From: an uncultured Clostridia bacterium
GTDB lineage: Bacteria; Bacillota; Clostridia; Oscillospirales; Ruminococcaceae
Assembly: GCA_947629785.1 (NCBI GenBank)
Contig: CANRFB010000007.1
Span: 1-64,000, forward strand
Direction of reading: 5' to 3'
Length of the DNA: 64,000 bases
The notes under the pieces were generated by a model. It saw only the letters and a program-made list of their open reading frames with translations. It searched no databases and was not told the DNA's origin. This document shows, in pieces, positions 1 to 64,000 of the stretch; the first letter of the stretch is position 1; each line of letters opens with the position of its first letter. Both the position numbers and the translations under genes were made by a program.

Positions 1-917
1 ATTGCGGCGTTGTCTCCACAAAGATACAGCGCGGGCATATAAAGCTTGAAGCCCTTCTTTTTGCACTCTTTTTCAAGCAGATTTCTCACCGATGAATTTG
101 CGGAAACTCCCCCTGCAAGCGCAGCGGTCTTATACCCGAACTGTTCCGCGGCGGCTATCGTCCTGCTCACAAGAATTTCCGAAACGGTTTTCTGGAATGA
201 CGCCGCAAGGTCGTTTTTGTTTATTTCAACGCCCTTTTGTTCCGCATTGTGAGCAATATTTATTACCGCCGTTTTCAGCCCCGAAAATGAAAAGTCAAAT
301 TCGCAGCCCGAAATTTTCGGGTGCGGCAAAGTATAAGTATCGGGATTTCCCGTCTGCGCCGCTTTGTCGATATGAACGCCGCCGGGGTACGGAAATCCCA
401 GAACTCTCGCCGCTTTGTCGAACGCTTCCCCCGCCGCGTCATCGCGGGTCCTGCCTATAACGTGATATTTTGTATAATCGAGAACTTCAATTATGTGCGA
501 ATGTCCGCCGCTTGCCACAAGGCAGAGATAAGGCGGTTTTAAAGTTTCGTCCGTAAGGTAATTTGCCGCGATATGCCCCGCGATATGGTGAACGGGAACG
601 AGAGGTTTTCCCGCAGCCATAGCAAGACCTTTTGCAAAGCTTGTCCCCACAAGAAGCGCGCCGATAAGCCCCGGGGCATATGTCACCGCAAACGCATCAA
701 TATCGTCAAGGGAACATTCCGCGTCCGAAAGCGAACGTTTCACCACGTCAAGAATATTTTCGCAGTGCCGTCTTGAAGCAAGTTCGGGAACTACCCCGCC
801 GAATTTTTTATGCTCCTCAATCTGCGAAGCTACGATATTTGAAAGAATTTTCTTTCCGTCCTCCACAACCGCCGCGGCAGTTTCATCGCAGGAGCTTTCA
901 ATTGCAAGAATTTTCAT
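1..917 (-). CDS. tsaD: tRNA N6-adenosine threonylcarbamoyltransferase TsaD (3' end beyond window start)
   Basis: Reverse complement from ATG at 917 reads MKILAIESSCDETAAAVVEDGKKI, the TsaD/Gcp N-terminus; ORF open to window edge. Confidence 0.93.
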   Translation of the reverse strand, partial: MKILAIESSCDETAAAVVEDGKKILSNIVASQIEEHKKFGGVVPELASRRHCENILDVVKRSLSDAECSLDDIDAFAVTYAPGLIGALLVGTSFAKGLAMAAGKPLVPVHHIAGHIAANYLTDETLKPPYLCLVASGGHSHIIEVLDYTKYHVIGRTRDDAAGEAFDKAARVLGFPYPGGVHIDKAAQTGNPDTYTLPHPKISGCEFDFSFSGLKTAVINIAHNAEQKGVEINKNDLAASFQKTVSEILVSRTIAAAEQFGYKTAALAGGVSANSSVRNLLEKECKKKGFKLYMPALYLCGDNAA

Positions 918-920
918 AAT

Positions 921-1073
921 TTATTTTCCTTTTTGACCGATAATAATTGTTGTATTTCCCATTCTGAAAACTTTGCGGACATTTTCAAATCCCGCGTTTT
1001 CAAAAAGCAATATTTGATTTTCAATCGTGCATGGCGTGTCAAAATGATAAATTTCATTTTCTCCATATGATCA
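921..1073 (-). pseudogene. C-terminal remnant of a class I SAM-dependent methyltransferase
   Basis: Minus frame reads SYGENEIYHFDTPCTIENQILLFENAGFENVRKVFRMGNTTIIIGQKGK-stop, resembling the tail of small class I methyltransferases (YHxDTPxTxExQIxLLxxAGF); in-frame TGA directly upstream, no start. Confidence 0.6.
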
Positions 1074-1133
1074 CCTTAAAATAATTTTACCACATTTCCC
1101 CGAATTTTGCAATAGTTTTTTGTAAATAAATTT

Positions 1134-1159
1134 ACGGCTGCGAAAATTTTCACAGCCGT
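1134..1159 (-). terminator. Stem-loop terminator downstream of the AraC/GyrI remnant
   Basis: acggctgcgaaaa/ttttcacagccgt inverted repeat flanked by A/T-rich tracts. Confidence 0.6.
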
Positions 1160-1165
1160 AAAAAA

Positions 1166-1625
1166 TCACTTTTTAATTACAGGTACCCACACTTCAAATT
1201 TTGAATTTGCGGGATCGGGATCAAGGTAAACTTCCACATCGGGTGCGTTTCCGTATTCATATCCCGAAGTGGGCAGCCATTCCGTATAAATGCGCCTTTC
1301 AAGTTCCTGAATTGATTGGGACGTTCCCTCTCCCGAAAATACTGCCCACGTTGCCGCAGGAACTGTGTATTCTTCAAAATTTCCCGCACTTTTTGAACTT
1401 GGAACAGCAATAAAATAACGCCACTGTTCCTCATTCGTAATACAAAGTCCCAGCACACCCATAGGCGGTGTGTCCATTAATTTAACAAGCTGCTGCAACG
1501 TTCCGTCTCTGATAATGGTATGACGAACAGCCGGCTGTCCGCGCCAATTTCTCATAATCAATTTCGTCCGTAATATGTTCCTCAATGTATTTTATGGAAT
1601 TATTTAACCTTTCCACCCATTCCAT
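1166..1625 (-). pseudogene. AraC-family regulator with GyrI-like effector domain, internally deleted and frameshifted
   Basis: ATG at 1625 gives MEWVERLNNSIKYIEEHITDEIDYEKLARTAGCSSYHYQR then a stop; another frame carries the GyrI-like C-terminus DGTLQQLVKLMDTPPMGVLGLC...EVYLDPDPANSKFEVWVPVIKK. Confidence 0.7.
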
Positions 1626-1700
1626 ATTTATCACCTCAAATCAATTCTAACACAGGAAATACAAACTTTCCTCTTAATTAAAGTGCAAAAAAAGCGAGTT

Positions 1701-2141
1701 TTATAATTTTTTTATCATAACGAGCCCGTTTTCTTTCGGGAATTCATATAAATTTTTTCTTATGCCCGCGGCTTCAAATCCCGCCGAAAAATACAATGCT
1801 TTTGCAGCAGAATTTGACTCCCGAACTTCAAGGGAAATCTGCTTTGCGTTACCCGCAATTTCCGAAATAAATTTATTTATTAAAGCTTTTCCAGCGCCTT
1901 GTTTTCTTGCGGAATTTTTCACTGCAATTTTTTCGATAAACGCATTTTCTCCGTCACATAAACCTATAATAAATCCGATAATTTCGCCGCATTTTTCCGC
2001 AATTAAAAAAATTCCGTATTTTTCGGAGATCTGCGACAATAACGCATTTTCCGTCCACGGATCGGGAAAAGAATTCTTTTCAATTTCTGCGATCTGCGGA
2101 ATATCATTTTCAAGCACGTTACGGATAATAATTTCATTCAC
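1701..2141 (-). CDS. rimI: Ribosomal protein S18-alanine N-acetyltransferase
   Basis: 146 aa GNAT with RimI-type features ([36 protein letters not shown]); near tsaD. Confidence 0.85.
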
Positions 2142-3108
2142 AGGCTTTCTTCACCTCTTTGCAAAGCTCCCGAAGATCATCTAAATTATTCAGACTTCCG
2201 CATTTATTACGGAACGCAGCCGCGCTGGGAAGTCCTTTCAGATAATATGCACACTGCCGCCGCGCCTCGCTTATTCCTATGCGCTCGCCTTTATATTTCA
2301 CCGATAATTCCACCTGTCTGCACATCATTTCAAGACGCTCGTCAAGGGACGGTTCGGGGAGAATTTCTCCCGTTTCAAAATAATGACGGATATTTTTAAA
2401 AAGCCACGGTTTTCCGTAACTTCCCCGACCTATCATAACAAGATCGCAGCCTGTTTCCTTGTACATTTTTTCTGCGCTTTCGGGAGAATCAACATCGCCG
2501 TTTCCGATAATAGGAATACTAACATTTTCTTTTACTTTCCTGATAATTTCCCAATCGGCATTCCCGCGGTACATCTGATTTTTTGTCCGTCCGTGAACGG
2601 TAATTGCGGACGCTCCCGCATTTTCCAGAATTTTTGAAAATTCAACGGCATTGACGTGCTCCTCGTCCCAGCCTTTGCGAATTTTTACGGTTATGGGAAC
2701 GGGAACTGCTTTCACCATTGCAGAAACTATTTCCGCCGCCAAAGACGGGTTTTTCATAAGCGCAGAACCTGCGCCGTTTCCAGCAATTTTTGGAACAGGG
2801 CAACCCATATTTACATCAATAATATCGGGAGAATATTTCATTAATTTTTTTGCGGCTTCCGCCATAAAATACGGTTCGTCTCCAAAAAGCTGAAGCGCAT
2901 AGGGGCGTTCATTTTCCATGACAGTACAGAGTTCCTCCGTTTTTCTGTCGGAATAGCAAAGTCCTTTTGCGGAGATCATTTCGGAAACCATATAAGCCGC
3001 GCCGTTTTCCTTGCAAAGCGCGCGGTAAGCTCTGTCCGCAACAGAAGCCATAGGTGCAAGCGCAGCGGTTTTTTCAATTTTTACATTGCCGATATAAAAA
3101 TATTTCAA
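2134..3108 (-). CDS. dusB: tRNA-dihydrouridine synthase (DusB-like)
   Basis: [42 protein letters not shown] motifs. Confidence 0.92.
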
Positions 3109-3128
3109 GTTGAAATTCTCCTTAAAAA

Positions 3129-3614
3129 TTATGCTAAATATTTTTTCATATACCCACAGGTAAACGGGAAAAAATCAAATTTTTCCGTTCCGGTATGAAT
3201 AAAACCGTTTTTCTCATACCATTTTCTAAGCAGATAATTTTCTTCAACGATCCCGATAGAAATTTTATTACAGCCGAATTTTTTTGCATTTTCATATGAA
3301 TTTTCAAGCAGGATCGTTCCGATATTTTTATGCCTGTATTCGGGAAGAACACATAAATTATTAAGTTCACACTCGCTGTTATTTTTAATAAGCAACGAAT
3401 AATAACCAATTATATTTTTGTTTTCAAAATATGCGTACATCGGTCTTTTTTCAACATCAAACTGATACAAAAGTCTGTCTTCCGTAACCGCAAACGCCGT
3501 AAATCTCGGCGCGTTTTCGGCTGTAAATCCAAAATCTTCCGCAACAGTAAGGAAACTTTTTCTTATGACGCGAACACACTCCGCAATATCATTTTTGGAA
3601 ATTTCTTTTATCAT
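3129..3614 (-). CDS. GNAT family N-acetyltransferase
   Basis: [17 protein letters not shown] acetyl-CoA loop and GNAT C-terminus. Confidence 0.8.
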
Positions 3615-3724
3615 TTAAACGCCCCGCTTCATATGTATCTTTCTTTTTAATTTGGATCTGCAATGCTTAATTTAATTCCGGTCAAGTTTTATTCAAAGTT
3701 TGCAGCAACTTTCAAATTAATTAT

Positions 3725-4132
3725 TTAATATCCTTCAATATTGTCCCAAAACGGCGCAAATGTACATAATTTAAGCTTATAATTCCCGTTTTCGTCCTTA
3801 TTCAGAATGAAATCATCATTATCATAAATTCCAGACAAAATATCATTGATCTCATCGATCTGCATTTCCGTAGAAAAAGTAATTTCTGATAAACGATCAA
3901 CGTGATTTCCCATTCCCGACGTGTTGCCCGTTTCGGAATGGATCTCGAGCAATTCAATATCAGTGATGTTATCTTCGAGAAAATTTTGCAATTTATTTGT
4001 TTGATTTGCAGTAGAAATATGATTTACGCACATTCCGAAAATTTCAAAAAATATGTATGCAAATATCAATATTAACGGCAATAAAAGAATTATAATAAAT
4101 GTCCTTTTTAAATGTTTTATAAAATTACCCAT
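3725..4132 (-). CDS. Hypothetical small membrane-anchored protein
   Basis: 135 aa ORF with N-terminal TM segment; overlaps the neighbouring CDS. Confidence 0.55.
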   Translation of the reverse strand: MGNFIKHLKRTFIIILLLPLILIFAYIFFEIFGMCVNHISTANQTNKLQNFLEDNITDIELLEIHSETGNTSGMGNHVDRLSEITFSTEMQIDEINDILSGIYDNDDFILNKDENGNYKLKLCTFAPFWDNIEGY

Positions 4133-4635
4133 AAAAAATCTCCGATAATTAAAATTAACAGCGCAAATGCAATGATTTTAAGATTTTTCCCGCTTATTTT
4201 CCCACAAATTTTCACAGCAAGCGGGTGCAGAAATTTAATCAGAATAACGCATAAAGTTCCGAAAATAATACTGCTGCCGAGAGCGATCCTGCCTTGAAAA
4301 TTAAACGCCCAATCATCATAATCCCACAGTCGTTCATCTGTAAAAATTTCAAGAAAATACGAAGCCGTAAGTTCCGCTGCCGTAGTCAGAAGCGTTCCCA
4401 GAATAAAAATTGCGGGAACGCTTTTTATTTTGCCTAAAATAAAAATCAAAGCCAACGAACAAAAACCATATATCGGACAAATAGGTAGATGTAACATTCC
4501 CCTGTCAGTAAAATGTCCCAAAACAGCCGTTGTTAAAACAGTTTCATAAAGCCAGCCGATAAAACCGTAAAAAGCAAATTCAATTACCAAAGCCGGAAAA
4601 TTTTCCGATATTGAAATAAAATTATCCTTTTGCAT
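4117..4635 (-). CDS. Putative ABC transporter type IV family membrane protein (CmpB-like)
   Basis: GFIGWLYETVLTTAVLGHFTDRGMLHLPICPIYGF signature; start likely inside the listed ORF, near the polA 3' end. Confidence 0.7.
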   Translation of the reverse strand: MQKDNFISISENFPALVIEFAFYGFIGWLYETVLTTAVLGHFTDRGMLHLPICPIYGFCSLALIFILGKIKSVPAIFILGTLLTTAAELTASYFLEIFTDERLWDYDDWAFNFQGRIALGSSIIFGTLCVILIKFLHPLAVKICGKISGKNLKIIAFALLILIIGDFLWVIL

Positions 4636-7156
4636 CATACCATGTCTTGCCCTTAGAAACATCAGCGGTAAGCGGAATATCAAGCTTTACGGCGTTTCGC
4701 ATTTCTTCTCCGAGGACTGCCGCCGCGCGTTCCGCATCGCTTTCTTTTACCTCGATAATTAATTCATCATGGACTTGCAAAATTAATCTTGCGTCTAATT
4801 TTTCGGCTTTTAAACGTTCATAAACTTTTATCATTGCAATTTTGATAATATCCGCCGCAGTGCCTTGGATAGGCGCATTCATGGCCGCACGTTTTCCGAA
4901 TGCCTGAATATTTTTATTTGAATTTTTCAGTTCGGGAATAGGTCTGCGCCGTCCGAACATTGTCACGGCGTAACCGTTTTTCTTTGCGTCATCAACGACT
5001 TTGTCCATAAATTCGCTTACTTTCGGAAAACGCGCAAGATAATTTTTAATATATCTGTCAGCTTGTGCAACGGAAACGCCAATATCCTTTGAAAGCGAGA
5101 ACGCGCCAATTCCGTAAATTATGCCGAAATTGACCGCTTTTGCCGCACGACGCATTTCGGAAGTTATTTTATCGGCAGGAACATCAAACACCTGCGAAGC
5201 TGTTGCAGTGTGAATATCCATACCGTTCAGAAAACCATTCTGCATATTTTTATCGCCGCTCATATGCGAAAGAATACGCAGTTCTATCTGGCTGTAATCC
5301 GCGTCTAAAAGAATATATCCATCATCGGCAGTGAAAAATTTACGCATATTTCTGCCCAGTTCCGTGCGCACTGGAATGTTCTGAACATTAGGTTCTGCCG
5401 AGGATATACGTCCCGTTCTGGTTTCGGTCTGTTTGAAAAGCGATCGCACTCTGCCGTCATCGGAAACAACTTTTATAAGTCCCTCAACATATGTGGAATT
5501 TAATTTTGTAAGCTGGCGATACTGCAAAATCAGATCAACAATTTCGTGTTTGTCGCGAAGATTTTCAAGGACGTCCGCATTTGTGGAATAACCCGTTTTT
5601 GTCTTTTTTCCTGCGGGAAGTCCCATTTCTTCAAACAAAACCGTTCCCAGTTGTTTCGGAGAACCTATATTGAATTCATGTCCCGCCATAAAATAAATTT
5701 GTTTTTCCACCGCGGAAATATCTTCAATTAATTTTTCGCCGAATTTTTTTATTCCGTCCTTATCAATACGCACACCGTAATATTCCATTGACGCAAGAAC
5801 CTCTGTAAGCGGAAGTTCAATTTCTTTCAGAACTTTTGTCATTCCCTGTCTTTCAATTTCCGCAAGCATAATTTCAGAAAGCATGGGAAGCGCCGCAATA
5901 TCCGCATTTTCGTCAAGTTCGGGATATGTGGGAGCGCCGTATTCCATGCACATTTTTTCAATTGAATACTCGCTTGAATTGGTATTTAAAATATATCCTA
6001 AAATATCCGCATCGGAAACTATATTCTTCATTTCTCTGCCGTTTTCAAAGCAAAAACGGTATGCGGGTTTTGCGCCGAAAGTGATTTTTTCACAATCGGA
6101 AGAAAAAAATTCAAGCTGTTTATTTTTGTCGGAAATAGTATAAATTTTATTTTCCGCAAGAAGTCTGATAATTCCGTCCTTAAAAATAAAAGCCGCCTTT
6201 TTTATTTCAGAAATATTACCAGTAAATTCGCCTGAAATTTCATATTCTTTTTTTTCAGAAACCACAGAAGTATGTTTTTCCGTTATTTTTGCAGGAGAAA
6301 TTTCAAGCCTTTCTAAAAGTTTAAAACATTCAAGCCCGGTGAGAATTTCGGAAATTTTATCCGGATTTTTTTCTCCTGATTTATAGGAATTTATATCATT
6401 GTCAATAGGCGCATTTTTTACAATTGTGGCAAGCCATTTGCTCTGTTCTGCATCGGATTTTCCCGCTTCAAGCTTGGAAATTACAGATTTTGTCGCTTGA
6501 ATATTTCCCGATCCAAGATCGGAATAAAGCTGTTCGATGGTATGATGATCGGCTATAAGCTGTTTTGCGGTCTTTTCGCCTATGCCTTTAACTCCGCTTA
6601 TATTGTCGGAACTATCCCCCATAAGCGCTTTTAAATCAATTAATTCTATCGGCGGGAAACCATATTCTTCGATGAATTTTTCTTCGTTATATTTTATTGT
6701 ACCTTTCATGGTGTGAAGTAAAACAGTTACTTTATCATCGATCAATTGCAGCGAATCCCTGTCCCCCGTAAGAATATAACATTCGCCATCAGAATCATCA
6801 CATATTTTTGCAAGAGTTCCGAGAATATCGTCCGCTTCAAAGCCCTCGCATTCAAGAACTTTTACTCCCAATGCAGTGAGAATTTCTTTTATTATAGGCA
6901 TTTGCTGCGCAAGTTCATCGGGCATTCCATGACGGTTAGCCTTATATGAATCCACCGCTTTATGACGGAAAGTAGGCGTGCGCATATCAAAAGCAACGGC
7001 AATTCCATCGGGAGAAAATTCCTTTACCGTTGCAAGATAGATATTCATAAAACCCGTTATGGCATTCGTATACATTCCCGACTTATTTGAAAGCATTTTA
7101 ATTCCGTAAAATGCGCGGTTCATAATGCTGTTGCCGTCAATTGCAAGAAGTTTCAT
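4622..7156 (-). CDS. polA: DNA polymerase I
   Basis: 844 aa; 5' nuclease domain (FEADDILGTLAK, GVKGIGEKTA) and family A palm (DADYSQIELRILSH, QVHDELIIE). Confidence 0.97.
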   Translation of the reverse strand: MKLLAIDGNSIMNRAFYGIKMLSNKSGMYTNAITGFMNIYLATVKEFSPDGIAVAFDMRTPTFRHKAVDSYKANRHGMPDELAQQMPIIKEILTALGVKVLECEGFEADDILGTLAKICDDSDGECYILTGDRDSLQLIDDKVTVLLHTMKGTIKYNEEKFIEEYGFPPIELIDLKALMGDSSDNISGVKGIGEKTAKQLIADHHTIEQLYSDLGSGNIQATKSVISKLEAGKSDAEQSKWLATIVKNAPIDNDINSYKSGEKNPDKISEILTGLECFKLLERLEISPAKITEKHTSVVSEKKEYEISGEFTGNISEIKKAAFIFKDGIIRLLAENKIYTISDKNKQLEFFSSDCEKITFGAKPAYRFCFENGREMKNIVSDADILGYILNTNSSEYSIEKMCMEYGAPTYPELDENADIAALPMLSEIMLAEIERQGMTKVLKEIELPLTEVLASMEYYGVRIDKDGIKKFGEKLIEDISAVEKQIYFMAGHEFNIGSPKQLGTVLFEEMGLPAGKKTKTGYSTNADVLENLRDKHEIVDLILQYRQLTKLNSTYVEGLIKVVSDDGRVRSLFKQTETRTGRISSAEPNVQNIPVRTELGRNMRKFFTADDGYILLDADYSQIELRILSHMSGDKNMQNGFLNGMDIHTATASQVFDVPADKITSEMRRAAKAVNFGIIYGIGAFSLSKDIGVSVAQADRYIKNYLARFPKVSEFMDKVVDDAKKNGYAVTMFGRRRPIPELKNSNKNIQAFGKRAAMNAPIQGTAADIIKIAMIKVYERLKAEKLDARLILQVHDELIIEVKESDAERAAAVLGEEMRNAVKLDIPLTADVSKGKTWYDAKG

Positions 7157-7165
7157 ATAAATTCC

Positions 7166-7732
7166 TCACATTTCAAAAAATTCTTTTAATTTTTTCAAAG
7201 CGTTTGCGCGGTGGCTGACCGAATTTTTTTCTTCCGCGGAAAGTTCCGCAAATGTTTTATCCCCGTACAAAAATATGGGATCATATCCGAAACCGTTTGT
7301 GCCGCGGCTTTCATAGCCTATTTTTCCGAAAACTTTTCCCGTAAAATAATGCGGTTCACCCTCATTGTCAATATAGCAAATACAACAGGTAAAATTCGCG
7401 GTGCGTTTTTCATCGGGAATATTTTTCATTTCATTAAGAACTCTTTCTCGCCTATGTCCTGATTCGGCATATCTTGCTGAATAAATTCCCGGCGCGCCGT
7501 TCAAAGCTTCAATTTCAAGTCCGCTGTCATCAGCAATTACGGGAATTTTTTTAATATCGTAAACCGCTTTTGCTTTTATGAATGCGTTTTCCTCAAAAGT
7601 TTTCCCGTTTTCCTCTGCCTCAATATCAATTCCCGCTTCGGATTGTGAAATTATTTCAAAGCCCATAGGTTCAAGAATTTCACGTATCTCACGCAATTTG
7701 TTTTTATTGTTGGACGCAAGAATAATTTTCAT
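7166..7732 (-). CDS. rdgB: XTP/dITP diphosphatase (RdgB/HAM1)
   Basis: MKIILASNNKNKLREI, ADDSGLEIEALNGAPGIYSARYA, GTNGFGYDPIF. Confidence 0.95.
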   Translation of the reverse strand: MKIILASNNKNKLREIREILEPMGFEIISQSEAGIDIEAEENGKTFEENAFIKAKAVYDIKKIPVIADDSGLEIEALNGAPGIYSARYAESGHRRERVLNEMKNIPDEKRTANFTCCICYIDNEGEPHYFTGKVFGKIGYESRGTNGFGYDPIFLYGDKTFAELSAEEKNSVSHRANALKKLKEFFEM

Positions 7733-8964
7733 TCCGACTCCTCCGAATTATTTTCATCGTCTGAATTTTCTTCACCTTTTTTCTTTTTTCCGAAAGTAAT
7801 TTCCTTGAACAAAAATTCAAATTTACCGTGATCTTTCTTTTGGGGCGTTTCTTCGTTTTCGGAAATATCTTCGGAATTTTCCGTTTCGGGAATTATTTCT
7901 TCGCTGTTTTCAGTAATATTTTCTTCTTCGGGAAATATTTCATTATCATTATTTCCCGTAATTTCAGGAACATTTTCTTCTGCGTCTTTCTCGGAAATAT
8001 TTTCTTCGGAATTTTCCTCATCTGTAAGACGTTCATAATTATAATCGAAATCCGTTTCCGTTTCAAAAAGCGCGTCCACAAAATCTTTTGCATGAAAATC
8101 TTGTAAATCGTCAAGTTTTTCGCCAACGCCCACAAGTTTGACAGGTATACCAAGCTCACGGTGAATGGAAATAATAATTCCGCCCTTTGCGGTTCCGTCA
8201 AGTTTTGTAAGAACGATTCCGGTAATTTCCGCGGTTTCATTGAAAAGCTTAGCCTGATTTACCGCATTTTGCCCAGTTGTCGCATCAAGAACAAGAAGTG
8301 TTTCCAGCGAACAGCCTTCCGCCTGCTGATGCACGATACGGCTGATTTTTTTCAGCTCGTCCATAAGATTTTTCTTGTTGTGCAAACGTCCTGCCGTGTC
8401 GCAGATAACAACGTCCGTCCCTCTTGCTTTCGCTGCGGTAACAGCATCAAAAACCACCGCCGCAGGATCGGAACCCTCATCATGTTTCACAATGTCCGCG
8501 CCCGCGCGTTCCGCCCAGACCTGCAACTGATCTATAGCCGCCGCACGGAACGTATCCGCCGCCGCAACAATAACACTTTTCCCCTCGTTTTTATAACGCG
8601 CTGCAAGTTTTCCGATAGTTGTGGTTTTTCCCGCGCCGTTTACGCCAATTACAAGAATTACCGCAGGCTTGTTTGAAGTGTCGATCCCCTTGTCCTCGCC
8701 AAGCATTTCCGCAATAATTTCTTTTAATTCGCTTTTAATTTCAGAAGGATCTTTAATTCCCTTTTCCTTGACTTTTGCGCGCAATTTATCACAAATATCA
8801 AGCGAAGTTTCAACGCCTATATCGCAGGTAATAAGCAGTTCTTCAAGTTCTTCAAAAAATTCCTCATCAATTTTTGTAAAGGAATTCATCAGAGTTTCCA
8901 GTCTGCCCATCATTGAATCCTTTGTCTTTTTCAGACCCGCGGCAATTTTACTGAAAATATTCAT
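7729..8964 (-). CDS. ftsY: Signal recognition particle receptor FtsY with acidic C-terminal tail
   Basis: GVNGAGKTTTIGKLA, DTFRAAAIDQL, DTAGRLHNKKNLMDEL; about 100 aa Glu/Asn/Ser-rich extension after the G domain. Confidence 0.96.
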   Translation of the reverse strand: MNIFSKIAAGLKKTKDSMMGRLETLMNSFTKIDEEFFEELEELLITCDIGVETSLDICDKLRAKVKEKGIKDPSEIKSELKEIIAEMLGEDKGIDTSNKPAVILVIGVNGAGKTTTIGKLAARYKNEGKSVIVAAADTFRAAAIDQLQVWAERAGADIVKHDEGSDPAAVVFDAVTAAKARGTDVVICDTAGRLHNKKNLMDELKKISRIVHQQAEGCSLETLLVLDATTGQNAVNQAKLFNETAEITGIVLTKLDGTAKGGIIISIHRELGIPVKLVGVGEKLDDLQDFHAKDFVDALFETETDFDYNYERLTDEENSEENISEKDAEENVPEITGNNDNEIFPEEENITENSEEIIPETENSEDISENEETPQKKDHGKFEFLFKEITFGKKKKGEENSDDENNSEESE

Positions 8965-8986
8965 TTAAAATACCTCCCTAAAATAA

Positions 8987-9014
8987 GAGTTGAGATATGA
9001 GAGCTGAGAGTTAA
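8987..9014. repeat. Degenerate heptanucleotide tandem repeat
   Basis: gagttga gatatga gagctga gagttaa. Confidence 0.6.
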
Positions 9015-9067
9015 GATGATTTTTAACACTTTTTAAATTTTTTACCTACTTATAAATTAGAATTTTC

Positions 9068-9655
9068 CTAAGTGTGTTGTCTGTTCGCACGCTGACGAAA
9101 ATCATCTCGGATATATCCGTAAATATTGTAAGTGCAGTAGTTGTTGACCATCTTTCCGTTTCTGATACAGCCTTCAAGTGTAAATCCGCATTTCTTTAAA
9201 ACTGCATTTGACGCCATGTTTTCTACGTCTGCTTCTGCATGCAATCTGTCCAACGTTGTTTCTGAAAAGATAAAATTCACAACTTTGGTTAATGCCTCGG
9301 TACAAACGCCTTGGTTCCAGCAGGTAGGATTTATTCTATATGCGATCTTACCCAGTCTGTCATTTTCTACATCGAATACTTCTATAATCCCGATTACTCT
9401 ATGATTCTCTTTACTTTCGATCCCCCAATTGAAATCATGGGACGGTTTGCGCTTAATATGTGGTCTTGGGTCAATAAACAGAAATTCCGGATTTTTCTCG
9501 TCTTTGCTTGCAGAGCGTCCCCAATATTTATAAACAATGTCCAACCCCAACCATTCACGTAAATCGTCAATATCATCCGGTGTTAGTTTGCGCAAATATA
9601 ACCTTTCTGTTTCAAGTTCAGGGATCCACAAATATTCTTTTAGCATAAATCTCAC
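9068..9655 (-). CDS. GNAT family N-acetyltransferase (RimJ/RimL type)
   Basis: LETERLYLRKLTPDDIDDL, GKIAYRINPTCWNQGVCTEALTKVV, ASNAVLKKCGFTLEG. Confidence 0.85.
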   Translation of the reverse strand: MRFMLKEYLWIPELETERLYLRKLTPDDIDDLREWLGLDIVYKYWGRSASKDEKNPEFLFIDPRPHIKRKPSHDFNWGIESKENHRVIGIIEVFDVENDRLGKIAYRINPTCWNQGVCTEALTKVVNFIFSETTLDRLHAEADVENMASNAVLKKCGFTLEGCIRNGKMVNNYCTYNIYGYIRDDFRQRANRQHT

Positions 9656-9704
9656 CTATTATAATATAAATTCTGCAGCGTCTCTATAAATTTAAATTTG
9701 TTCG

Positions 9705-9869
9705 TCATTCTATAATAATAATAATAATAATAATATCGTCATTTTCAAATACAATTGCTTGTTTATTGCCTAGCCGAATACGTTCCGTTCGGTTTACGCT
9801 GTATTTTCCTGCTTTTTCACAATTATCATTACAATGTACGATATTATTCGTTAAAGTCGTACTTATCAT
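9705..9869 (-). CDS. Possible 54-aa ORF ending in a poly-isoleucine run
   Basis: ATG at 9869 reads MISTTLTNNIVHCNDNCEKAGKYSVNRTERIRLGNKQAIVFENDDIIIIIIIIE-stop; overlaps the 3' end of the neighbouring CDS; below the ORF track length cutoff. Confidence 0.35.
   Translation of the reverse strand: MISTTLTNNIVHCNDNCEKAGKYSVNRTERIRLGNKQAIVFENDDIIIIIIIIE
9712..9735. repeat. (ATA)8 trinucleotide microsatellite
   Basis: Eight perfect ATA units. Confidence 0.95.
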
Positions 9870-10233
9870 ATCGGCACTTTATATGAAAAACTCCGGCATC
9901 TATAATAAAATGCTCACCTTCATATGTGGCAGTCGGATGACAATCACTAATACAAATTTTAATATCGCCGATACTCGTTTCCTTGAAATTGTCGGGAGTA
10001 CCTGCAATTAAATACTGAACAATGGAATAATCCATATATCCGTTTATATGATCTTCTATTGGTAACAGCACTTCAAAAGGTCTCTCAATATTAACTCCTA
10101 ACGACAAGAGGTATTCTGCTGCATCAGGATAAGATCGTTTTATTTCATCTATCAGATTCTGACAATAGGCACATTCACAAATATCCTCTCTTTTTATACT
10201 TGCGTAATATGCTTTTGTTCCTTCAATATCCAT
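9844..10233 (-). CDS. Hypothetical protein
   Basis: ORF MDIEGTKAYYASIKREDICECAYCQNLIDEI...; start taken inside the listed ORF. Confidence 0.6.
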   Translation of the reverse strand: MDIEGTKAYYASIKREDICECAYCQNLIDEIKRSYPDAAEYLLSLGVNIERPFEVLLPIEDHINGYMDYSIVQYLIAGTPDNFKETSIGDIKICISDCHPTATYEGEHFIIDAGVFHIKCRYDKYDFNE

Positions 10234-10297
10234 AAAAGCACCTTTAAATTTCGATTTTTGCAAAATTCAACCTTTTACTGAGACACAACCGTAAAAA

Positions 10298-10462
10298 TTA
10301 ATTTCGTGATCTGTCAATTGCATCAATTATTTCAAAATAATCATTAATTTTTTCTTTGGCTTCATCTTCCGACAAATTATATTCCGACATAACAAGATGA
10401 AAAACCGTGCCTACAGAACAGTCCTGCGAAAATTTATCCCGGATAAAATCAAGCTCGCCCAT
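10298..10462 (-). CDS. Hypothetical 54-aa protein
   Basis: MGELDFIRDKFSQDCSVGTVFHLVMSEYNLSEDEAKEKINDYFEIIDAIDRSRN with GGAGG Shine-Dalgarno just upstream; below the ORF track cutoff. Confidence 0.65.
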   Translation of the reverse strand: MGELDFIRDKFSQDCSVGTVFHLVMSEYNLSEDEAKEKINDYFEIIDAIDRSRN

Positions 10463-10495
10463 CTTAAATTTCCTCCATAAGCAATAAATATTTTC

Positions 10496-11365
10496 TCAAT
10501 TACAAGTTAAATTTATATAATGATCCAGCAAATCATATATTCTGTCATGAAGAGATGAAAATTTAAATCCGGCAGTATTTGCCTTATCGGTATTTATGCT
10601 GTATTCCGTCTCACCATTGTATGGAGCGCTTTCTCCCGATATGTCAATAACAGCTTTTTTGCCGGTTTTGTTTTCGACATAATTAATTATTTTCTTTATG
10701 GAAATCGTTCCGTCCGAACTGCCGTTTATTGCTCCGTTAAAATTTTTATCAGCAAGAAAAGCAAGGAATTTCCCCGCTTCATCGGAAAATACAAATCCCA
10801 GCCGAGAATTTAAATTGTCAATATTCATAGGAATTTCTTTAATTGTATGTTCCACATAAAATAGCAGTCTTTTTGTGTAATCGTCTTTCCCTATAGCAAA
10901 GGGAAATCTTACAGCTGTCCAGTTTTTTGCAGAATATTCCTGACATAAAGCGCGTTCTGCCTGACGTTTTGACTCATCATAGGGAAATTCCTGTCTATCA
11001 CACCATATTAATTTTTTTGATAAACCGTCAAAATCAGGTTCCGCCGTATTCAAATGTTTAGGTTCATAAACAGCAGTGCTGGACGTAAAAATATATTTGT
11101 CGTGATCTATATTTTCAATCGCATATTTTATATCATTTGAGCAATAGGCAATATTATCTATTATAACGTCAAAATGTCTGCCTGCAAAAGCATTTTTCAT
11201 ATTTTCCGCATTAGTTCTTTCAACAATTATTCTTTCTGCTCTGTCACCGAAATTATCGGACGCCTTTCCTCTTGTGGCAATTGTAACATTATGCCCCATT
11301 TTTAAAAGTTCGTTTACCGCGTGTATTCCGAAAAATCGCGTCCCGCCTATTACTAAAATTTTCAC
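10496..11365 (-). CDS. NAD-dependent epimerase/dehydratase family protein
   Basis: MKILVIGGTRFFGIHAVNELLKMGHNVTIATRG nucleotide-binding N-terminus, extended SDR. Confidence 0.85.
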   Translation of the reverse strand: MKILVIGGTRFFGIHAVNELLKMGHNVTIATRGKASDNFGDRAERIIVERTNAENMKNAFAGRHFDVIIDNIAYCSNDIKYAIENIDHDKYIFTSSTAVYEPKHLNTAEPDFDGLSKKLIWCDRQEFPYDESKRQAERALCQEYSAKNWTAVRFPFAIGKDDYTKRLLFYVEHTIKEIPMNIDNLNSRLGFVFSDEAGKFLAFLADKNFNGAINGSSDGTISIKKIINYVENKTGKKAVIDISGESAPYNGETEYSINTDKANTAGFKFSSLHDRIYDLLDHYINLTCN

Positions 11366-11391
11366 TGTTTCACCTCAATATAATTTAAATT

Positions 11392-11904
11392 TTATATCCA
11401 AAATTCCCACGCGCATGAACAGGAATCATCTGTTACATCGGGATAACAGCTTATACAGCGGCATTTAATTCTTTCATCAATGACTTCCGCAAAGCCGCCG
11501 TATTCATAAATCGCCGCGCTTTTGCATGGGTGAAGCGGCATATTTTTTCTTATGCGCGCTTTCTGAACGCGGCATACTAAAATTTTATGTATAAGTTTTC
11601 CGTCTTTAAAAATCGTTTCGCTTGGATTTGCCCTGTCGACCATGCGGTATTTCAAAGCTTCCGCAAGTCCTTCAAGTCCCGCATTTTCGGGAAGTCCGAG
11701 GAATTTTTTTATCCGTCTTGCTTCGGAACGGGTATATAATTTCCACGCTTCTTCATCATGGTGCATAGCACTGTCCATGCCGTTTTCCTTTTCAATAGAC
11801 TGAAACCACACACCGTCCATTGCAATTAAATTTTTTGAATCAATAAATAAAAGTTCTTCCAATTGTTCTCTTGATAATTTTTGCAATTCATTTTTATCAA
11901 GCAT
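11392..11904 (-). CDS. Cys-rich DUF6125-like protein
   Basis: Pattern LIAMDGVWF...KCRCISCYPDVTDDSCSCAWEF; family name from memory. Confidence 0.55.
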   Translation of the reverse strand: MLDKNELQKLSREQLEELLFIDSKNLIAMDGVWFQSIEKENGMDSAMHHDEEAWKLYTRSEARRIKKFLGLPENAGLEGLAEALKYRMVDRANPSETIFKDGKLIHKILVCRVQKARIRKNMPLHPCKSAAIYEYGGFAEVIDERIKCRCISCYPDVTDDSCSCAWEFWI

Positions 11905-11925
11905 TTTTTTATCCTTTCAAATATT

Positions 11926-14900
11926 TTATTTTGCGGTGGGATTTTCTAAATCTACAGGCGGCTGGTCAAGTCTTAAAACTTTGGAAATGCCTTTTTCCTG
12001 CATTGTAACGCCGTACATAACGTCCGCTTCTTCCATAGTTCCCCGACGGTGAGTTACTAAAATAAACTGCGTTGTATCGGTAAAATGCCGTAAATACTGC
12101 GCATATTTCGTAACATTTACATCATCAAGAGCCGCTTCAATTTCGTCAAGAATGCAGAACGGCGCAGGCTTTATTTTTAAAATTGCAAAATAAATTGCAA
12201 TTGCCACAAATGCCTGTTCACCGCCCGAAAGCAGCGAAAGATTCTTGATAACTTTTCCCGGAGGTGCAACGTTGATCTCAATTCCGGATTCCAGAACATC
12301 GGAGGGATCGGTAAGAGTAAGTTCCGCCTTTCCCCCGCCGAAAAGTTCCACAAATATCTGCTTGAAATTTTCATTTATCGCGTTAAAACTTTCGCTGAAC
12401 TGACGGCGCATATTATCGGTAAGTTCGTCAATAAGGCGTTCCAGTTCACGCTTGGAATTTTCCACATCGTCAAGCTGTTCTTTCATGAAATTATAACGCT
12501 CGGAAACTTCCTTGTATTCCTCGATCGCCGCAACATTGACATTTCCCAAATTGCGTATCTTCTGCTTTGTATCGTTAAGCCGGCGCTGAACGGCAGGAAG
12601 ATCTTCAACAGGCTTGGCAATTTCCGAAGCCTCTGAAAGATATATCCCATACTGTTCCTGCATATCTGAAATAATTCCGTCATAATTATTCTGGAAAGAA
12701 ATATTCCGTTCTTCAAGACGAGTCATTTCGCGGGAAAATTTTTCTTTTTCGTCGTTAAGCCCGCGGATCTTAACACGTCCCTCGTTAAGCGTCTGTTCCA
12801 TCTGACGGCGTTCCGACTGCTCGGCGGAAATTTTCCCATTGATTTCTTCCACCGTGCCTTTGGAATTTTCCAGAGCCGCCTTATATTCTTCAATTAATTT
12901 TTCCTTTTCAGAAATAATATTTTTCTGCTCTTTCAGAGCGATCGCAAGCCGCGCGGAATTATCACCTATATCCGCAAAACGTTCTTCAAGCTGTTTAATT
13001 TCCGCATTAAGTGCGTCCCTGTCCTTGCTGCGTTCCATTTCGTAGAGCTTCATTTCCGACATATCCGCGGAAAGTTTTTCTCTCTTTTCGCGAATTGCAG
13101 AACGCTTTTCATCGCTGTCTGCGGCAATTTTTTCAAGTTCCGCAATTTCCTTTTCGCAGTCCTTTAACGCTTCTTTTGCGTCCTGAACATTTTTATCCGT
13201 ATCGGAAATTTTATTTTCAAATGCTTTTGAATTTTCTTCCGCAGCCGTTATCTGCTGACGCGTCTGCACAAGCAAAGCTTCAATGCGCTTTAATTCAGAG
13301 TCAAAACGTATTTTATCCTCGCCTATAATGCGAAGTTCGTCCTTTGCGCCTTCAATGTCAAATCCAAGTTTGTCCGTTTCCGCCTGTAATTTTTCTACAT
13401 TCTGCTTAACGCCTGCAAGCCGTTCGGAAAGCTTTTCTTTTTCCGCGGAAAGTTTTTCAATTTCATTTTTCCGCGTAAGAACACCGCTTGAACGCGCTGC
13501 CGAACCGCCCGTAAACGAACCGCCCGCGTTTATTACCTGTCCGTCAAGAGTAACTATTTTGAACTTATAGTTATATTTTTTTGCAATAACGGTCGCCGTA
13601 TCAATATCCTCCGCAACGGCTGTCCGTCCCAGAAGTGATGTGAAGATCCCCTCTAATTTCGGGTCAAAACCGACAATATCCACCGCAAGAGCAACAAAAC
13701 CCATGCAGTCGTCCAGACCGCGTTCCGAAAGGCGGTTTCCTTTTACGGAAGTGGTGGGAAGAAATGTTGCGCGTCCCGCTTTTGTTTCCTGCAAAAGTCT
13801 TATTCCGCGTTTTGCAGTTTCTTCATTTTCAACGACAATATTCTGCAAAGCCGCTCCCAACGCTGTTTCTACCGCAAGACTGTATTTGCTTTCAACATTT
13901 ATAATCTGCGCAACAGAACCGTAAACACCGCGAAGCTGTCCCGATTTTGAAGCTTTAAGTATCTGCTTTACCGAATTTGCAAAGCCCTCCATGCTGTTTT
14001 CCAGATCGGTAAGCAGGCGAATTTTCTGCTCTTTTTCGCGGATCGAAAATCCCAGATCTTCAAATTCCTTTTTAGCAAGCGAAAGCTTTTCCGCTCTGCC
14101 CGAATAAAGTTTTGTAAGACCGTTTATGCGGTTTTCATTTTCGCCTGTTTTTTCGTCCAGAAGCCGCAGACCGTCCTCCGAATCCTGCTTTTCCTTTTCA
14201 AGGGATTCCGCATATTCCCGAAGCTGTTCCTCCTGCTCGCGGCTTTTTTTCAGCTGTTCGTCAATATCGGATTTTACCGTATCAGCGGAAGAAATGGTAA
14301 TATTCAGTTCCGACTGTTTTATATAAAGTTTTCCGAGATTTCCGCTTACATCGGAATAATGGCTGTCAAAGCTGTCCTGTTCGGAAATAAGTCCGTTCAG
14401 TTCTTCCGTTGCGGCGGCAAATTTCTTTTCGTTATCCTCAATATCCTTTTCCGCCTGCTTGATAAGTTCCAATTTTTCGTCAATTATGCGGCGGTTCTCA
14501 TCGCTTGAATTTTCCGCAGCCGCCTGTTGTTTTTCAATATCCGCAATAGTTTCTTTGCAGTGGGAAATATCATTTTCATAAACTGCAATATTTGAATGTA
14601 ACCCCGTATTTGCCTTTTCGGTCTCCAGAATATCCGCCCGCATTTTTTCAATGCGCAGGGCGGAATCCTCCATTTTCTTCTGAATTTCCTCCGCTTCATT
14701 TTCAAGTCGGGAAATATCCGCGTCCACGGCATCATATTCGTTTTTATTTATAAGTATTTTGTCCGAAAGTTCTGCTAATTTTGCTTTTATGTCATCTATT
14801 TGCTTGACCCAAACTGAAATTTCCAGTTCTTTTTTCTGTTCGGAAAGTTCAAGGAATTTCGCCGCTTTTTCCGACTGAATACGAAGCGGTTCAACGCGGC

Positions 14901-15498
14901 TTTCCAGTTCGCCCATAATATCCGTCAAGCGGAAAATATTTTCCTGCGCCGCCGCAAGCCGTCTTTCGGCTTCGGCTTTCTTGTAGCGGAATTTTGAAAT
15001 TCCCGCCGCTTCTTCAAAAATTTCACGGCGCTCGTTTGATTTTGCCGAAACTATTTCCGCAACTCGTCCCTGACCTATGATTGAATATCCGTCACGTCCA
15101 AGACCCGTGTCCATAAACAGTTCGTAAACGTCTTTCAGGCGCACCTGCGAACCGTTTATAAGATATTCGCTTTCACCGCTTCTATAAAGTTTTCTCGTTA
15201 CGGAAACCCTGTCCGACGGAATTTCCAGAATACCGCGGTTATTTACAATATTAAGCGTTACCGCCGCAAATCCCACGGCTTTTCTCTGGGTAGTTCCCGA
15301 GAAAATAACGTCCTCCATTTTAGAACCTCGTAGGTTTTTTGTGGACTGTTCTCCAAGCACCCAGCGGACTGCGTCGCCTATATTGGATTTACCGCTGCCG
15401 TTAGGTCCGACGACCGCCGTCAAGCCTTTGTGAAATTCTAATTTTATTTTATCGGGGAATGATTTGAACCCCTGCATTTCAAGTGATTCCAGATACAT
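11926..15498 (-). CDS. smc: Chromosome segregation protein SMC
   Basis: MYLESLEMQGFKSFPDKIKLEF, VVGPNGSGKSNIGDAVRWVLGEQS, coiled coils, LLSGGEQAFVAIAIYFAIL. Confidence 0.97.
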   Translation of the reverse strand: MYLESLEMQGFKSFPDKIKLEFHKGLTAVVGPNGSGKSNIGDAVRWVLGEQSTKNLRGSKMEDVIFSGTTQRKAVGFAAVTLNIVNNRGILEIPSDRVSVTRKLYRSGESEYLINGSQVRLKDVYELFMDTGLGRDGYSIIGQGRVAEIVSAKSNERREIFEEAAGISKFRYKKAEAERRLAAAQENIFRLTDIMGELESRVEPLRIQSEKAAKFLELSEQKKELEISVWVKQIDDIKAKLAELSDKILINKNEYDAVDADISRLENEAEEIQKKMEDSALRIEKMRADILETEKANTGLHSNIAVYENDISHCKETIADIEKQQAAAENSSDENRRIIDEKLELIKQAEKDIEDNEKKFAAATEELNGLISEQDSFDSHYSDVSGNLGKLYIKQSELNITISSADTVKSDIDEQLKKSREQEEQLREYAESLEKEKQDSEDGLRLLDEKTGENENRINGLTKLYSGRAEKLSLAKKEFEDLGFSIREKEQKIRLLTDLENSMEGFANSVKQILKASKSGQLRGVYGSVAQIINVESKYSLAVETALGAALQNIVVENEETAKRGIRLLQETKAGRATFLPTTSVKGNRLSERGLDDCMGFVALAVDIVGFDPKLEGIFTSLLGRTAVAEDIDTATVIAKKYNYKFKIVTLDGQVINAGGSFTGGSAARSSGVLTRKNEIEKLSAEKEKLSERLAGVKQNVEKLQAETDKLGFDIEGAKDELRIIGEDKIRFDSELKRIEALLVQTRQQITAAEENSKAFENKISDTDKNVQDAKEALKDCEKEIAELEKIAADSDEKRSAIREKREKLSADMSEMKLYEMERSKDRDALNAEIKQLEERFADIGDNSARLAIALKEQKNIISEKEKLIEEYKAALENSKGTVEEINGKISAEQSERRQMEQTLNEGRVKIRGLNDEKEKFSREMTRLEERNISFQNNYDGIISDMQEQYGIYLSEASEIAKPVEDLPAVQRRLNDTKQKIRNLGNVNVAAIEEYKEVSERYNFMKEQLDDVENSKRELERLIDELTDNMRRQFSESFNAINENFKQIFVELFGGGKAELTLTDPSDVLESGIEINVAPPGKVIKNLSLLSGGEQAFVAIAIYFAILKIKPAPFCILDEIEAALDDVNVTKYAQYLRHFTDTTQFILVTHRRGTMEEADVMYGVTMQEKGISKVLRLDQPPVDLENPTAK

Positions 15499-15499
15499 T

Positions 15500-16489
15500 T
15501 TATTCGTCCTTTTGTATAAGTATATTTCTTCCGGAAATATTTTTATCCGGCTTGAATTTTATATAAATTCCCTTTTCTGCAAAATATTTTTTATTGCAGC
15601 CTTTATGTCCCGCAGCTTTTGAAACTGCATTCTGCGCGGTAAAAACGGTAATTTTCCCGCTTTGGGAAATTTCCGCAGCGATCTTTTTGCTAAAAATTAT
15701 CCCCTCGCAAATTTCCCTGAACGCCTGATGATAAAATCCGCCCAGCATATCCGATTCTACCGTTTCCGAAGCATGAAGTCCAAGCTTTATCACGCGGATA
15801 TTGTTTTTCTCGAAAAGTTCCAGAAGTTCCGCGCAAAGTTCCGCACATTCCTCAAAGGAATACGGAACATATTCTCCATTCTGAAAAAGTTCGCCGAGCC
15901 TTGTATTTTTAAGTATAACTGTAGGATAGATCCTGACCGTATCGGGACGAAGCCCGACAATTTCGTAAGCTGTTTGCCTGTCCTTTTCGACGGTTGAACG
16001 GTAAAGCCCCGTCATCATCTGAAGTCCCAGTTCAAAACCGTTTTTACGGATAAGTTCCGAAGCGCTTCTGACGTCATTTGCGGAATGTCCTCTTTCATTT
16101 GCGGAAAGAACTTCATCGTCCATTGACTGCGCACCCAGTTCAATGGCGGTAACATGATATTTTTTAAGAATATCAAGAATTTCCTCGTTAATTTTGTCCG
16201 GACGCGTGGAAATTCTTATCCCGCTTGCTTTTCCGTTTTGAATATAAGGCTGCGCGGCTTCAAGAAGTGACAGCATATAATCTCTTTCTATTGCCGTAAA
16301 GCTTCCCCCGAAAAACGCAATTTCCGTATTTCCGTGAGAAAATACAGTATTTTTAAGGATCACGCTTACCTGTTCCGCCGTCGGTGCGGAAGCCGTATGA
16401 CTTATTGCCCGCTGATTGCAGAATGAACAGGTATTCGGGCAGCCCATATGCGGAATAAAAATTGAAATATTATTGTGTTTTTCAGTCAT
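15500..16489 (-). CDS. Radical SAM protein (Elp3-like)
   Basis: FIPHMGCPNTCSFCNQRAIS, FFGGSFTAI. Confidence 0.88.
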   Translation of the reverse strand: MTEKHNNISIFIPHMGCPNTCSFCNQRAISHTASAPTAEQVSVILKNTVFSHGNTEIAFFGGSFTAIERDYMLSLLEAAQPYIQNGKASGIRISTRPDKINEEILDILKKYHVTAIELGAQSMDDEVLSANERGHSANDVRSASELIRKNGFELGLQMMTGLYRSTVEKDRQTAYEIVGLRPDTVRIYPTVILKNTRLGELFQNGEYVPYSFEECAELCAELLELFEKNNIRVIKLGLHASETVESDMLGGFYHQAFREICEGIIFSKKIAAEISQSGKITVFTAQNAVSKAAGHKGCNKKYFAEKGIYIKFKPDKNISGRNILIQKDE

Positions 16490-17180
16490 CTTTATAACCC
16501 ATCAAACGCAGCGCTTCTCGTGCCGCAGCCTGTTCAGCCTGTTTTTTGCTATGTCCGATTCCCGTACCGATAATGTTGTTGTTAAGTTCCACATTTACAA
16601 CAAATTTTCTGTCATGATCGGGTCCCGTCTGTTCAGCAAGAACATATTCAACGCGTTCTTCGGGATTTTTCTGAATTATTTCCTGCAAAGCCGTCTTGTA
16701 GTCATGAAGCGATTTTGAACTGTCCGCCGCAAGGTCTTTCGGAATAAAAGACAGTACATATTTTTCCGCAGCTTCCATTCCACCGTCAAGGAAAATCGCC
16801 GCTATTACCGCTTCAAAAGCGTCCGAAACAATTGACGGACGTTCTCTGCCGCCGCTGTTCTCCTCGCCTTTTCCAAGCAGAATATAATTTCCCAGATCTA
16901 TTTTTTTTGAAAATTCAAACAACGCTTTTTCGCAAACAAGCGATGCGCGTATCTTAGTAAGTTCGCCCTCGGGAAGATGTTTGAAATGCCTGAAAAGGTG
17001 TTCCGAAACAACTATTGAAAGCACGCTGTCGCCTAAGAATTCAAGCCGCTCGTTTGAATTCAGTCCGCGTTTTGCCTCGTTGGAATAGGAAGAATGTGAA
17101 AGCGCTTCATGAAGCAGTTCTTTATTTTTAAAAGTATATCCTATCTTTTTTTCAAATTCTGAAAGATCCATTTTTAACAC
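16482..17180 (-). CDS. rnc: Ribonuclease III
   Basis: NERLEFLGDSVLSIVVSEHLF and C-terminal dsRBD. Confidence 0.96.
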   Translation of the reverse strand: MLKMDLSEFEKKIGYTFKNKELLHEALSHSSYSNEAKRGLNSNERLEFLGDSVLSIVVSEHLFRHFKHLPEGELTKIRASLVCEKALFEFSKKIDLGNYILLGKGEENSGGRERPSIVSDAFEAVIAAIFLDGGMEAAEKYVLSFIPKDLAADSSKSLHDYKTALQEIIQKNPEERVEYVLAEQTGPDHDRKFVVNVELNNNIIGTGIGHSKKQAEQAAAREALRLMGYKDD

Positions 17181-17207
17181 TCCTTTCCGTTTCCGGAAAT
17201 TTTATGT

Positions 17208-18206
17208 TTATTCCTTTTCAATATTTGCAAGAGAAGAAGTTATTTCCTCAATAATTTTGCCGTCAACGCAATTTTTAGCCTGTCTTATGGCGTTGAAAAA
17301 CGCCTTTCCGTCCGACGAACCGTGGGCTTTTATAACAGGTTTTGAAATTCCCAGCAGGACCGCTCCTCCAACTTCTTTGTAATCCATTTTCCTGCGGAAT
17401 TCCTTGATTTTCGGCATTATCATCAGAGCCGCAATTTTTCCGCCGAGATTTGAAGTAAGCATATCCTTTAATGTGCGGCTGAAATACGAACCCATTCCCT
17501 CGTAAAGTTTTAACAGAACATTTCCCGTAAATCCGTCCGAAACTACCACGTCGCATTCCCCGAAAGGCACTTCGCGGGCTTCAAGATTTCCGTAAAAATC
17601 CACCGGCGCATTCCGGAATTGCTTATACGCTTCAATTTCAAGATCCCGTCCTTTGGTATCTTCCGAACCTACGTTCACAAGCCCGACTTTCGGCTTGGAA
17701 ATTCCCATTACTTTATTCATGTAACAGCTTCCCATAACGCCGAACTGTACAAGCATTTCGGGACGGCAGTCCACATTCGCACCGCCGTCAACAAGTATCA
17801 TATGTCCTTTTGCCGTGGGCATTATCGGCGCAAGAGCGGCGCGTTTAACGCCCTTTATCCGCTTTGCAAGGAAAGTCGCACCGACAACAAGCGCACCGGT
17901 ACTTCCCGCGGAAACAAAAGCGTCGCCTTTGCCCTCGTTAAGGGCTTTAAGTCCAACCGCCATGGAACAGTCCGATTTATCTTTTATTACCATTGTTGGT
18001 TCTTCGTGAATGTCAATAACCGACTCGGTATGTATTATTGATATTTTATCAAGAGATATTCCGTTTTTCCCGGCAGTTTCTCTGATAATTTTTTCATTTC
18101 CCGTAAGAATTATTTCCACGTCAAGCTTTGCGACTGCTTCCGCCGCGCCTTTGATAACTTCCAGCGGAGCATTATCCCCGCCGAATGCGTCAACTATTAT
18201 TTTCAT
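17208..18206 (-). CDS. plsX: Phosphate acyltransferase PlsX
   Basis: MKIIVDAFGGDNAPLEVIKGAAEA; start trimmed from the listed ORF. Confidence 0.95.
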   Translation of the reverse strand: MKIIVDAFGGDNAPLEVIKGAAEAVAKLDVEIILTGNEKIIRETAGKNGISLDKISIIHTESVIDIHEEPTMVIKDKSDCSMAVGLKALNEGKGDAFVSAGSTGALVVGATFLAKRIKGVKRAALAPIMPTAKGHMILVDGGANVDCRPEMLVQFGVMGSCYMNKVMGISKPKVGLVNVGSEDTKGRDLEIEAYKQFRNAPVDFYGNLEAREVPFGECDVVVSDGFTGNVLLKLYEGMGSYFSRTLKDMLTSNLGGKIAALMIMPKIKEFRRKMDYKEVGGAVLLGISKPVIKAHGSSDGKAFFNAIRQAKNCVDGKIIEEITSSLANIEKE

Positions 18207-18210
18207 AAAA

Positions 18211-19530
18211 TTACTTCCTTTCCATGTAATTTTCAAACGCTTCAAGCGCCCTGTCCGCAATTTTTTGATAACGTTCCTGCTTGTCCTTTATCCGTTCGTT
18301 AATGTCTGGAAGTATTCCCATATTTGCACCCATTGGCTGGAAATCGGTCATATTTTCGTCCGAAATATACCGCGACAGCGCGCCGATCATCGTTTCTTCG
18401 GGAAGAATTATTTTTTCTTTTCCCTGCAAGAAACGTGCCATATTAAGTCCTGCCATGATCCCGCCCGCAGCGGATTCCATGTAACCCTCCGTGCCTGTGA
18501 TCTGCCCCGCAAAGAAAAGATTTTCCCTGTTTCTGAACGAAAAATCAGCGTTCAGCAGTTTGGGAGAATTTATAAAGGAATTCCTGTGCATTACACCATA
18601 ACGGACAAATTCTGCGTTTGCAAGTCCGGGTATCATGGAAAATACCCTTTTCTGCTCCCCGAATTTCAGATTTGTCTGGAAACCCACAATATTATAAAGC
18701 GTTCCGCCGCTGTTTTCTTTCCTGAGCTGAACCACCGCATAAGGACGTTTCCCCGTTGCGGGGTCGCTTAATCCCACAGGCTTCATAGCCCCATAACGCA
18801 TGGTTTCTTCTCCCCGTTTTGCAAGGACTTCAATAGGCATACAGCCCTCATAGACTGTAAAATCATCCTTTCCTTTCGGTTTATCGAAATCATGCACAGG
18901 CGCGCTTTCCGCGTTTTTAAGTTCATTCCAAAAAGAAATATACTCCTCTTTGGTGAACGGACAATTTATATAATCGTCGTCGCCCCTGCCGTATCTTGCG
19001 GCAAAGAAAATTCTTTCCTTATCAAGTGAATCGTAAGTAACTATCGGCGCGGCAGCGTCATAAAAACTTAAATACCCGCCGCAAATCCTGCCGATGTCCT
19101 CCGCAAGTTTGCCCGAAGTAAGCGGTCCTGTTGCAATTATAACATTTCCGTCGGGAATTTCCGTTACTTCTTCACAGTGAACGGTTATATTCACACAAGA
19201 AAGGATCTTTTCCGTCACCATGTCGGAAAATTTCTCCCTGTCAACAGCAAGCGCACCGCCTGCAGGAACTTTTGCCGCCTCCGCACATTCAACGGTCAGC
19301 GAACCCAGCCGCCGCATTTCTTCTTTCAGAAGTCCCGCCGCGGAATTTACCCGCGCCGCTTTCAGCGAGTTGGAACAGACAAGTTCCGCAAAGCCTTTGT
19401 ACTTATGGGCTGGAGTGAATTTTTTCGGCTTCATTTCAAATAATTCCACCGCGATTCCCGCCTTTGAAAGCTGCCAAGCCGCTTCACAGCCTGCCAGTCC
19501 CGCGCCTATTACGGAAACTTTCTTATCCAT
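18211..19530 (-). CDS. trmFO: FADH(2)-oxidizing methylenetetrahydrofolate--tRNA-(uracil(54)-C(5))-methyltransferase
   Basis: VSVIGAGLAGCEAAWQLSKAGI, GQITGTEGYMESAAGGIMAGLN. Confidence 0.95.
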   Translation of the reverse strand: MDKKVSVIGAGLAGCEAAWQLSKAGIAVELFEMKPKKFTPAHKYKGFAELVCSNSLKAARVNSAAGLLKEEMRRLGSLTVECAEAAKVPAGGALAVDREKFSDMVTEKILSCVNITVHCEEVTEIPDGNVIIATGPLTSGKLAEDIGRICGGYLSFYDAAAPIVTYDSLDKERIFFAARYGRGDDDYINCPFTKEEYISFWNELKNAESAPVHDFDKPKGKDDFTVYEGCMPIEVLAKRGEETMRYGAMKPVGLSDPATGKRPYAVVQLRKENSGGTLYNIVGFQTNLKFGEQKRVFSMIPGLANAEFVRYGVMHRNSFINSPKLLNADFSFRNRENLFFAGQITGTEGYMESAAGGIMAGLNMARFLQGKEKIILPEETMIGALSRYISDENMTDFQPMGANMGILPDINERIKDKQERYQKIADRALEAFENYMERK

Positions 19531-21608
19531 TATTTCTCCTTTTTGATTGCAACTTCATAGCCGCAGCCCTCTTTCAGGCAGAACATCTTTCCGCCCTTTT
19601 TGAAAAGCGTTGTGCCGTCGTTGCACTTGGGGCATTTGTCCGAAACGGGAGTGTCCCATGTCATGAAATCGCAGGTGGGATTGTCCTCACAGCCGAAATA
19701 CTTCTTACCCTTTTTGGATTTTTTCTGCAAAACTTTCTTATGGCATTTCGGGCAAACTCCGCCCGTGTCCTTTACAATGCGCTTTGTATTTGTACATTCG
19801 GGGAAACCGCTGCAAGCAAGGAATTTTCCGAAACGTCCTATTTTTATTACCATAGGCTTTCCGCAGACTTCGCAGACTTCGTTTGTTTCCTCATCGGGAA
19901 CTTTAACCCGCTTTCCGTCCATAGCCGTTTCGGCTTTTGCCAGTGTTTCGGAAAAATCTCCGTAGAAATCCTCTAAAGTTTCCACCCAGTCCTTGTCGCC
20001 AACTTCAATGCGGTCAAGACTGCTTTCCATAGCCGCGGTGAATTTATAATCAACAATATGCTCAAAATGCTGCTTCATAAGATCGGTTGTAACTTCCCCG
20101 AGTCCCGTGGGGCGAAGCTGCTTTCCGTCACGTTCAACATAGAAACGATTAACTATTGTGGAAATTGTAGGCGCGTATGTGGACGGACGTCCGATGCCGT
20201 TTTCTTCAAGCGCCTTTATAAGCGTTGCCTCGGTATAACGCGCGGGCGGCTGCGTAAAATGCTGCTTTCCCTCGATATTTTTCAGTTTGAGAATGTCGCC
20301 GTTTTCAATATTCGGAAGAACTTTGTCCTCCTCCTCGTTTTTGGACTCCTCGTAAAGAACAGTAAATCCGTCAAATTTTACCGAAAATCCCGTTGCCCTG
20401 AACGTGCAGCCGTTGGCGTCAATATCAACGGAAACCGTGTCAAGGACAGCATTTGACATCTGACTTGCAATAAATCTTTCCCATATCAGTTTGTAAAGTT
20501 TATACTGTTCCGCGGTAAGGCTTGCCTTTACGCGGTCGGGAGTAAGTTCGGGCATGGACGGTCTTATGGCTTCGTGGGCGTCCTGCGCGTTTGATTTGGA
20601 CTTGTAAATTTTAGGCGAGGACGGAATATAATTCTTTCCGTAAGCACTTTCGATATATTTATACGCAGCCGCGCGGGCTTCGTCCGAAATTCTTAACGAG
20701 TCTGTTCTCATGTAGGTAATAAGACCTACCGCGCCCATGCCGTCAATATCAACGCCCTCATAAAGTATCTGGGCTGTTTTCATGGTTTTTGCAGCCGCAA
20801 AACCAAGCTTTTTGGAAGCTTCCTGCTGCATTGTGGAAGTTGTGAACGGCGGCGCAGGAGATTTTCTGCGGACGGATTTTTTAACGTCCGTAACCTTATA
20901 TTCCGCGCCCTCAAGGCGTTTCAGAACGCTGTCCGTTTCAGCCTGCGAATGAAGTTCGGTCTTTTCCCCGTCCATTCCCACAAATGACGCGTCAAACTGC
21001 TTCTTTGAAGAGGGAGCGGTCATTTTCGCATCAATAGACCAGTATTCTTCGGGCTTGAAGCTGTTTATCTGCTTTTCCCTGTCAACAACGAGGGAAACAG
21101 CCACCGACTGCACACGTCCTGCCGAAAGTCCGCGCCTTACCTTTTTCCAGAGGAACGGCGAAAGCTTGTAACCCACTATTCTGTCCAGAATACGCCTTGT
21201 CTGCTGTGCATTTACAAGGTCAATATCTATGGAACGGGGGTGCGCCATTCCGTTCTGAACGCCTGTTTTGGTTATTTCATTGAAAGTTACCCTGTTGGTT
21301 GCGTTCAGAGGCAGGTCGAGAATGTGTGCCAGATGCCATGAAATCGCTTCTCCCTCGCGGTCGGGGTCGGTTGCAAGATATACGAAATCCGACTTTTTTG
21401 CTTCCTTTTTCAGGTCAGAAATAAGTTCTTCCTTGCCTTTTATATCCGTATATACAGGCTCGAAACCGTGTTCCACGTCTACGCCGAGCTTTGATTTGGG
21501 AAGGTCGCGGACGTGTCCCATGGAAGCAACCACTTCATAACCGTTTCCAAGATATTTTTTTATTGTTTTAGCCTTTGCGGGCGACTCAACAATTACCAAT
21601 TTTGACAT
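19530..21608 (-). CDS. topA: DNA topoisomerase I
   Basis: MSKLVIVESPAKAKTIKKYLG, ITYMRTDS, C-terminal zinc ribbons. Confidence 0.97.
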   Translation of the reverse strand: MSKLVIVESPAKAKTIKKYLGNGYEVVASMGHVRDLPKSKLGVDVEHGFEPVYTDIKGKEELISDLKKEAKKSDFVYLATDPDREGEAISWHLAHILDLPLNATNRVTFNEITKTGVQNGMAHPRSIDIDLVNAQQTRRILDRIVGYKLSPFLWKKVRRGLSAGRVQSVAVSLVVDREKQINSFKPEEYWSIDAKMTAPSSKKQFDASFVGMDGEKTELHSQAETDSVLKRLEGAEYKVTDVKKSVRRKSPAPPFTTSTMQQEASKKLGFAAAKTMKTAQILYEGVDIDGMGAVGLITYMRTDSLRISDEARAAAYKYIESAYGKNYIPSSPKIYKSKSNAQDAHEAIRPSMPELTPDRVKASLTAEQYKLYKLIWERFIASQMSNAVLDTVSVDIDANGCTFRATGFSVKFDGFTVLYEESKNEEEDKVLPNIENGDILKLKNIEGKQHFTQPPARYTEATLIKALEENGIGRPSTYAPTISTIVNRFYVERDGKQLRPTGLGEVTTDLMKQHFEHIVDYKFTAAMESSLDRIEVGDKDWVETLEDFYGDFSETLAKAETAMDGKRVKVPDEETNEVCEVCGKPMVIKIGRFGKFLACSGFPECTNTKRIVKDTGGVCPKCHKKVLQKKSKKGKKYFGCEDNPTCDFMTWDTPVSDKCPKCNDGTTLFKKGGKMFCLKEGCGYEVAIKKEK

Positions 21609-21644
21609 TTTATATCAACCCTTTCTATGTGGCAGAATTATCCG

Positions 21645-22856
21645 TCAATTTGCCGAATAGCTGTGCCCTGCCGCGGGAGAAACCGCTCCGTCAAGTTCCA
21701 GTTCGGTAAGCAGCATAAGCATTTCGGAAATATCCATGTCAAATTCCGCCGCCAGTTCATCGGCAAGCATAGGCTTTTCGCTTGCTTTCAGGAACGCATA
21801 TATCCGCGCTGCTTCACCGTCAAGCACGGAATCGTCAAACTTCGCACTTTCTTCTTTCCTGTCAGGCTTCTCCGCTTTTGATACGCGGACTGTTTTAGGA
21901 GCTTTTGTTTTTTCGGGAAAATCATCGGGCAGTCTTACATCTGTTTTCATAACAGCATTTGCTATTTTATGCCCATAATTTTCGTAATATTCATAAATGA
22001 TGTCATTTACGCCGCAAAGACAATACGCGCCGTCCCTGATAAGGGAAACATTACCGCCGTATCTTTTGTCAAAAAGATTATGCGGAGCAACGGCAAAAAC
22101 GTCCCGTCCCTGACTTGCAGCAATATTCGCGGAAACAAGCGCGCCGCTTTTCTGTCCCGCTTCAATAACAATAGTTCCCAGTGAAAGTCCCGTCAATATC
22201 CTGTTTCTCGCCGGAAAAGTCTGATACGAGCCTGTAGCGTTCGGGAAATATTCCGAAATAAACAGACCGTTTGACTCTATTTCCTTTCTGTACGCGGAAT
22301 TCTCCCTCGGATAATCGTAATCAACGCCGCAGCCGAGAACGGCTATCGTTCTGCCGCCGCCTTTTATAGCCGACAAATTCGCGGCTATATCTATTCCCAC
22401 GGCAAAACCGCTGACAATTGTAATTCCCATGCCCGCAAGCTGTCTTACCAGCGCTTCGGTAAGCCGAACACTGTAATCGGAGGGTTTTCTCGTTCCCACA
22501 ACAGACAGGGAAAATTCATTTTCCAGACAGCCCATATCTCCGCGGCAGAAAAGCACCGCCGGCGGATTATATATTGACCGCAACCTGTCGGGATATATTT
22601 CATCATCAAAAGTCAGTATGTATATATTATGCTTTTTGCAGTAAGAAATAAGCTCGTTCACCTGCTCTGCCGAAACGCGTTCCGCGGCTCTGTCCTCGGC
22701 TTCGGTAAGGAACTTTTTCCTTTTTTCGCTGTTTAACAGTGTTTCATACGCTTCGGAAATATCCGGAAAGCGGTCTGCATATTCCCATATGCGGTTATTT
22801 CCGCAGCCGAAACAATTTACGAGCCAAAGCCATTCATAGATGTTTTCTCCGCCCAT
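21645..22856 (-). CDS. dprA: DNA-processing protein DprA
   Basis: VVGTRKPSDYSV, SGFAVGIDIAANLSAI, FPARNRILTGLS. Confidence 0.94.
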   Translation of the reverse strand: MGGENIYEWLWLVNCFGCGNNRIWEYADRFPDISEAYETLLNSEKRKKFLTEAEDRAAERVSAEQVNELISYCKKHNIYILTFDDEIYPDRLRSIYNPPAVLFCRGDMGCLENEFSLSVVGTRKPSDYSVRLTEALVRQLAGMGITIVSGFAVGIDIAANLSAIKGGGRTIAVLGCGVDYDYPRENSAYRKEIESNGLFISEYFPNATGSYQTFPARNRILTGLSLGTIVIEAGQKSGALVSANIAASQGRDVFAVAPHNLFDKRYGGNVSLIRDGAYCLCGVNDIIYEYYENYGHKIANAVMKTDVRLPDDFPEKTKAPKTVRVSKAEKPDRKEESAKFDDSVLDGEAARIYAFLKASEKPMLADELAAEFDMDISEMLMLLTELELDGAVSPAAGHSYSAN

Positions 22857-22889
22857 TCAAAACACTCCTTATTGCATTTTTAAGGCAAA

Positions 22890-22925
22890 ACCGCACAAAG
22901 ACCGCAAACCCGATCTTTCTGCGGT
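22890..22925 (-). terminator. Rho-independent terminator after the TrmH-type methyltransferase
   Basis: 12-bp stem accgcacaaaga/tctttctgcggt with one mismatch; U-run on minus strand. Confidence 0.7.
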
Positions 22926-22931
22926 ATGGTC

Positions 22932-23708
22932 TTAATTTTTGGTAAATTCCCACATGATAATTCCCGCCGCCATTGCCGCATTAAGCGAATTTATATTCCC
23001 CTGCATTTTTATGGTAAGCCGTTCATCGCAGATGCCGCTTATCTCACGGGGCAGACCGTTTCCCTCGTTGCCGATAAGAACAGCCGCACCGTCCGAAAAA
23101 TCACATTCCGTAAGGGAAACCGCGTCGCTGTCCACCACAGCCGCATAAGTTTTTACGCCTTTCTCTGCAAAAACAGAAAATATTTCCCCGAAATCTCCCT
23201 CAGAAACGTTCAATCTGAAAATACTTCCCATTGTGGAACGTATAACTTTGGGATTATACAAATCGCAGCAATCCGACAGGAAAAGCCCGTCTACTCCCAC
23301 GGCATCGGCGGTGCGGATTATCGTACCCAGATTTCCCGGGTCGCGGACTTCGTGGAGAAGAACGTACCGTCCGCCCTTTCTCACAGTTTCGGAAACAGAG
23401 GGCTTTTCGGGCATACCGCACACCGCAAAAACGCCCTGCGTGTTTCCCGTATCGGAAAGTTTATCTCCCAGTTCGTCAGAGATAACATACAGCCTGTCAT
23501 CGGGAATTTCCGTTCGGGAAAGGAAATTTTCCGCGCAGCTTTCGTTCACAAAAATCGCGTAGAACCTTGCGTTTTCCCTTAAAGCGTCCTCAAACAGACG
23601 AACGCCCTCCAGAACGAACATGGCTTTTTCTCTGCGGAATTTCTTGCTTTCGGAAAGTTTTCTGTACAGCTTTATATTCGGATTATCCTTGGAAGTTATC
23701 CGCTGCAT
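22932..23708 (-). CDS. TrmH/SpoU family RNA methyltransferase
   Basis: HEVRDPGNLGTIIRTADAVGVDGL, IGNEGNGLP, SLNAAMAAGI. Confidence 0.92.
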   Translation of the reverse strand: MQRITSKDNPNIKLYRKLSESKKFRREKAMFVLEGVRLFEDALRENARFYAIFVNESCAENFLSRTEIPDDRLYVISDELGDKLSDTGNTQGVFAVCGMPEKPSVSETVRKGGRYVLLHEVRDPGNLGTIIRTADAVGVDGLFLSDCCDLYNPKVIRSTMGSIFRLNVSEGDFGEIFSVFAEKGVKTYAAVVDSDAVSLTECDFSDGAAVLIGNEGNGLPREISGICDERLTIKMQGNINSLNAAMAAGIIMWEFTKN

Positions 23709-23744
23709 GGAATTTCACCCGCCCGTTTTAACATACTGAAAAAA

Positions 23745-23780
23745 CTGCAAAAGTCAGAAGCAAAATTTTTCGCTTCTGAC
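23745..23780 (-). terminator. Terminator of the infC-rpmI-rplT operon
   Basis: GTCAGAAGC/GCTTCTGAC stem followed by T-rich sequence on minus strand. Confidence 0.6.
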
Positions 23781-23796
23781 CTTAAAGCAATTTTAA

Positions 23797-24150
23797 TTAA
23801 AGAGCAGCCTTAGCCTTTTCGGTAAGAGCGGTAAAGCCTGCGGCGTCATTAACAGCGATCTCTGAAAGCATCTTTCTGTTGAGAGTAACGCCCGCCTTTT
23901 TAAGACCGTTCATAAATGTGGAATAGTTCATACCATTCATTTTGCAAGCCGCGGAAATTCTTGTTATCCACAGCTTTCTGAAATCACGCTTTTTCAGGCG
24001 TCTGCCTATATAAGCGTAATTGCCGGATTTCATAACGGCTTCTTTAGCCATCTTGAAGTGTTTGCTCTTTGAGCCCCAGTAGCCCTTAGCAAGCTTTAAA
24101 GTTTTATTTCTTCTCTTACGAGTAGCCATTGCTCCCTTAACACGAGCCAT
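23797..24150 (-). CDS. rplT: 50S ribosomal protein L20
   Basis: [32 protein letters not shown]. Confidence 0.97.
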
Positions 24151-24197
24151 AATCTTTTACCTCCGTTTAATATAGTATTTGAAACGCAGCCTGTTAA

Positions 24198-24395
24198 TTA
24201 TTTATAAGGAATAAGCTGCTTGACTGTAGCGGTGTTTGCAGAGCCTGTATAGCCTGCCGCTCTGTTGATTCTCTTGCGCTTTGTAGCTTTCTGAGTCAGT
24301 CTGTGACGTCTGTTGGTTTTCTGGTACTTTACCATACCGCCCTTAGTGAGCTTGAAGCGTTTTTTAGCGCCGGAATGAGTTTTCTGCTTTGGCAT
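24198..24395 (-). CDS. rpmI: 50S ribosomal protein L35
   Basis: [20 protein letters not shown]. Confidence 0.97.
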
Positions 24396-24437
24396 AATAT
24401 ATCCTCCTTTGATTCAGACAAAATCGTCTCTTTGAAT

Positions 24438-24965
24438 TTATTTTGAAGCCTTGGGCGAAACGAACATAACAAGAGCGCGCCCTTCCATTTTGGATGGCTT
24501 TTCAACAACACCTGCTTCCGCACAAGCATCCTTGAACTTCTCAAGAAGTTCTTCGCCGAGGTGCGGGTGAGCGATAGCACGTTTTCTGAAACGCACCGAA
24601 ACCTTTATCTTATCTCCTGCTTTAAGGAATTTCATAGCCTGATTTACCTTGGTGTTGAAATCGTTCGTGTCGATGGTGGAGAACATTCTTATCTCCTTGA
24701 TCTCAACGACTTTCTGGTTCTTTCTGGCTTCCTTTTCGCGTTTATTCTGTTCAAAGACATACTTCCCGTAGTCCATTATCTTACATACGGGAGGTTCAGC
24801 CTGCGGAGCGATCTTTACAAGATCAAGGTCTTTTTCCTCGGCAAGCTTCAGAGCTTCCTTAGCCGACATGACGCCGAGCTGTGAACCGTCATTGTCAATA
24901 ACGCGGATCTCCTTATCGCGGATCTCTTCATTGATCTGAACTTCTTTGCTGTTGCTGCTGCTTAT
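24438..24965 (-). CDS. infC: Translation initiation factor IF-3, probable AUA start
   Basis: INEEIRDKEIRVIDNDGSQLGVMSAKEAL IF-3 N-terminus; GGGGGTG SD 8 nt before ATA at 24965; the ATG at 25001 lies in a terminator-like hairpin. Confidence 0.85.
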   Translation of the reverse strand: MSSSNSKEVQINEEIRDKEIRVIDNDGSQLGVMSAKEALKLAEEKDLDLVKIAPQAEPPVCKIMDYGKYVFEQNKREKEARKNQKVVEIKEIRMFSTIDTNDFNTKVNQAMKFLKAGDKIKVSVRFRKRAIAHPHLGEELLEKFKDACAEAGVVEKPSKMEGRALVMFVSPKASK

Positions 24966-24979
24966 GGTAAGCACCCCCA

Positions 24980-25137
24980 AAAATAAAAATAGACGGAACA
25001 AAACATTCCGCCCATATCAAGCACACACAAGCCTATTGCAAGCCTGCGCAAACATTCTGATATTGACCGCTGCTCGCTTTGCGGCAGGGTGAGAACGGAA
25101 AGTTCTGCTTTATTAAGGCGTTCAAGCCGCCAACGGA
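24980..25137 (-). promoter_or_regulatory. infC-rpmI-rplT leader (L20-leader-type attenuator)
   Basis: About 170 nt leader between sigma-A promoter and infC ending in GGCGGAATGTTTTGTTCCGTC hairpin plus TATTTTTATTTTT. Confidence 0.6.
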
Positions 25138-25140
25138 TTA

Positions 25141-25171
25141 TATTATACACTATATTTTTCCGCTTGTCAAG
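25141..25171 (-). promoter_or_regulatory. sigma-A promoter for infC-rpmI-rplT
   Basis: TTGACA-17 bp-TATAAT on minus strand. Confidence 0.85.
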
Positions 25172-25234
25172 GGTTTTTTCAAAATTTTTTTGAAATTCTC
25201 ACGCAAGCCCGCAAATTCCGCAATTATTATAAAC

Positions 25235-25546
25235 TCAATGATTTGAAATATGTTCCAGCAACAGCTTTAAGGCATCGCTTTTTGCTCTTTCATCGGCTTT
25301 TCTTGAAGCTTCTACCAATTTTGTTTCATATGGAGTCAGTGCCTTTGCAGAAATATGCTGTCTATCCAGAAGATAATCAAGAGTAACATCAAAGCAATCA
25401 GCCATTTTTACAAGCATATCGGGAGCAGGACTTCTTTCTCCGCTTTCATACCTTGAATATGAAGCGTCGGAACAATGCAGATATTCGGCAACTTCATGCT
25501 GTGTCATCTGCCGTATTAAGCGGATCTCTTTCAGCTTCAATTCCAT
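25235..25546 (-). CDS. XRE-family HTH transcriptional regulator
   Basis: IRLIRQMTQHEVAEYLHCSDASYSRYESGERSPAPDMLVKMADCFDVTLDYLL. Confidence 0.88.
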   Translation of the reverse strand: MELKLKEIRLIRQMTQHEVAEYLHCSDASYSRYESGERSPAPDMLVKMADCFDVTLDYLLDRQHISAKALTPYETKLVEASRKADERAKSDALKLLLEHISNH

Positions 25547-25555
25547 AGCTTTCTC

Positions 25556-25747
25556 CTATTCAATAGACAGATCTTCATCTGTAAGAACTATTTCGCCGTT
25601 TTCATCTTCGTATTGTCGTATCTTTATTTTCACCAAAGTTTCTATCATATTTGCCATTGAACGATTTTCACTTTTAGATATTTTTTTGATCTTTGCATAA
25701 TCAGCAGGGTCAAGACGTAATGTAAACTGAGATTTTATAACAGCCAT
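25556..25747 (-). CDS. Ribbon-helix-helix (Arc/CopG-like) small protein
   Basis: QFTLRLDPADYAKIKKISKSENRSMANMIETLVK; 9 nt upstream of the XRE gene. Confidence 0.7.
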   Translation of the reverse strand: MAVIKSQFTLRLDPADYAKIKKISKSENRSMANMIETLVKIKIRQYEDENGEIVLTDEDLSIE

Positions 25748-25871
25748 TTCTGATACCTCCGTTTAATTATTATGATACCGGATATATTTCATAATGTATG
25801 CAATCACATTGACATCACATTGATGTTTAAAAGATAAAACATATTTTACAGAACATAGAAAACCGTAAAAA

Positions 25872-25903
25872 ATCCGTACAAAGCATGATCGCTCTGTACG
25901 GAT
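25872..25903 (-). terminator. Terminator after the addA/HTH_17 gene cluster
   Basis: atccgtacaaagc/gctctgtacggat stem followed by TTTTTT on minus strand. Confidence 0.75.
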
Positions 25904-25907
25904 CGCA

Positions 25908-26339
25908 TTATTCTTCGGAATTGTCCTCCGTCGGCTCGGAAGCCGCGTTTGAACGCAGTTTGTTCTGATATGCTTCATTGTCGAACCAGTTATCCAACAC
26001 TGTTACGGAGATCGAATACCCCGTTGCAGTCTCCACATACTCGGTTATTTCGCCTGTCTTGATAAGCTCGGTTATCTTCTCCGTAGAAAGATTAAGGTAC
26101 TCCCCAGCTTCCTCCTCGGTAAGATACTTCTTCTGGGAAATTCCCATGTCGGACGGTACGTTTACCGTATTCGTAGGTGCAAACTGCTTTTCCTCAAGAG
26201 TCTTGTTCAGCTTCCGCACTCCGCCGCCTATGTTTATCCCCGCAATAAGTATACATATTCCCAGAAAAACCGCCGCTAAAAGCGTCGGACTTATCCCGCC
26301 CGAACGTTTTGCGGGACGCTGATTTGATTGATTTGCCAT
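25908..26339 (-). CDS. Membrane-anchored protein with HTH_17 (excisionase-like) domain
   Basis: TM segment LLAAVFLGICILIAGINIGGG then YLTEEEAGEYLNLSTEKITELIKTGEITEYVETATGYSISVTVLDNW. Confidence 0.7.
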   Translation of the reverse strand: MANQSNQRPAKRSGGISPTLLAAVFLGICILIAGINIGGGVRKLNKTLEEKQFAPTNTVNVPSDMGISQKKYLTEEEAGEYLNLSTEKITELIKTGEITEYVETATGYSISVTVLDNWFDNEAYQNKLRSNAASEPTEDNSEE

Positions 26340-26358
26340 TGCATCGTCCTCCTTGTTA

Positions 26359-29300
26359 TCAGGATATCCGCACCGTCTTTCCCAGTGCAAATGAATACAG
26401 ATACGCTTCCTTTACACGCTTGCCAAAGATCTTTGTCAGAGCCGCGGCGTACAGTTTTACTTGCAGATCGTACCTTTCCGCCAGCTCGTCGGGAGATCTG
26501 ACACGGTCGGTCTTATAGTCCACCAGAACTATCTCACCGTTTTCCTCAAACAAACAATCGGCTGTTCCCTGAAGCATACTATCATTATTATACTCCTTTA
26601 ATCTGCTGTCGTCAAGTGAAATGTCGGATTTTCTGACTAAAAATTTCTGTTCGCGGCGGATCATGCCTGAATTTTTCATGCGGGAATACAGTTCCGAAGC
26701 AAAGAATCCCGATATCTGCTCGATTTTCAGACTGTCAATTTCCTCGCTGCTCATAATTCCCGAATCCGCAAGCCGATGTGCTTCGCCGATAATATCCTGT
26801 TCCGCCTTGGAATAGTCCGCGTACTGCATGAACGTATGCGCTGCCGTTCCTCTTTCCGCGGCTGTCAGACCGCTTTCCTCGGAAAAGTCGGGGCGGCGCA
26901 GTATAAATTCTTCCTCCGGGCTGTTCTTGGCAACTTCCGTTACCGTCAGTTTAGCCGACTGAATTACCCTTTCGTCGTCATACTTAAAGGCAAAAAGCTT
27001 TTTAAGCGCTTCTACCTTTGAACTGTCCGCCTTTGCGTCCGTCTTTTCTGGAACGGTAACTTCCGCTCCTGTCGGTCTGAATACCCGCACATTTACCTTT
27101 CCGCTGCCGATGGTCATGTCCTTGTCCTTGGGCGTTTCATCGCCGTTGGAAATCTTTTCAATATCTCCAAGCCAGTTTACATCAGCTTTGAACAGAACTT
27201 CCGCTAACCATTCAAGCATTGAACCCGCATTTGCCTTTTCAGAAAGCTTTTTACCGGCATTTCCCGACAAACCGCCCGAAGTATTTCCTGCCGTACTGCC
27301 GGCTTCTTCATTTCCGTCGGGCATGGTAAAATTATCATATGCCGATCTGATTTTCTTTAAAACGCCGTCGTTTAACGGAACGGTTATGAAAAGCTGTTCC
27401 TTTGCCCTTGTCAGCGCAACATAAAGCAAACGCATTTCCTCGCTTATTGAATTTTTCCTGTTTATCTCGGAGATCATCAGCCGTGGGAATGAATTATAGA
27501 GCCGCAGTTTTTTCCTTTCCTGAATTTTCAGACCGATACCGTAATCGGCATTTATCTGAATACGTTTTTTCATATCGGTATCATTAAATTCCGAATAGGT
27601 CCCGCAAAGGAAAATGAAAGGATATTCCAGTCCTTTGGATTTATGTATCGTTTTTATGGAAACGGCATTTTCGCCTGCCGATACGGTAGAAGCCATACTC
27701 ATGTCGCTGCCGCGGCGGATCATATTATCCGCATAGCGTATAAATCCCGAAATTCCGCCGCCTGAATTTTTCTCATAGCTGTCCGCAATTTCAAGCAAAA
27801 GCCGCAGATTTGCTTTCTTGACATTTCCGTCCTTGTACGTCTGCACGGTGGAAAGCAGGTCCGTACTGTCGTAAATTGTTCTGATGAATCTTTCTAATTT
27901 CTGTGAAGCGGCGCAGTAACGCAGTTTTTCAAAAGTTTTCATAAATCTGTCAAGCTTGGCGTGCAGTTCGTCTGAAACGGTTATGCCCTCCGTTTCCCCT
28001 GCCATTATCGCCTTTATTTTGTTGAAAAATTTCTTCTCATCTTTTTTCACAAGGGAAATGACCGCCATGTCCTCTGCATTCAGCATGAACATCGGTGACA
28101 TAAGCGCCGCCGTAAGCTGAATATTCTGCATGGGATTGTCCACTACCGCAAGCATACTCATAAGCGCGGAAATTTCCCTTGAGCGCAGATACCCCTCCGG
28201 TTCTTCCGCGTGCGCTTTTATTCCCGCTGCTGCCAGAGCTTTTGAATACGCCTCGAAATTCTTCCTGCTCCTTGCCAGTATGCAAAAATCCCTTGGTTCG
28301 CACGGGCGTTCCGATTTTTTTTCGTAAACCTTTTTCACGCCAAGCATGGAACGTATTCTTTCCGCGGCAGCCGCGGCTTCAATTTCCGCAAGGCTTTTTT
28401 CTTCTGCGTCGCTGTCGGAAACTTCGTCTTTTGGGGAATTATCCGAGCCGGCTTTTTTTGCGGAAATTCCAGAAATTACTATTATTTCCGTATCTCTTTC
28501 GTCCTCGGGATATTTTGCTCCCTCAACCAATGCTTCGCCGGAAGTGTAGTCCACATCGCCGACTTTTTCGGTCATAAGATTTTCAAATACAAAATTTACA
28601 AAATCAATAACGCTCCTGCTGCTGCGGAAATTCTTATTCAGCAGAATTTTAACATTAGGCTTGTAATCACCGTTTTCCGAATAATCCTCGGCAATATTCA
28701 GAGCATTTTTGAAAAGCTGCGGGTTTGCCAGTCTGAAACGATATATGGACTGTTTCATGTCGCCCACCGTAAACAGATTGGTTCCGCCCCGTTCGGCAGT
28801 TCCGCCCTTGGAAAGCATTTTGAAGATCAGGTCCTGATTATTGTTTGCGTCCTGAAATTCATCTATCATCACCACTGCGTAATATTCGGAAAGTTCCTCC
28901 GCAAGCTTTGTTTTATAAATATTGCCTTGATCGTCCTTATCCGCAAGAAGCGTTACCGCAAACTGTTCCGCATCTGAAAATCCCAGAGCGTTTTTTTCAT
29001 TTTTCAGCGACCTTAATTCGGCGTCAAAACATCTTACCAGTTCAAACAGCGAATGAAGTATATTTGCGTGCTTTTTATAGTCGTCTTTTATCATATCGGA
29101 AGTAAAAATATTTTCGCTGAATTTTTTAAAATCCGTTTTGTAATTGTTCCGCCTGTCCATGATTTTTTTGCGTTTTTCTTTTATTTTCTCATCTGTTATC
29201 TTTTTTCTTTCAAAATCTGCAAACACCACGCTTTGAACAGCAAATTTCTTATCCCATGTACCGCTTGCGGAAATATTATTTATCAGGCTTTCAAACGTAT

Positions 29301-30054
29301 TTTTATCATTTTCCAAAGCGGCGGATCTTTCCCCCATAAGCTGATTATATTCATTCTGCAAAAGAATTGCTTTGTTTTTAAATTTTTCATATGCGCTTTT
29401 GACATATTCTTCGTACAAAGCGATAATTTTCGGGTCGTTCTCAGAAAATCCCGCGGCATAAAAATTTTCCCACTCATTCATTTTGTCGTCATAAAACGGT
29501 ATTGAAACCAGAAAATTATAAAGTTCAAGCAGAACTTCTTCAAGTTCCGAATCTCCCGCTTTCGTACCGCTGAAAAAGTCGCATAATTTTTTCATGGTTT
29601 TTGGCTTTTCGGCGTAGAACTTTTCAAAAGTGTTCGCCGCCGCATTCCGCCTGATAAGGGATTCCTCCTTGTCGTCCATTATCCTGAATCCCGCAGAAAC
29701 GTCAAGGGACTGAATATTTTCCCGTATCATATCAAAGCAAAAAGAGTGTATGGTGGAAATTTTCGCCGTCTGCAAAAGCGCCTGCTGACTGCAAAGCCAT
29801 TCGCTGTCGGGTTCATTTTCTATGCGTTTTGAAAGTGCTTCCGAAAGCCGCTGTTTCATCTGCAAAGCCGCGTCATTCGTGAACGTAACTACTACAAGCC
29901 TGTCGGCGGGAGTCTTGTTTTCCGTGTCCGAAATTATCCTTATAAGCCGCTCCACCAGCACGGAAGTTTTACCGCTTCCCGCCGCCGCCGAAACGATTAT
30001 TCCCGAACTGTCCGCATTTATGGCGCTGCTTTGTTCCTTGGTCCATTCACTCAT
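26359..30054 (-). CDS. addA: ATP-dependent helicase/nuclease subunit A
   Basis: MSEWTKEQSSAINADSSGIIVSAAAGSGKTSVLVERLI; UvrD motifs; C-terminal VDYKTDR nuclease motif. Confidence 0.95.
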   Translation of the reverse strand: MSEWTKEQSSAINADSSGIIVSAAAGSGKTSVLVERLIRIISDTENKTPADRLVVVTFTNDAALQMKQRLSEALSKRIENEPDSEWLCSQQALLQTAKISTIHSFCFDMIRENIQSLDVSAGFRIMDDKEESLIRRNAAANTFEKFYAEKPKTMKKLCDFFSGTKAGDSELEEVLLELYNFLVSIPFYDDKMNEWENFYAAGFSENDPKIIALYEEYVKSAYEKFKNKAILLQNEYNQLMGERSAALENDKNTFESLINNISASGTWDKKFAVQSVVFADFERKKITDEKIKEKRKKIMDRRNNYKTDFKKFSENIFTSDMIKDDYKKHANILHSLFELVRCFDAELRSLKNEKNALGFSDAEQFAVTLLADKDDQGNIYKTKLAEELSEYYAVVMIDEFQDANNNQDLIFKMLSKGGTAERGGTNLFTVGDMKQSIYRFRLANPQLFKNALNIAEDYSENGDYKPNVKILLNKNFRSSRSVIDFVNFVFENLMTEKVGDVDYTSGEALVEGAKYPEDERDTEIIVISGISAKKAGSDNSPKDEVSDSDAEEKSLAEIEAAAAAERIRSMLGVKKVYEKKSERPCEPRDFCILARSRKNFEAYSKALAAAGIKAHAEEPEGYLRSREISALMSMLAVVDNPMQNIQLTAALMSPMFMLNAEDMAVISLVKKDEKKFFNKIKAIMAGETEGITVSDELHAKLDRFMKTFEKLRYCAASQKLERFIRTIYDSTDLLSTVQTYKDGNVKKANLRLLLEIADSYEKNSGGGISGFIRYADNMIRRGSDMSMASTVSAGENAVSIKTIHKSKGLEYPFIFLCGTYSEFNDTDMKKRIQINADYGIGLKIQERKKLRLYNSFPRLMISEINRKNSISEEMRLLYVALTRAKEQLFITVPLNDGVLKKIRSAYDNFTMPDGNEEAGSTAGNTSGGLSGNAGKKLSEKANAGSMLEWLAEVLFKADVNWLGDIEKISNGDETPKDKDMTIGSGKVNVRVFRPTGAEVTVPEKTDAKADSSKVEALKKLFAFKYDDERVIQSAKLTVTEVAKNSPEEEFILRRPDFSEESGLTAAERGTAAHTFMQYADYSKAEQDIIGEAHRLADSGIMSSEEIDSLKIEQISGFFASELYSRMKNSGMIRREQKFLVRKSDISLDDSRLKEYNNDSMLQGTADCLFEENGEIVLVDYKTDRVRSPDELAERYDLQVKLYAAALTKIFGKRVKEAYLYSFALGKTVRIS

Positions 30055-30056
30055 AA

Positions 30057-33000
30057 TTATATCCCCTTTCCTTCCAGAACTTCGGAAATACGCTTTTCAT
30101 CGTCCGGACCGTATGTACGCACTTCCTGCGGCGGATATTTACCGCAAATCGAATAATAGTCGCAGTAATCACATGGAAGATAACTGTCCGGCGGCATAAG
30201 CGGGCTTGCTTCTATCTTACCGTTCAGTATATCCTCCGCCGTCTGTTTTATAAGCTTGTAGGAATATTTCCGAAGATTATCCATCTGCTTATCGGTAACA
30301 AGCGAGGACATTTTTTTGCTATATCCGCCTGTGGTTTTAGAGATCTTTACGGGGATAAATTTTCCCCCCACATCTTTTTCCATTGCCTCTATGACGTCTT
30401 TTTCTTCCAGAACAAAGCCGTTCATTTTATATGTGGTGCTGTAGATCTTTTCAATATCATTCTCGTCGGAATCCCTGTCAAGCTGGGACTTTGCGTCCTT
30501 TGCGGGCATATAAAGCACGCCCGCGGGGATATTTCCGTTATAAATTCCCTTATGGGTATTATCCGTAAGGGCAAACAGATACAGCAGCATCTGCATATTC
30601 ACCCCGTAAAGCAGATCGGTGAACTTAAACTCCTTTACGCCTGATTTATAGTCAATTACGCGGATATATTTCCTGTTGTTTTTTGAAAAAACATCTATCC
30701 TGTCCACCGTTCCCTCAAAATACACGTCTATCCCGTTCTGAGTGGTAAGTTTAAGCGGCGTTTCGCTGCCGTTTTTTGAGATGGTGTATTCAAATTTATC
30801 GGGTACAAATTCATTCTGCCTGAATTCTTCCGTCATGTGCATAAGAATATCCGTGACCGTCTGCGCAAGCTGCGAAAAGGTCATTTTATACCGCCGTGTT
30901 TTTCCGAAATCCCCGCCTATGGCGTCGCTCTGATAATAGGTTTTCAGGTTGGCTTTTACCTCTTTGAAAATATCACTGCGCTTCATGGAAATAAATTTCG
31001 ACTTCTTGTTTTTTTTCAGAAATTCACAAAGGCAGTAATGTATTGCCGTACCTCTTGAGGGACTGTCCATGTCCATTTTCCTTGTGGGATAAATGCCCAG
31101 ACCTTTTTTGCAGTAGTACATAAACGGGCATTTCTTGTAGTCCTCGAATCTTGACGCTGAAAAATATATCGGCTGTCCGAAAAGTTTCCTGCTTGTTTCC
31201 CGTGAAAGGCTATGCTCCGCGGAATTTTCCACATCGCGCAGATATTTTATTCTTGACGAATATTCGGGAATCTCATTCAGAACGGCAAGGAGGCTCGCAG
31301 AATCGCTGTCGCCGCTGCGGTAATTCTGAACATACTGATAATACGCCGCTTCGGGAGTCGAACAGAAAGAAAGCAGCCCGCGCTTTTCAAAATCGGAAAC
31401 AATGCTTTTTCCGAAAAATTTTTCCGCCTGATTTGCAATAACCGACGGGTAAAGTGCATTTCCCGAAACATCAGCGCGGGAATAGGATATATACAGCCTG
31501 TCCGAAGCCGCCGAAACCGCCGTGTACGCCGTGAAACGTTCCTCCGCCAGCATATCGCGGGAATTTCCCGAAATAACAGTTCCCGCCTGTTCAAGAACGA
31601 GCCTGTCCTTGTCGCTGAGAAGCCCCGATGATTTTGCCGCATACGGGAAAAGCCCCTCGTTTACGCCGATAAGGAAAACAGCTTTTACGTTTGAAAGCCT
31701 TGCGGTATGCGCCGCCGAAAATCTCACGCAGTCCAGCGTCTGCGGCGGCGAGGAAAGTTTCAGCCTTTCCACCGACGAGGAAAACAATCCCGAAAAATCC
31801 GAAATCGACATTTTCACATCGCCCATAGCCTTGTTAAGAGTTTCCAGAAGAACGCAAAGCATATCCCAGAGCTGCTTTAGCTCCCTTACGGCTGTTAAAG
31901 CGGCGCTGTCGGCAGTATTGCAGCCGTTGTAAATTTCCGTAATATGTTCCGCGGCTTCCGTTTTATCAAGGAAATCCGTGACCGCGCGGCAGATAGTCTT
32001 TCCGTCCGCGTCCTTGCAGGCGCTGCGAAGTTCCGCTATCGGAGAAGTAACTTTCTGCCTTACGGCTTCCGCGTCAACTTTCAGAACTTTGTCCTCGGGA
32101 AAATTCTCGTTCCACATCGCCCCGTCAACGTTCCACTTGTAACAGTAATCCTCCGCCGCGGAAATTTCATCGTCCGTAAGCCCCAACATTCCCGTTTTCA
32201 TATAGCGGAGCCAGTCCTCCGTTGACGATTTTTCGGAAGAAGCAAGTTTCAGCGCCGTTTTGATAAAAATAAACAGGGATTTATGCGCCGCGGTAAAGCT
32301 TTCATCGGTGTAAAACGGTATTCCGTATCGCTCGAAACCGCTTTCCATTACCGAAGAATATGTTTCTTTCTGACGGGCGATAACGGCTATGTCCTTATAC
32401 TTGAAATTTTCCTCCATTACAAGCCGCCGTATTTCCGAACAGACAAAATCCCCCTCCCCGTAAATATCCTGCGAGTTGTAAATACTTATCGCTTTACACT
32501 CGCCCTCATATTTACAGTTGACATTTCTGAGAACATTCCCGCTGAAAAATGCTATTTCGGGCGCGTTGAAACGCTTCTGTTCCGTAAGCATATCCACCGT
32601 AAATTCAACGCCCATGCTTTCCGCCGTGTTTTTCAGCCTGTAAAACGTCTTGTTTACCGCTTCAAACAGTGAATCGAACTTTCCCGAAATTTCCTCCGAA
32701 GCAACGCAGACCGTAAGTTCACCGTCATTCATTATTGCCCTTAACATATCGTATTCATCGGCGGTGAAACTTTTAAACGCGTCTACAAACACGGTTTTCC
32801 CCTTGAAATAACCGCTCCGCACGGCTTTTTCCGCCGCCTCGGAAATATCGCTTTCGCCGTCCTTGTAGCCTTTTTCCGCAAGCCGCCTTGTATATTCGGC
32901 ATAAATAAGCGCAATATCGGTGAATTTGTCCTTTACGCTGTCGTCGGCGCGTTCGGCACAGCTTAAAAACTGCCCGGGAGTTATTCCGCTGACCGTAAAA

Positions 33001-33380
33001 TCCTTTACTATGTCAAGACAGCTGTCAACAAAAGAAAGCTGCGCCGCCTGCCTGTTGTAGAAACAGAATTTCTCATTTTTCAGAATATCCGACACCGTCT
33101 GAAACATCATTACATTCTTTACAATATCATCGGCATATCTGCCCTTTGCCCCGCCGTTTTGAATGAATATCTCCTTTGCAAGCTTTGTAAAGGACATTGT
33201 ATTTACACGGTTGAAAAGTTCCGCTCCCATGTGGTCGTAAAGGTCTTTTTCAAACTCAAATGAAAACTGGTCGGGAATTATTGCCGTAACATCTTTGTTT
33301 TCATCAGCCGCAATTTTTATGCGTTTCATCATCTCGCAGGTCTTTCCGGAACCCGCGCCGCCGGCGATAACATTTACCAT
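30057..33380 (-). CDS. addB: ATP-dependent helicase/nuclease subunit B
   Basis: VIAGGAGSGKTCEMMKRI, VIDYKSG, Fe-S Cys cluster CDYCDYYSIC. Confidence 0.93.
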   Translation of the reverse strand: MVNVIAGGAGSGKTCEMMKRIKIAADENKDVTAIIPDQFSFEFEKDLYDHMGAELFNRVNTMSFTKLAKEIFIQNGGAKGRYADDIVKNVMMFQTVSDILKNEKFCFYNRQAAQLSFVDSCLDIVKDFTVSGITPGQFLSCAERADDSVKDKFTDIALIYAEYTRRLAEKGYKDGESDISEAAEKAVRSGYFKGKTVFVDAFKSFTADEYDMLRAIMNDGELTVCVASEEISGKFDSLFEAVNKTFYRLKNTAESMGVEFTVDMLTEQKRFNAPEIAFFSGNVLRNVNCKYEGECKAISIYNSQDIYGEGDFVCSEIRRLVMEENFKYKDIAVIARQKETYSSVMESGFERYGIPFYTDESFTAAHKSLFIFIKTALKLASSEKSSTEDWLRYMKTGMLGLTDDEISAAEDYCYKWNVDGAMWNENFPEDKVLKVDAEAVRQKVTSPIAELRSACKDADGKTICRAVTDFLDKTEAAEHITEIYNGCNTADSAALTAVRELKQLWDMLCVLLETLNKAMGDVKMSISDFSGLFSSSVERLKLSSPPQTLDCVRFSAAHTARLSNVKAVFLIGVNEGLFPYAAKSSGLLSDKDRLVLEQAGTVISGNSRDMLAEERFTAYTAVSAASDRLYISYSRADVSGNALYPSVIANQAEKFFGKSIVSDFEKRGLLSFCSTPEAAYYQYVQNYRSGDSDSASLLAVLNEIPEYSSRIKYLRDVENSAEHSLSRETSRKLFGQPIYFSASRFEDYKKCPFMYYCKKGLGIYPTRKMDMDSPSRGTAIHYCLCEFLKKNKKSKFISMKRSDIFKEVKANLKTYYQSDAIGGDFGKTRRYKMTFSQLAQTVTDILMHMTEEFRQNEFVPDKFEYTISKNGSETPLKLTTQNGIDVYFEGTVDRIDVFSKNNRKYIRVIDYKSGVKEFKFTDLLYGVNMQMLLYLFALTDNTHKGIYNGNIPAGVLYMPAKDAKSQLDRDSDENDIEKIYSTTYKMNGFVLEEKDVIEAMEKDVGGKFIPVKISKTTGGYSKKMSSLVTDKQMDNLRKYSYKLIKQTAEDILNGKIEASPLMPPDSYLPCDYCDYYSICGKYPPQEVRTYGPDDEKRISEVLEGKGI

Positions 33381-33383
33381 AAG

Positions 33384-33911
33384 CTACTTCCTTTCCGATT
33401 TGTCTGCAAATCTCCAATTAATATCCCTGTAATACGGAGTGGCGTAATTTATCCCCACCCGCGGCAGAGTTATTATTTCGGGACGATAACCGTCGTCACG
33501 GATACATATCCGCGGATTCCCGAAAAGCGGCTGACCGTTGAAACTTCTGTCAACGCCCAGTGCCTTTGTAAGCTTTCCCGGACCGTCATAAATTTTACAG
33601 GCGCGGAACAAAACAGCCTGCGGCATTTCTTCCTCGCCTGTAACTACATTCATAAGGCTGTGCATACCGTAACAAAGATAAACATAAAGGTAGCCTGCCT
33701 TACCGTATAAAATCTCCGTTCTTGCCGTTCTGCCCTTGCTTGCATGGCAAGCGGTGTCTTCTTCACCGCGGTAAGCCTCCGTTTCGGTTATGCGGAGCGT
33801 GATCTTATTCCCACTGTCGTCGGTGCGGACAATAAGCTTTCCCACAAGTTCGGGAGCGACTTCAAGACAATCCCTGCAAAAGAACTTCCTTGGAAGTATC
33901 TTACTTTTCAT
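33384..33911 (-). CDS. DNA-3-methyladenine glycosylase (AAG/MPG family)
   Basis: VAPELVGKLIVR, ITETEAYRGEEDTACHASKGRTARTEILYGKAGYLYVYLCYGMHSLMNVVTG. Confidence 0.93.
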   Translation of the reverse strand: MKSKILPRKFFCRDCLEVAPELVGKLIVRTDDSGNKITLRITETEAYRGEEDTACHASKGRTARTEILYGKAGYLYVYLCYGMHSLMNVVTGEEEMPQAVLFRACKIYDGPGKLTKALGVDRSFNGQPLFGNPRICIRDDGYRPEIITLPRVGINYATPYYRDINWRFADKSERK

Positions 33912-36129
33912 CCGGATTCCCCCTGCCGTCGGAAATATATTCTCCCATCTTTTCAAATACTGCGTTTATATCAAGCGGTTTTGAAAGATGTGCGTTCATT
34001 CCCGCCGCCTTGCTGCGTTCCTCGTCCTCCGCAAAGGCATTTGCGGTCATGGCAAATATAGGAATGGTCTTTGCGTCAGGGCGTTCCATTTCACGTATTT
34101 TCATGGACGCGCCGCAGCCGTCCAGATTGGGCATCTGGATATCCATAAGGATAAGGTCGTAATATCCTACAGCGGAATTTTCAAACATCTCGACCGCTTT
34201 GAAACCGTCCACCGCTTCTTCTATAATTGCGCCTGTTGACGCTCCCAGAAGTTCCCTTGCAATTTCGCGGTTAAGCTCGTTATCTTCCGCAAGAAGTATG
34301 TGTTTTCCGTGGAAATCATATTTCCGGATCCCGTCCGCGGAACTGCCTTTGTCATAGGCTTTCCATGTGGTTTTAGCAGTATTTTCGGTCTTTCCGAAAG
34401 GAAGCATTACGGAAAATGTACTTCCCTTCTGATAAATGCTGGAAACCGAAACGCTTCCGCCCATAAGCTCGGAAAAACGCTTCACAATGGAAAGTCCCAG
34501 ACCCGTTCCGCCGTACTTGTGAGCCGTTCCCGAATTTTCCTGTTCAAAAGACTCGAATATCTTCCCGAAATTCTCCTCTTTTATGCCGATTCCCGTATCG
34601 GTTATGTCAAACCTGAACCATATTCTGTCGGCTTCGTGTCCGCATTCGCTTACGGAAAATGTAATATTTCCGCCTGCCGATGTGAATTTCAAGGCGTTTG
34701 AAATAAGGTTTGAAAGTATCTGGTTCAGCCTCAGCGAATCGCCTACCAGCGGGCTGTACAATTTGCCGTTGATAGTGGTCTCAAAGGAAATTTTCTTTGT
34801 TTCCGCCTGTATCTGAAAGATATTGTCAAGATTTTCTATAAGCTGTTCAAACTCAAAAGGTTCGCTGCGTATCTCCATTTTGCCGCTTTCGATCTTGGTC
34901 ATATCAAGAACATCATTTATCAGCGCAAGCAGATGTTTTGAGGAAAGCTCGACTTTTTTCAGGCAATCCTCAACTTTTGCAGGCTCGTTGATGTGCTGTT
35001 TTGCAATAGTGCTCATGCCGATGATCCCGTTCATCGGCGTGCGTATCTCATGGCTCATTCTGCTTAGGAATTCGCTCTTTGCCGCGCTTGCGTACTCCGC
35101 TTTTTCGCGGGCGGCGCGGGCTTCCTCATTTGCCGAAGCAAGTTCGCGGGCGTGCCTGCGCATATTTGAAAGCGTCACCGCAAACAAAGTTCCTATCAGT
35201 ACAAGGACTACTATCAGCGTGGAAATGGCATTCTTGTTGAGCCGCCATATAAGCTTGTTTACACTGAGGTCAACGGCGTCATAGGAAGTTCCTATCATCA
35301 TATACCATTCCGTGTCCTTTAAAGGTGCATAGTACACACACTGTAAGCCCTCGCTGTTGCGGTAGATGGTCATTCCCGATTTTTCTTCGGAAATATCCTC
35401 TTCCACCTGCTCTGCGGAATACCCGTCCTCAAACTGCGCATAACGTTCCATCATGGAAAACATATTCGTGCCGTACGGAAGCGTGGTATCTGCCGAATTG
35501 TATATTACCATGCTGCCCTGCTTGGTTATAATGCTTGCATATGTCTTTCCGCCGCTTCTGCTGAGGGCAAGCTGATCCGAAAAATCATCGCTGGAAAATC
35601 CCGCTATCGCGCCGATAAAAGTTTTATCCCCGAAACTTACAGGCTCGGTGAGAGTGCCTATAACTATCATATTTTCGCCGAAAAAAGTCTCGTCATAAGA
35701 GATCTGGTCGGAATTTCCGTCCAGAAGTTCCGCAAGAAAGCTCAATTTTGTAACGGCGGAATACGCCCCGTCCTTGCTGTAATAAATGCCGTTCTCATCA
35801 ATAAACGCCATAAAATCAAAGCCGTTGTATTCTTCCATTCTGATGAAATAATCCGCCAGCGAATCGCTGTCTTTAAGGTCTTTATCCGAAACGCAGTCCG
35901 CGGCGGTCCTGAGATTTGCAAAACGCGCGGAAAGCCCCGTGTCGAAATGACTTGCGGTCTGTTCCATCATTTCCCGAAGATACACGCTGTTAAGACTTGC
36001 AACAAAATCCGCCGTAATTCCCCTTGCCGAAAATATCAGCCATACAAAACAAAGCAGACATACCGCTATGATCACACTTGTAAGCAGGATCATAAAACGC
36101 TTTGATCTTCTTTTTACAGGTCGATCCAT
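33901..36129 (-). CDS. Hybrid sensor histidine kinase (extracellular Cache-like sensor, HisKA, HATPase_c, receiver)
   Basis: Two TM segments around ~290 aa sensor; FLSRMSHEIRTPMNGIIG; DTGIGIKEENFGKIFESFEQ; HILLAEDNELNREIARELL...DLILMDIQMPNLDG. Confidence 0.92.
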   Translation of the reverse strand: MDRPVKRRSKRFMILLTSVIIAVCLLCFVWLIFSARGITADFVASLNSVYLREMMEQTASHFDTGLSARFANLRTAADCVSDKDLKDSDSLADYFIRMEEYNGFDFMAFIDENGIYYSKDGAYSAVTKLSFLAELLDGNSDQISYDETFFGENMIVIGTLTEPVSFGDKTFIGAIAGFSSDDFSDQLALSRSGGKTYASIITKQGSMVIYNSADTTLPYGTNMFSMMERYAQFEDGYSAEQVEEDISEEKSGMTIYRNSEGLQCVYYAPLKDTEWYMMIGTSYDAVDLSVNKLIWRLNKNAISTLIVVLVLIGTLFAVTLSNMRRHARELASANEEARAAREKAEYASAAKSEFLSRMSHEIRTPMNGIIGMSTIAKQHINEPAKVEDCLKKVELSSKHLLALINDVLDMTKIESGKMEIRSEPFEFEQLIENLDNIFQIQAETKKISFETTINGKLYSPLVGDSLRLNQILSNLISNALKFTSAGGNITFSVSECGHEADRIWFRFDITDTGIGIKEENFGKIFESFEQENSGTAHKYGGTGLGLSIVKRFSELMGGSVSVSSIYQKGSTFSVMLPFGKTENTAKTTWKAYDKGSSADGIRKYDFHGKHILLAEDNELNREIARELLGASTGAIIEEAVDGFKAVEMFENSAVGYYDLILMDIQMPNLDGCGASMKIREMERPDAKTIPIFAMTANAFAEDEERSKAAGMNAHLSKPLDINAVFEKMGEYISDGRGNPDEK

Positions 36130-36130
36130 A

Positions 36131-38056
36131 TCAACCGATCACCTTGATCCTTCCCTCAATACCCGAAGAAATATATTCCTTATTATGTTCTTCAAAATAA
36201 TACTGCAAAGCACCTGCATAAGTATATTCCGTTTCCGAAATAAGCTTTACGTTCTCCGCAAGCGGTGCTTCATCGCTGAATACGTTCAGCATGGTAAAAC
36301 CGTCGCCGTTATTGTTGAAATAGCCGTTTGCGCCTGCCATGTAGCTTGTGACGGCAATTATATATTTTCTGCTTTCGTCAAGAGGCGATCCGTCGGGAAG
36401 CGTCACATCAAGAAGTTCGGTAGAACCGTCCTCCGCGGGCTTTCTGAAAGAATAGCAAAGCCCCGAAACATTCAGGAATCGTCCCGCAGGTATGCCGTTA
36501 TCCTGAACGAACCCCGAAATGCCGTTTGAAAGCATCTGACGGATAGTTTCCGCATCGACTTCAAGAGTAACAAGCATATTATCATAAGGGCAAACCACAT
36601 CAAGGTCCGAGCCGAAAACATTTCCCTTATAAAGGCTTCCTCTTATAGAGCCGCCGTTTACAAATGCCATATCCGCGCCTGTAGCTTCGCGTACAGCGTC
36701 CGAAACAAGGTTGCCGATAGTGGTTTCCCCTAATCTGGTATTGTAATTTTCGTAAAGCATATCCTCGTCAACAACGCCGATCAGTGTCTGATCGTACTCG
36801 ATACTTTCATTGCCGTTTATGTAATAATCGTCCACCTGAGCAAGTGCTGTGGAAATATCCGTATCGCCTCTCAGAACGGCAACCATTCTGTTCCCGAAAT
36901 ATCTTGTTACGTTTGAGGGTATTCTTATATTGTAGATAAACCATCCGTCAGCACATTCCTTTATGCCCGACGGTATCCTGTCGCTGTAAGGAACGTTTTC
37001 CGCAAGGTATGAATGTTCCGCGCTTGTGTCTTTTATAAACGCAGACTGCCCCTCAACGGTGGAAAGCAGAGACATAATTCTTTCGCAGGCGTCAAGCTTA
37101 TCTGCATTTTCCGCATCGGAAAGCGCGGAATTCAATGCAAGATATGAATCAGGCTGTGCGATTATCCAAGGCTGGTTGCCGTTTTCACCGAGGAACGGTC
37201 TCATTTCATATTCGTACTTGTCCGTAAGTTCCGAAAGCCTGTTTAAAAAACTTGTATTTGAATATACCGCCAACAAAGTGCCGTCAAGCATACGCTTTTC
37301 GACAGGTACCTCGTTGCCGTTCAGGTCAAGTCCCGACAGATTGAAATAGCCTTTCTCCACCATTATGCTGTCAAGAGCGAGACAGTTCTGCATTTTCTCC
37401 GAAAATGACGACTTCTTTTCTTTAATATCCCTGCTCCATATTATTCCGTCGGAAACGCCGAGGAAGTCGGGTATCTGTATTCCCAGAAAATAGGAAGAAA
37501 TAGTGAACCACGCCGAATTTATTCCGAAAAGCGATCCGTCCTCGCCGATGCCCACGCCCATTCCCGCGGCTTTCTCTAACAGCGCGGGGAAATCGGACGC
37601 TTTTTCGGGGAAATCCAGACCATTTTCTTCCATGATCGTCTTATTGAAGATATATCCGTAATACTGTCCCGGAGTCGGAATAAAGCAGGATCGACCGTCT
37701 ATCATAGTTGACTGGACTATTCCCGACTGATACTTGTCCGTAAACGGCTCCGCGGACAGGTCAAGAACATAGTCCCGAACATCGCCTGACGGCATAGACG
37801 TGGTGACAATATCCGTTCCGTGACCGTTTCTCAGGCGGCGTTCGCTTTCGCCGTCAATGGTAGCTTCCATGTTTATCTCAATTTCAAGATCAATATCGGG
37901 ATATGTAGTTTCCACCAATTTTTCAAATTCTGGCAGCTCGGTGGTATACATCATATTTACAACTATCCTGCCGTTATCCGGTGTATTTTCTTTCTCACAG
38001 GAAGAAAAGCAGGACAGGACAGAGACTGCCAGCAGAGCTGCAATAATTTTTTTCAT
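36131..38056 (-). CDS. Lipoprotein fusing an extracellular solute-binding domain to a 5'-nucleotidase C-terminal (NT5_C) domain
   Basis: Signal peptide MKKIIAALLAVSVLSCFSSCEK; family-1-type binding region; C-terminus TLIGVVDED...RLGETTIGNLVSDAVREATGADMAFVNGGSIRGSLYKGNVFGSDLDVVCPYDNMLVTLEV typical of NT5_C. Confidence 0.85.
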   Translation of the reverse strand: MKKIIAALLAVSVLSCFSSCEKENTPDNGRIVVNMMYTTELPEFEKLVETTYPDIDLEIEINMEATIDGESERRLRNGHGTDIVTTSMPSGDVRDYVLDLSAEPFTDKYQSGIVQSTMIDGRSCFIPTPGQYYGYIFNKTIMEENGLDFPEKASDFPALLEKAAGMGVGIGEDGSLFGINSAWFTISSYFLGIQIPDFLGVSDGIIWSRDIKEKKSSFSEKMQNCLALDSIMVEKGYFNLSGLDLNGNEVPVEKRMLDGTLLAVYSNTSFLNRLSELTDKYEYEMRPFLGENGNQPWIIAQPDSYLALNSALSDAENADKLDACERIMSLLSTVEGQSAFIKDTSAEHSYLAENVPYSDRIPSGIKECADGWFIYNIRIPSNVTRYFGNRMVAVLRGDTDISTALAQVDDYYINGNESIEYDQTLIGVVDEDMLYENYNTRLGETTIGNLVSDAVREATGADMAFVNGGSIRGSLYKGNVFGSDLDVVCPYDNMLVTLEVDAETIRQMLSNGISGFVQDNGIPAGRFLNVSGLCYSFRKPAEDGSTELLDVTLPDGSPLDESRKYIIAVTSYMAGANGYFNNNGDGFTMLNVFSDEAPLAENVKLISETEYTYAGALQYYFEEHNKEYISSGIEGRIKVIG

Positions 38057-38094
38057 GAAATCGCCCCCCAAAAAATCATAAATAATATAAAAAT

Positions 38095-38123
38095 ATTTTA
38101 TCATATTTCGTAAAATTTGTCAA
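38095..38123 (-). promoter_or_regulatory. sigma-A promoter of the SBP-NT5C/kinase/repair gene cluster
   Basis: TTGACA-17 bp-TAAAAT on minus strand. Confidence 0.75.
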
Positions 38124-38160
38124 GCATATGCAAAGTCAAATTCCGTGATCTTACAAAAAT

Positions 38161-38192
38161 AAAAGTCCAAAGGCATACGCCTCCGAACTTTT
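38161..38192 (-). terminator. Terminator of the AGCS symporter gene
   Basis: 14-bp stem with wobble pairs, ATAC loop, followed by TATTTTTG on minus strand. Confidence 0.7.
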
Positions 38193-38200
38193 ATAAAAAT

Positions 38201-39628
38201 CTATCCGCCGCTTTTGTCAAGAACCTTTTTCAGATGCTTTTCCCGCGCAAAATATTCCTTCGACTCGCGGGCCATTACTCCCGAAAGCACTACAAGGGCG
38301 ATTATATTCGGCAAAGCCATAAGCCCGTTGAAAATATCCGCAATGTTCCATACCGCTTCTACCGTCATATACGGACCTACAAAAACAGCCGCTATGTATA
38401 TCCAGCGATAAACGGCAGTCACGCCTTTCTTTGCGTTTGTAAGATACGCAAGACATCTTTCCGAATAGTAACTCCAGCCGAGAATGGTTGTAAAAGCAAA
38501 GAACACAAGGCATATCATCAGTATGAAAGCCGTTACCCGCGGCGGGAAAGGCAGTCCGCTCTGGAAAGCCGCGGTGGTTATTCCCACGCCCTCAAGCGTC
38601 GGATCGCTCCATGCCCCCGAAATAACTATTGAAAGTCCTGTCATAGTGCATACGATTATGGTATCAATGAATGTTCCCGTCATGGTAACAAGCCCCTGAC
38701 GGACGGGTTCTTTCGTCCGAGCCGCAGCCGCCGCAATAGGCGCGGAACCAAGTCCCGCTTCATTTGAGAAAATTCCCCTTGCAACGCCCTTTTGCAGGGA
38801 GATCATCATTGAACCCAATGCTCCGCCCGCCACGGCGTCAAACCCGAAAGCACTGCGGAAAATTTCCGCCAGAGCCGCGGGAACTTTCGTTATATTCAGA
38901 ATAATTATCATCAGGCTGAACAGTATATACGCCGCCGCCATGAACGGCACTACCACCTGCGAGACCTGAGAGATCCTCTCTATCCCGCCGATAATTACAA
39001 GCGCGGCAAAGACCGTTACCAGAAATCCTACAATTATAGTAGCGTAAGTTATCTCGTTATCGCCTATGCTGAATGCCGTTTTTGAAGCAAAGAAATTATT
39101 CGCCGCGGAAGTGATACCGTTTATCTGGGTTATAGTGCCTATGCCGAGAAGTCCCGCCAGAACGCCGAAAACGGCAAAGGCTTTCGCAAGCCATTTCCAC
39201 TTTGTTCCCATGCCGTTTTCAATGTAATAGAACGGTCCGCCGAGGAAATGCCCCTCTTTGTCAAGGGTCCTGTACCGAATTGCCAGAAAGCCCTCCGTAT
39301 ATTTTGTAGCCATTCCGAAAAGCGCGGCGGCTATCATCCAGAACAGCGCGCCCGGACCTCCTGCCGCAATTGCGGTAGCGACTCCCACAATGTTTCCCGT
39401 TCCGATAGTAGCCGAAAGCGCCGTACAAAGCGCGGCAAAACTGCTTATTTCCCCCGGGCCTGCTTCATCGTCCTTTATCATGTACTTGAACGCCTGCGGA
39501 AGATGCCTGAACTGCAATCCCCGTCCGCGCACCGTAAGAAGTATTCCGCAAGCCATGATAATTACAATAAGCGGTATACCCCAGACATAGCCGTCAATTG
39601 TTTTTATTATCCCATTGAATGTTTCCAT
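38201..39628 (-). CDS. Sodium:alanine/glycine symporter (AGCS family)
   Basis: TGNIVGVATAIAAGGPGALFWM, GVARGIFSNEAGLGSAPIAAAAA. Confidence 0.95.
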   Translation of the reverse strand: METFNGIIKTIDGYVWGIPLIVIIMACGILLTVRGRGLQFRHLPQAFKYMIKDDEAGPGEISSFAALCTALSATIGTGNIVGVATAIAAGGPGALFWMIAAALFGMATKYTEGFLAIRYRTLDKEGHFLGGPFYYIENGMGTKWKWLAKAFAVFGVLAGLLGIGTITQINGITSAANNFFASKTAFSIGDNEITYATIIVGFLVTVFAALVIIGGIERISQVSQVVVPFMAAAYILFSLMIIILNITKVPAALAEIFRSAFGFDAVAGGALGSMMISLQKGVARGIFSNEAGLGSAPIAAAAARTKEPVRQGLVTMTGTFIDTIIVCTMTGLSIVISGAWSDPTLEGVGITTAAFQSGLPFPPRVTAFILMICLVFFAFTTILGWSYYSERCLAYLTNAKKGVTAVYRWIYIAAVFVGPYMTVEAVWNIADIFNGLMALPNIIALVVLSGVMARESKEYFAREKHLKKVLDKSGG

Positions 39629-39651
39629 AACAGCGATCCTATCCTATATTT

Positions 39652-42105
39652 TTAAACAAGGTCAAAATAGCTCTTTACCTTAATTTTTGATTCCAGATCA
39701 CGGGGCGTAAGATTTGCGGGAACTCCCGATTTGCTTACAAGGACCGAGTGAAGCTGTCCGTGCAGGTCGAACCAGTTATCGCGGAACGGACAATCAAATT
39801 CATCAAATTCCAGATAAACGCCTTTTGCAAAATTCTTGCTCGTTACGGAAAATCTGTACATTTCCCCTACCTGATCCGCCTTTACCTCTATTTCGGGCGG
39901 GAGGAACTTAAATTCCTTAAACGGAACAAACATATACGTTCCTCCAGAAATGACGGCGTTATTACGCACAAGGGAATATTCTATATAGCAGTTCCTGTAC
40001 ATATCGGGAGTAAGTTTCGTAAGGCTTGGGGTGAGTTCCAGAAAGCTTGCGGCTATCATGGGCGGAACGGCAATATCCGCCGCGCCGTGGGAAATTATGG
40101 TCGTATCGTTCTTTCTTACCCGCCAGCGTATGCTTCCCGAAAAGCCCTCTGTATTCTCATTTGTAACGCATACAAGAAGTTTTTCCTTGTCGCTGTCGTC
40201 GACAGAACAAAGTATGGGCGCATAGAAACGTTTCGCATAGTAATGCAGGGCTTTCCACCGTCCGAAATAGTCAATTGACGACCAAGAAATAACAGGGTTG
40301 CTGTCATTCAGCTGCCAGTACAGTGAACCCATGCAGATTCCGCGGTTACGGCGCATATGCTCAACGCATACTTTCAGCGATTCTGCCTGAACAAGCTGAG
40401 TGGCGTAGATAAGATTTTCAAAGGAATACGGGTAATGGGTATTTTTTGCGATATAGTAGAGAAGTTTCTCGCTGCCTGCTTCGCATTTCTGGTGTGCTTC
40501 CATAACCGGAGACATAAGGTTAAGGTCGTCCTTTCCCGCGAAGCTGAGAACGGTTTTCATGCACGGAACAGACTCAAATCCGAATTCCGAACAGAACCTG
40601 AACCTATAGTTCATAAAATCCGACGCAGGGCGGAAATTATGCCACATCGCCCAGTAATGGGTATCGCCTTTCACGTCCGAACTCGGGTCGGAGAACCCTC
40701 CTCCCGACGACGGTGACGACGGATGGTAATACCGCTGCGGGTCATAATGTTTTATAACGTTTGGGATAAGCTTTTCAAATATCCGCAGATAGCCCTGCTT
40801 CTGTTCATCGGTGACGGGGATCCCCCAATACTGTATGGCGGATTCTATCTCGTTGTTTCCGCACCACATGGCAAGGGACGGGTGATTCCGCAGCCGCTTT
40901 ACATTGTCGATGAATTCCTGACGTATATTTTTGGAAAATTCCGTATCCGCGTCATAAACGGCGCAGGCAAAGGCAAAATCCTGCCATACCAACAGACCGA
41001 GCCTGTCGCATATATCGTAAAAGCTGTCGTCAGGATAGATACCGCCGCCCCAGACTCTTATCATATTGAAATTTGCGGCAATACAGCTCTGAAGCAGGCG
41101 TTTTGTGCGTTCGGAGGAGCGGTTCGGAAGAATGTTATCCTCCGGAATGTAGTTTGCGCCCATAGCGAAAATTTTTATTCCGTTGACCTTGAAGCAGAAT
41201 TCCTCGCCTACGCTGTCGGGAGTGCGGCAGACTTCCACCGTTCTGAGACCGATGTTGAATTCCTTTATATCCACAGGTTCGCCGTTATTGTAAAGCATGG
41301 CGCGTATCATGTAAAGCGCCTGCTTTCCGTAGCCTCTTACGTTCCAGAGGACAGGAGAGGATATGACGCATTCATTTGTAACGGTATCTCCGGAACAGTC
41401 AACGGACATAAGAGCTTCTTCGCCGTCGGGAGACGTAATGTTTATATCCAGCTTCAGCTTATCGGAAGAAACATCGGCAAGCTTTGTTTCAAAATTCAGA
41501 CGGACATTTCCGCCGTAATGGTTCTGACGGACATAAACGCTGTCTATCCGTCCGCCCTTTATGCAAACGAGTTCCGCGTCTCTCCAGATACCCATATCGG
41601 GAATTGCGGGACCCCAGTCCCAGCCGAACATATAATGGGCTTTCCTGATATGTGGGAAACCGTCCATTGTGGAGTTTACGCCCCAGAGGTAGTCCTTTTC
41701 CTGATGTTCCTGTATGTATTTTACAGGAGAGAATATCTTCACCGTTATCCTGTTGAGCGGGGCAATAAGTTTAGAAACATCAAATTCATAAATGCGGTGC
41801 ATATTTTCCGTATGCCCCACAAGTTCGCCGTTGAAATACACCTGCGCAACGGTGTCTATTCCGTTGAATCTCAGCAGGAATTTATCGTAATCCTCAACAT
41901 TTTCCTCAAAGGGCATATCATATTCAAATATATAGTCGGAATCGGCTATTTTCAGCACATTGTATTGATTTTCCCCCACATACGGGTCGGGTATCTTTTT
42001 AGCTTTGATAAGCACATCATACACCGAAGCGGGCAAGGCGGAGGAAAAGCTTTCTTCGCTGTCTGATTTCCGTATATTCCATTTACCGTCCAGTTTCATT
42101 ATCAT
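39652..42105 (-). CDS. Beta-mannosidase-like GH2 glycoside hydrolase
   Basis: FNMIRVWGGGIYPDDSFYDICDRLGLLVWQDFAFACA, WCGNNEIE, SLYWQLNDSNPVISWSSIDYFGRWKALHYYAKR; start MIMKLDGKW with GGGAGG upstream. Confidence 0.92.
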   Translation of the reverse strand: MIMKLDGKWNIRKSDSEESFSSALPASVYDVLIKAKKIPDPYVGENQYNVLKIADSDYIFEYDMPFEENVEDYDKFLLRFNGIDTVAQVYFNGELVGHTENMHRIYEFDVSKLIAPLNRITVKIFSPVKYIQEHQEKDYLWGVNSTMDGFPHIRKAHYMFGWDWGPAIPDMGIWRDAELVCIKGGRIDSVYVRQNHYGGNVRLNFETKLADVSSDKLKLDINITSPDGEEALMSVDCSGDTVTNECVISSPVLWNVRGYGKQALYMIRAMLYNNGEPVDIKEFNIGLRTVEVCRTPDSVGEEFCFKVNGIKIFAMGANYIPEDNILPNRSSERTKRLLQSCIAANFNMIRVWGGGIYPDDSFYDICDRLGLLVWQDFAFACAVYDADTEFSKNIRQEFIDNVKRLRNHPSLAMWCGNNEIESAIQYWGIPVTDEQKQGYLRIFEKLIPNVIKHYDPQRYYHPSSPSSGGGFSDPSSDVKGDTHYWAMWHNFRPASDFMNYRFRFCSEFGFESVPCMKTVLSFAGKDDLNLMSPVMEAHQKCEAGSEKLLYYIAKNTHYPYSFENLIYATQLVQAESLKVCVEHMRRNRGICMGSLYWQLNDSNPVISWSSIDYFGRWKALHYYAKRFYAPILCSVDDSDKEKLLVCVTNENTEGFSGSIRWRVRKNDTTIISHGAADIAVPPMIAASFLELTPSLTKLTPDMYRNCYIEYSLVRNNAVISGGTYMFVPFKEFKFLPPEIEVKADQVGEMYRFSVTSKNFAKGVYLEFDEFDCPFRDNWFDLHGQLHSVLVSKSGVPANLTPRDLESKIKVKSYFDLV

Positions 42106-42191
42106 AACAATGTTCCTCCCAAAAAATATCCTTTTAAAATTATAAACCTTTTTTCCCGATTTGTCAAGGTGCAGACAGCGGCATTTGCAAA

Positions 42192-42217
42192 AGAAAAAGC
42201 GCCCCCGCAGGAGCGCC
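42192..42217 (-). terminator. guaB terminator
   Basis: GCGCTCC-TGCG-GGGGCGC stem then TTTTTCTTTT on minus strand. Confidence 0.75.
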
Positions 42218-42224
42218 TTGAATT

Positions 42225-43712
<1,488 letters not shown>

Positions 43713-43752
43713 TTATTGGATTTCAAACGTCTTTTTTCGGATATTTCTATAT

Positions 43753-43781
43753 AGGATAACACTTTACGCGCATTTATTCAA
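43753..43781 (-). promoter_or_regulatory. guaB promoter
   Basis: TTGAAT-17 bp-TATCCT on minus strand. Confidence 0.65.
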
Positions 43782-43845
43782 GTCATTTTTGTGAATTTGC
43801 AGGTAAAATTTATTCAATATAAAGAGACAATTTTTGTGCAATTTT

Positions 43846-46241
43846 TCAAACTGTCCGTTTCCGCTTGGAAATTATCATTATTATGGAATAAGCTGTCATT
43901 CCCAAAGCCCCCGATACGGAAACTATCCCGCCTATGTCCCGCGGCAGGGAATGATATACGCATTTTATAGTGTGCTTCCCGGCGGGAACGGGTATTGCCT
44001 GAAATCCGAAATTTGCCTTTATGAGCGGAACTTCCTCTCCGTCCACATAAGCCGTGAATCCCTTATCATAGGCAACGCTGAAAAATACAAGCTCCGGCTC
44101 GGAAAAATCCGTTTCCGCATTGTAGGAATCATCGTCCGTATAGTAGCCCGAAACGGTCTTTTCGGCGCGCTTTGCACATTCCTCCGCAAATTCTTTATCG
44201 CTCAGATCGCGGAGTTCTTCTTCTGGCAGCGGCGAAAGATATTCTTCCGCGGCGGCGGTGTCCTCAAGAACCATTGCTTTCAGCATCAGCTTCACCCGCG
44301 CGTCTTTGTCAAGTGCCATGAATTCTTCTCCGGAAACGAAGTATTCATAGCAGAAACCCATTGGAACAAAATTCTTGTTTCTGTAATATGCAATATTCCC
44401 GTCAAAACAGTGCAGGTCATAATACTCTCCCATATGCAGATTGCCTGCACTTTCAATAAATCCGGTATCATCAGATAAATACGGCGGAACGTACACTGCA
44501 AGTTCTTCCGCCGACAGCAGACATTGTACATGATAATTTTCGGGAATATCACCGTTCTCTATTCCGACAGCGTCCATGTATTCGTTGAAATACGGTGAAA
44601 TAGTTGTGTTGAGAATATATACGGCGGGAACGTTCCATAACAGATTTCTGTTTTCTGTATTGCTATCTGTTGTTATTCTGCCGCTCTTGGAAATTTCCGT
44701 ATTAAATTCTTCCGGATAGCTGCTTGTTATTGCTTCCGGATATGGATTCTCACTCATTCCGAACAGCAGCGTCGCTTCCGAAAGCGAAAATGCCGCCGCA
44801 ACGGTCAGCGTCAGCATTTTAAGAGGGAAACTGCCGTCCCGTTTCATTTTTAAAAGTACTGCAAAGACAATTGCCGCGCCTGCAAATGTTACTGCAAGTT
44901 GCATCCATTTCATAATGTTGTTATAATAAGCATCGGACTGCCATATTGTAAGTTTTTCTATCGGGAAAATTATGCAGAATATTATCATAAGAACAGTTGC
45001 CGACATCTGGACAACAGTACCCGCTTTGAAATATTTTGAATCGTTTTCCAGTGCCAGACCTGTCATTACCGACATGATCAGCGTCGGCGCAAACATCCAT
45101 CTTGCGTAGTAGACCGAGCTTCCAACGGAAAATATACTGTTAAAAACCGGAATTATTGCTATTATTATACATATTGCCGCTAATTTGGTAAACCAGCTTT
45201 TCTTATTTGAAAGTGCATACGCGATAACACCCGACATTCCGAACATCGGCAGATACATTCCCAGCGACGACCATCTTGAACCGTTTGGGTAAACGCCTTT
45301 ATAGTCGGGAAAAATATTTGTGTATCCTTGTAAATCAGGCATTGTAAACATAGCCTGAAAAATTCTCGCATACCGCCAAGGCGTCTCATATAAAAGCATA
45401 TCCCTTATATTCCCGAATGGTTCTCCAAGGCGCGGACTTGTTATAATATACGCCGCCGCAGGTATGAGGACTATTCCCGCAGCCATGACCCCAAGAACCG
45501 ATTCCGCACCGAGACAGCAGAAGTCTTTGAAGTTTATACGGAACTTTTCGTCCGTAAGCCGCACAAGGAAGTAAATTACAATGAAAATAACTTCCATTCC
45601 GAAAAAGTAATAGTTTATGAAAGCACAAAGCATTACCGAAAGCCCGAAAACGCACCGCCGCTTATCAATAACGGCAGCTTCAAGCGCAGCAGGCAGAAGC
45701 GGGAAAAACGCCAGTGCATCAAGATAATGAAATAAAAAATTTGCCATGTTGTATCCCGAATAAGCATAAAGCATCGCACACAGAACAGCATATTCGGACC
45801 TTTTGCAGAATCTTGAAGCATATATGTACGCAGAAAGCGCACAAACCCCGAATTTCAGAGCTATGACAAATGTAAAAGCATAGATGACCGCCCCATTCGG
45901 AAAAAGCGCATATATGAACGTAAACGGACTGAAAAGGTTGTAAAAAAGATATGCACTGAAAAAATCCAGACCTGTTCCCGCATTGAAATCAAACTGCGGC
46001 AGATCCATTTCCCTGAGATGTTCAATAAGATATATGGTAAACGGCATCTGCTGAACGTTAAAATCGCTGTAAAAATAGAATATCCCGCCATTTCGTATCG
46101 TAAATGACAGTGCTGTTATAAAAAACGGCAATGCCCCGCACAAAAAGGATATCAGATACCAATTTTTGCCAAACGGGGGGGTGAAACGATGGGCTTAGAT
46201 TTTACAGATAAACTGTTTTTTCCTGAAAATAACAATTTCAT
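43846..46241 (-). pseudogene. YfhO family membrane protein, frameshifted at a poly-G/C tract (or phase-variable)
   Basis: YfhO-like polytopic N-region and C-terminus FFSVAYDKGFTAYVDGEEVPLIKANFGFQAIPVPAGKHTIKCVY; coupled ATG at 46241 is in a different frame, fixed by one extra C in the C7 tract. Confidence 0.75.
46175..46181. repeat. G7 homopolymer (C7 in the coding sense) in the yfhO 5' coding region
   Basis: aaacgggggggtgaaac. Confidence 0.95.
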
Positions 46242-47386
46242 AATTTTCCCTCTTCTTTTAAAAGCTTGTAAAAAGTGGGTTCAAAGGAAAATTCCTCAAT
46301 AAGCTTTTCCGCTTCGGAAAGATACATTTTACGGTTTTCTTCGGAAGTTTTACGTTTCACGGCGCGGATAAGGATATTCTTGGGAGTATGTTCAAAGTCT
46401 ATGAATTCTAAAAGCTGAGTCCTGTAACCGCAGACTTCAAGAAGATTTGCCCGTATGGAATCGGTGCAAAGCGCGGCAATTCTTTCCTTTACAATTCCGT
46501 ATCTGGTGAGTATAGAAAAATTTTCCGTTTTCATCTGCCCGTTCAGCTCGTGCTGACAGCAGGGAACGGAAAATATCATGTCCGCGCCGCGCATTACCGC
46601 GTTGAAAAGCGCATAGTCGGTGGCAGTGTCGCAGGCATGGAGAGTTACCGCCATGTCAAGCTTGCCGTTCATGGAAGCGCTTCCTATGTCCCCCGTTTCA
46701 AAACGGAGGTTCTTGTAACCGTATTTCGCCGCGGCGGCATTGCATTTTTCGATAACGTCCGCTTTCAGGTCAAGACCCAGCATTTCGGTCTCAATTCCTT
46801 TTATTTCCGTAAGATAATGGTAAAGCACAAAGGTAAGATAGGACTTTCCGCAGCCGAAATCCATTACCCGCAGGGGTTTTCCGCCTTTTGGAATGTCTTT
46901 CACCGCATCGTCGATTATTTCCGCAAAACGGTTTATCTGGCGGAATTTGTCATACATCGGCTTTGCGACTTTCCCGTCCTTTGTAAAAACTCCCATGTCC
47001 ACAAGCGCGGGGAACGGCTTGTCCTCGGCGATAATATAGTTCTTCTTCCTGTTATGCGAATTTTCCGGAGAAGAATTGCCGTTTTGCGAAATTTTTCGCT
47101 TGCTGAAAAACACTTTCCCCTTTTTAGAAACGGACAGTTCAAATTCGCAGGAACTTCCCCAAGCGTTAAGCTGCCGCCAGCCCTCGGAAAGCAGTTCTTC
47201 GCAGCGTTTCTCCGTATCTTCCGGAGAAAGATTTTCGTGAAAAGCTTGTTTTTAGGTAAGCTTTTCAAGCAGAAAACCCTTTTCCGTGCGGGAAATGCGT
47301 ATTTTCAGAAATTCCGAGCCTGCGGGCGGCTTGCTTATAATTATCCTTGCGGGAACGTCCTCGAAAATAGTTTTCAGGTGTTCCAT
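46238..47386 (-). pseudogene. SAM-dependent methyltransferase (METTL25/Methyltransf_32-like) with internal in-frame TAA
   Basis: Start at 47386 overlaps upstream stop (TAATG); MEHLKTIFEDVPARIIISKPPAGSEFLKIRISRTEKGFLLEKLT-TAA-KQAFHENLSPEDTEKRCEELLSEGWRQLNAWGSSCEFELSV...RVMDFGCGKSYLTFVLYHYL, one frame throughout. Confidence 0.72.
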
Positions 47387-47712
47387 TACTTTGATTTTAT
47401 AAGATCGCGGAGAACGAGAGCCTTGTCGAGATTTCCCTCAACTTTCAGCTTGCCTGTAAAATACGCCTGAATGGGGTCTGTTTTGCCCTCGCAGATCTTG
47501 ATAAAGTTCTTGGAATCGGCAATAAGGAGCGCGTCGCGGTCGTGGTAATCGTAAGGCTCAACGGAAAGCTTTCCGCCCTTATACTCGGCGTAGAAAGTTC
47601 CCTCGCCGTCGCCTGTAATGTTTACCTGAATGGCAACATCGCCGGACAGTTTGGAAGTATCCGCTTTAACAAATATTTTTTTGATTTTCTCAAAATTTTC
47701 CTGAAATGTCAT
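47386..47712 (-). CDS. SCP2 sterol-binding domain protein
   Basis: MTFQENFEKIKKIFVKADTSKLSGDVAIQVNITGDGEGTFYAEYKGGKLSVEPYDYHDRDALLIADSKNFIKICEGKTDPIQAYFTGKLKVEGN. Confidence 0.88.
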   Translation of the reverse strand: MTFQENFEKIKKIFVKADTSKLSGDVAIQVNITGDGEGTFYAEYKGGKLSVEPYDYHDRDALLIADSKNFIKICEGKTDPIQAYFTGKLKVEGNLDKALVLRDLIKSK

Positions 47713-47744
47713 ATTCAAAATTCCTTTCAAAATAAATTAAAGAT

Positions 47745-47773
47745 ATTATACCACAAAAATCTTATTAAGTCAA
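47745..47773 (-). promoter_or_regulatory. Promoter of the SCP2-methyltransferase-yfhO operon
   Basis: TTGACT-17 bp-TATAAT on minus strand. Confidence 0.75.
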
Positions 47774-47857
47774 TGGCAAAAAAATATTCCGCGCCGTTAA
47801 ACGCCCCGCAAAAGCTTTAGATACGCCGTCTTGTGCAAAATTTGAGAAAAAGCGTAC

Positions 47858-47927
47858 GAACATTTGTTTATTTTGTATATTGAATTTGTGGAACGTATGT
47901 TCTATAATAATTTCAGAACAAACGTTC
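47858..47927 (+). promoter_or_regulatory. Promoter with three LexA/DinR-like boxes
   Basis: GAACATTTGTTT (47858-47869), GAACGTATGTTC (47891-47902), GAACAAACGTTC (47916-47927); TTGAAT (47880-47885)-17 bp-TATAAT (47903-47908). Confidence 0.8.
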
Positions 47928-48048
47928 CGATCAAGAAAGAGGATTTAGCCCGTCCTCTTTCAATGAAATGCCGGAAACCACTCTTAACGGCGATGCGGAC
48001 GGTGTTCGGAAATATTCTATAACATTTAAAAAGAGGAGGGTCATATCA

Positions 48049-48474
48049 ATGGATCCGAAGAAATATTTACAGCAAGCATATGCTATTGACAAGAAGATAA
48101 AACTCGATCTGCAAAAATTGGAAGCTGCGAAAGCGTCTTTACAATGTCGGGCGGTAAATTACGACCGTGTCGGAACAAGCACAAACAAAAACGGTATTGA
48201 GGAATCCATTGCCCGTGTAATGGACTTTGAAAATTACATCAATTCCGAAATAAATACGCTTACCGCCAAGCGCAGGGAGATAGAACAGCAGATAGCCGCC
48301 GTTCCCGACGAGACCTGCCGCGAACTTCTCACCCGCCGATACCTCATGTATCAGAAGTGGGAACTTATCGCCGAAGAAATGACTTACGGCGTACGGCATA
48401 TATACAAGCTGCACCTGAAAGCACTGGATATGTTTTCCAAAATAATAATAACAGGTCTTGCAAAAGCAAGCTGA
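48049..48474 (+). CDS. DUF1492-like (phage ArpU/RinA-type) protein
   Basis: MDPKKYLQQAYAIDKKIKLDLQKLEAAKASLQC...LLTRRYLMYQKWELIAEEMTYGVRHIYKLHLKALDMF; AGGAGGG SD upstream. Confidence 0.75.
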   Translation: MDPKKYLQQAYAIDKKIKLDLQKLEAAKASLQCRAVNYDRVGTSTNKNGIEESIARVMDFENYINSEINTLTAKRREIEQQIAAVPDETCRELLTRRYLMYQKWELIAEEMTYGVRHIYKLHLKALDMFSKIIITGLAKAS

Positions 48475-48484
48475 TTTCCCTTTA

Positions 48485-48523
48485 AAAATTTTCGCCGGTA
48501 TTTAAAAGCCGGCGAAAAATTTT
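48485..48523 (+). terminator. Terminator after the DUF1492-like gene
   Basis: TTTTCGCCGG/CCGGCGAAAA stem followed by ATTTT. Confidence 0.7.
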
Positions 48524-48561
48524 AAAATTTAGTAAAATATGAAATATCGTGTTACTTCTGC

Positions 48562-48590
48562 TTGACAAATGTAGTTATTTTTGGTATAAT
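48562..48590 (+). promoter_or_regulatory. Promoter of the surface-protein gene
   Basis: TTGACA-17 bp-TATAAT with extended -10 (TGGTATAAT). Confidence 0.85.
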
Positions 48591-48652
48591 GTAAAATGTA
48601 GAATTATAGCCGGACAAGAAATATAAATTTTCCGGCACGGAGGAAGGATAGT

Positions 48653-51600
48653 ATGAAAAAGAAAACCACAGCTTTTATCCTTACCGCGGCATTGTGCTTA
48701 TGCCAGATGTTTCCCGCAGTCGGCTATACCGCAAATGCGGATAACGGCGGCGCGTCCGTAGAGGCGCAAATAACGGATTCGAGGGTAAACAGTTACAAGC
48801 CGGGCGATAAAATTTATGTTGACGTTTCGGTCAGTCCCATGAAATGCAGCACTTTTGCGCTGAATGCCAAGTGGGACAAGGATTGCCTTGAACTCACAAA
48901 TGCTGTTTCGGGAAATACCGGTTCGGCGTCTGCACTTACATATGTGCCGTTTATCAGAAGCGGCGGAAATGTTTCTCCGGAACAGTCGCTGCTTAACTAT
49001 ACGGACGGTTCCGCAGACGATGTGTGCGTATTTGCGTTTTCCTCGCCGAACGACGTGAATTTCAGCGGCACTGCGGTAACGCTGGAATTTACCGTAAAAC
49101 CAAACGCGGAAAACGGCATAAGCAGCGTTGAATTCTATTTTGACGATAACGACCCGCCTAAAAATATCAATTCGGAAAATATTGCCGTTTCACAGTCGTC
49201 GGACGAAGCCCATGACGGCATTGTTGAAGCAGACATTACGGGCGGTGTTCATGTAGACACGGGTATTACAGGGTTTGAATTCAGAGGTTCTTCCGGAACG
49301 CTTATTCCCGAGTTTTCTCAGGATATACATGAATACGAATTTGCAGTCCCCGTTTCGGAAAGTATTATCCCCCGCGTTGAAGCCGTTCTCGACAACGGCG
49401 TGACTGCCGACATAGTTCAGGCTGAAAAACTCAACGATACGGCAACCGTAAGAGTAAGCGCAAAGAGAGATACTATTTACAAAATACGCTTTGTTGAGGA
49501 TACTTCCAATAAATCAGCCGCTCCGGTCATTTTCCCCGCAAGCACACCCGTTTTAAGAAATACCGATATTTACATTCACGCGGGCGGCGAAGTGTATTTC
49601 ACTCTGGACGGAACCGACCCTGACAGATATTCAAACAGATATTACAATTACATTTCCGCGGACGACTTTGGTCTGCCTATGGACTGCAGGACCCTGACCG
49701 TAAAGGCAATTTCCTACGAAAACGGAAAAGACCCCAGCGACATTGTTACGGCGGAATTCCCGCTGCCCGACCCCGATATTCTTCTGAACGGTATAAAAGT
49801 AAATAATTCGGATATAAAATTTGACAACGGCGCGTCTGAATTTGTTTACAAGGTAAATTATAAAGACCGTGAAGCCGTGGGGAATATTTACAACATCAGC
49901 GCGGAAGCCGTTGTTTCATCATCGGCGGTAATAGTTGAACCCGCAGTCGTGTCATTTAACAGCATTGACGGAAATGCGGACGAACAGAACGTAAAAATAA
50001 CAGTCACTTCCGCGGAGGGAAATTCAAAAGTCTATAACCTGAAATTACAGCTTTCCGGCTGCGTCCATGACATTCTGGACGAAGAGGACACCGCCGGCTG
50101 TGACAGTTCGGGATTATATACGACAAAATGCCGTATCTGCGGCAAGATAATAGGCGAAGAATTTTCGCCCGCAGCGGGACATTACCCCGCAACTCCCGTT
50201 GTTACAAATGCGTCCTGCGGAACAGAGGGAAGCATTGTAACTTCCTGCGTTGTCTGCGGCAAGGAAATATCCCGCGAAACCATTCCGCCCACAGGTGAAC
50301 ATTCGTGGACGGTAATTTCACAAACGGAAAATCACGTTCAAAGACAATGCGCAATTTGCGGAATTTCCGAAAATATTGCGATAATTTCCGGAAATTCCGG
50401 ACACGAACACTCATTTAACGGAAAATCAAGCGTAATAAGCGAAGCTTCCTGCACGGCGGAGGGCATTAAGAGAACCTACTGCTCCGTTCCCGACTGCGGA
50501 GCGTACATAGACGAGAAATTCCCCGCAAGCACCCATGCTTCGCTTCAAACAACGGAAACTCCCGCTTCCTGCACCGCTGAGGGCAGCAGAATAACAAGCT
50601 GCACAGCCTGCGGAGAAATCGTAAAAACCGAAGTTATCTCCGCGCTTGGTCACAGTTTTGAATTTGAAAACACCGTTCCCTCCTGCGATAAAGACATTAT
50701 CCTTACAGCAATTTGCGGAAACGGCTGCGGTGAAACGCTGACATATGTCATTCCACGTTCAAAACATAGATATTCCGTTCAGAATTTTGACGAAACGGGA
50801 CACTGGTATGAATGTTCCGTCTGCGGAGCGAAAGACCTTACAGAACCGCACATCAAGGACACTCAGGGCGTTCCCACGGGAGAAGATGGCGTTCTGGATT
50901 ATTACTGTACCGAATGTGAATATCTTATGTCAACGGTAAGAGAACCGTCTTACGCAGAACCAACGGTTCACACCCATAGCTATGACAACAATTGGCAGAG
51001 CGATTCCACAAAACACTGGAAAGCCTGCACGGAATGCGGCGAAAAATCGGATATTTCAATCCACACCGAGGACGGCGGCGTAAGTTCAGACGGGGTAATA
51101 AAATATTCCTGCACGGTCTGCGGACAGCTTATACGGACGGAAACGCCCGAAGCCGCGCATAAACATTCAATATCATATTCGGCTCTTTTTGAAAGCGACA
51201 GCACCGCGCATTGGCATACCTGCCAAGACTGCGGAGAAGTTTTCGACTATTCCGCACACACCGAAAACGGCGGAATTGTTACCAAAGACGCCGAAATAGG
51301 TTCGGCAGGCGTAAAGACTTATTCCTGCACGGTCTGCGGATATGAAATTCGCCGTGAAATAATCCCCCCGCTCCCCTCTCCGCCAAATGTCGGACTTGAA
51401 ACCGTCAAAGGCGCGGAAAATGTGGTATTTACCTACATTGACGAAAACGGCAGCGTGGAAAGCGTTCCGAAAGACGAGATAAAAACGCAGGTCGAGGAAA
51501 TTGACACGGGAATGATTTCGGAAGAAGAACTTATAGCCGCGTCCGAAATTACGGAAAAGTATGACTCAGATATAAAGGCAATGTATGATATTACGCTTAT

Positions 51601-52111
51601 GTCCAATAACGGAATTGAAGTTCAGCCAAGCGGTGTAATTAAAGTAAATATCCCCGTTCCCGACGGATTGAACGGGGAAGCCCTGACGGTATATCACCGG
51701 GAGGGCAACGGTTTCACAAGAATGGAAACAGAGTATGACAGCTTAACAAATCAGTTAAGTTTCCAAACGACCCATTTCAGTATTTACGTTCTTGCTCAGC
51801 TTTCGGAACATAATGAAAGCAGCGGCGGAAACGTCAGCGGTGACAGCGGTAATGGCAGTGGCGGAAATCAGAATGTACCCGTTCCGCCGACGACCCGTCC
51901 GGTTCTTCCAGATGATTACGGTTATCCTGATATATTCGGAGCGCCGGGCGGTTACAAAAACAACGCTCAGGGCGAGGACGTAAGTTCGGCGGCAGGTCTG
52001 AAAGCGGCGTTTGAACAGGCGGGAAGCTTTATTTACGTCGGAACGATATTTGTTCTTGCCGGAACAGCGTGGCTGATTTGCAGAAGATTTGTAAAGAAAC
52101 GGAAAAAATAA
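48653..52111 (+). CDS. Large surface protein: cohesin-like N-terminus, chitobiase-like and cadherin-like segments, tandem CxxCG modules, C-terminal TM anchor
   Basis: Signal peptide MKKKTTAFILTAALCLCQMFPAVGYTANA; VYFTLDGTDPDRYSN; about a dozen CxxCG-type motifs; C-terminal FIYVGTIFVLAGTAWLICRRFVKKRKK. Confidence 0.85.
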   Translation: MKKKTTAFILTAALCLCQMFPAVGYTANADNGGASVEAQITDSRVNSYKPGDKIYVDVSVSPMKCSTFALNAKWDKDCLELTNAVSGNTGSASALTYVPFIRSGGNVSPEQSLLNYTDGSADDVCVFAFSSPNDVNFSGTAVTLEFTVKPNAENGISSVEFYFDDNDPPKNINSENIAVSQSSDEAHDGIVEADITGGVHVDTGITGFEFRGSSGTLIPEFSQDIHEYEFAVPVSESIIPRVEAVLDNGVTADIVQAEKLNDTATVRVSAKRDTIYKIRFVEDTSNKSAAPVIFPASTPVLRNTDIYIHAGGEVYFTLDGTDPDRYSNRYYNYISADDFGLPMDCRTLTVKAISYENGKDPSDIVTAEFPLPDPDILLNGIKVNNSDIKFDNGASEFVYKVNYKDREAVGNIYNISAEAVVSSSAVIVEPAVVSFNSIDGNADEQNVKITVTSAEGNSKVYNLKLQLSGCVHDILDEEDTAGCDSSGLYTTKCRICGKIIGEEFSPAAGHYPATPVVTNASCGTEGSIVTSCVVCGKEISRETIPPTGEHSWTVISQTENHVQRQCAICGISENIAIISGNSGHEHSFNGKSSVISEASCTAEGIKRTYCSVPDCGAYIDEKFPASTHASLQTTETPASCTAEGSRITSCTACGEIVKTEVISALGHSFEFENTVPSCDKDIILTAICGNGCGETLTYVIPRSKHRYSVQNFDETGHWYECSVCGAKDLTEPHIKDTQGVPTGEDGVLDYYCTECEYLMSTVREPSYAEPTVHTHSYDNNWQSDSTKHWKACTECGEKSDISIHTEDGGVSSDGVIKYSCTVCGQLIRTETPEAAHKHSISYSALFESDSTAHWHTCQDCGEVFDYSAHTENGGIVTKDAEIGSAGVKTYSCTVCGYEIRREIIPPLPSPPNVGLETVKGAENVVFTYIDENGSVESVPKDEIKTQVEEIDTGMISEEELIAASEITEKYDSDIKAMYDITLMSNNGIEVQPSGVIKVNIPVPDGLNGEALTVYHREGNGFTRMETEYDSLTNQLSFQTTHFSIYVLAQLSEHNESSGGNVSGDSGNGSGGNQNVPVPPTTRPVLPDDYGYPDIFGAPGGYKNNAQGEDVSSAAGLKAAFEQAGSFIYVGTIFVLAGTAWLICRRFVKKRKK

Positions 52112-52117
52112 AAAATC

Positions 52118-52146
52118 GCGGCAATCAAATGAATTCTGATTGCCGC
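52118..52146 (-). terminator. Perfect 10-bp stem-loop with U-tract in minus orientation
   Basis: gcggcaatca-aatgaattc-tgattgccgc; minus strand continues GATTTTTTATTTTTTCC. Confidence 0.55.
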
Positions 52147-52169
52147 AAATTATTACACGGAGAAATTTT

Positions 52170-52913
52170 ATGGATAAAGAAAGATTTCTGGATTCGGTAC
52201 AAAAAGTCGTCGGAAAAGAACATCAGCGTTCGGGAATAGGCACATACGGTGAAAAGACCGTTCACGCCGTGCTTAAAAATTATTTTGAACCGTACCCTGA
52301 CAGTCATGAACAGAAAATCGGCGGGTTCGTGGCGGACATTGTCGGCGAGGACGGAATTATAGAGATACAGACAGGCGGGTTTGAAAAGCTCCGCAAAAAA
52401 TTGGAAGTTTTCCTTTCGGTAAGCAGGGTAACGGTAGTTTATCCCATTCCTCGGAATAAGTGGCTTATCAGCATAGACCCTTTGACAGGCGAATACGGAA
52501 AACGCCGCAAGTCGCCTGTTACAGGCGTTCCTGCGGACGTTTTTCCTGAACTTTACAAAATAAAGCCGTTCCTTGCAAATGAAAATTTCCGTCTTTGCAT
52601 TATAATGCTCGATGTGGACGAATACCGCGCCCCGCCCGAAAGTTCCGGTCTGAAACGCGGCAGGCGGCGCGGATATGTACGCTATGACCGTATTCCCCGC
52701 GAACTTGCAGAGGAAATTTACATTGGCGGCGAAAACGGCTGGGGATATTTCATTCCTGACGGACTTCCCGAGGAATTTACTTCTTACGATTTCGGGAAAT
52801 TATCCGGAGTTGGGCAGAAATACGGTTCGTTCATGCTGAATATCCTTACCGACGCCGGCGCGGCGGAACGCATAGGCAAGCGCGGAAGAAGTTATCTTTA
52901 CCGCCTGAAATGA
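52170..52913 (+). CDS. Uncharacterised protein, possible CoiA-like PD-(D/E)xK nuclease fold
   Basis: 248 aa ORF with GGAG SD; HEQKIGGFVADIVGEDGIIEIQTGGFEKLRKKLEVFL. Confidence 0.8.
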   Translation: MDKERFLDSVQKVVGKEHQRSGIGTYGEKTVHAVLKNYFEPYPDSHEQKIGGFVADIVGEDGIIEIQTGGFEKLRKKLEVFLSVSRVTVVYPIPRNKWLISIDPLTGEYGKRRKSPVTGVPADVFPELYKIKPFLANENFRLCIIMLDVDEYRAPPESSGLKRGRRRGYVRYDRIPRELAEEIYIGGENGWGYFIPDGLPEEFTSYDFGKLSGVGQKYGSFMLNILTDAGAAERIGKRGRSYLYRLK

Positions 52914-52919
52914 AATGCG

Positions 52920-53672
52920 TTATTTCTTATACGGGCTGTCAAATTCGGCTTCCGCTTTGGCAACGGCGTCCTCGAGGGTCATTCCCGTAAAGAACGGGGC
53001 ATTGAGGTAACGCCCTGATTTCTTGTCGTCCGCAAAAGCGCCCACGGCAATTCCCGGAATGGCGCTTTCGGGTGCGTTGGGGGCATGAGGACCGCCGAGG
53101 TCGGTTCTGCACCAGCCCGGGTCGGTGAGATTTATCATAACGTCCGTACCCTCGACTTTAGAACCAAGGTCGATGGTTATTTTGTCAAGCGCCGCTTTGC
53201 TTGCAGAATATCCTGCCTGTTCTGGTTCAAGGGCGATTCCGCTGGTGGTATTCAATATTCTTCCGAACCCCCGCTCTATCATTTTAGGCATAAAATGGTA
53301 ACATATCATAGCAGGGGCAACGGTATTTATCTTGAAACTTTCGGTATAATCCTCCACGGGCGTTTTGAAATAATCCGTGCGGTAGGCGATCTGCATACCC
53401 GCGTTATTCATAACAATATCAACGTCAACGCCGAGGCGGTCAATATCTTCAAGCATAGCCTTTACGCTGTCAAGGTCGGACAGTTCAGCCGAAACCGCAT
53501 AGGCTTTCACGCCCATGGCTTTGACTTCCGCAAGTATCTTTTCGGTATGTGAAATATCCCTGCTATGGAGAATAAGGTTACAGCCCCGTTCCGCCATAAG
53601 CTTTGCGGTCAGATAACCGATACCTCTTGCCGCGCCTGTAATAAGCGCCCATCTTTTTTTTACGTCTACCAA
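52920..53672 (-). CDS. SDR family NAD(P)-dependent oxidoreductase
   Basis: ALITGAARGIGYLTAKLMAERG, MNNAGMQ, YSASKAALDKI. Confidence 0.93.
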   Translation of the reverse strand: MVDVKKRWALITGAARGIGYLTAKLMAERGCNLILHSRDISHTEKILAEVKAMGVKAYAVSAELSDLDSVKAMLEDIDRLGVDVDIVMNNAGMQIAYRTDYFKTPVEDYTESFKINTVAPAMICYHFMPKMIERGFGRILNTTSGIALEPEQAGYSASKAALDKITIDLGSKVEGTDVMINLTDPGWCRTDLGGPHAPNAPESAIPGIAVGAFADDKKSGRYLNAPFFTGMTLEDAVAKAEAEFDSPYKK

Positions 53673-53759
53673 GTGAAACAGCTCCTTTATATATTTTTTC
53701 TGATTTTAACATATTTCAGACGGAATGTCAAGTGACGAAATAAGCCGTTAAATAAAATT

Positions 53760-53791
53760 ATCTGCCGGCTTAATTATAAAAGCCGGCAGAT
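53760..53791 (-). terminator. Terminator of the sigma/anti-sigma operon
   Basis: atctgccggctt/aagccggcagat inverted repeat flanked by A/T tracts. Confidence 0.7.
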
Positions 53792-53800
53792 GAAATAAAA

Positions 53801-54916
53801 TTATTCTGTTTTTTCCATAATGTAATTATCGTCGATCTTTACTCCTATATAATTTTCAACGTCAAACAGATCACCAAAACTAATTTGATATTGTCCTATA
53901 TCGTAAGGACCGTCAATGCCGAACTGATCTAAATATTCTTTTTCTAATTCCGGACTTGATGGATAACATAAACCGTATCCGCTGAGACGGTCCTTAGGAT
54001 ATTCAGTACCGTCACTGCCGATCAAAGCTACATATTCGTATGTGCGCTTTTCATTTAAAAGATATTCTAATTTATCCATGGGAGCAAATGTACTAAACCC
54101 GAGGGGTGAAAGGACAAATTCCGTACCGTTTTCATCGACAAAAATTTTCCTCTTTACATTCGGGCTGAAATTCACTGTCATTTCAATATCGTCTGCAAGA
54201 TTGTGATCCATCTCATTAAATTCTCTGTCATATTTTGTATCAAACGAAATTTTTATTTCGCGTGATTTATCAATGAAATATAACGGTAAATTACAAGTGT
54301 AATACATATAAGGATCATCATCATCTGTCATTCTTCCTCCGATACTTGAACCTGCAACAGGTACAGGCTCTCCCGTATCTTCATAGCAAAATACCGGTTC
54401 GGGATAGCACCACGAATATTCGTCGTTTACTAAATATTGATCTGCTTCATCATCGAGCGCCTCACACGCAAAAACCATTTCTGCAAAATTTCCGTCGGAA
54501 ATAAGAGTGTCAAGATAAATTCTGAAATGGGAATTTTCCGCTGACTGCGCATTGTCAATGTTGTTATCCGCAAGTATTCTGACGGCTTCCGTTCCGAGCT
54601 GATCTTCAATATTTTCCTCTTTGGATCTTCGCAGACCGTATGCAGCCGCCGATATTGCAGCTGTAAGCAAAACAGCCGCGGCAGCCGCAAAAACAACAGG
54701 CTTGCTTAATTTTTTTACAGTTCGTTTATTGCTTATAGGTTCGTTCATTTCATATCCTGCCTTTCTCATTACGCTGCGGAGAATACGTTTTTCAAAGCCG
54801 ACAGGAAATTTCTTTTCAATATCCGGAAATGCTTCATCAATTATGTCCGAATTTTCGGGTGTAAGCATATACGGCAAATTTTCAAATTCCGTTCCCATGT
54901 TTTCAGCTTTTTTCAT
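53801..54916 (-). CDS. Putative membrane anti-sigma factor (DUF4179-like)
   Basis: Single TM (VVFAAAAAVLLTAAISAAAYGL), extracellular C-terminal domain, ATGA overlap with the sigma factor. Confidence 0.65.
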   Translation of the reverse strand: MKKAENMGTEFENLPYMLTPENSDIIDEAFPDIEKKFPVGFEKRILRSVMRKAGYEMNEPISNKRTVKKLSKPVVFAAAAAVLLTAAISAAAYGLRRSKEENIEDQLGTEAVRILADNNIDNAQSAENSHFRIYLDTLISDGNFAEMVFACEALDDEADQYLVNDEYSWCYPEPVFCYEDTGEPVPVAGSSIGGRMTDDDDPYMYYTCNLPLYFIDKSREIKISFDTKYDREFNEMDHNLADDIEMTVNFSPNVKRKIFVDENGTEFVLSPLGFSTFAPMDKLEYLLNEKRTYEYVALIGSDGTEYPKDRLSGYGLCYPSSPELEKEYLDQFGIDGPYDIGQYQISFGDLFDVENYIGVKIDDNYIMEKTE

Positions 54917-55446
54917 AAGTTATCCTCCTCTATCATTTTTCTTAATCTGACAAGCGCTCTCGAGATGCGGGTGTCAATTGCGGACGGTTTCATATTCAGG
55001 GCTTTTGCGATCTCTTTGCTTTTCTGCCCGAAAAAATATCTGCGCACAATTATCCTGCGGTCGGTATCGCTTAATTTTTTCAGAATATCAGCAGCAATGC
55101 TGTCAGACGGGTATGTTTCGGATATGCCTATTTCGTTTGGGATCTCATCAAAGGAAACAGAGCTTATTTCCTGCATTTTCTTCCGGAATATATCCACACA
55201 ATGCCTTGCGGAAATTACCGAAAGCACCGCCTTTACGGACGAGATCTCAAAATTATTTTTACAGCCGAACTGAAAAAATTTCAGAAAAATATCGCTGACC
55301 GCTTCTTCGATATCTTCGTTTGTACAAATATCATTCAGCCGCAGATATGCAATTTTCATAACATATGTGCTGTATTGTCCCACAACTTCCGCCAGACCGT
55401 TCCGCGGGTCTGTTTTAAGAAGCCGCAGCAATTCGTTGTCCGTCAT
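54913..55446 (-). CDS. Sigma-70 family (ECF-like) RNA polymerase sigma factor
   Basis: Sigma region 2 and region 4 (DRRIIVRRYFFGQKSKEIAKALNMKPSAIDTRISRALVRLRKMIEE); start MTDNELLRLL chosen. Confidence 0.88.
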   Translation of the reverse strand: MTDNELLRLLKTDPRNGLAEVVGQYSTYVMKIAYLRLNDICTNEDIEEAVSDIFLKFFQFGCKNNFEISSVKAVLSVISARHCVDIFRKKMQEISSVSFDEIPNEIGISETYPSDSIAADILKKLSDTDRRIIVRRYFFGQKSKEIAKALNMKPSAIDTRISRALVRLRKMIEEDNL

Positions 55447-55641
55447 ATGTTCAGTCCTTTCTTTGAAACGTTTCATATATATAAGTCGCAATATTTCCGA
55501 AAAATCTTACATTATTCCGAAAGAAAAATAAAAATTATTTTTCGGGCAATTATCCGGCAAATATAATTTTATCATAAAATACCCGTTTGTCAATTTCGGG
55601 CATAAAGTAAAAATTGTTTCCGTGCAAATTTCTTTATACTA

Positions 55642-55670
55642 TTGACTTTTGCAGGGAAAAATTATATAAT
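55642..55670 (+). promoter_or_regulatory. Promoter of the amino-acid ABC transporter operon
   Basis: TTGACT-17 bp-TATAAT. Confidence 0.75.
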
Positions 55671-55724
55671 GTATTCAAGACACCGGAAAAATATTTCCGC
55701 ATTACAAAGAAAGGAAAATATTGT

Positions 55725-57230
55725 ATGAAAAAGCAAAGTATCTTACTGCTGCTTATGGCGGTAATGACAGTGTTCCTGCTGCCTGTGAACGCTTTCGCGG
55801 CAGGAGACGGAACGGAGCGTTCCACATTCACCGTGGGATTTGACGCGGAATTCCCGCCCTACGGCTATCAGGACACCGAAACGGGAGAATATGTGGGTTT
55901 TGACCTTTCCCTTGCCGAGGAAGTCTGCAACCGCCGCGGCTGGACACTTGTGAAACAGCCCATTGACTGGAATTCCAAGGACATGGAACTGAAAACAGGC
56001 GCTATCGACTGTATCTGGAACGGTTTTACCATGAACGGCAGAGAAAACGACTACACATGGACCACTCCATATGTTGACAATTCTCAGGTGGCGGTGGTGA
56101 AAGCCGACTCAGGCATCACCGAACTCGGTCAGCTTGCGGGAAAAGTTGTCGCCGTTCAGACAGACAGCTCCGCACTTGCCGCTTTTACCGGCGAGGACGC
56201 TTCGGAAGAAAATATCGCCCTTGCGGATAGCTTCAAGGAACTTCAGCAGGTGGGCGACTACAACAGCGCGTTCCTGAATCTTCAGAGCGGCGCTGTGGAT
56301 GCAGTATGCATGGACATCGGCGTGGCAAATTACGAAATGGAAGCCCGCGGCGGCGGTTTCATAATGCTGGACGAGCATATTTCCTCTGAGGAATACGGCG
56401 TTGGTTTCCTGCTTGGAAATACCGAACTCCGCGATGAAGTTCAGGTAACTCTTCTGGAAATGCTTGCCGACGGAACGTTCGCCCAGATCGCCGAGAACTG
56501 GGGACTTTCCGACAGCGTCTGCCTCAGCGCGGAGGATCACGTTACCGATGAGGTCGTAAAGGAAAGCACTTCATTCGGCGAAAAATTAGTAAGCATATGC
56601 GGACAGCTCCTGAAAGGCGTTGGCGCGTCTCTGGCAATATTCCTGCTGACGCTGCTGTTTTCGCTGCCCCTCGGACTGCTTATCGCTTTCGGCAGAATGT
56701 CAAAATTCAAACCGCTGAGTTTGCTTGTAAAACTGTATATATCCATTGTCCGCGGAACGCCGCTTATGCTCCAGTTATTGGTAGTATTCTTCGGACCGTA
56801 CTTCCTGTTCGGGGTAAGCACTTCGGGAAATTACCGTTTCTACGCGGTAATAATCGGTTTTGCGCTGAATTACGCGGCATATTTCGCGGAAATTTACCGT
56901 TCGGGAATACAGGCTGTTCCCATAGGGCAGCACGAAGCCTGCGAAATTCTCGGTTACAGCAGGCCGCAGAAGTTTTTCAAGATAGTATTCCCCCAGATGC
57001 TGAAAAACATAATCCCCTCAATTACAAATGAAGTCATAACTCTTGTCAAGGACACGTCCCTTGCATTTGCAATTTCCTACACGGAGATGTTCACACTGGC
57101 AAAGCAGGTAGCCGCTGCGGAAGCGACTATCATGCCGCTGTTTATAGCGGGCGTGTTCTACTATGTATTTAATTTCATAGTTGCGATGATAATGGACAAG
57201 CTTGAAAAGAAGCTCAATTTCTTCAGATAA
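55725..57230 (+). CDS. Amino-acid ABC transporter, fused substrate-binding/permease protein
   Basis: Signal peptide, FTVGFDAEFPPYGYQDTETGEYVGFDLSLAEEV binding domain, permease EIYRSGIQAVPIGQHEACEILGYS. Confidence 0.93.
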   Translation: MKKQSILLLLMAVMTVFLLPVNAFAAGDGTERSTFTVGFDAEFPPYGYQDTETGEYVGFDLSLAEEVCNRRGWTLVKQPIDWNSKDMELKTGAIDCIWNGFTMNGRENDYTWTTPYVDNSQVAVVKADSGITELGQLAGKVVAVQTDSSALAAFTGEDASEENIALADSFKELQQVGDYNSAFLNLQSGAVDAVCMDIGVANYEMEARGGGFIMLDEHISSEEYGVGFLLGNTELRDEVQVTLLEMLADGTFAQIAENWGLSDSVCLSAEDHVTDEVVKESTSFGEKLVSICGQLLKGVGASLAIFLLTLLFSLPLGLLIAFGRMSKFKPLSLLVKLYISIVRGTPLMLQLLVVFFGPYFLFGVSTSGNYRFYAVIIGFALNYAAYFAEIYRSGIQAVPIGQHEACEILGYSRPQKFFKIVFPQMLKNIIPSITNEVITLVKDTSLAFAISYTEMFTLAKQVAAAEATIMPLFIAGVFYYVFNFIVAMIMDKLEKKLNFFR

Positions 57231-57243
57231 GGACGGTGATAAT

Positions 57244-58002
57244 ATGAATTTGCTTGAAGTAAAAAATCTTAAAAAAAGTTTCGGGGATTTAGAAGTTTTA
57301 AAGGATATTACCATGACGGTGGGAGAGGGCGAAGTGGTTTCCGTTCTGGGGCCGTCAGGTTCGGGAAAATCCACATTTCTGCGTTGTATTTCCATGCTTG
57401 AAACCATTGACGGCGGAAGCATGACATACTGCGACAAGCCCGCCGTTTCCGAAAAGGACGGCAAGCCCGTATACGTTTCCAAAGAGGAACTAAAAGAAAT
57501 AAAGCACAGTTTCGGCCTTGTTTTCCAGAATTTCAATCTGTTCCCCCACTACACCGTTCTGAAAAACATCACCGACGCGCCCATAAACGTTTTAAAGCGC
57601 GATAAGGACGAGGTAATGAAAGAAGCTCAGGAACTGCTTAAAAAGATGGGGCTTTCCGAAAAGGGGGATTTTTATCCGTATCAGCTTTCGGGAGGACAGC
57701 AGCAGCGAGTTGCCATAGCCCGAGCCCTTGCCATGAAGCCGAAAATGATATTCTTTGACGAACCCACTTCCGCTCTTGACCCCGAACTTACGGCGGAAAT
57801 TTTAAAAGTTCTCAAAGAACTTGCGGCGGAAAAAATGACCATGGTCATAGTTACCCACGAAATAGATTTTGCAAGAAGCGTTTCAAGCCATGTTATTTTC
57901 ATGGACGGCGGTGTGATCCTCGAACAGGGCAAGCCGCAGGACGTTATCGACAATCCGTCAAACGAACGCACAAGGGCGTTCCTGAAAAAGTTAGAGCAGT
58001 AA
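57244..58002 (+). CDS. Amino-acid ABC transporter ATP-binding protein (GlnQ-like)
   Basis: LGPSGSGKSTFLRC, QLSGGQQQRVAIARALAMKPKMIFFDEPTSALDPEL. Confidence 0.95.
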   Translation: MNLLEVKNLKKSFGDLEVLKDITMTVGEGEVVSVLGPSGSGKSTFLRCISMLETIDGGSMTYCDKPAVSEKDGKPVYVSKEELKEIKHSFGLVFQNFNLFPHYTVLKNITDAPINVLKRDKDEVMKEAQELLKKMGLSEKGDFYPYQLSGGQQQRVAIARALAMKPKMIFFDEPTSALDPELTAEILKVLKELAAEKMTMVIVTHEIDFARSVSSHVIFMDGGVILEQGKPQDVIDNPSNERTRAFLKKLEQ

Positions 58003-58006
58003 TTTT

Positions 58007-58846
58007 ATGGATAATAGTATCATCACCGAACAGGTGGAAAAAAGCATACGGAAGAAATTCCACAGGACGTTGTGGAGCAGGTTTGCAAAGGCGATAGTAA
58101 CTTACGAACTTGTAAAGCCAAATGACAGTATCGCCGTCTGCATTTCCGGCGGGAAAGATTCCATGCTTATGGCGAAGCTTTTTCAGGAACTGAAAATGCA
58201 CGACAAGTTCCCGTTTGAACTGAAATTCCTTGTAATGGACCCGGGCTACGCGGACGCTAACCGCCGTCTTATTGAGGAAAACGCCGCGGCAATGTCAATT
58301 CCCATAACGATCTTTGAATCGGATATTTTTGAATCGGTAACCCACGTTCAGAAAAATCCCTGCTATCTTTGCGCGCGTATGCGGCGTGGACATCTTTACA
58401 ACAAGGCTCGGGAACTGGGCTGCAATAAAATTGCGCTGGGGCATCATTTTGACGATGTTATTGAAACCATTCTTATGGGAATGTTATACGGCGGGCAGGT
58501 ACAGACCATGATGCCGAAACTTCACAGCACCAACTTCCCGGGAATGGAACTTATCCGCCCAATGTATTTTATTCGCGAAGAAGATATAATCCACTGGCGG
58601 GATTACAATAAGCTGCATTTTCTCAGGTGCGCTTGTAAATTCACCGAAAACTGCGAAATTTCTCCGGAAGAAAATCTTTCAAAACGTCTGGAAATAAAAT
58701 CCCTTATTGCCGAAATGAAAAAGACAAATCCGCAGGTGGAAAAGAATATTTTCAAAAGCGTGGAAAATGTAAATTTAAGCACGGTAATAGCCTACAAACA
58801 GGACGGAAAAGTGCATAATTTTCTTGATGATTATGACAAAAAATAA
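58007..58846 (+). CDS. TtcA-family PP-loop ATPase (tRNA 2-thiolation type)
   Basis: CISGGKDSMLMAKLFQEL, CYLCARMRRGHLYNKARELGCNKIALGHHFDDVIETILMGMLYGG. Confidence 0.88.
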   Translation: MDNSIITEQVEKSIRKKFHRTLWSRFAKAIVTYELVKPNDSIAVCISGGKDSMLMAKLFQELKMHDKFPFELKFLVMDPGYADANRRLIEENAAAMSIPITIFESDIFESVTHVQKNPCYLCARMRRGHLYNKARELGCNKIALGHHFDDVIETILMGMLYGGQVQTMMPKLHSTNFPGMELIRPMYFIREEDIIHWRDYNKLHFLRCACKFTENCEISPEENLSKRLEIKSLIAEMKKTNPQVEKNIFKSVENVNLSTVIAYKQDGKVHNFLDDYDKK

Positions 58847-58898
58847 TTTGTATATTTCCCAAATAAACGGATATAATATCAGAAAAGGAGCTGATATT

Positions 58899-59522
58899 AT
58901 GTCCGTTGATTTTTCGGAAAGCCGCACAAAAGTAAACCTTATGCGGGCGTTTGCCGGCGAAAGTCAGGCGCGTAACCGCTACACGTTTTCCGCCGATAAA
59001 GCCAAGAAAATGAACTGTTGGTTTCTTTATAACATCTTTACTCTTACCGCAAATCAGGAAAAGGAACACGCGGAAATTTTCTACAATCACCTTAAACAGG
59101 AAAACGGCAGGAAAATTACCATTGACAGCGCGGATTACCCCGTGGATAATTACGACAAAATAGAGGAACTTCTGCGGAGCGCGCAGAAAAACGAATATGA
59201 CGAGTATGAAAACGTTTATCCCGAATTTGCGAAAATTGCCAAGGAGGAAGGCTTTAACGATATTGCCTTTTCCTTTGAAAAAATTGCGGAAATCGAAAAG
59301 GCACACGGCGACCGCTTCGGCTGTTTTGCGGAACTTATCGAGAAAAGCAGAATGTTTGAGGGCGACGAAAACACCGAATGGATATGCCTTAACTGCGGAC
59401 ACATTCTGAAAGGAAAAAGCGCGCCCAAACAATGTCCCGTATGTCAGCACGCGCAGGGATATTTTGTTCCGTATAAATATTACAAATTCATCGCCGAACG
59501 TTATGGAATGTCCGAGTTATAA
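58899..59522 (+). CDS. Rubrerythrin
   Basis: NLMRAFAGESQARNRYTF, C-terminal rubredoxin-like WICLNCGHILKGKSAPKQCPVCQHAQGYF. Confidence 0.93.
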   Translation: MSVDFSESRTKVNLMRAFAGESQARNRYTFSADKAKKMNCWFLYNIFTLTANQEKEHAEIFYNHLKQENGRKITIDSADYPVDNYDKIEELLRSAQKNEYDEYENVYPEFAKIAKEEGFNDIAFSFEKIAEIEKAHGDRFGCFAELIEKSRMFEGDENTEWICLNCGHILKGKSAPKQCPVCQHAQGYFVPYKYYKFIAERYGMSEL

Positions 59523-59527
59523 TAAAA

Positions 59528-59562
59528 AATTCCGGAAAAATAAAATTTCCGGAATTTATTTT
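59528..59562. terminator. Bidirectional terminator between rubrerythrin and the parC-side small ORF
   Basis: aattccggaaa/tttccggaatt stem with T-rich tail on both strands. Confidence 0.75.
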
Positions 59563-59665
59563 ACATAAATAAATTAATTATAAATTTAATTGCCGATGCC
59601 GTTCCGAAAAAGAATAATACGGCTCCCGTAATGAACGATAAACACGAACGATCATTTGATACCAT
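59561..59665 (-). CDS. Predicted 34-aa hydrophobic small protein
   Basis: MVSNDRSCLSFITGAVLFFFGTASAIKFIINLFM preceded by GGAGGAATTTTT. Confidence 0.5.
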   Translation of the reverse strand: MVSNDRSCLSFITGAVLFFFGTASAIKFIINLFM

Positions 59666-59685
59666 AAAAATTCCTCCCATTAAAA

Positions 59686-61926
59686 TTATTCTAATTTCAT
59701 CTGGTCGGGGTCGATAAGGTCTTTTGCAAGAAGTCCTGCCGCGGGGATATTCTTTACGAAATACTTTTCGGTGTTTCCGAGCATTTCCTCGGTGACGATA
59801 TACGCGTTATCCACAACGGCTTTGGATTTCAGAGACATTACCTGAACGCCGATGGTATCTCTTGCGGCTTTGGGAAGTATCATTCCCGTATTGAACACGA
59901 TAGCCCTGCCGTTTGAGGAGCGGACAAGGATATCCGTATTTTCCGTCACCGCAAACATTTTTACAAGCTTTGATTTTGCGGAATATGCGTTGGCAAGCTT
60001 TTTGCGGTTGGTCTTGGTCTCGTACGCGTTCAGGGGAACTTTCGCCGCTTTGCCGTTCTCGAAAATCATTATCAGATAGCCACTGTAATCGTTGGTTGCA
60101 ATAAGCGAGGAAACATTTTCATATTCGTCAAAGCCAAGCTTTACGGGAACGAAATCGCCCAATTCAGAAGCCTTTGTATCCTTGAATTCGCTTGCCCGCG
60201 ACTTGTAGACCTGACATTTGTCCGTAAAGAACAGCAGTTCAGTCTTGTTTGAGGCTTCCTCCGCAAATACCATGACATCTCCGTCTTTAAGCTTCTGCTG
60301 GTCTGCCATTCTCAAAGACTGGGGAGTTATCTTCTTGAAATATCCGCTGCTTGACATAAACAGATTTACCGCATAATCGGGAGTATCGTCCTCCACTTCC
60401 TCCTCTTCCTCGTCCCCTGCATAATAGAACATTGTGCGGCGGGGCTGTTTGTATTTTGCGGAAATTTCCTTTAATTCCTCGACTATGATATTCTTTATTT
60501 TCTTTTCGCTTTTGAGAATTGCTTCCATTTCGGCAATATCTTTTTCCAAGTCCTTGATATCGGCGGTGCGTTTCAGAATGTATTCCTTATTTAAATGGCG
60601 GAGTTTTATTTCCGCAACATATTCCGCCTGAGTTTCGTCAATTCCGAATCCTATCATCAGGTTTGGAACTACTTCCGCTTCTTCTTCCGTTTCACGGACA
60701 ATTTTTATCGCCTTGTCAATGTCAAGGAGAATTTTCTGCAAGCCTTTCAGAAGATGCAGCCGCTCTTTTTTCTTGGAAAGTTCAAAGAACGTTCTGCGCT
60801 TTATACATTCCGTGCGGAAAGCTATCCATTCGTCCAGAATTTCGTAAACGCCCATTACTTTAGGCGTTCCGCCTATAAGTATGTTGAAATTGCAGGAATA
60901 ATTGTCCTGCAAAGGCGTCATGCGGAACAGCTTTTTCATAAGCTTATCGGGGTCAACGCCGCGCTTTATGTCAATGGCAAGTTTCAGACCGTTAATGTCC
61001 GTTTCGTCGCGGATATAGGAAATTTCGCGTATCTTGCCGCCCTTTATAAGCTCGATGATCTTATCCATAATTGCTTCCACGGTGGTGGTGGGAGGTATCT
61101 GGGTAATTTCAATGCAGTTTGATTCCTTGTCGAAATTGTAGCGGGAGCGGACTTTTACCGAACCGCGTCCCGTGCGGTAAATTTTTTCAAGTTCGTCCTC
61201 ATCGTAAAGCATGAAACCTCCCCCCGCGAAATCAGGACCTTTCAGGGTGGAGAGAATATCGTGGTCGGGATTTTTGATAAGGGCAATTGTGGTCTCGCAG
61301 ATTTCCTCCAGATTAAAGGAACATACCGCGCTTGCCATTGAAACGGCAATTCCCACGTTTGCATTTACAAGCACCGACGGAAACGCCGCAGGCAGCAGAG
61401 TAGGCTCCACGGTTTCGTTGTCGTAGTTCGGAACAAAATCCACGGTGTCCTTGTCAATATCGCGGAAAAGTTCGTTGCAGATAGGGTCAAGCTTGGCTTC
61501 GGTGTAACGTGAAGCGGCATATGCCATATCGCGGGAATAGGCTTTTCCGAAATTGCCCTTGCTGTCCACATACGGGTGAAGAAGCGCTTCATTTCCGCGG
61601 GCAAGACGAACCATAGTTTCATATATAGCCGCGTCGCCGTGGGGGTTAAGCTTCATGGTCTGTCCGACGATATTTGCGGATTTTGTTTTCGGACCCGTTA
61701 GAAGTCCCATTTTGTACATAGTGTAAAGCAGTTTCCTGTGAGACGGTTTAAAACCGTCAATTTCGGGCAGGGCTCGGGAAACGATAACGCTCATGGCATA
61801 GGGCATATAGTTTTTTTCCAGAGTATCTGTTATCTGTTCCTCGGCGATAATTCCGCTTCCCGCAATATATGCGTTTGAAGCGGGGGTTGTATTTTTTGTT
61901 TCGTTTTTTTTGCTTTTTCTCGGCAA
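59686..61926 (-). CDS. parC: DNA topoisomerase IV subunit A (ParC/GyrA family)
   Basis: YMPYAMSVIVSRALPEIDGFKPSHRKLLYTMYKMG, AASRYTEAKLDPI active-site Tyr. Confidence 0.9.
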   Translation of the reverse strand: MPRKSKKNETKNTTPASNAYIAGSGIIAEEQITDTLEKNYMPYAMSVIVSRALPEIDGFKPSHRKLLYTMYKMGLLTGPKTKSANIVGQTMKLNPHGDAAIYETMVRLARGNEALLHPYVDSKGNFGKAYSRDMAYAASRYTEAKLDPICNELFRDIDKDTVDFVPNYDNETVEPTLLPAAFPSVLVNANVGIAVSMASAVCSFNLEEICETTIALIKNPDHDILSTLKGPDFAGGGFMLYDEDELEKIYRTGRGSVKVRSRYNFDKESNCIEITQIPPTTTVEAIMDKIIELIKGGKIREISYIRDETDINGLKLAIDIKRGVDPDKLMKKLFRMTPLQDNYSCNFNILIGGTPKVMGVYEILDEWIAFRTECIKRRTFFELSKKKERLHLLKGLQKILLDIDKAIKIVRETEEEAEVVPNLMIGFGIDETQAEYVAEIKLRHLNKEYILKRTADIKDLEKDIAEMEAILKSEKKIKNIIVEELKEISAKYKQPRRTMFYYAGDEEEEEVEDDTPDYAVNLFMSSSGYFKKITPQSLRMADQQKLKDGDVMVFAEEASNKTELLFFTDKCQVYKSRASEFKDTKASELGDFVPVKLGFDEYENVSSLIATNDYSGYLIMIFENGKAAKVPLNAYETKTNRKKLANAYSAKSKLVKMFAVTENTDILVRSSNGRAIVFNTGMILPKAARDTIGVQVMSLKSKAVVDNAYIVTEEMLGNTEKYFVKNIPAAGLLAKDLIDPDQMKLE

Positions 61927-61942
61927 TTTCTTTCACTCCAAA

Positions 61943-62335
61943 TTAATTATTCATTATATTAAAATGACGTCGGTAGCGTTTGGGAATTTCAATGGGAACA
62001 TCATAACCCAGTTTCTTTAATGCGGGCGGAATTATTCTCATTCCGTCCTTGAAAAATGCTTCTATTTTTTTCTCTTTTCTTGTTATGCTGTTATAATTTT
62101 CGGGACAGACAAATGTCCAATCCGCTCCGTCTTTATTTACCACAAGGCGGAAATATTTATCAATGTCCGTTTCGGGGAATCCCGCTTTTTTAAGCAGAAG
62201 ATGATGTTCAAAACCATCATCTATCTGCGAAGCAATAATTCTTTCTCCGTCATGGGAAACAAGGACTAAAAGCGGGTCGTCCACGTCAACTGCGGCATTG
62301 AAATTTTCCTCGTCGGGGTATTTTATTATTTCCAT
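61943..62335 (-). CDS. Hypothetical protein between parE and parC
   Basis: MEIIKYPDEENFNAAVDVDDPLLVLVSHDGERIIASQIDDGFEHHLLL...; start trimmed from the listed ORF. Confidence 0.65.
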   Translation of the reverse strand: MEIIKYPDEENFNAAVDVDDPLLVLVSHDGERIIASQIDDGFEHHLLLKKAGFPETDIDKYFRLVVNKDGADWTFVCPENYNSITRKEKKIEAFFKDGMRIIPPALKKLGYDVPIEIPKRYRRHFNIMNN

Positions 62336-62357
62336 AATAATTCCTCGCAATTTTAAT

Positions 62358-64000
62358 TTAAGAAATATCCGCCATTTCAAGATACTGATTTCCGAATTCC
62401 GCAATATAGTCTTTTCTGCCTTGGAGATTGTCGCCCAAAAGCAGGTCAAACATATTTGCAGTCGCTTCAATATCGGTGGGAGTTACCTTTATGAGCCGCC
62501 TTGTAGATGGGTTCATGGTGGTAAGAGACATCATTTCGGGGTCGTTTTCACCAAGTCCTTTTGAACGGTCAATTTTGTATTTCTGCTCGCCTATCATTTC
62601 GAGAATTTCGCCTTTTTCCTTTTCGTTATAGGCAAAATACGTCCTGTCCTTGGTGGTTATTTCAAAAAGCGGAGTCTCTGCAATATAAACATATCCCTCG
62701 TCAATTAAAGTAGGCGTAAGGCGGTAAAGCATTGTAAGGATAAGCGTTCTTATCTGGAAACCGTCCACGTCCGCATCGGTGGCAATAATAATTTTATTCC
62801 ATTTTAAATTGTCAATATTGAATGTGGAAAGTTCCTTATTTGACTTTGAACGCACTTCCACGCCGCAGCCCAGAACTTTTATAAGGTCGGTGATGATATC
62901 GCTCTTGAATATCTTGTCGTAATCCGCTTTCAGGCAGTTTAATATCTTGCCGCGGACGGGAATTATCGCCTGAAATTCCGAGTCGCGGGCTGTTTTGCAG
63001 GCGCCGAGAGCGGAGTCTCCCTCCACAATATAGATCTCCCGTCTGGAAAGGTCTTTTGTACGGCAGTCCACAAACTTCTGAACCATATTTGAAAGGTCGA
63101 TATTACCCGCAAGTTTCTTTTTAAGATTCTGCTTGGTCTTCTCGGCGCTTTCGCGGCTGCGCTTGTTGAGAATTACCTGTTCGGCGATTTTAAGGGCGTC
63201 GTCGGGATTTTCAATAAAATAAACTTCAAGCTGATGTTTGAGAAAATCCGTCATTGCCTCGTAAATGAACTTGTTTGTAATTGCTTTTTTCGTCTGGTTC
63301 TCGTAGGAAGTAAGAGTCGAGAACGACGAGGAAATAAGCACAAGGCAGTCCTGAACATCAACAAATTTTATCTTGCTTTCATTTTTCTGATACTTGTTAT
63401 TGTTTTTCAGATAAGCGTCAATTTGTGAAACGAACGCCGCCTGTACGGCTTTGTCGGGAACGCCGCCGTGTTCCAGAAAACTTGAATTGTGGTAATATTC
63501 TATCTGCGCAACTTTGTTGGAAAAGGACACCGCAAAGGAAAGCTTTACCTTATATTCGGGCTTGTCCTCACGGTCGCGCCCCTTGCGTTCGCACTGCCAG
63601 AACTGCGGCGGAGTGAGATAATTATTTTCTACTATCTCGTTCATGTAATCGGCAATTCCGTTTTCGTAAAGGAATGTATTTTCCTCAAACTTGCCGTTTT
63701 CGTTTTCATATCTGAAAACAAATGAAATGCCGGGATTTACTACAGCCTGCTTTTTTAACGTTTCCTCAAAATATTCCCTGCTTACGTTTATGTCGGTAAA
63801 AACATCAAGGTCGGGACGCCATTTTGTGCGTGTTCCCGTCTGCTTCTTTTTAGTGGCTGTTTTCTGAAGTCCGCCGATATTTTCGCCCTTTTCAAAATGC
63901 AGGTTGAATTTAAACCCATCGCGGTAAACTTCCACGTCGGTATATTCGGAAGCATACTGAGTGGCGCAGGCGCCCAGACCGTTAAGTCCGAGGGAATACT
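62358..64000 (-). CDS. parE: DNA topoisomerase IV subunit B (5' end beyond window)
   Basis: IVEGDSALGACKTARD, IIATDADVDGFQIRTLILTMLYRL; frame continues upstream YSLGLNGLGACATQYASEYTDVEVYRDG to window edge. Confidence 0.92.
   Translation of the reverse strand, partial: YSLGLNGLGACATQYASEYTDVEVYRDGFKFNLHFEKGENIGGLQKTATKKKQTGTRTKWRPDLDVFTDINVSREYFEETLKKQAVVNPGISFVFRYENENGKFEENTFLYENGIADYMNEIVENNYLTPPQFWQCERKGRDREDKPEYKVKLSFAVSFSNKVAQIEYYHNSSFLEHGGVPDKAVQAAFVSQIDAYLKNNNKYQKNESKIKFVDVQDCLVLISSSFSTLTSYENQTKKAITNKFIYEAMTDFLKHQLEVYFIENPDDALKIAEQVILNKRSRESAEKTKQNLKKKLAGNIDLSNMVQKFVDCRTKDLSRREIYIVEGDSALGACKTARDSEFQAIIPVRGKILNCLKADYDKIFKSDIITDLIKVLGCGVEVRSKSNKELSTFNIDNLKWNKIIIATDADVDGFQIRTLILTMLYRLTPTLIDEGYVYIAETPLFEITTKDRTYFAYNEKEKGEILEMIGEQKYKIDRSKGLGENDPEMMSLTTMNPSTRRLIKVTPTDIEATANMFDLLLGDNLQGRKDYIAEFGNQYLEMADIS

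Follow-up and report, generated by a model that had tools for sequence, protein, structure and literature searches.

What is the role of a lipoprotein that joins a solute-binding protein (SBP) domain to the C-terminal domain of a 5'-nucleotidase (NT5_C), and with which partner does it work? The question is raised by a gene in the window, the whole 64,000-nucleotide stretch of an uncultured Clostridia bacterium analyzed here. An earlier note, made from the same letters, had proposed that the protein presents a ligand to the neighboring hybrid kinase. Our analysis leads to a similar view: with a probability of about 0.62, we read the lipoprotein from its sequence as a dedicated extracytoplasmic co-receptor of the downstream dCache hybrid kinase that would take a nucleotide-class ligand and would be neither a transporter part nor an enzyme.

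The protein carries a lipoprotein-type signal peptide, in which the lipid-anchor cysteine is C16 or C20. In a sequence search of the PDB, the part that follows (residues about 40-415) matches the family-1 binding protein 3quf (E = 2e-7, or 1.4e-12 with a profile). The Pfam model SBP_bac_8 matches weakly in the window protein (E = 0.007) and is found in 10 out of 12 group members, with a best E of 6e-14; by both matches the domain is of the ABC-importer type. The NT5_C part starts at about residue 425. Its match to PF02872 (5_nucleotid_C) exceeds the Pfam cut-off (E = 1.4e-27), and in the PDB search residues about 423-640 match the 5'-nucleotidases 2z1a, UshA, and CD73. A metallophosphoesterase domain (Metallophos, PF00149) gives no match in the window protein at E up to 1; 12 group members scanned at E up to 0.01 show none either. 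The earlier note had named these two domains and the missing catalytic half, and all three calls are borne out; the HMM comparison, which the note had named as a possible refutation, strongly supports NT5_C. AlphaFold gave a mean pLDDT of 35 for the full protein from a single sequence and 36 for the NT5_C domain from two sequences. The coordinates are collected in Table 1.

Table 1. Coordinates of the features discussed; positions are those of the window unless a locus is named.
Feature	Position	Strand	Details
Fusion lipoprotein gene	36131..38056	(-)	641 aa; signal peptide and Cys, SBP domain, NT5_C domain
Family-1 solute-binding domain	36842..37969	(-)	residues about 30-405; 3quf, SBP_bac_8
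5'-nucleotidase C-terminal domain core, PF02872	36320..36748	(-)	residues 437-579; holds R441, N467, R472, Y491, Y572
Promoter-like sequence	38095..38123	(-)	TTGACA-17-TAAAAT, TG before second hexamer; 11/12 consensus matches; ahead of fusion gene
Intrinsic terminator after AgcS-type symporter gene	38159..38194	(-)	16-pair stem, then T run
Hybrid sensor histidine kinase	33901..36129	(-)	742 aa; TM, dCache, TM, HisKA, HATPase_c, one receiver (Pfam)
Extracytoplasmic dCache sensor domain of kinase	35299..35931	(-)	residues 67-277; dCache_1 E = 1e-5, weak
Sensor pair (lipoprotein and kinase)	33901-38056		
MPG-AddB-AddA DNA-repair run	26359-33956		
ORF, solute-binding and permease domains	55614-57230	(+)	family-3 solute-binding domain fused to ABC permease domain; ATPase gene next
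Partner kinases with extra receiver-like domain	L046:10147-12774, L047:10725-13325, L049:5510-8179, L091:4449-7145, L094:8908-11508		

Searches covering the family, order, class, and phylum returned 18 full-length orthologues; together with the window's protein these make 19 copies, spread over 10 genera and four families of one class. Since these 18 relatives in other genomes share the architecture, the fusion is no assembly accident. About 3 to 4% of the genomes in the family have a full-length orthologue, as do a few from three further families of the class. Outside the class, 399 sampled genomes of the phylum gave no full-length orthologue. Plasmid and phage collections yielded no full-length fusion and only partial matches, all listed ones being to the NT5_C part. 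We found no published description of an SBP-NT5_C fusion in the open-access literature.

In all 19 copies the next gene is a same-strand hybrid kinase of dCache-HisKA-HATPase-REC layout, at a distance of -20 to +1 bp (in the window, the kinase gene begins 1 base past the fusion stop codon), and the genes flanking the pair vary from genus to genus. None of the 19 copies has an adjacent permease gene. By contrast, among 20 mapped loci of plain SBP relatives that lack NT5_C, 15 adjoin one or two ABC permease genes, as read off ORF maps by size, membrane spans, and the EAA motif (P = 8e-7, Fisher's test, the loci being partly dependent); in the source genome, six of the seven other SBP genes likewise adjoin permeases. 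The earlier note had set the absence of an adjacent permease beside the presence of the kinase, had taken the protein for a kinase-linked component rather than part of a transporter, and had named homologues consistently beside ABC permeases as evidence that would count against it. The gene order found here supports it on each point. Elsewhere in the window, a family-3 solute-binding domain and an ABC permease domain are joined in one ORF (Table 1).

The fusion gene starts at ATG 38056, with a G-rich ribosome-binding site ahead of it. The terminator after the AgcS-type symporter gene marks the boundary between that gene and the fusion gene, and it is followed by a promoter-like sequence; cotranscription from the symporter gene is therefore unlikely. 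On its other side, the sensor pair lies directly upstream of, and overlaps, the MPG-AddB-AddA run. Other species of the same genus have the MPG-AddB unit without the pair, and we accordingly rejected a functional link of the pair with MPG, AddB, and AddA. The pair was therefore probably inserted upstream of MPG-AddB, and the adjacent DNA-repair genes are probably unrelated to it.

Across the 17 partner kinases scanned with Pfam, dCache_1, HisKA, HATPase_c, and Response_reg are present in every one, and the dCache_1 match reaches E = 2e-12 in orthologous kinases. We observe no regulator gene adjoining the lipoprotein-kinase pair. In five partner kinases, an alignment shows a further receiver-like domain ahead of the terminal one. 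The divergence of the SBP domain correlates more closely with that of the kinase sensor (r = 0.95) than with that of the receiver (r = 0.74), shared descent inflating the correlation. Extracytoplasmic sensing of nucleobases by dCache_1 domains is known from purine and uracil sensors of gut and other bacteria (PMC11245519, PMC12415202). There the Cache itself binds the ligand, purines being bound through a Y[RK]W-type motif (PMC11245519), whereas 18 of the 19 partner kinases, the window's included, have no [RK]xW motif in the distal dCache module. This favors docking as the role of the Cache and ligand binding as that of the lipoprotein.

The NT5_C domain is shared with enzymes such as 5'-nucleotidase, CpdB, and CD73 (PF00149 plus PF02872), in which it supplies the base clamp and the ribose and phosphate contacts; these enzymes also have a catalytic metallophosphoesterase half, in whose place the fusion has its SBP domain. 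When CD73 is in its open form, its C-terminal domain grips AMP with six residues: R354 and R395 at the phosphate, N390 and D506 at the ribose, and F417 and F500 at the base (PMC8677862). Using alignments with UshA, a venom nucleotidase, and 2z1a, we mapped these to R441, R472, N467, D585, Y491, and Y572 of the fusion, respectively. All six counterparts are identical in the 19 copies, D585, just past the end of the PF02872 core, being placed by the 2z1a alignment alone because of an insertion between it and Y572. This invariance agrees with the ligand-presenting head that the earlier note had proposed. The NT5_C core is also the better conserved half (mean pairwise identity 65%, with 26% of positions invariant) compared with the SBP domain (49% and 10%, respectively; 19 copies each). 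Isolated from the rest of the enzyme, the C domain of Escherichia coli CpdB is catalytically inactive, yet has a substrate/adenosine site (PMC7922932), which counts in favor of the co-receptor reading.

Two features set this site apart from that of the enzymes. Both base-clamp phenylalanines of UshA and CD73 are tyrosines in the fusion, and all 19 copies have about seven inserted residues between Y572 and D585 (about 36300-36343), among them an invariant Y579. The insertion sits in the loop bearing the base-stacking residue and is not seen in the aligned UshA and 2z1a. Given both changes, the ligand preference may differ from that of UshA and CD73.

We also found a sister group of 23 fusions of equal layout (605-695 aa, about 20-25% identity; among its loci are L050, L053-L067, L092, and L093). 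PF02872 matches 20 of the 23, none has the NGGxIR motif, and the other nucleotide-site residues are mostly gone. Among the 22 sister fusions with readable surroundings, 21 have a kinase gene at most two genes away on the same strand, so an NT5_C domain can serve without nucleotide binding. Hybrid kinases adjoin nearly all sister fusions, and at some loci these fusions occur as tandem pairs. In a maximum-likelihood tree of the SBP domain only, the window's group forms one clade (100/100) and joins the sister group (99/95), and plain SBPs from importer operons fall outside both. The tree is consistent with a single origin of the fusion, the nucleotide site having been kept in one branch and lost in the other; the reverse order is conceivable as well.

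Ligand class, docking, direction of the switch, and output we infer as follows. The NT5_C head would hold a nucleoside, a nucleotide, or a nucleotide-containing compound, gripping it by the base clamp Y491/Y572, the ribose contacts N467 and D585, and the phosphate arginines R441 and R472. The SBP domain would dock on the Cache domain of the kinase; a second ligand, perhaps a sugar, may bind to it. Movement of the lipoprotein upon ligand binding would then change the Cache dimer and thereby both the activity of the kinase and phosphotransfer to its receiver.

There is precedent for such pairs of SBP and kinase in LuxP-LuxQ, TorT-TorS, and XylFII-LytS (PMC6321045), and in CuaD-CuaS (PMC10384115). 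Two features of an SBP-dependent three-component kinase system are found here: an SBP with signal peptide and cysteine that is encoded beside a kinase with two TM segments in 19 of 19 copies, and an extracytoplasmic sensor domain in the kinase, namely the dCache_1 domain. A third, contact of the SBP with that sensor domain and an effect of the ligand on kinase output, is predicted by the co-receptor reading. In the LuxP-LuxQ receptor for AI-2 of Vibrio, the binding protein regulates the hybrid kinase encoded with it, whose sensor domain is extracytoplasmic; the lipoprotein may do likewise here by analogy. Unlike the fusion, LuxP, which is a periplasmic binding protein, has no NT5_C domain. LuxQ is also the best NCBIfam match of the window's kinase core, at 316 bits far under the cut-off of 1200 and covering the kinase/receiver part alone. 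In CuaD-CuaS of Ruminiclostridium cellulolyticum and XylFII-LytS of Clostridium, the SBP binds the extracytoplasmic part of the kinase and raises ligand sensitivity (PMC10384115, PMC6321045). These, like the present pair, are Gram-positive combinations of an SBP with a sensor kinase, and CuaD is also a lipoprotein, although neither CuaD nor XylFII has an NT5_C head. The CuaD-CuaS-CuaR system differs further in that its kinase CuaS belongs to class I and has a separate regulator of AraC type; here the kinase is a hybrid with an attached receiver.

The main competing explanation makes NT5_C a structural or docking module only, which poses the SBP domain on the kinase while the SBP alone binds the ligand. 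The sister group speaks for it, having lost NGGxIR and most of the site while nearly always remaining beside a kinase, as does the single fusion origin of both groups with which the SBP tree is consistent. We nevertheless regard it as rather unlikely for the window's group, which keeps six nucleotide contacts invariant over 10 genera in its better conserved half; a pure scaffold would need neither a base clamp nor phosphate arginines. Distinctly doubtful, though compatible with a co-receptor, is a version in which the SBP domain replaced the catalytic half so that both heads close on one composite ligand such as a nucleotide sugar, NT5_C taking its nucleoside-phosphate end while the other end goes to the sugar-type SBP domain. 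If true, the pair would serve to sense, through the kinase, extracellular nucleotide sugars or nucleotides from lysing cells or the host.

Two further explanations concern transport and catalysis. The lipoprotein could be an ordinary ABC-importer SBP, with permeases and ATPase encoded elsewhere and NT5_C as an accessory that captures nucleotides for uptake. Its SBP domain is indeed of the family-1 importer class, and the nearest plain-SBP relatives (L097, L116, L117, and L129) all lie in importer operons, several of them (L097, L116, and L129) apparently together with a sensor kinase of two TM segments and a regulator about 500 aa long; the kinase link may have its ancestral setting in such operons. 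Against this, the genes adjacent to the fusion in the 19 copies invariably include the kinase and never a permease, which makes a role in import improbable. As a residual or split 5'-nucleotidase, the protein would instead pass substrate from NT5_C to a separate phosphoesterase, or be weakly active itself. The intact substrate-binding residues would suit such a role, but we consider it highly improbable: The Metallophos domain is absent, the fusion is the sole PF02872 protein of its genome, the CpdB C domain alone was inactive on every substrate tested (PMC7922932), and the partner gene is a kinase every time.

The co-receptor reading thus describes a clade of kinase-linked lipoproteins in Clostridia that would have reused, as part of a receptor, the domain with which an enzyme holds its substrate; the nucleotide site is frozen in one branch and lost in its sister branch. 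Surveys limited to domains within kinases would overlook the likely ligand-binding part of such a system. Most likely, the pair lets gut-type Clostridia sense extracellular nucleotides or related compounds, and it is a candidate for nucleotide or nucleotide-sugar sensing in gut-type anaerobes, signals for which few dedicated bacterial receptors are known.
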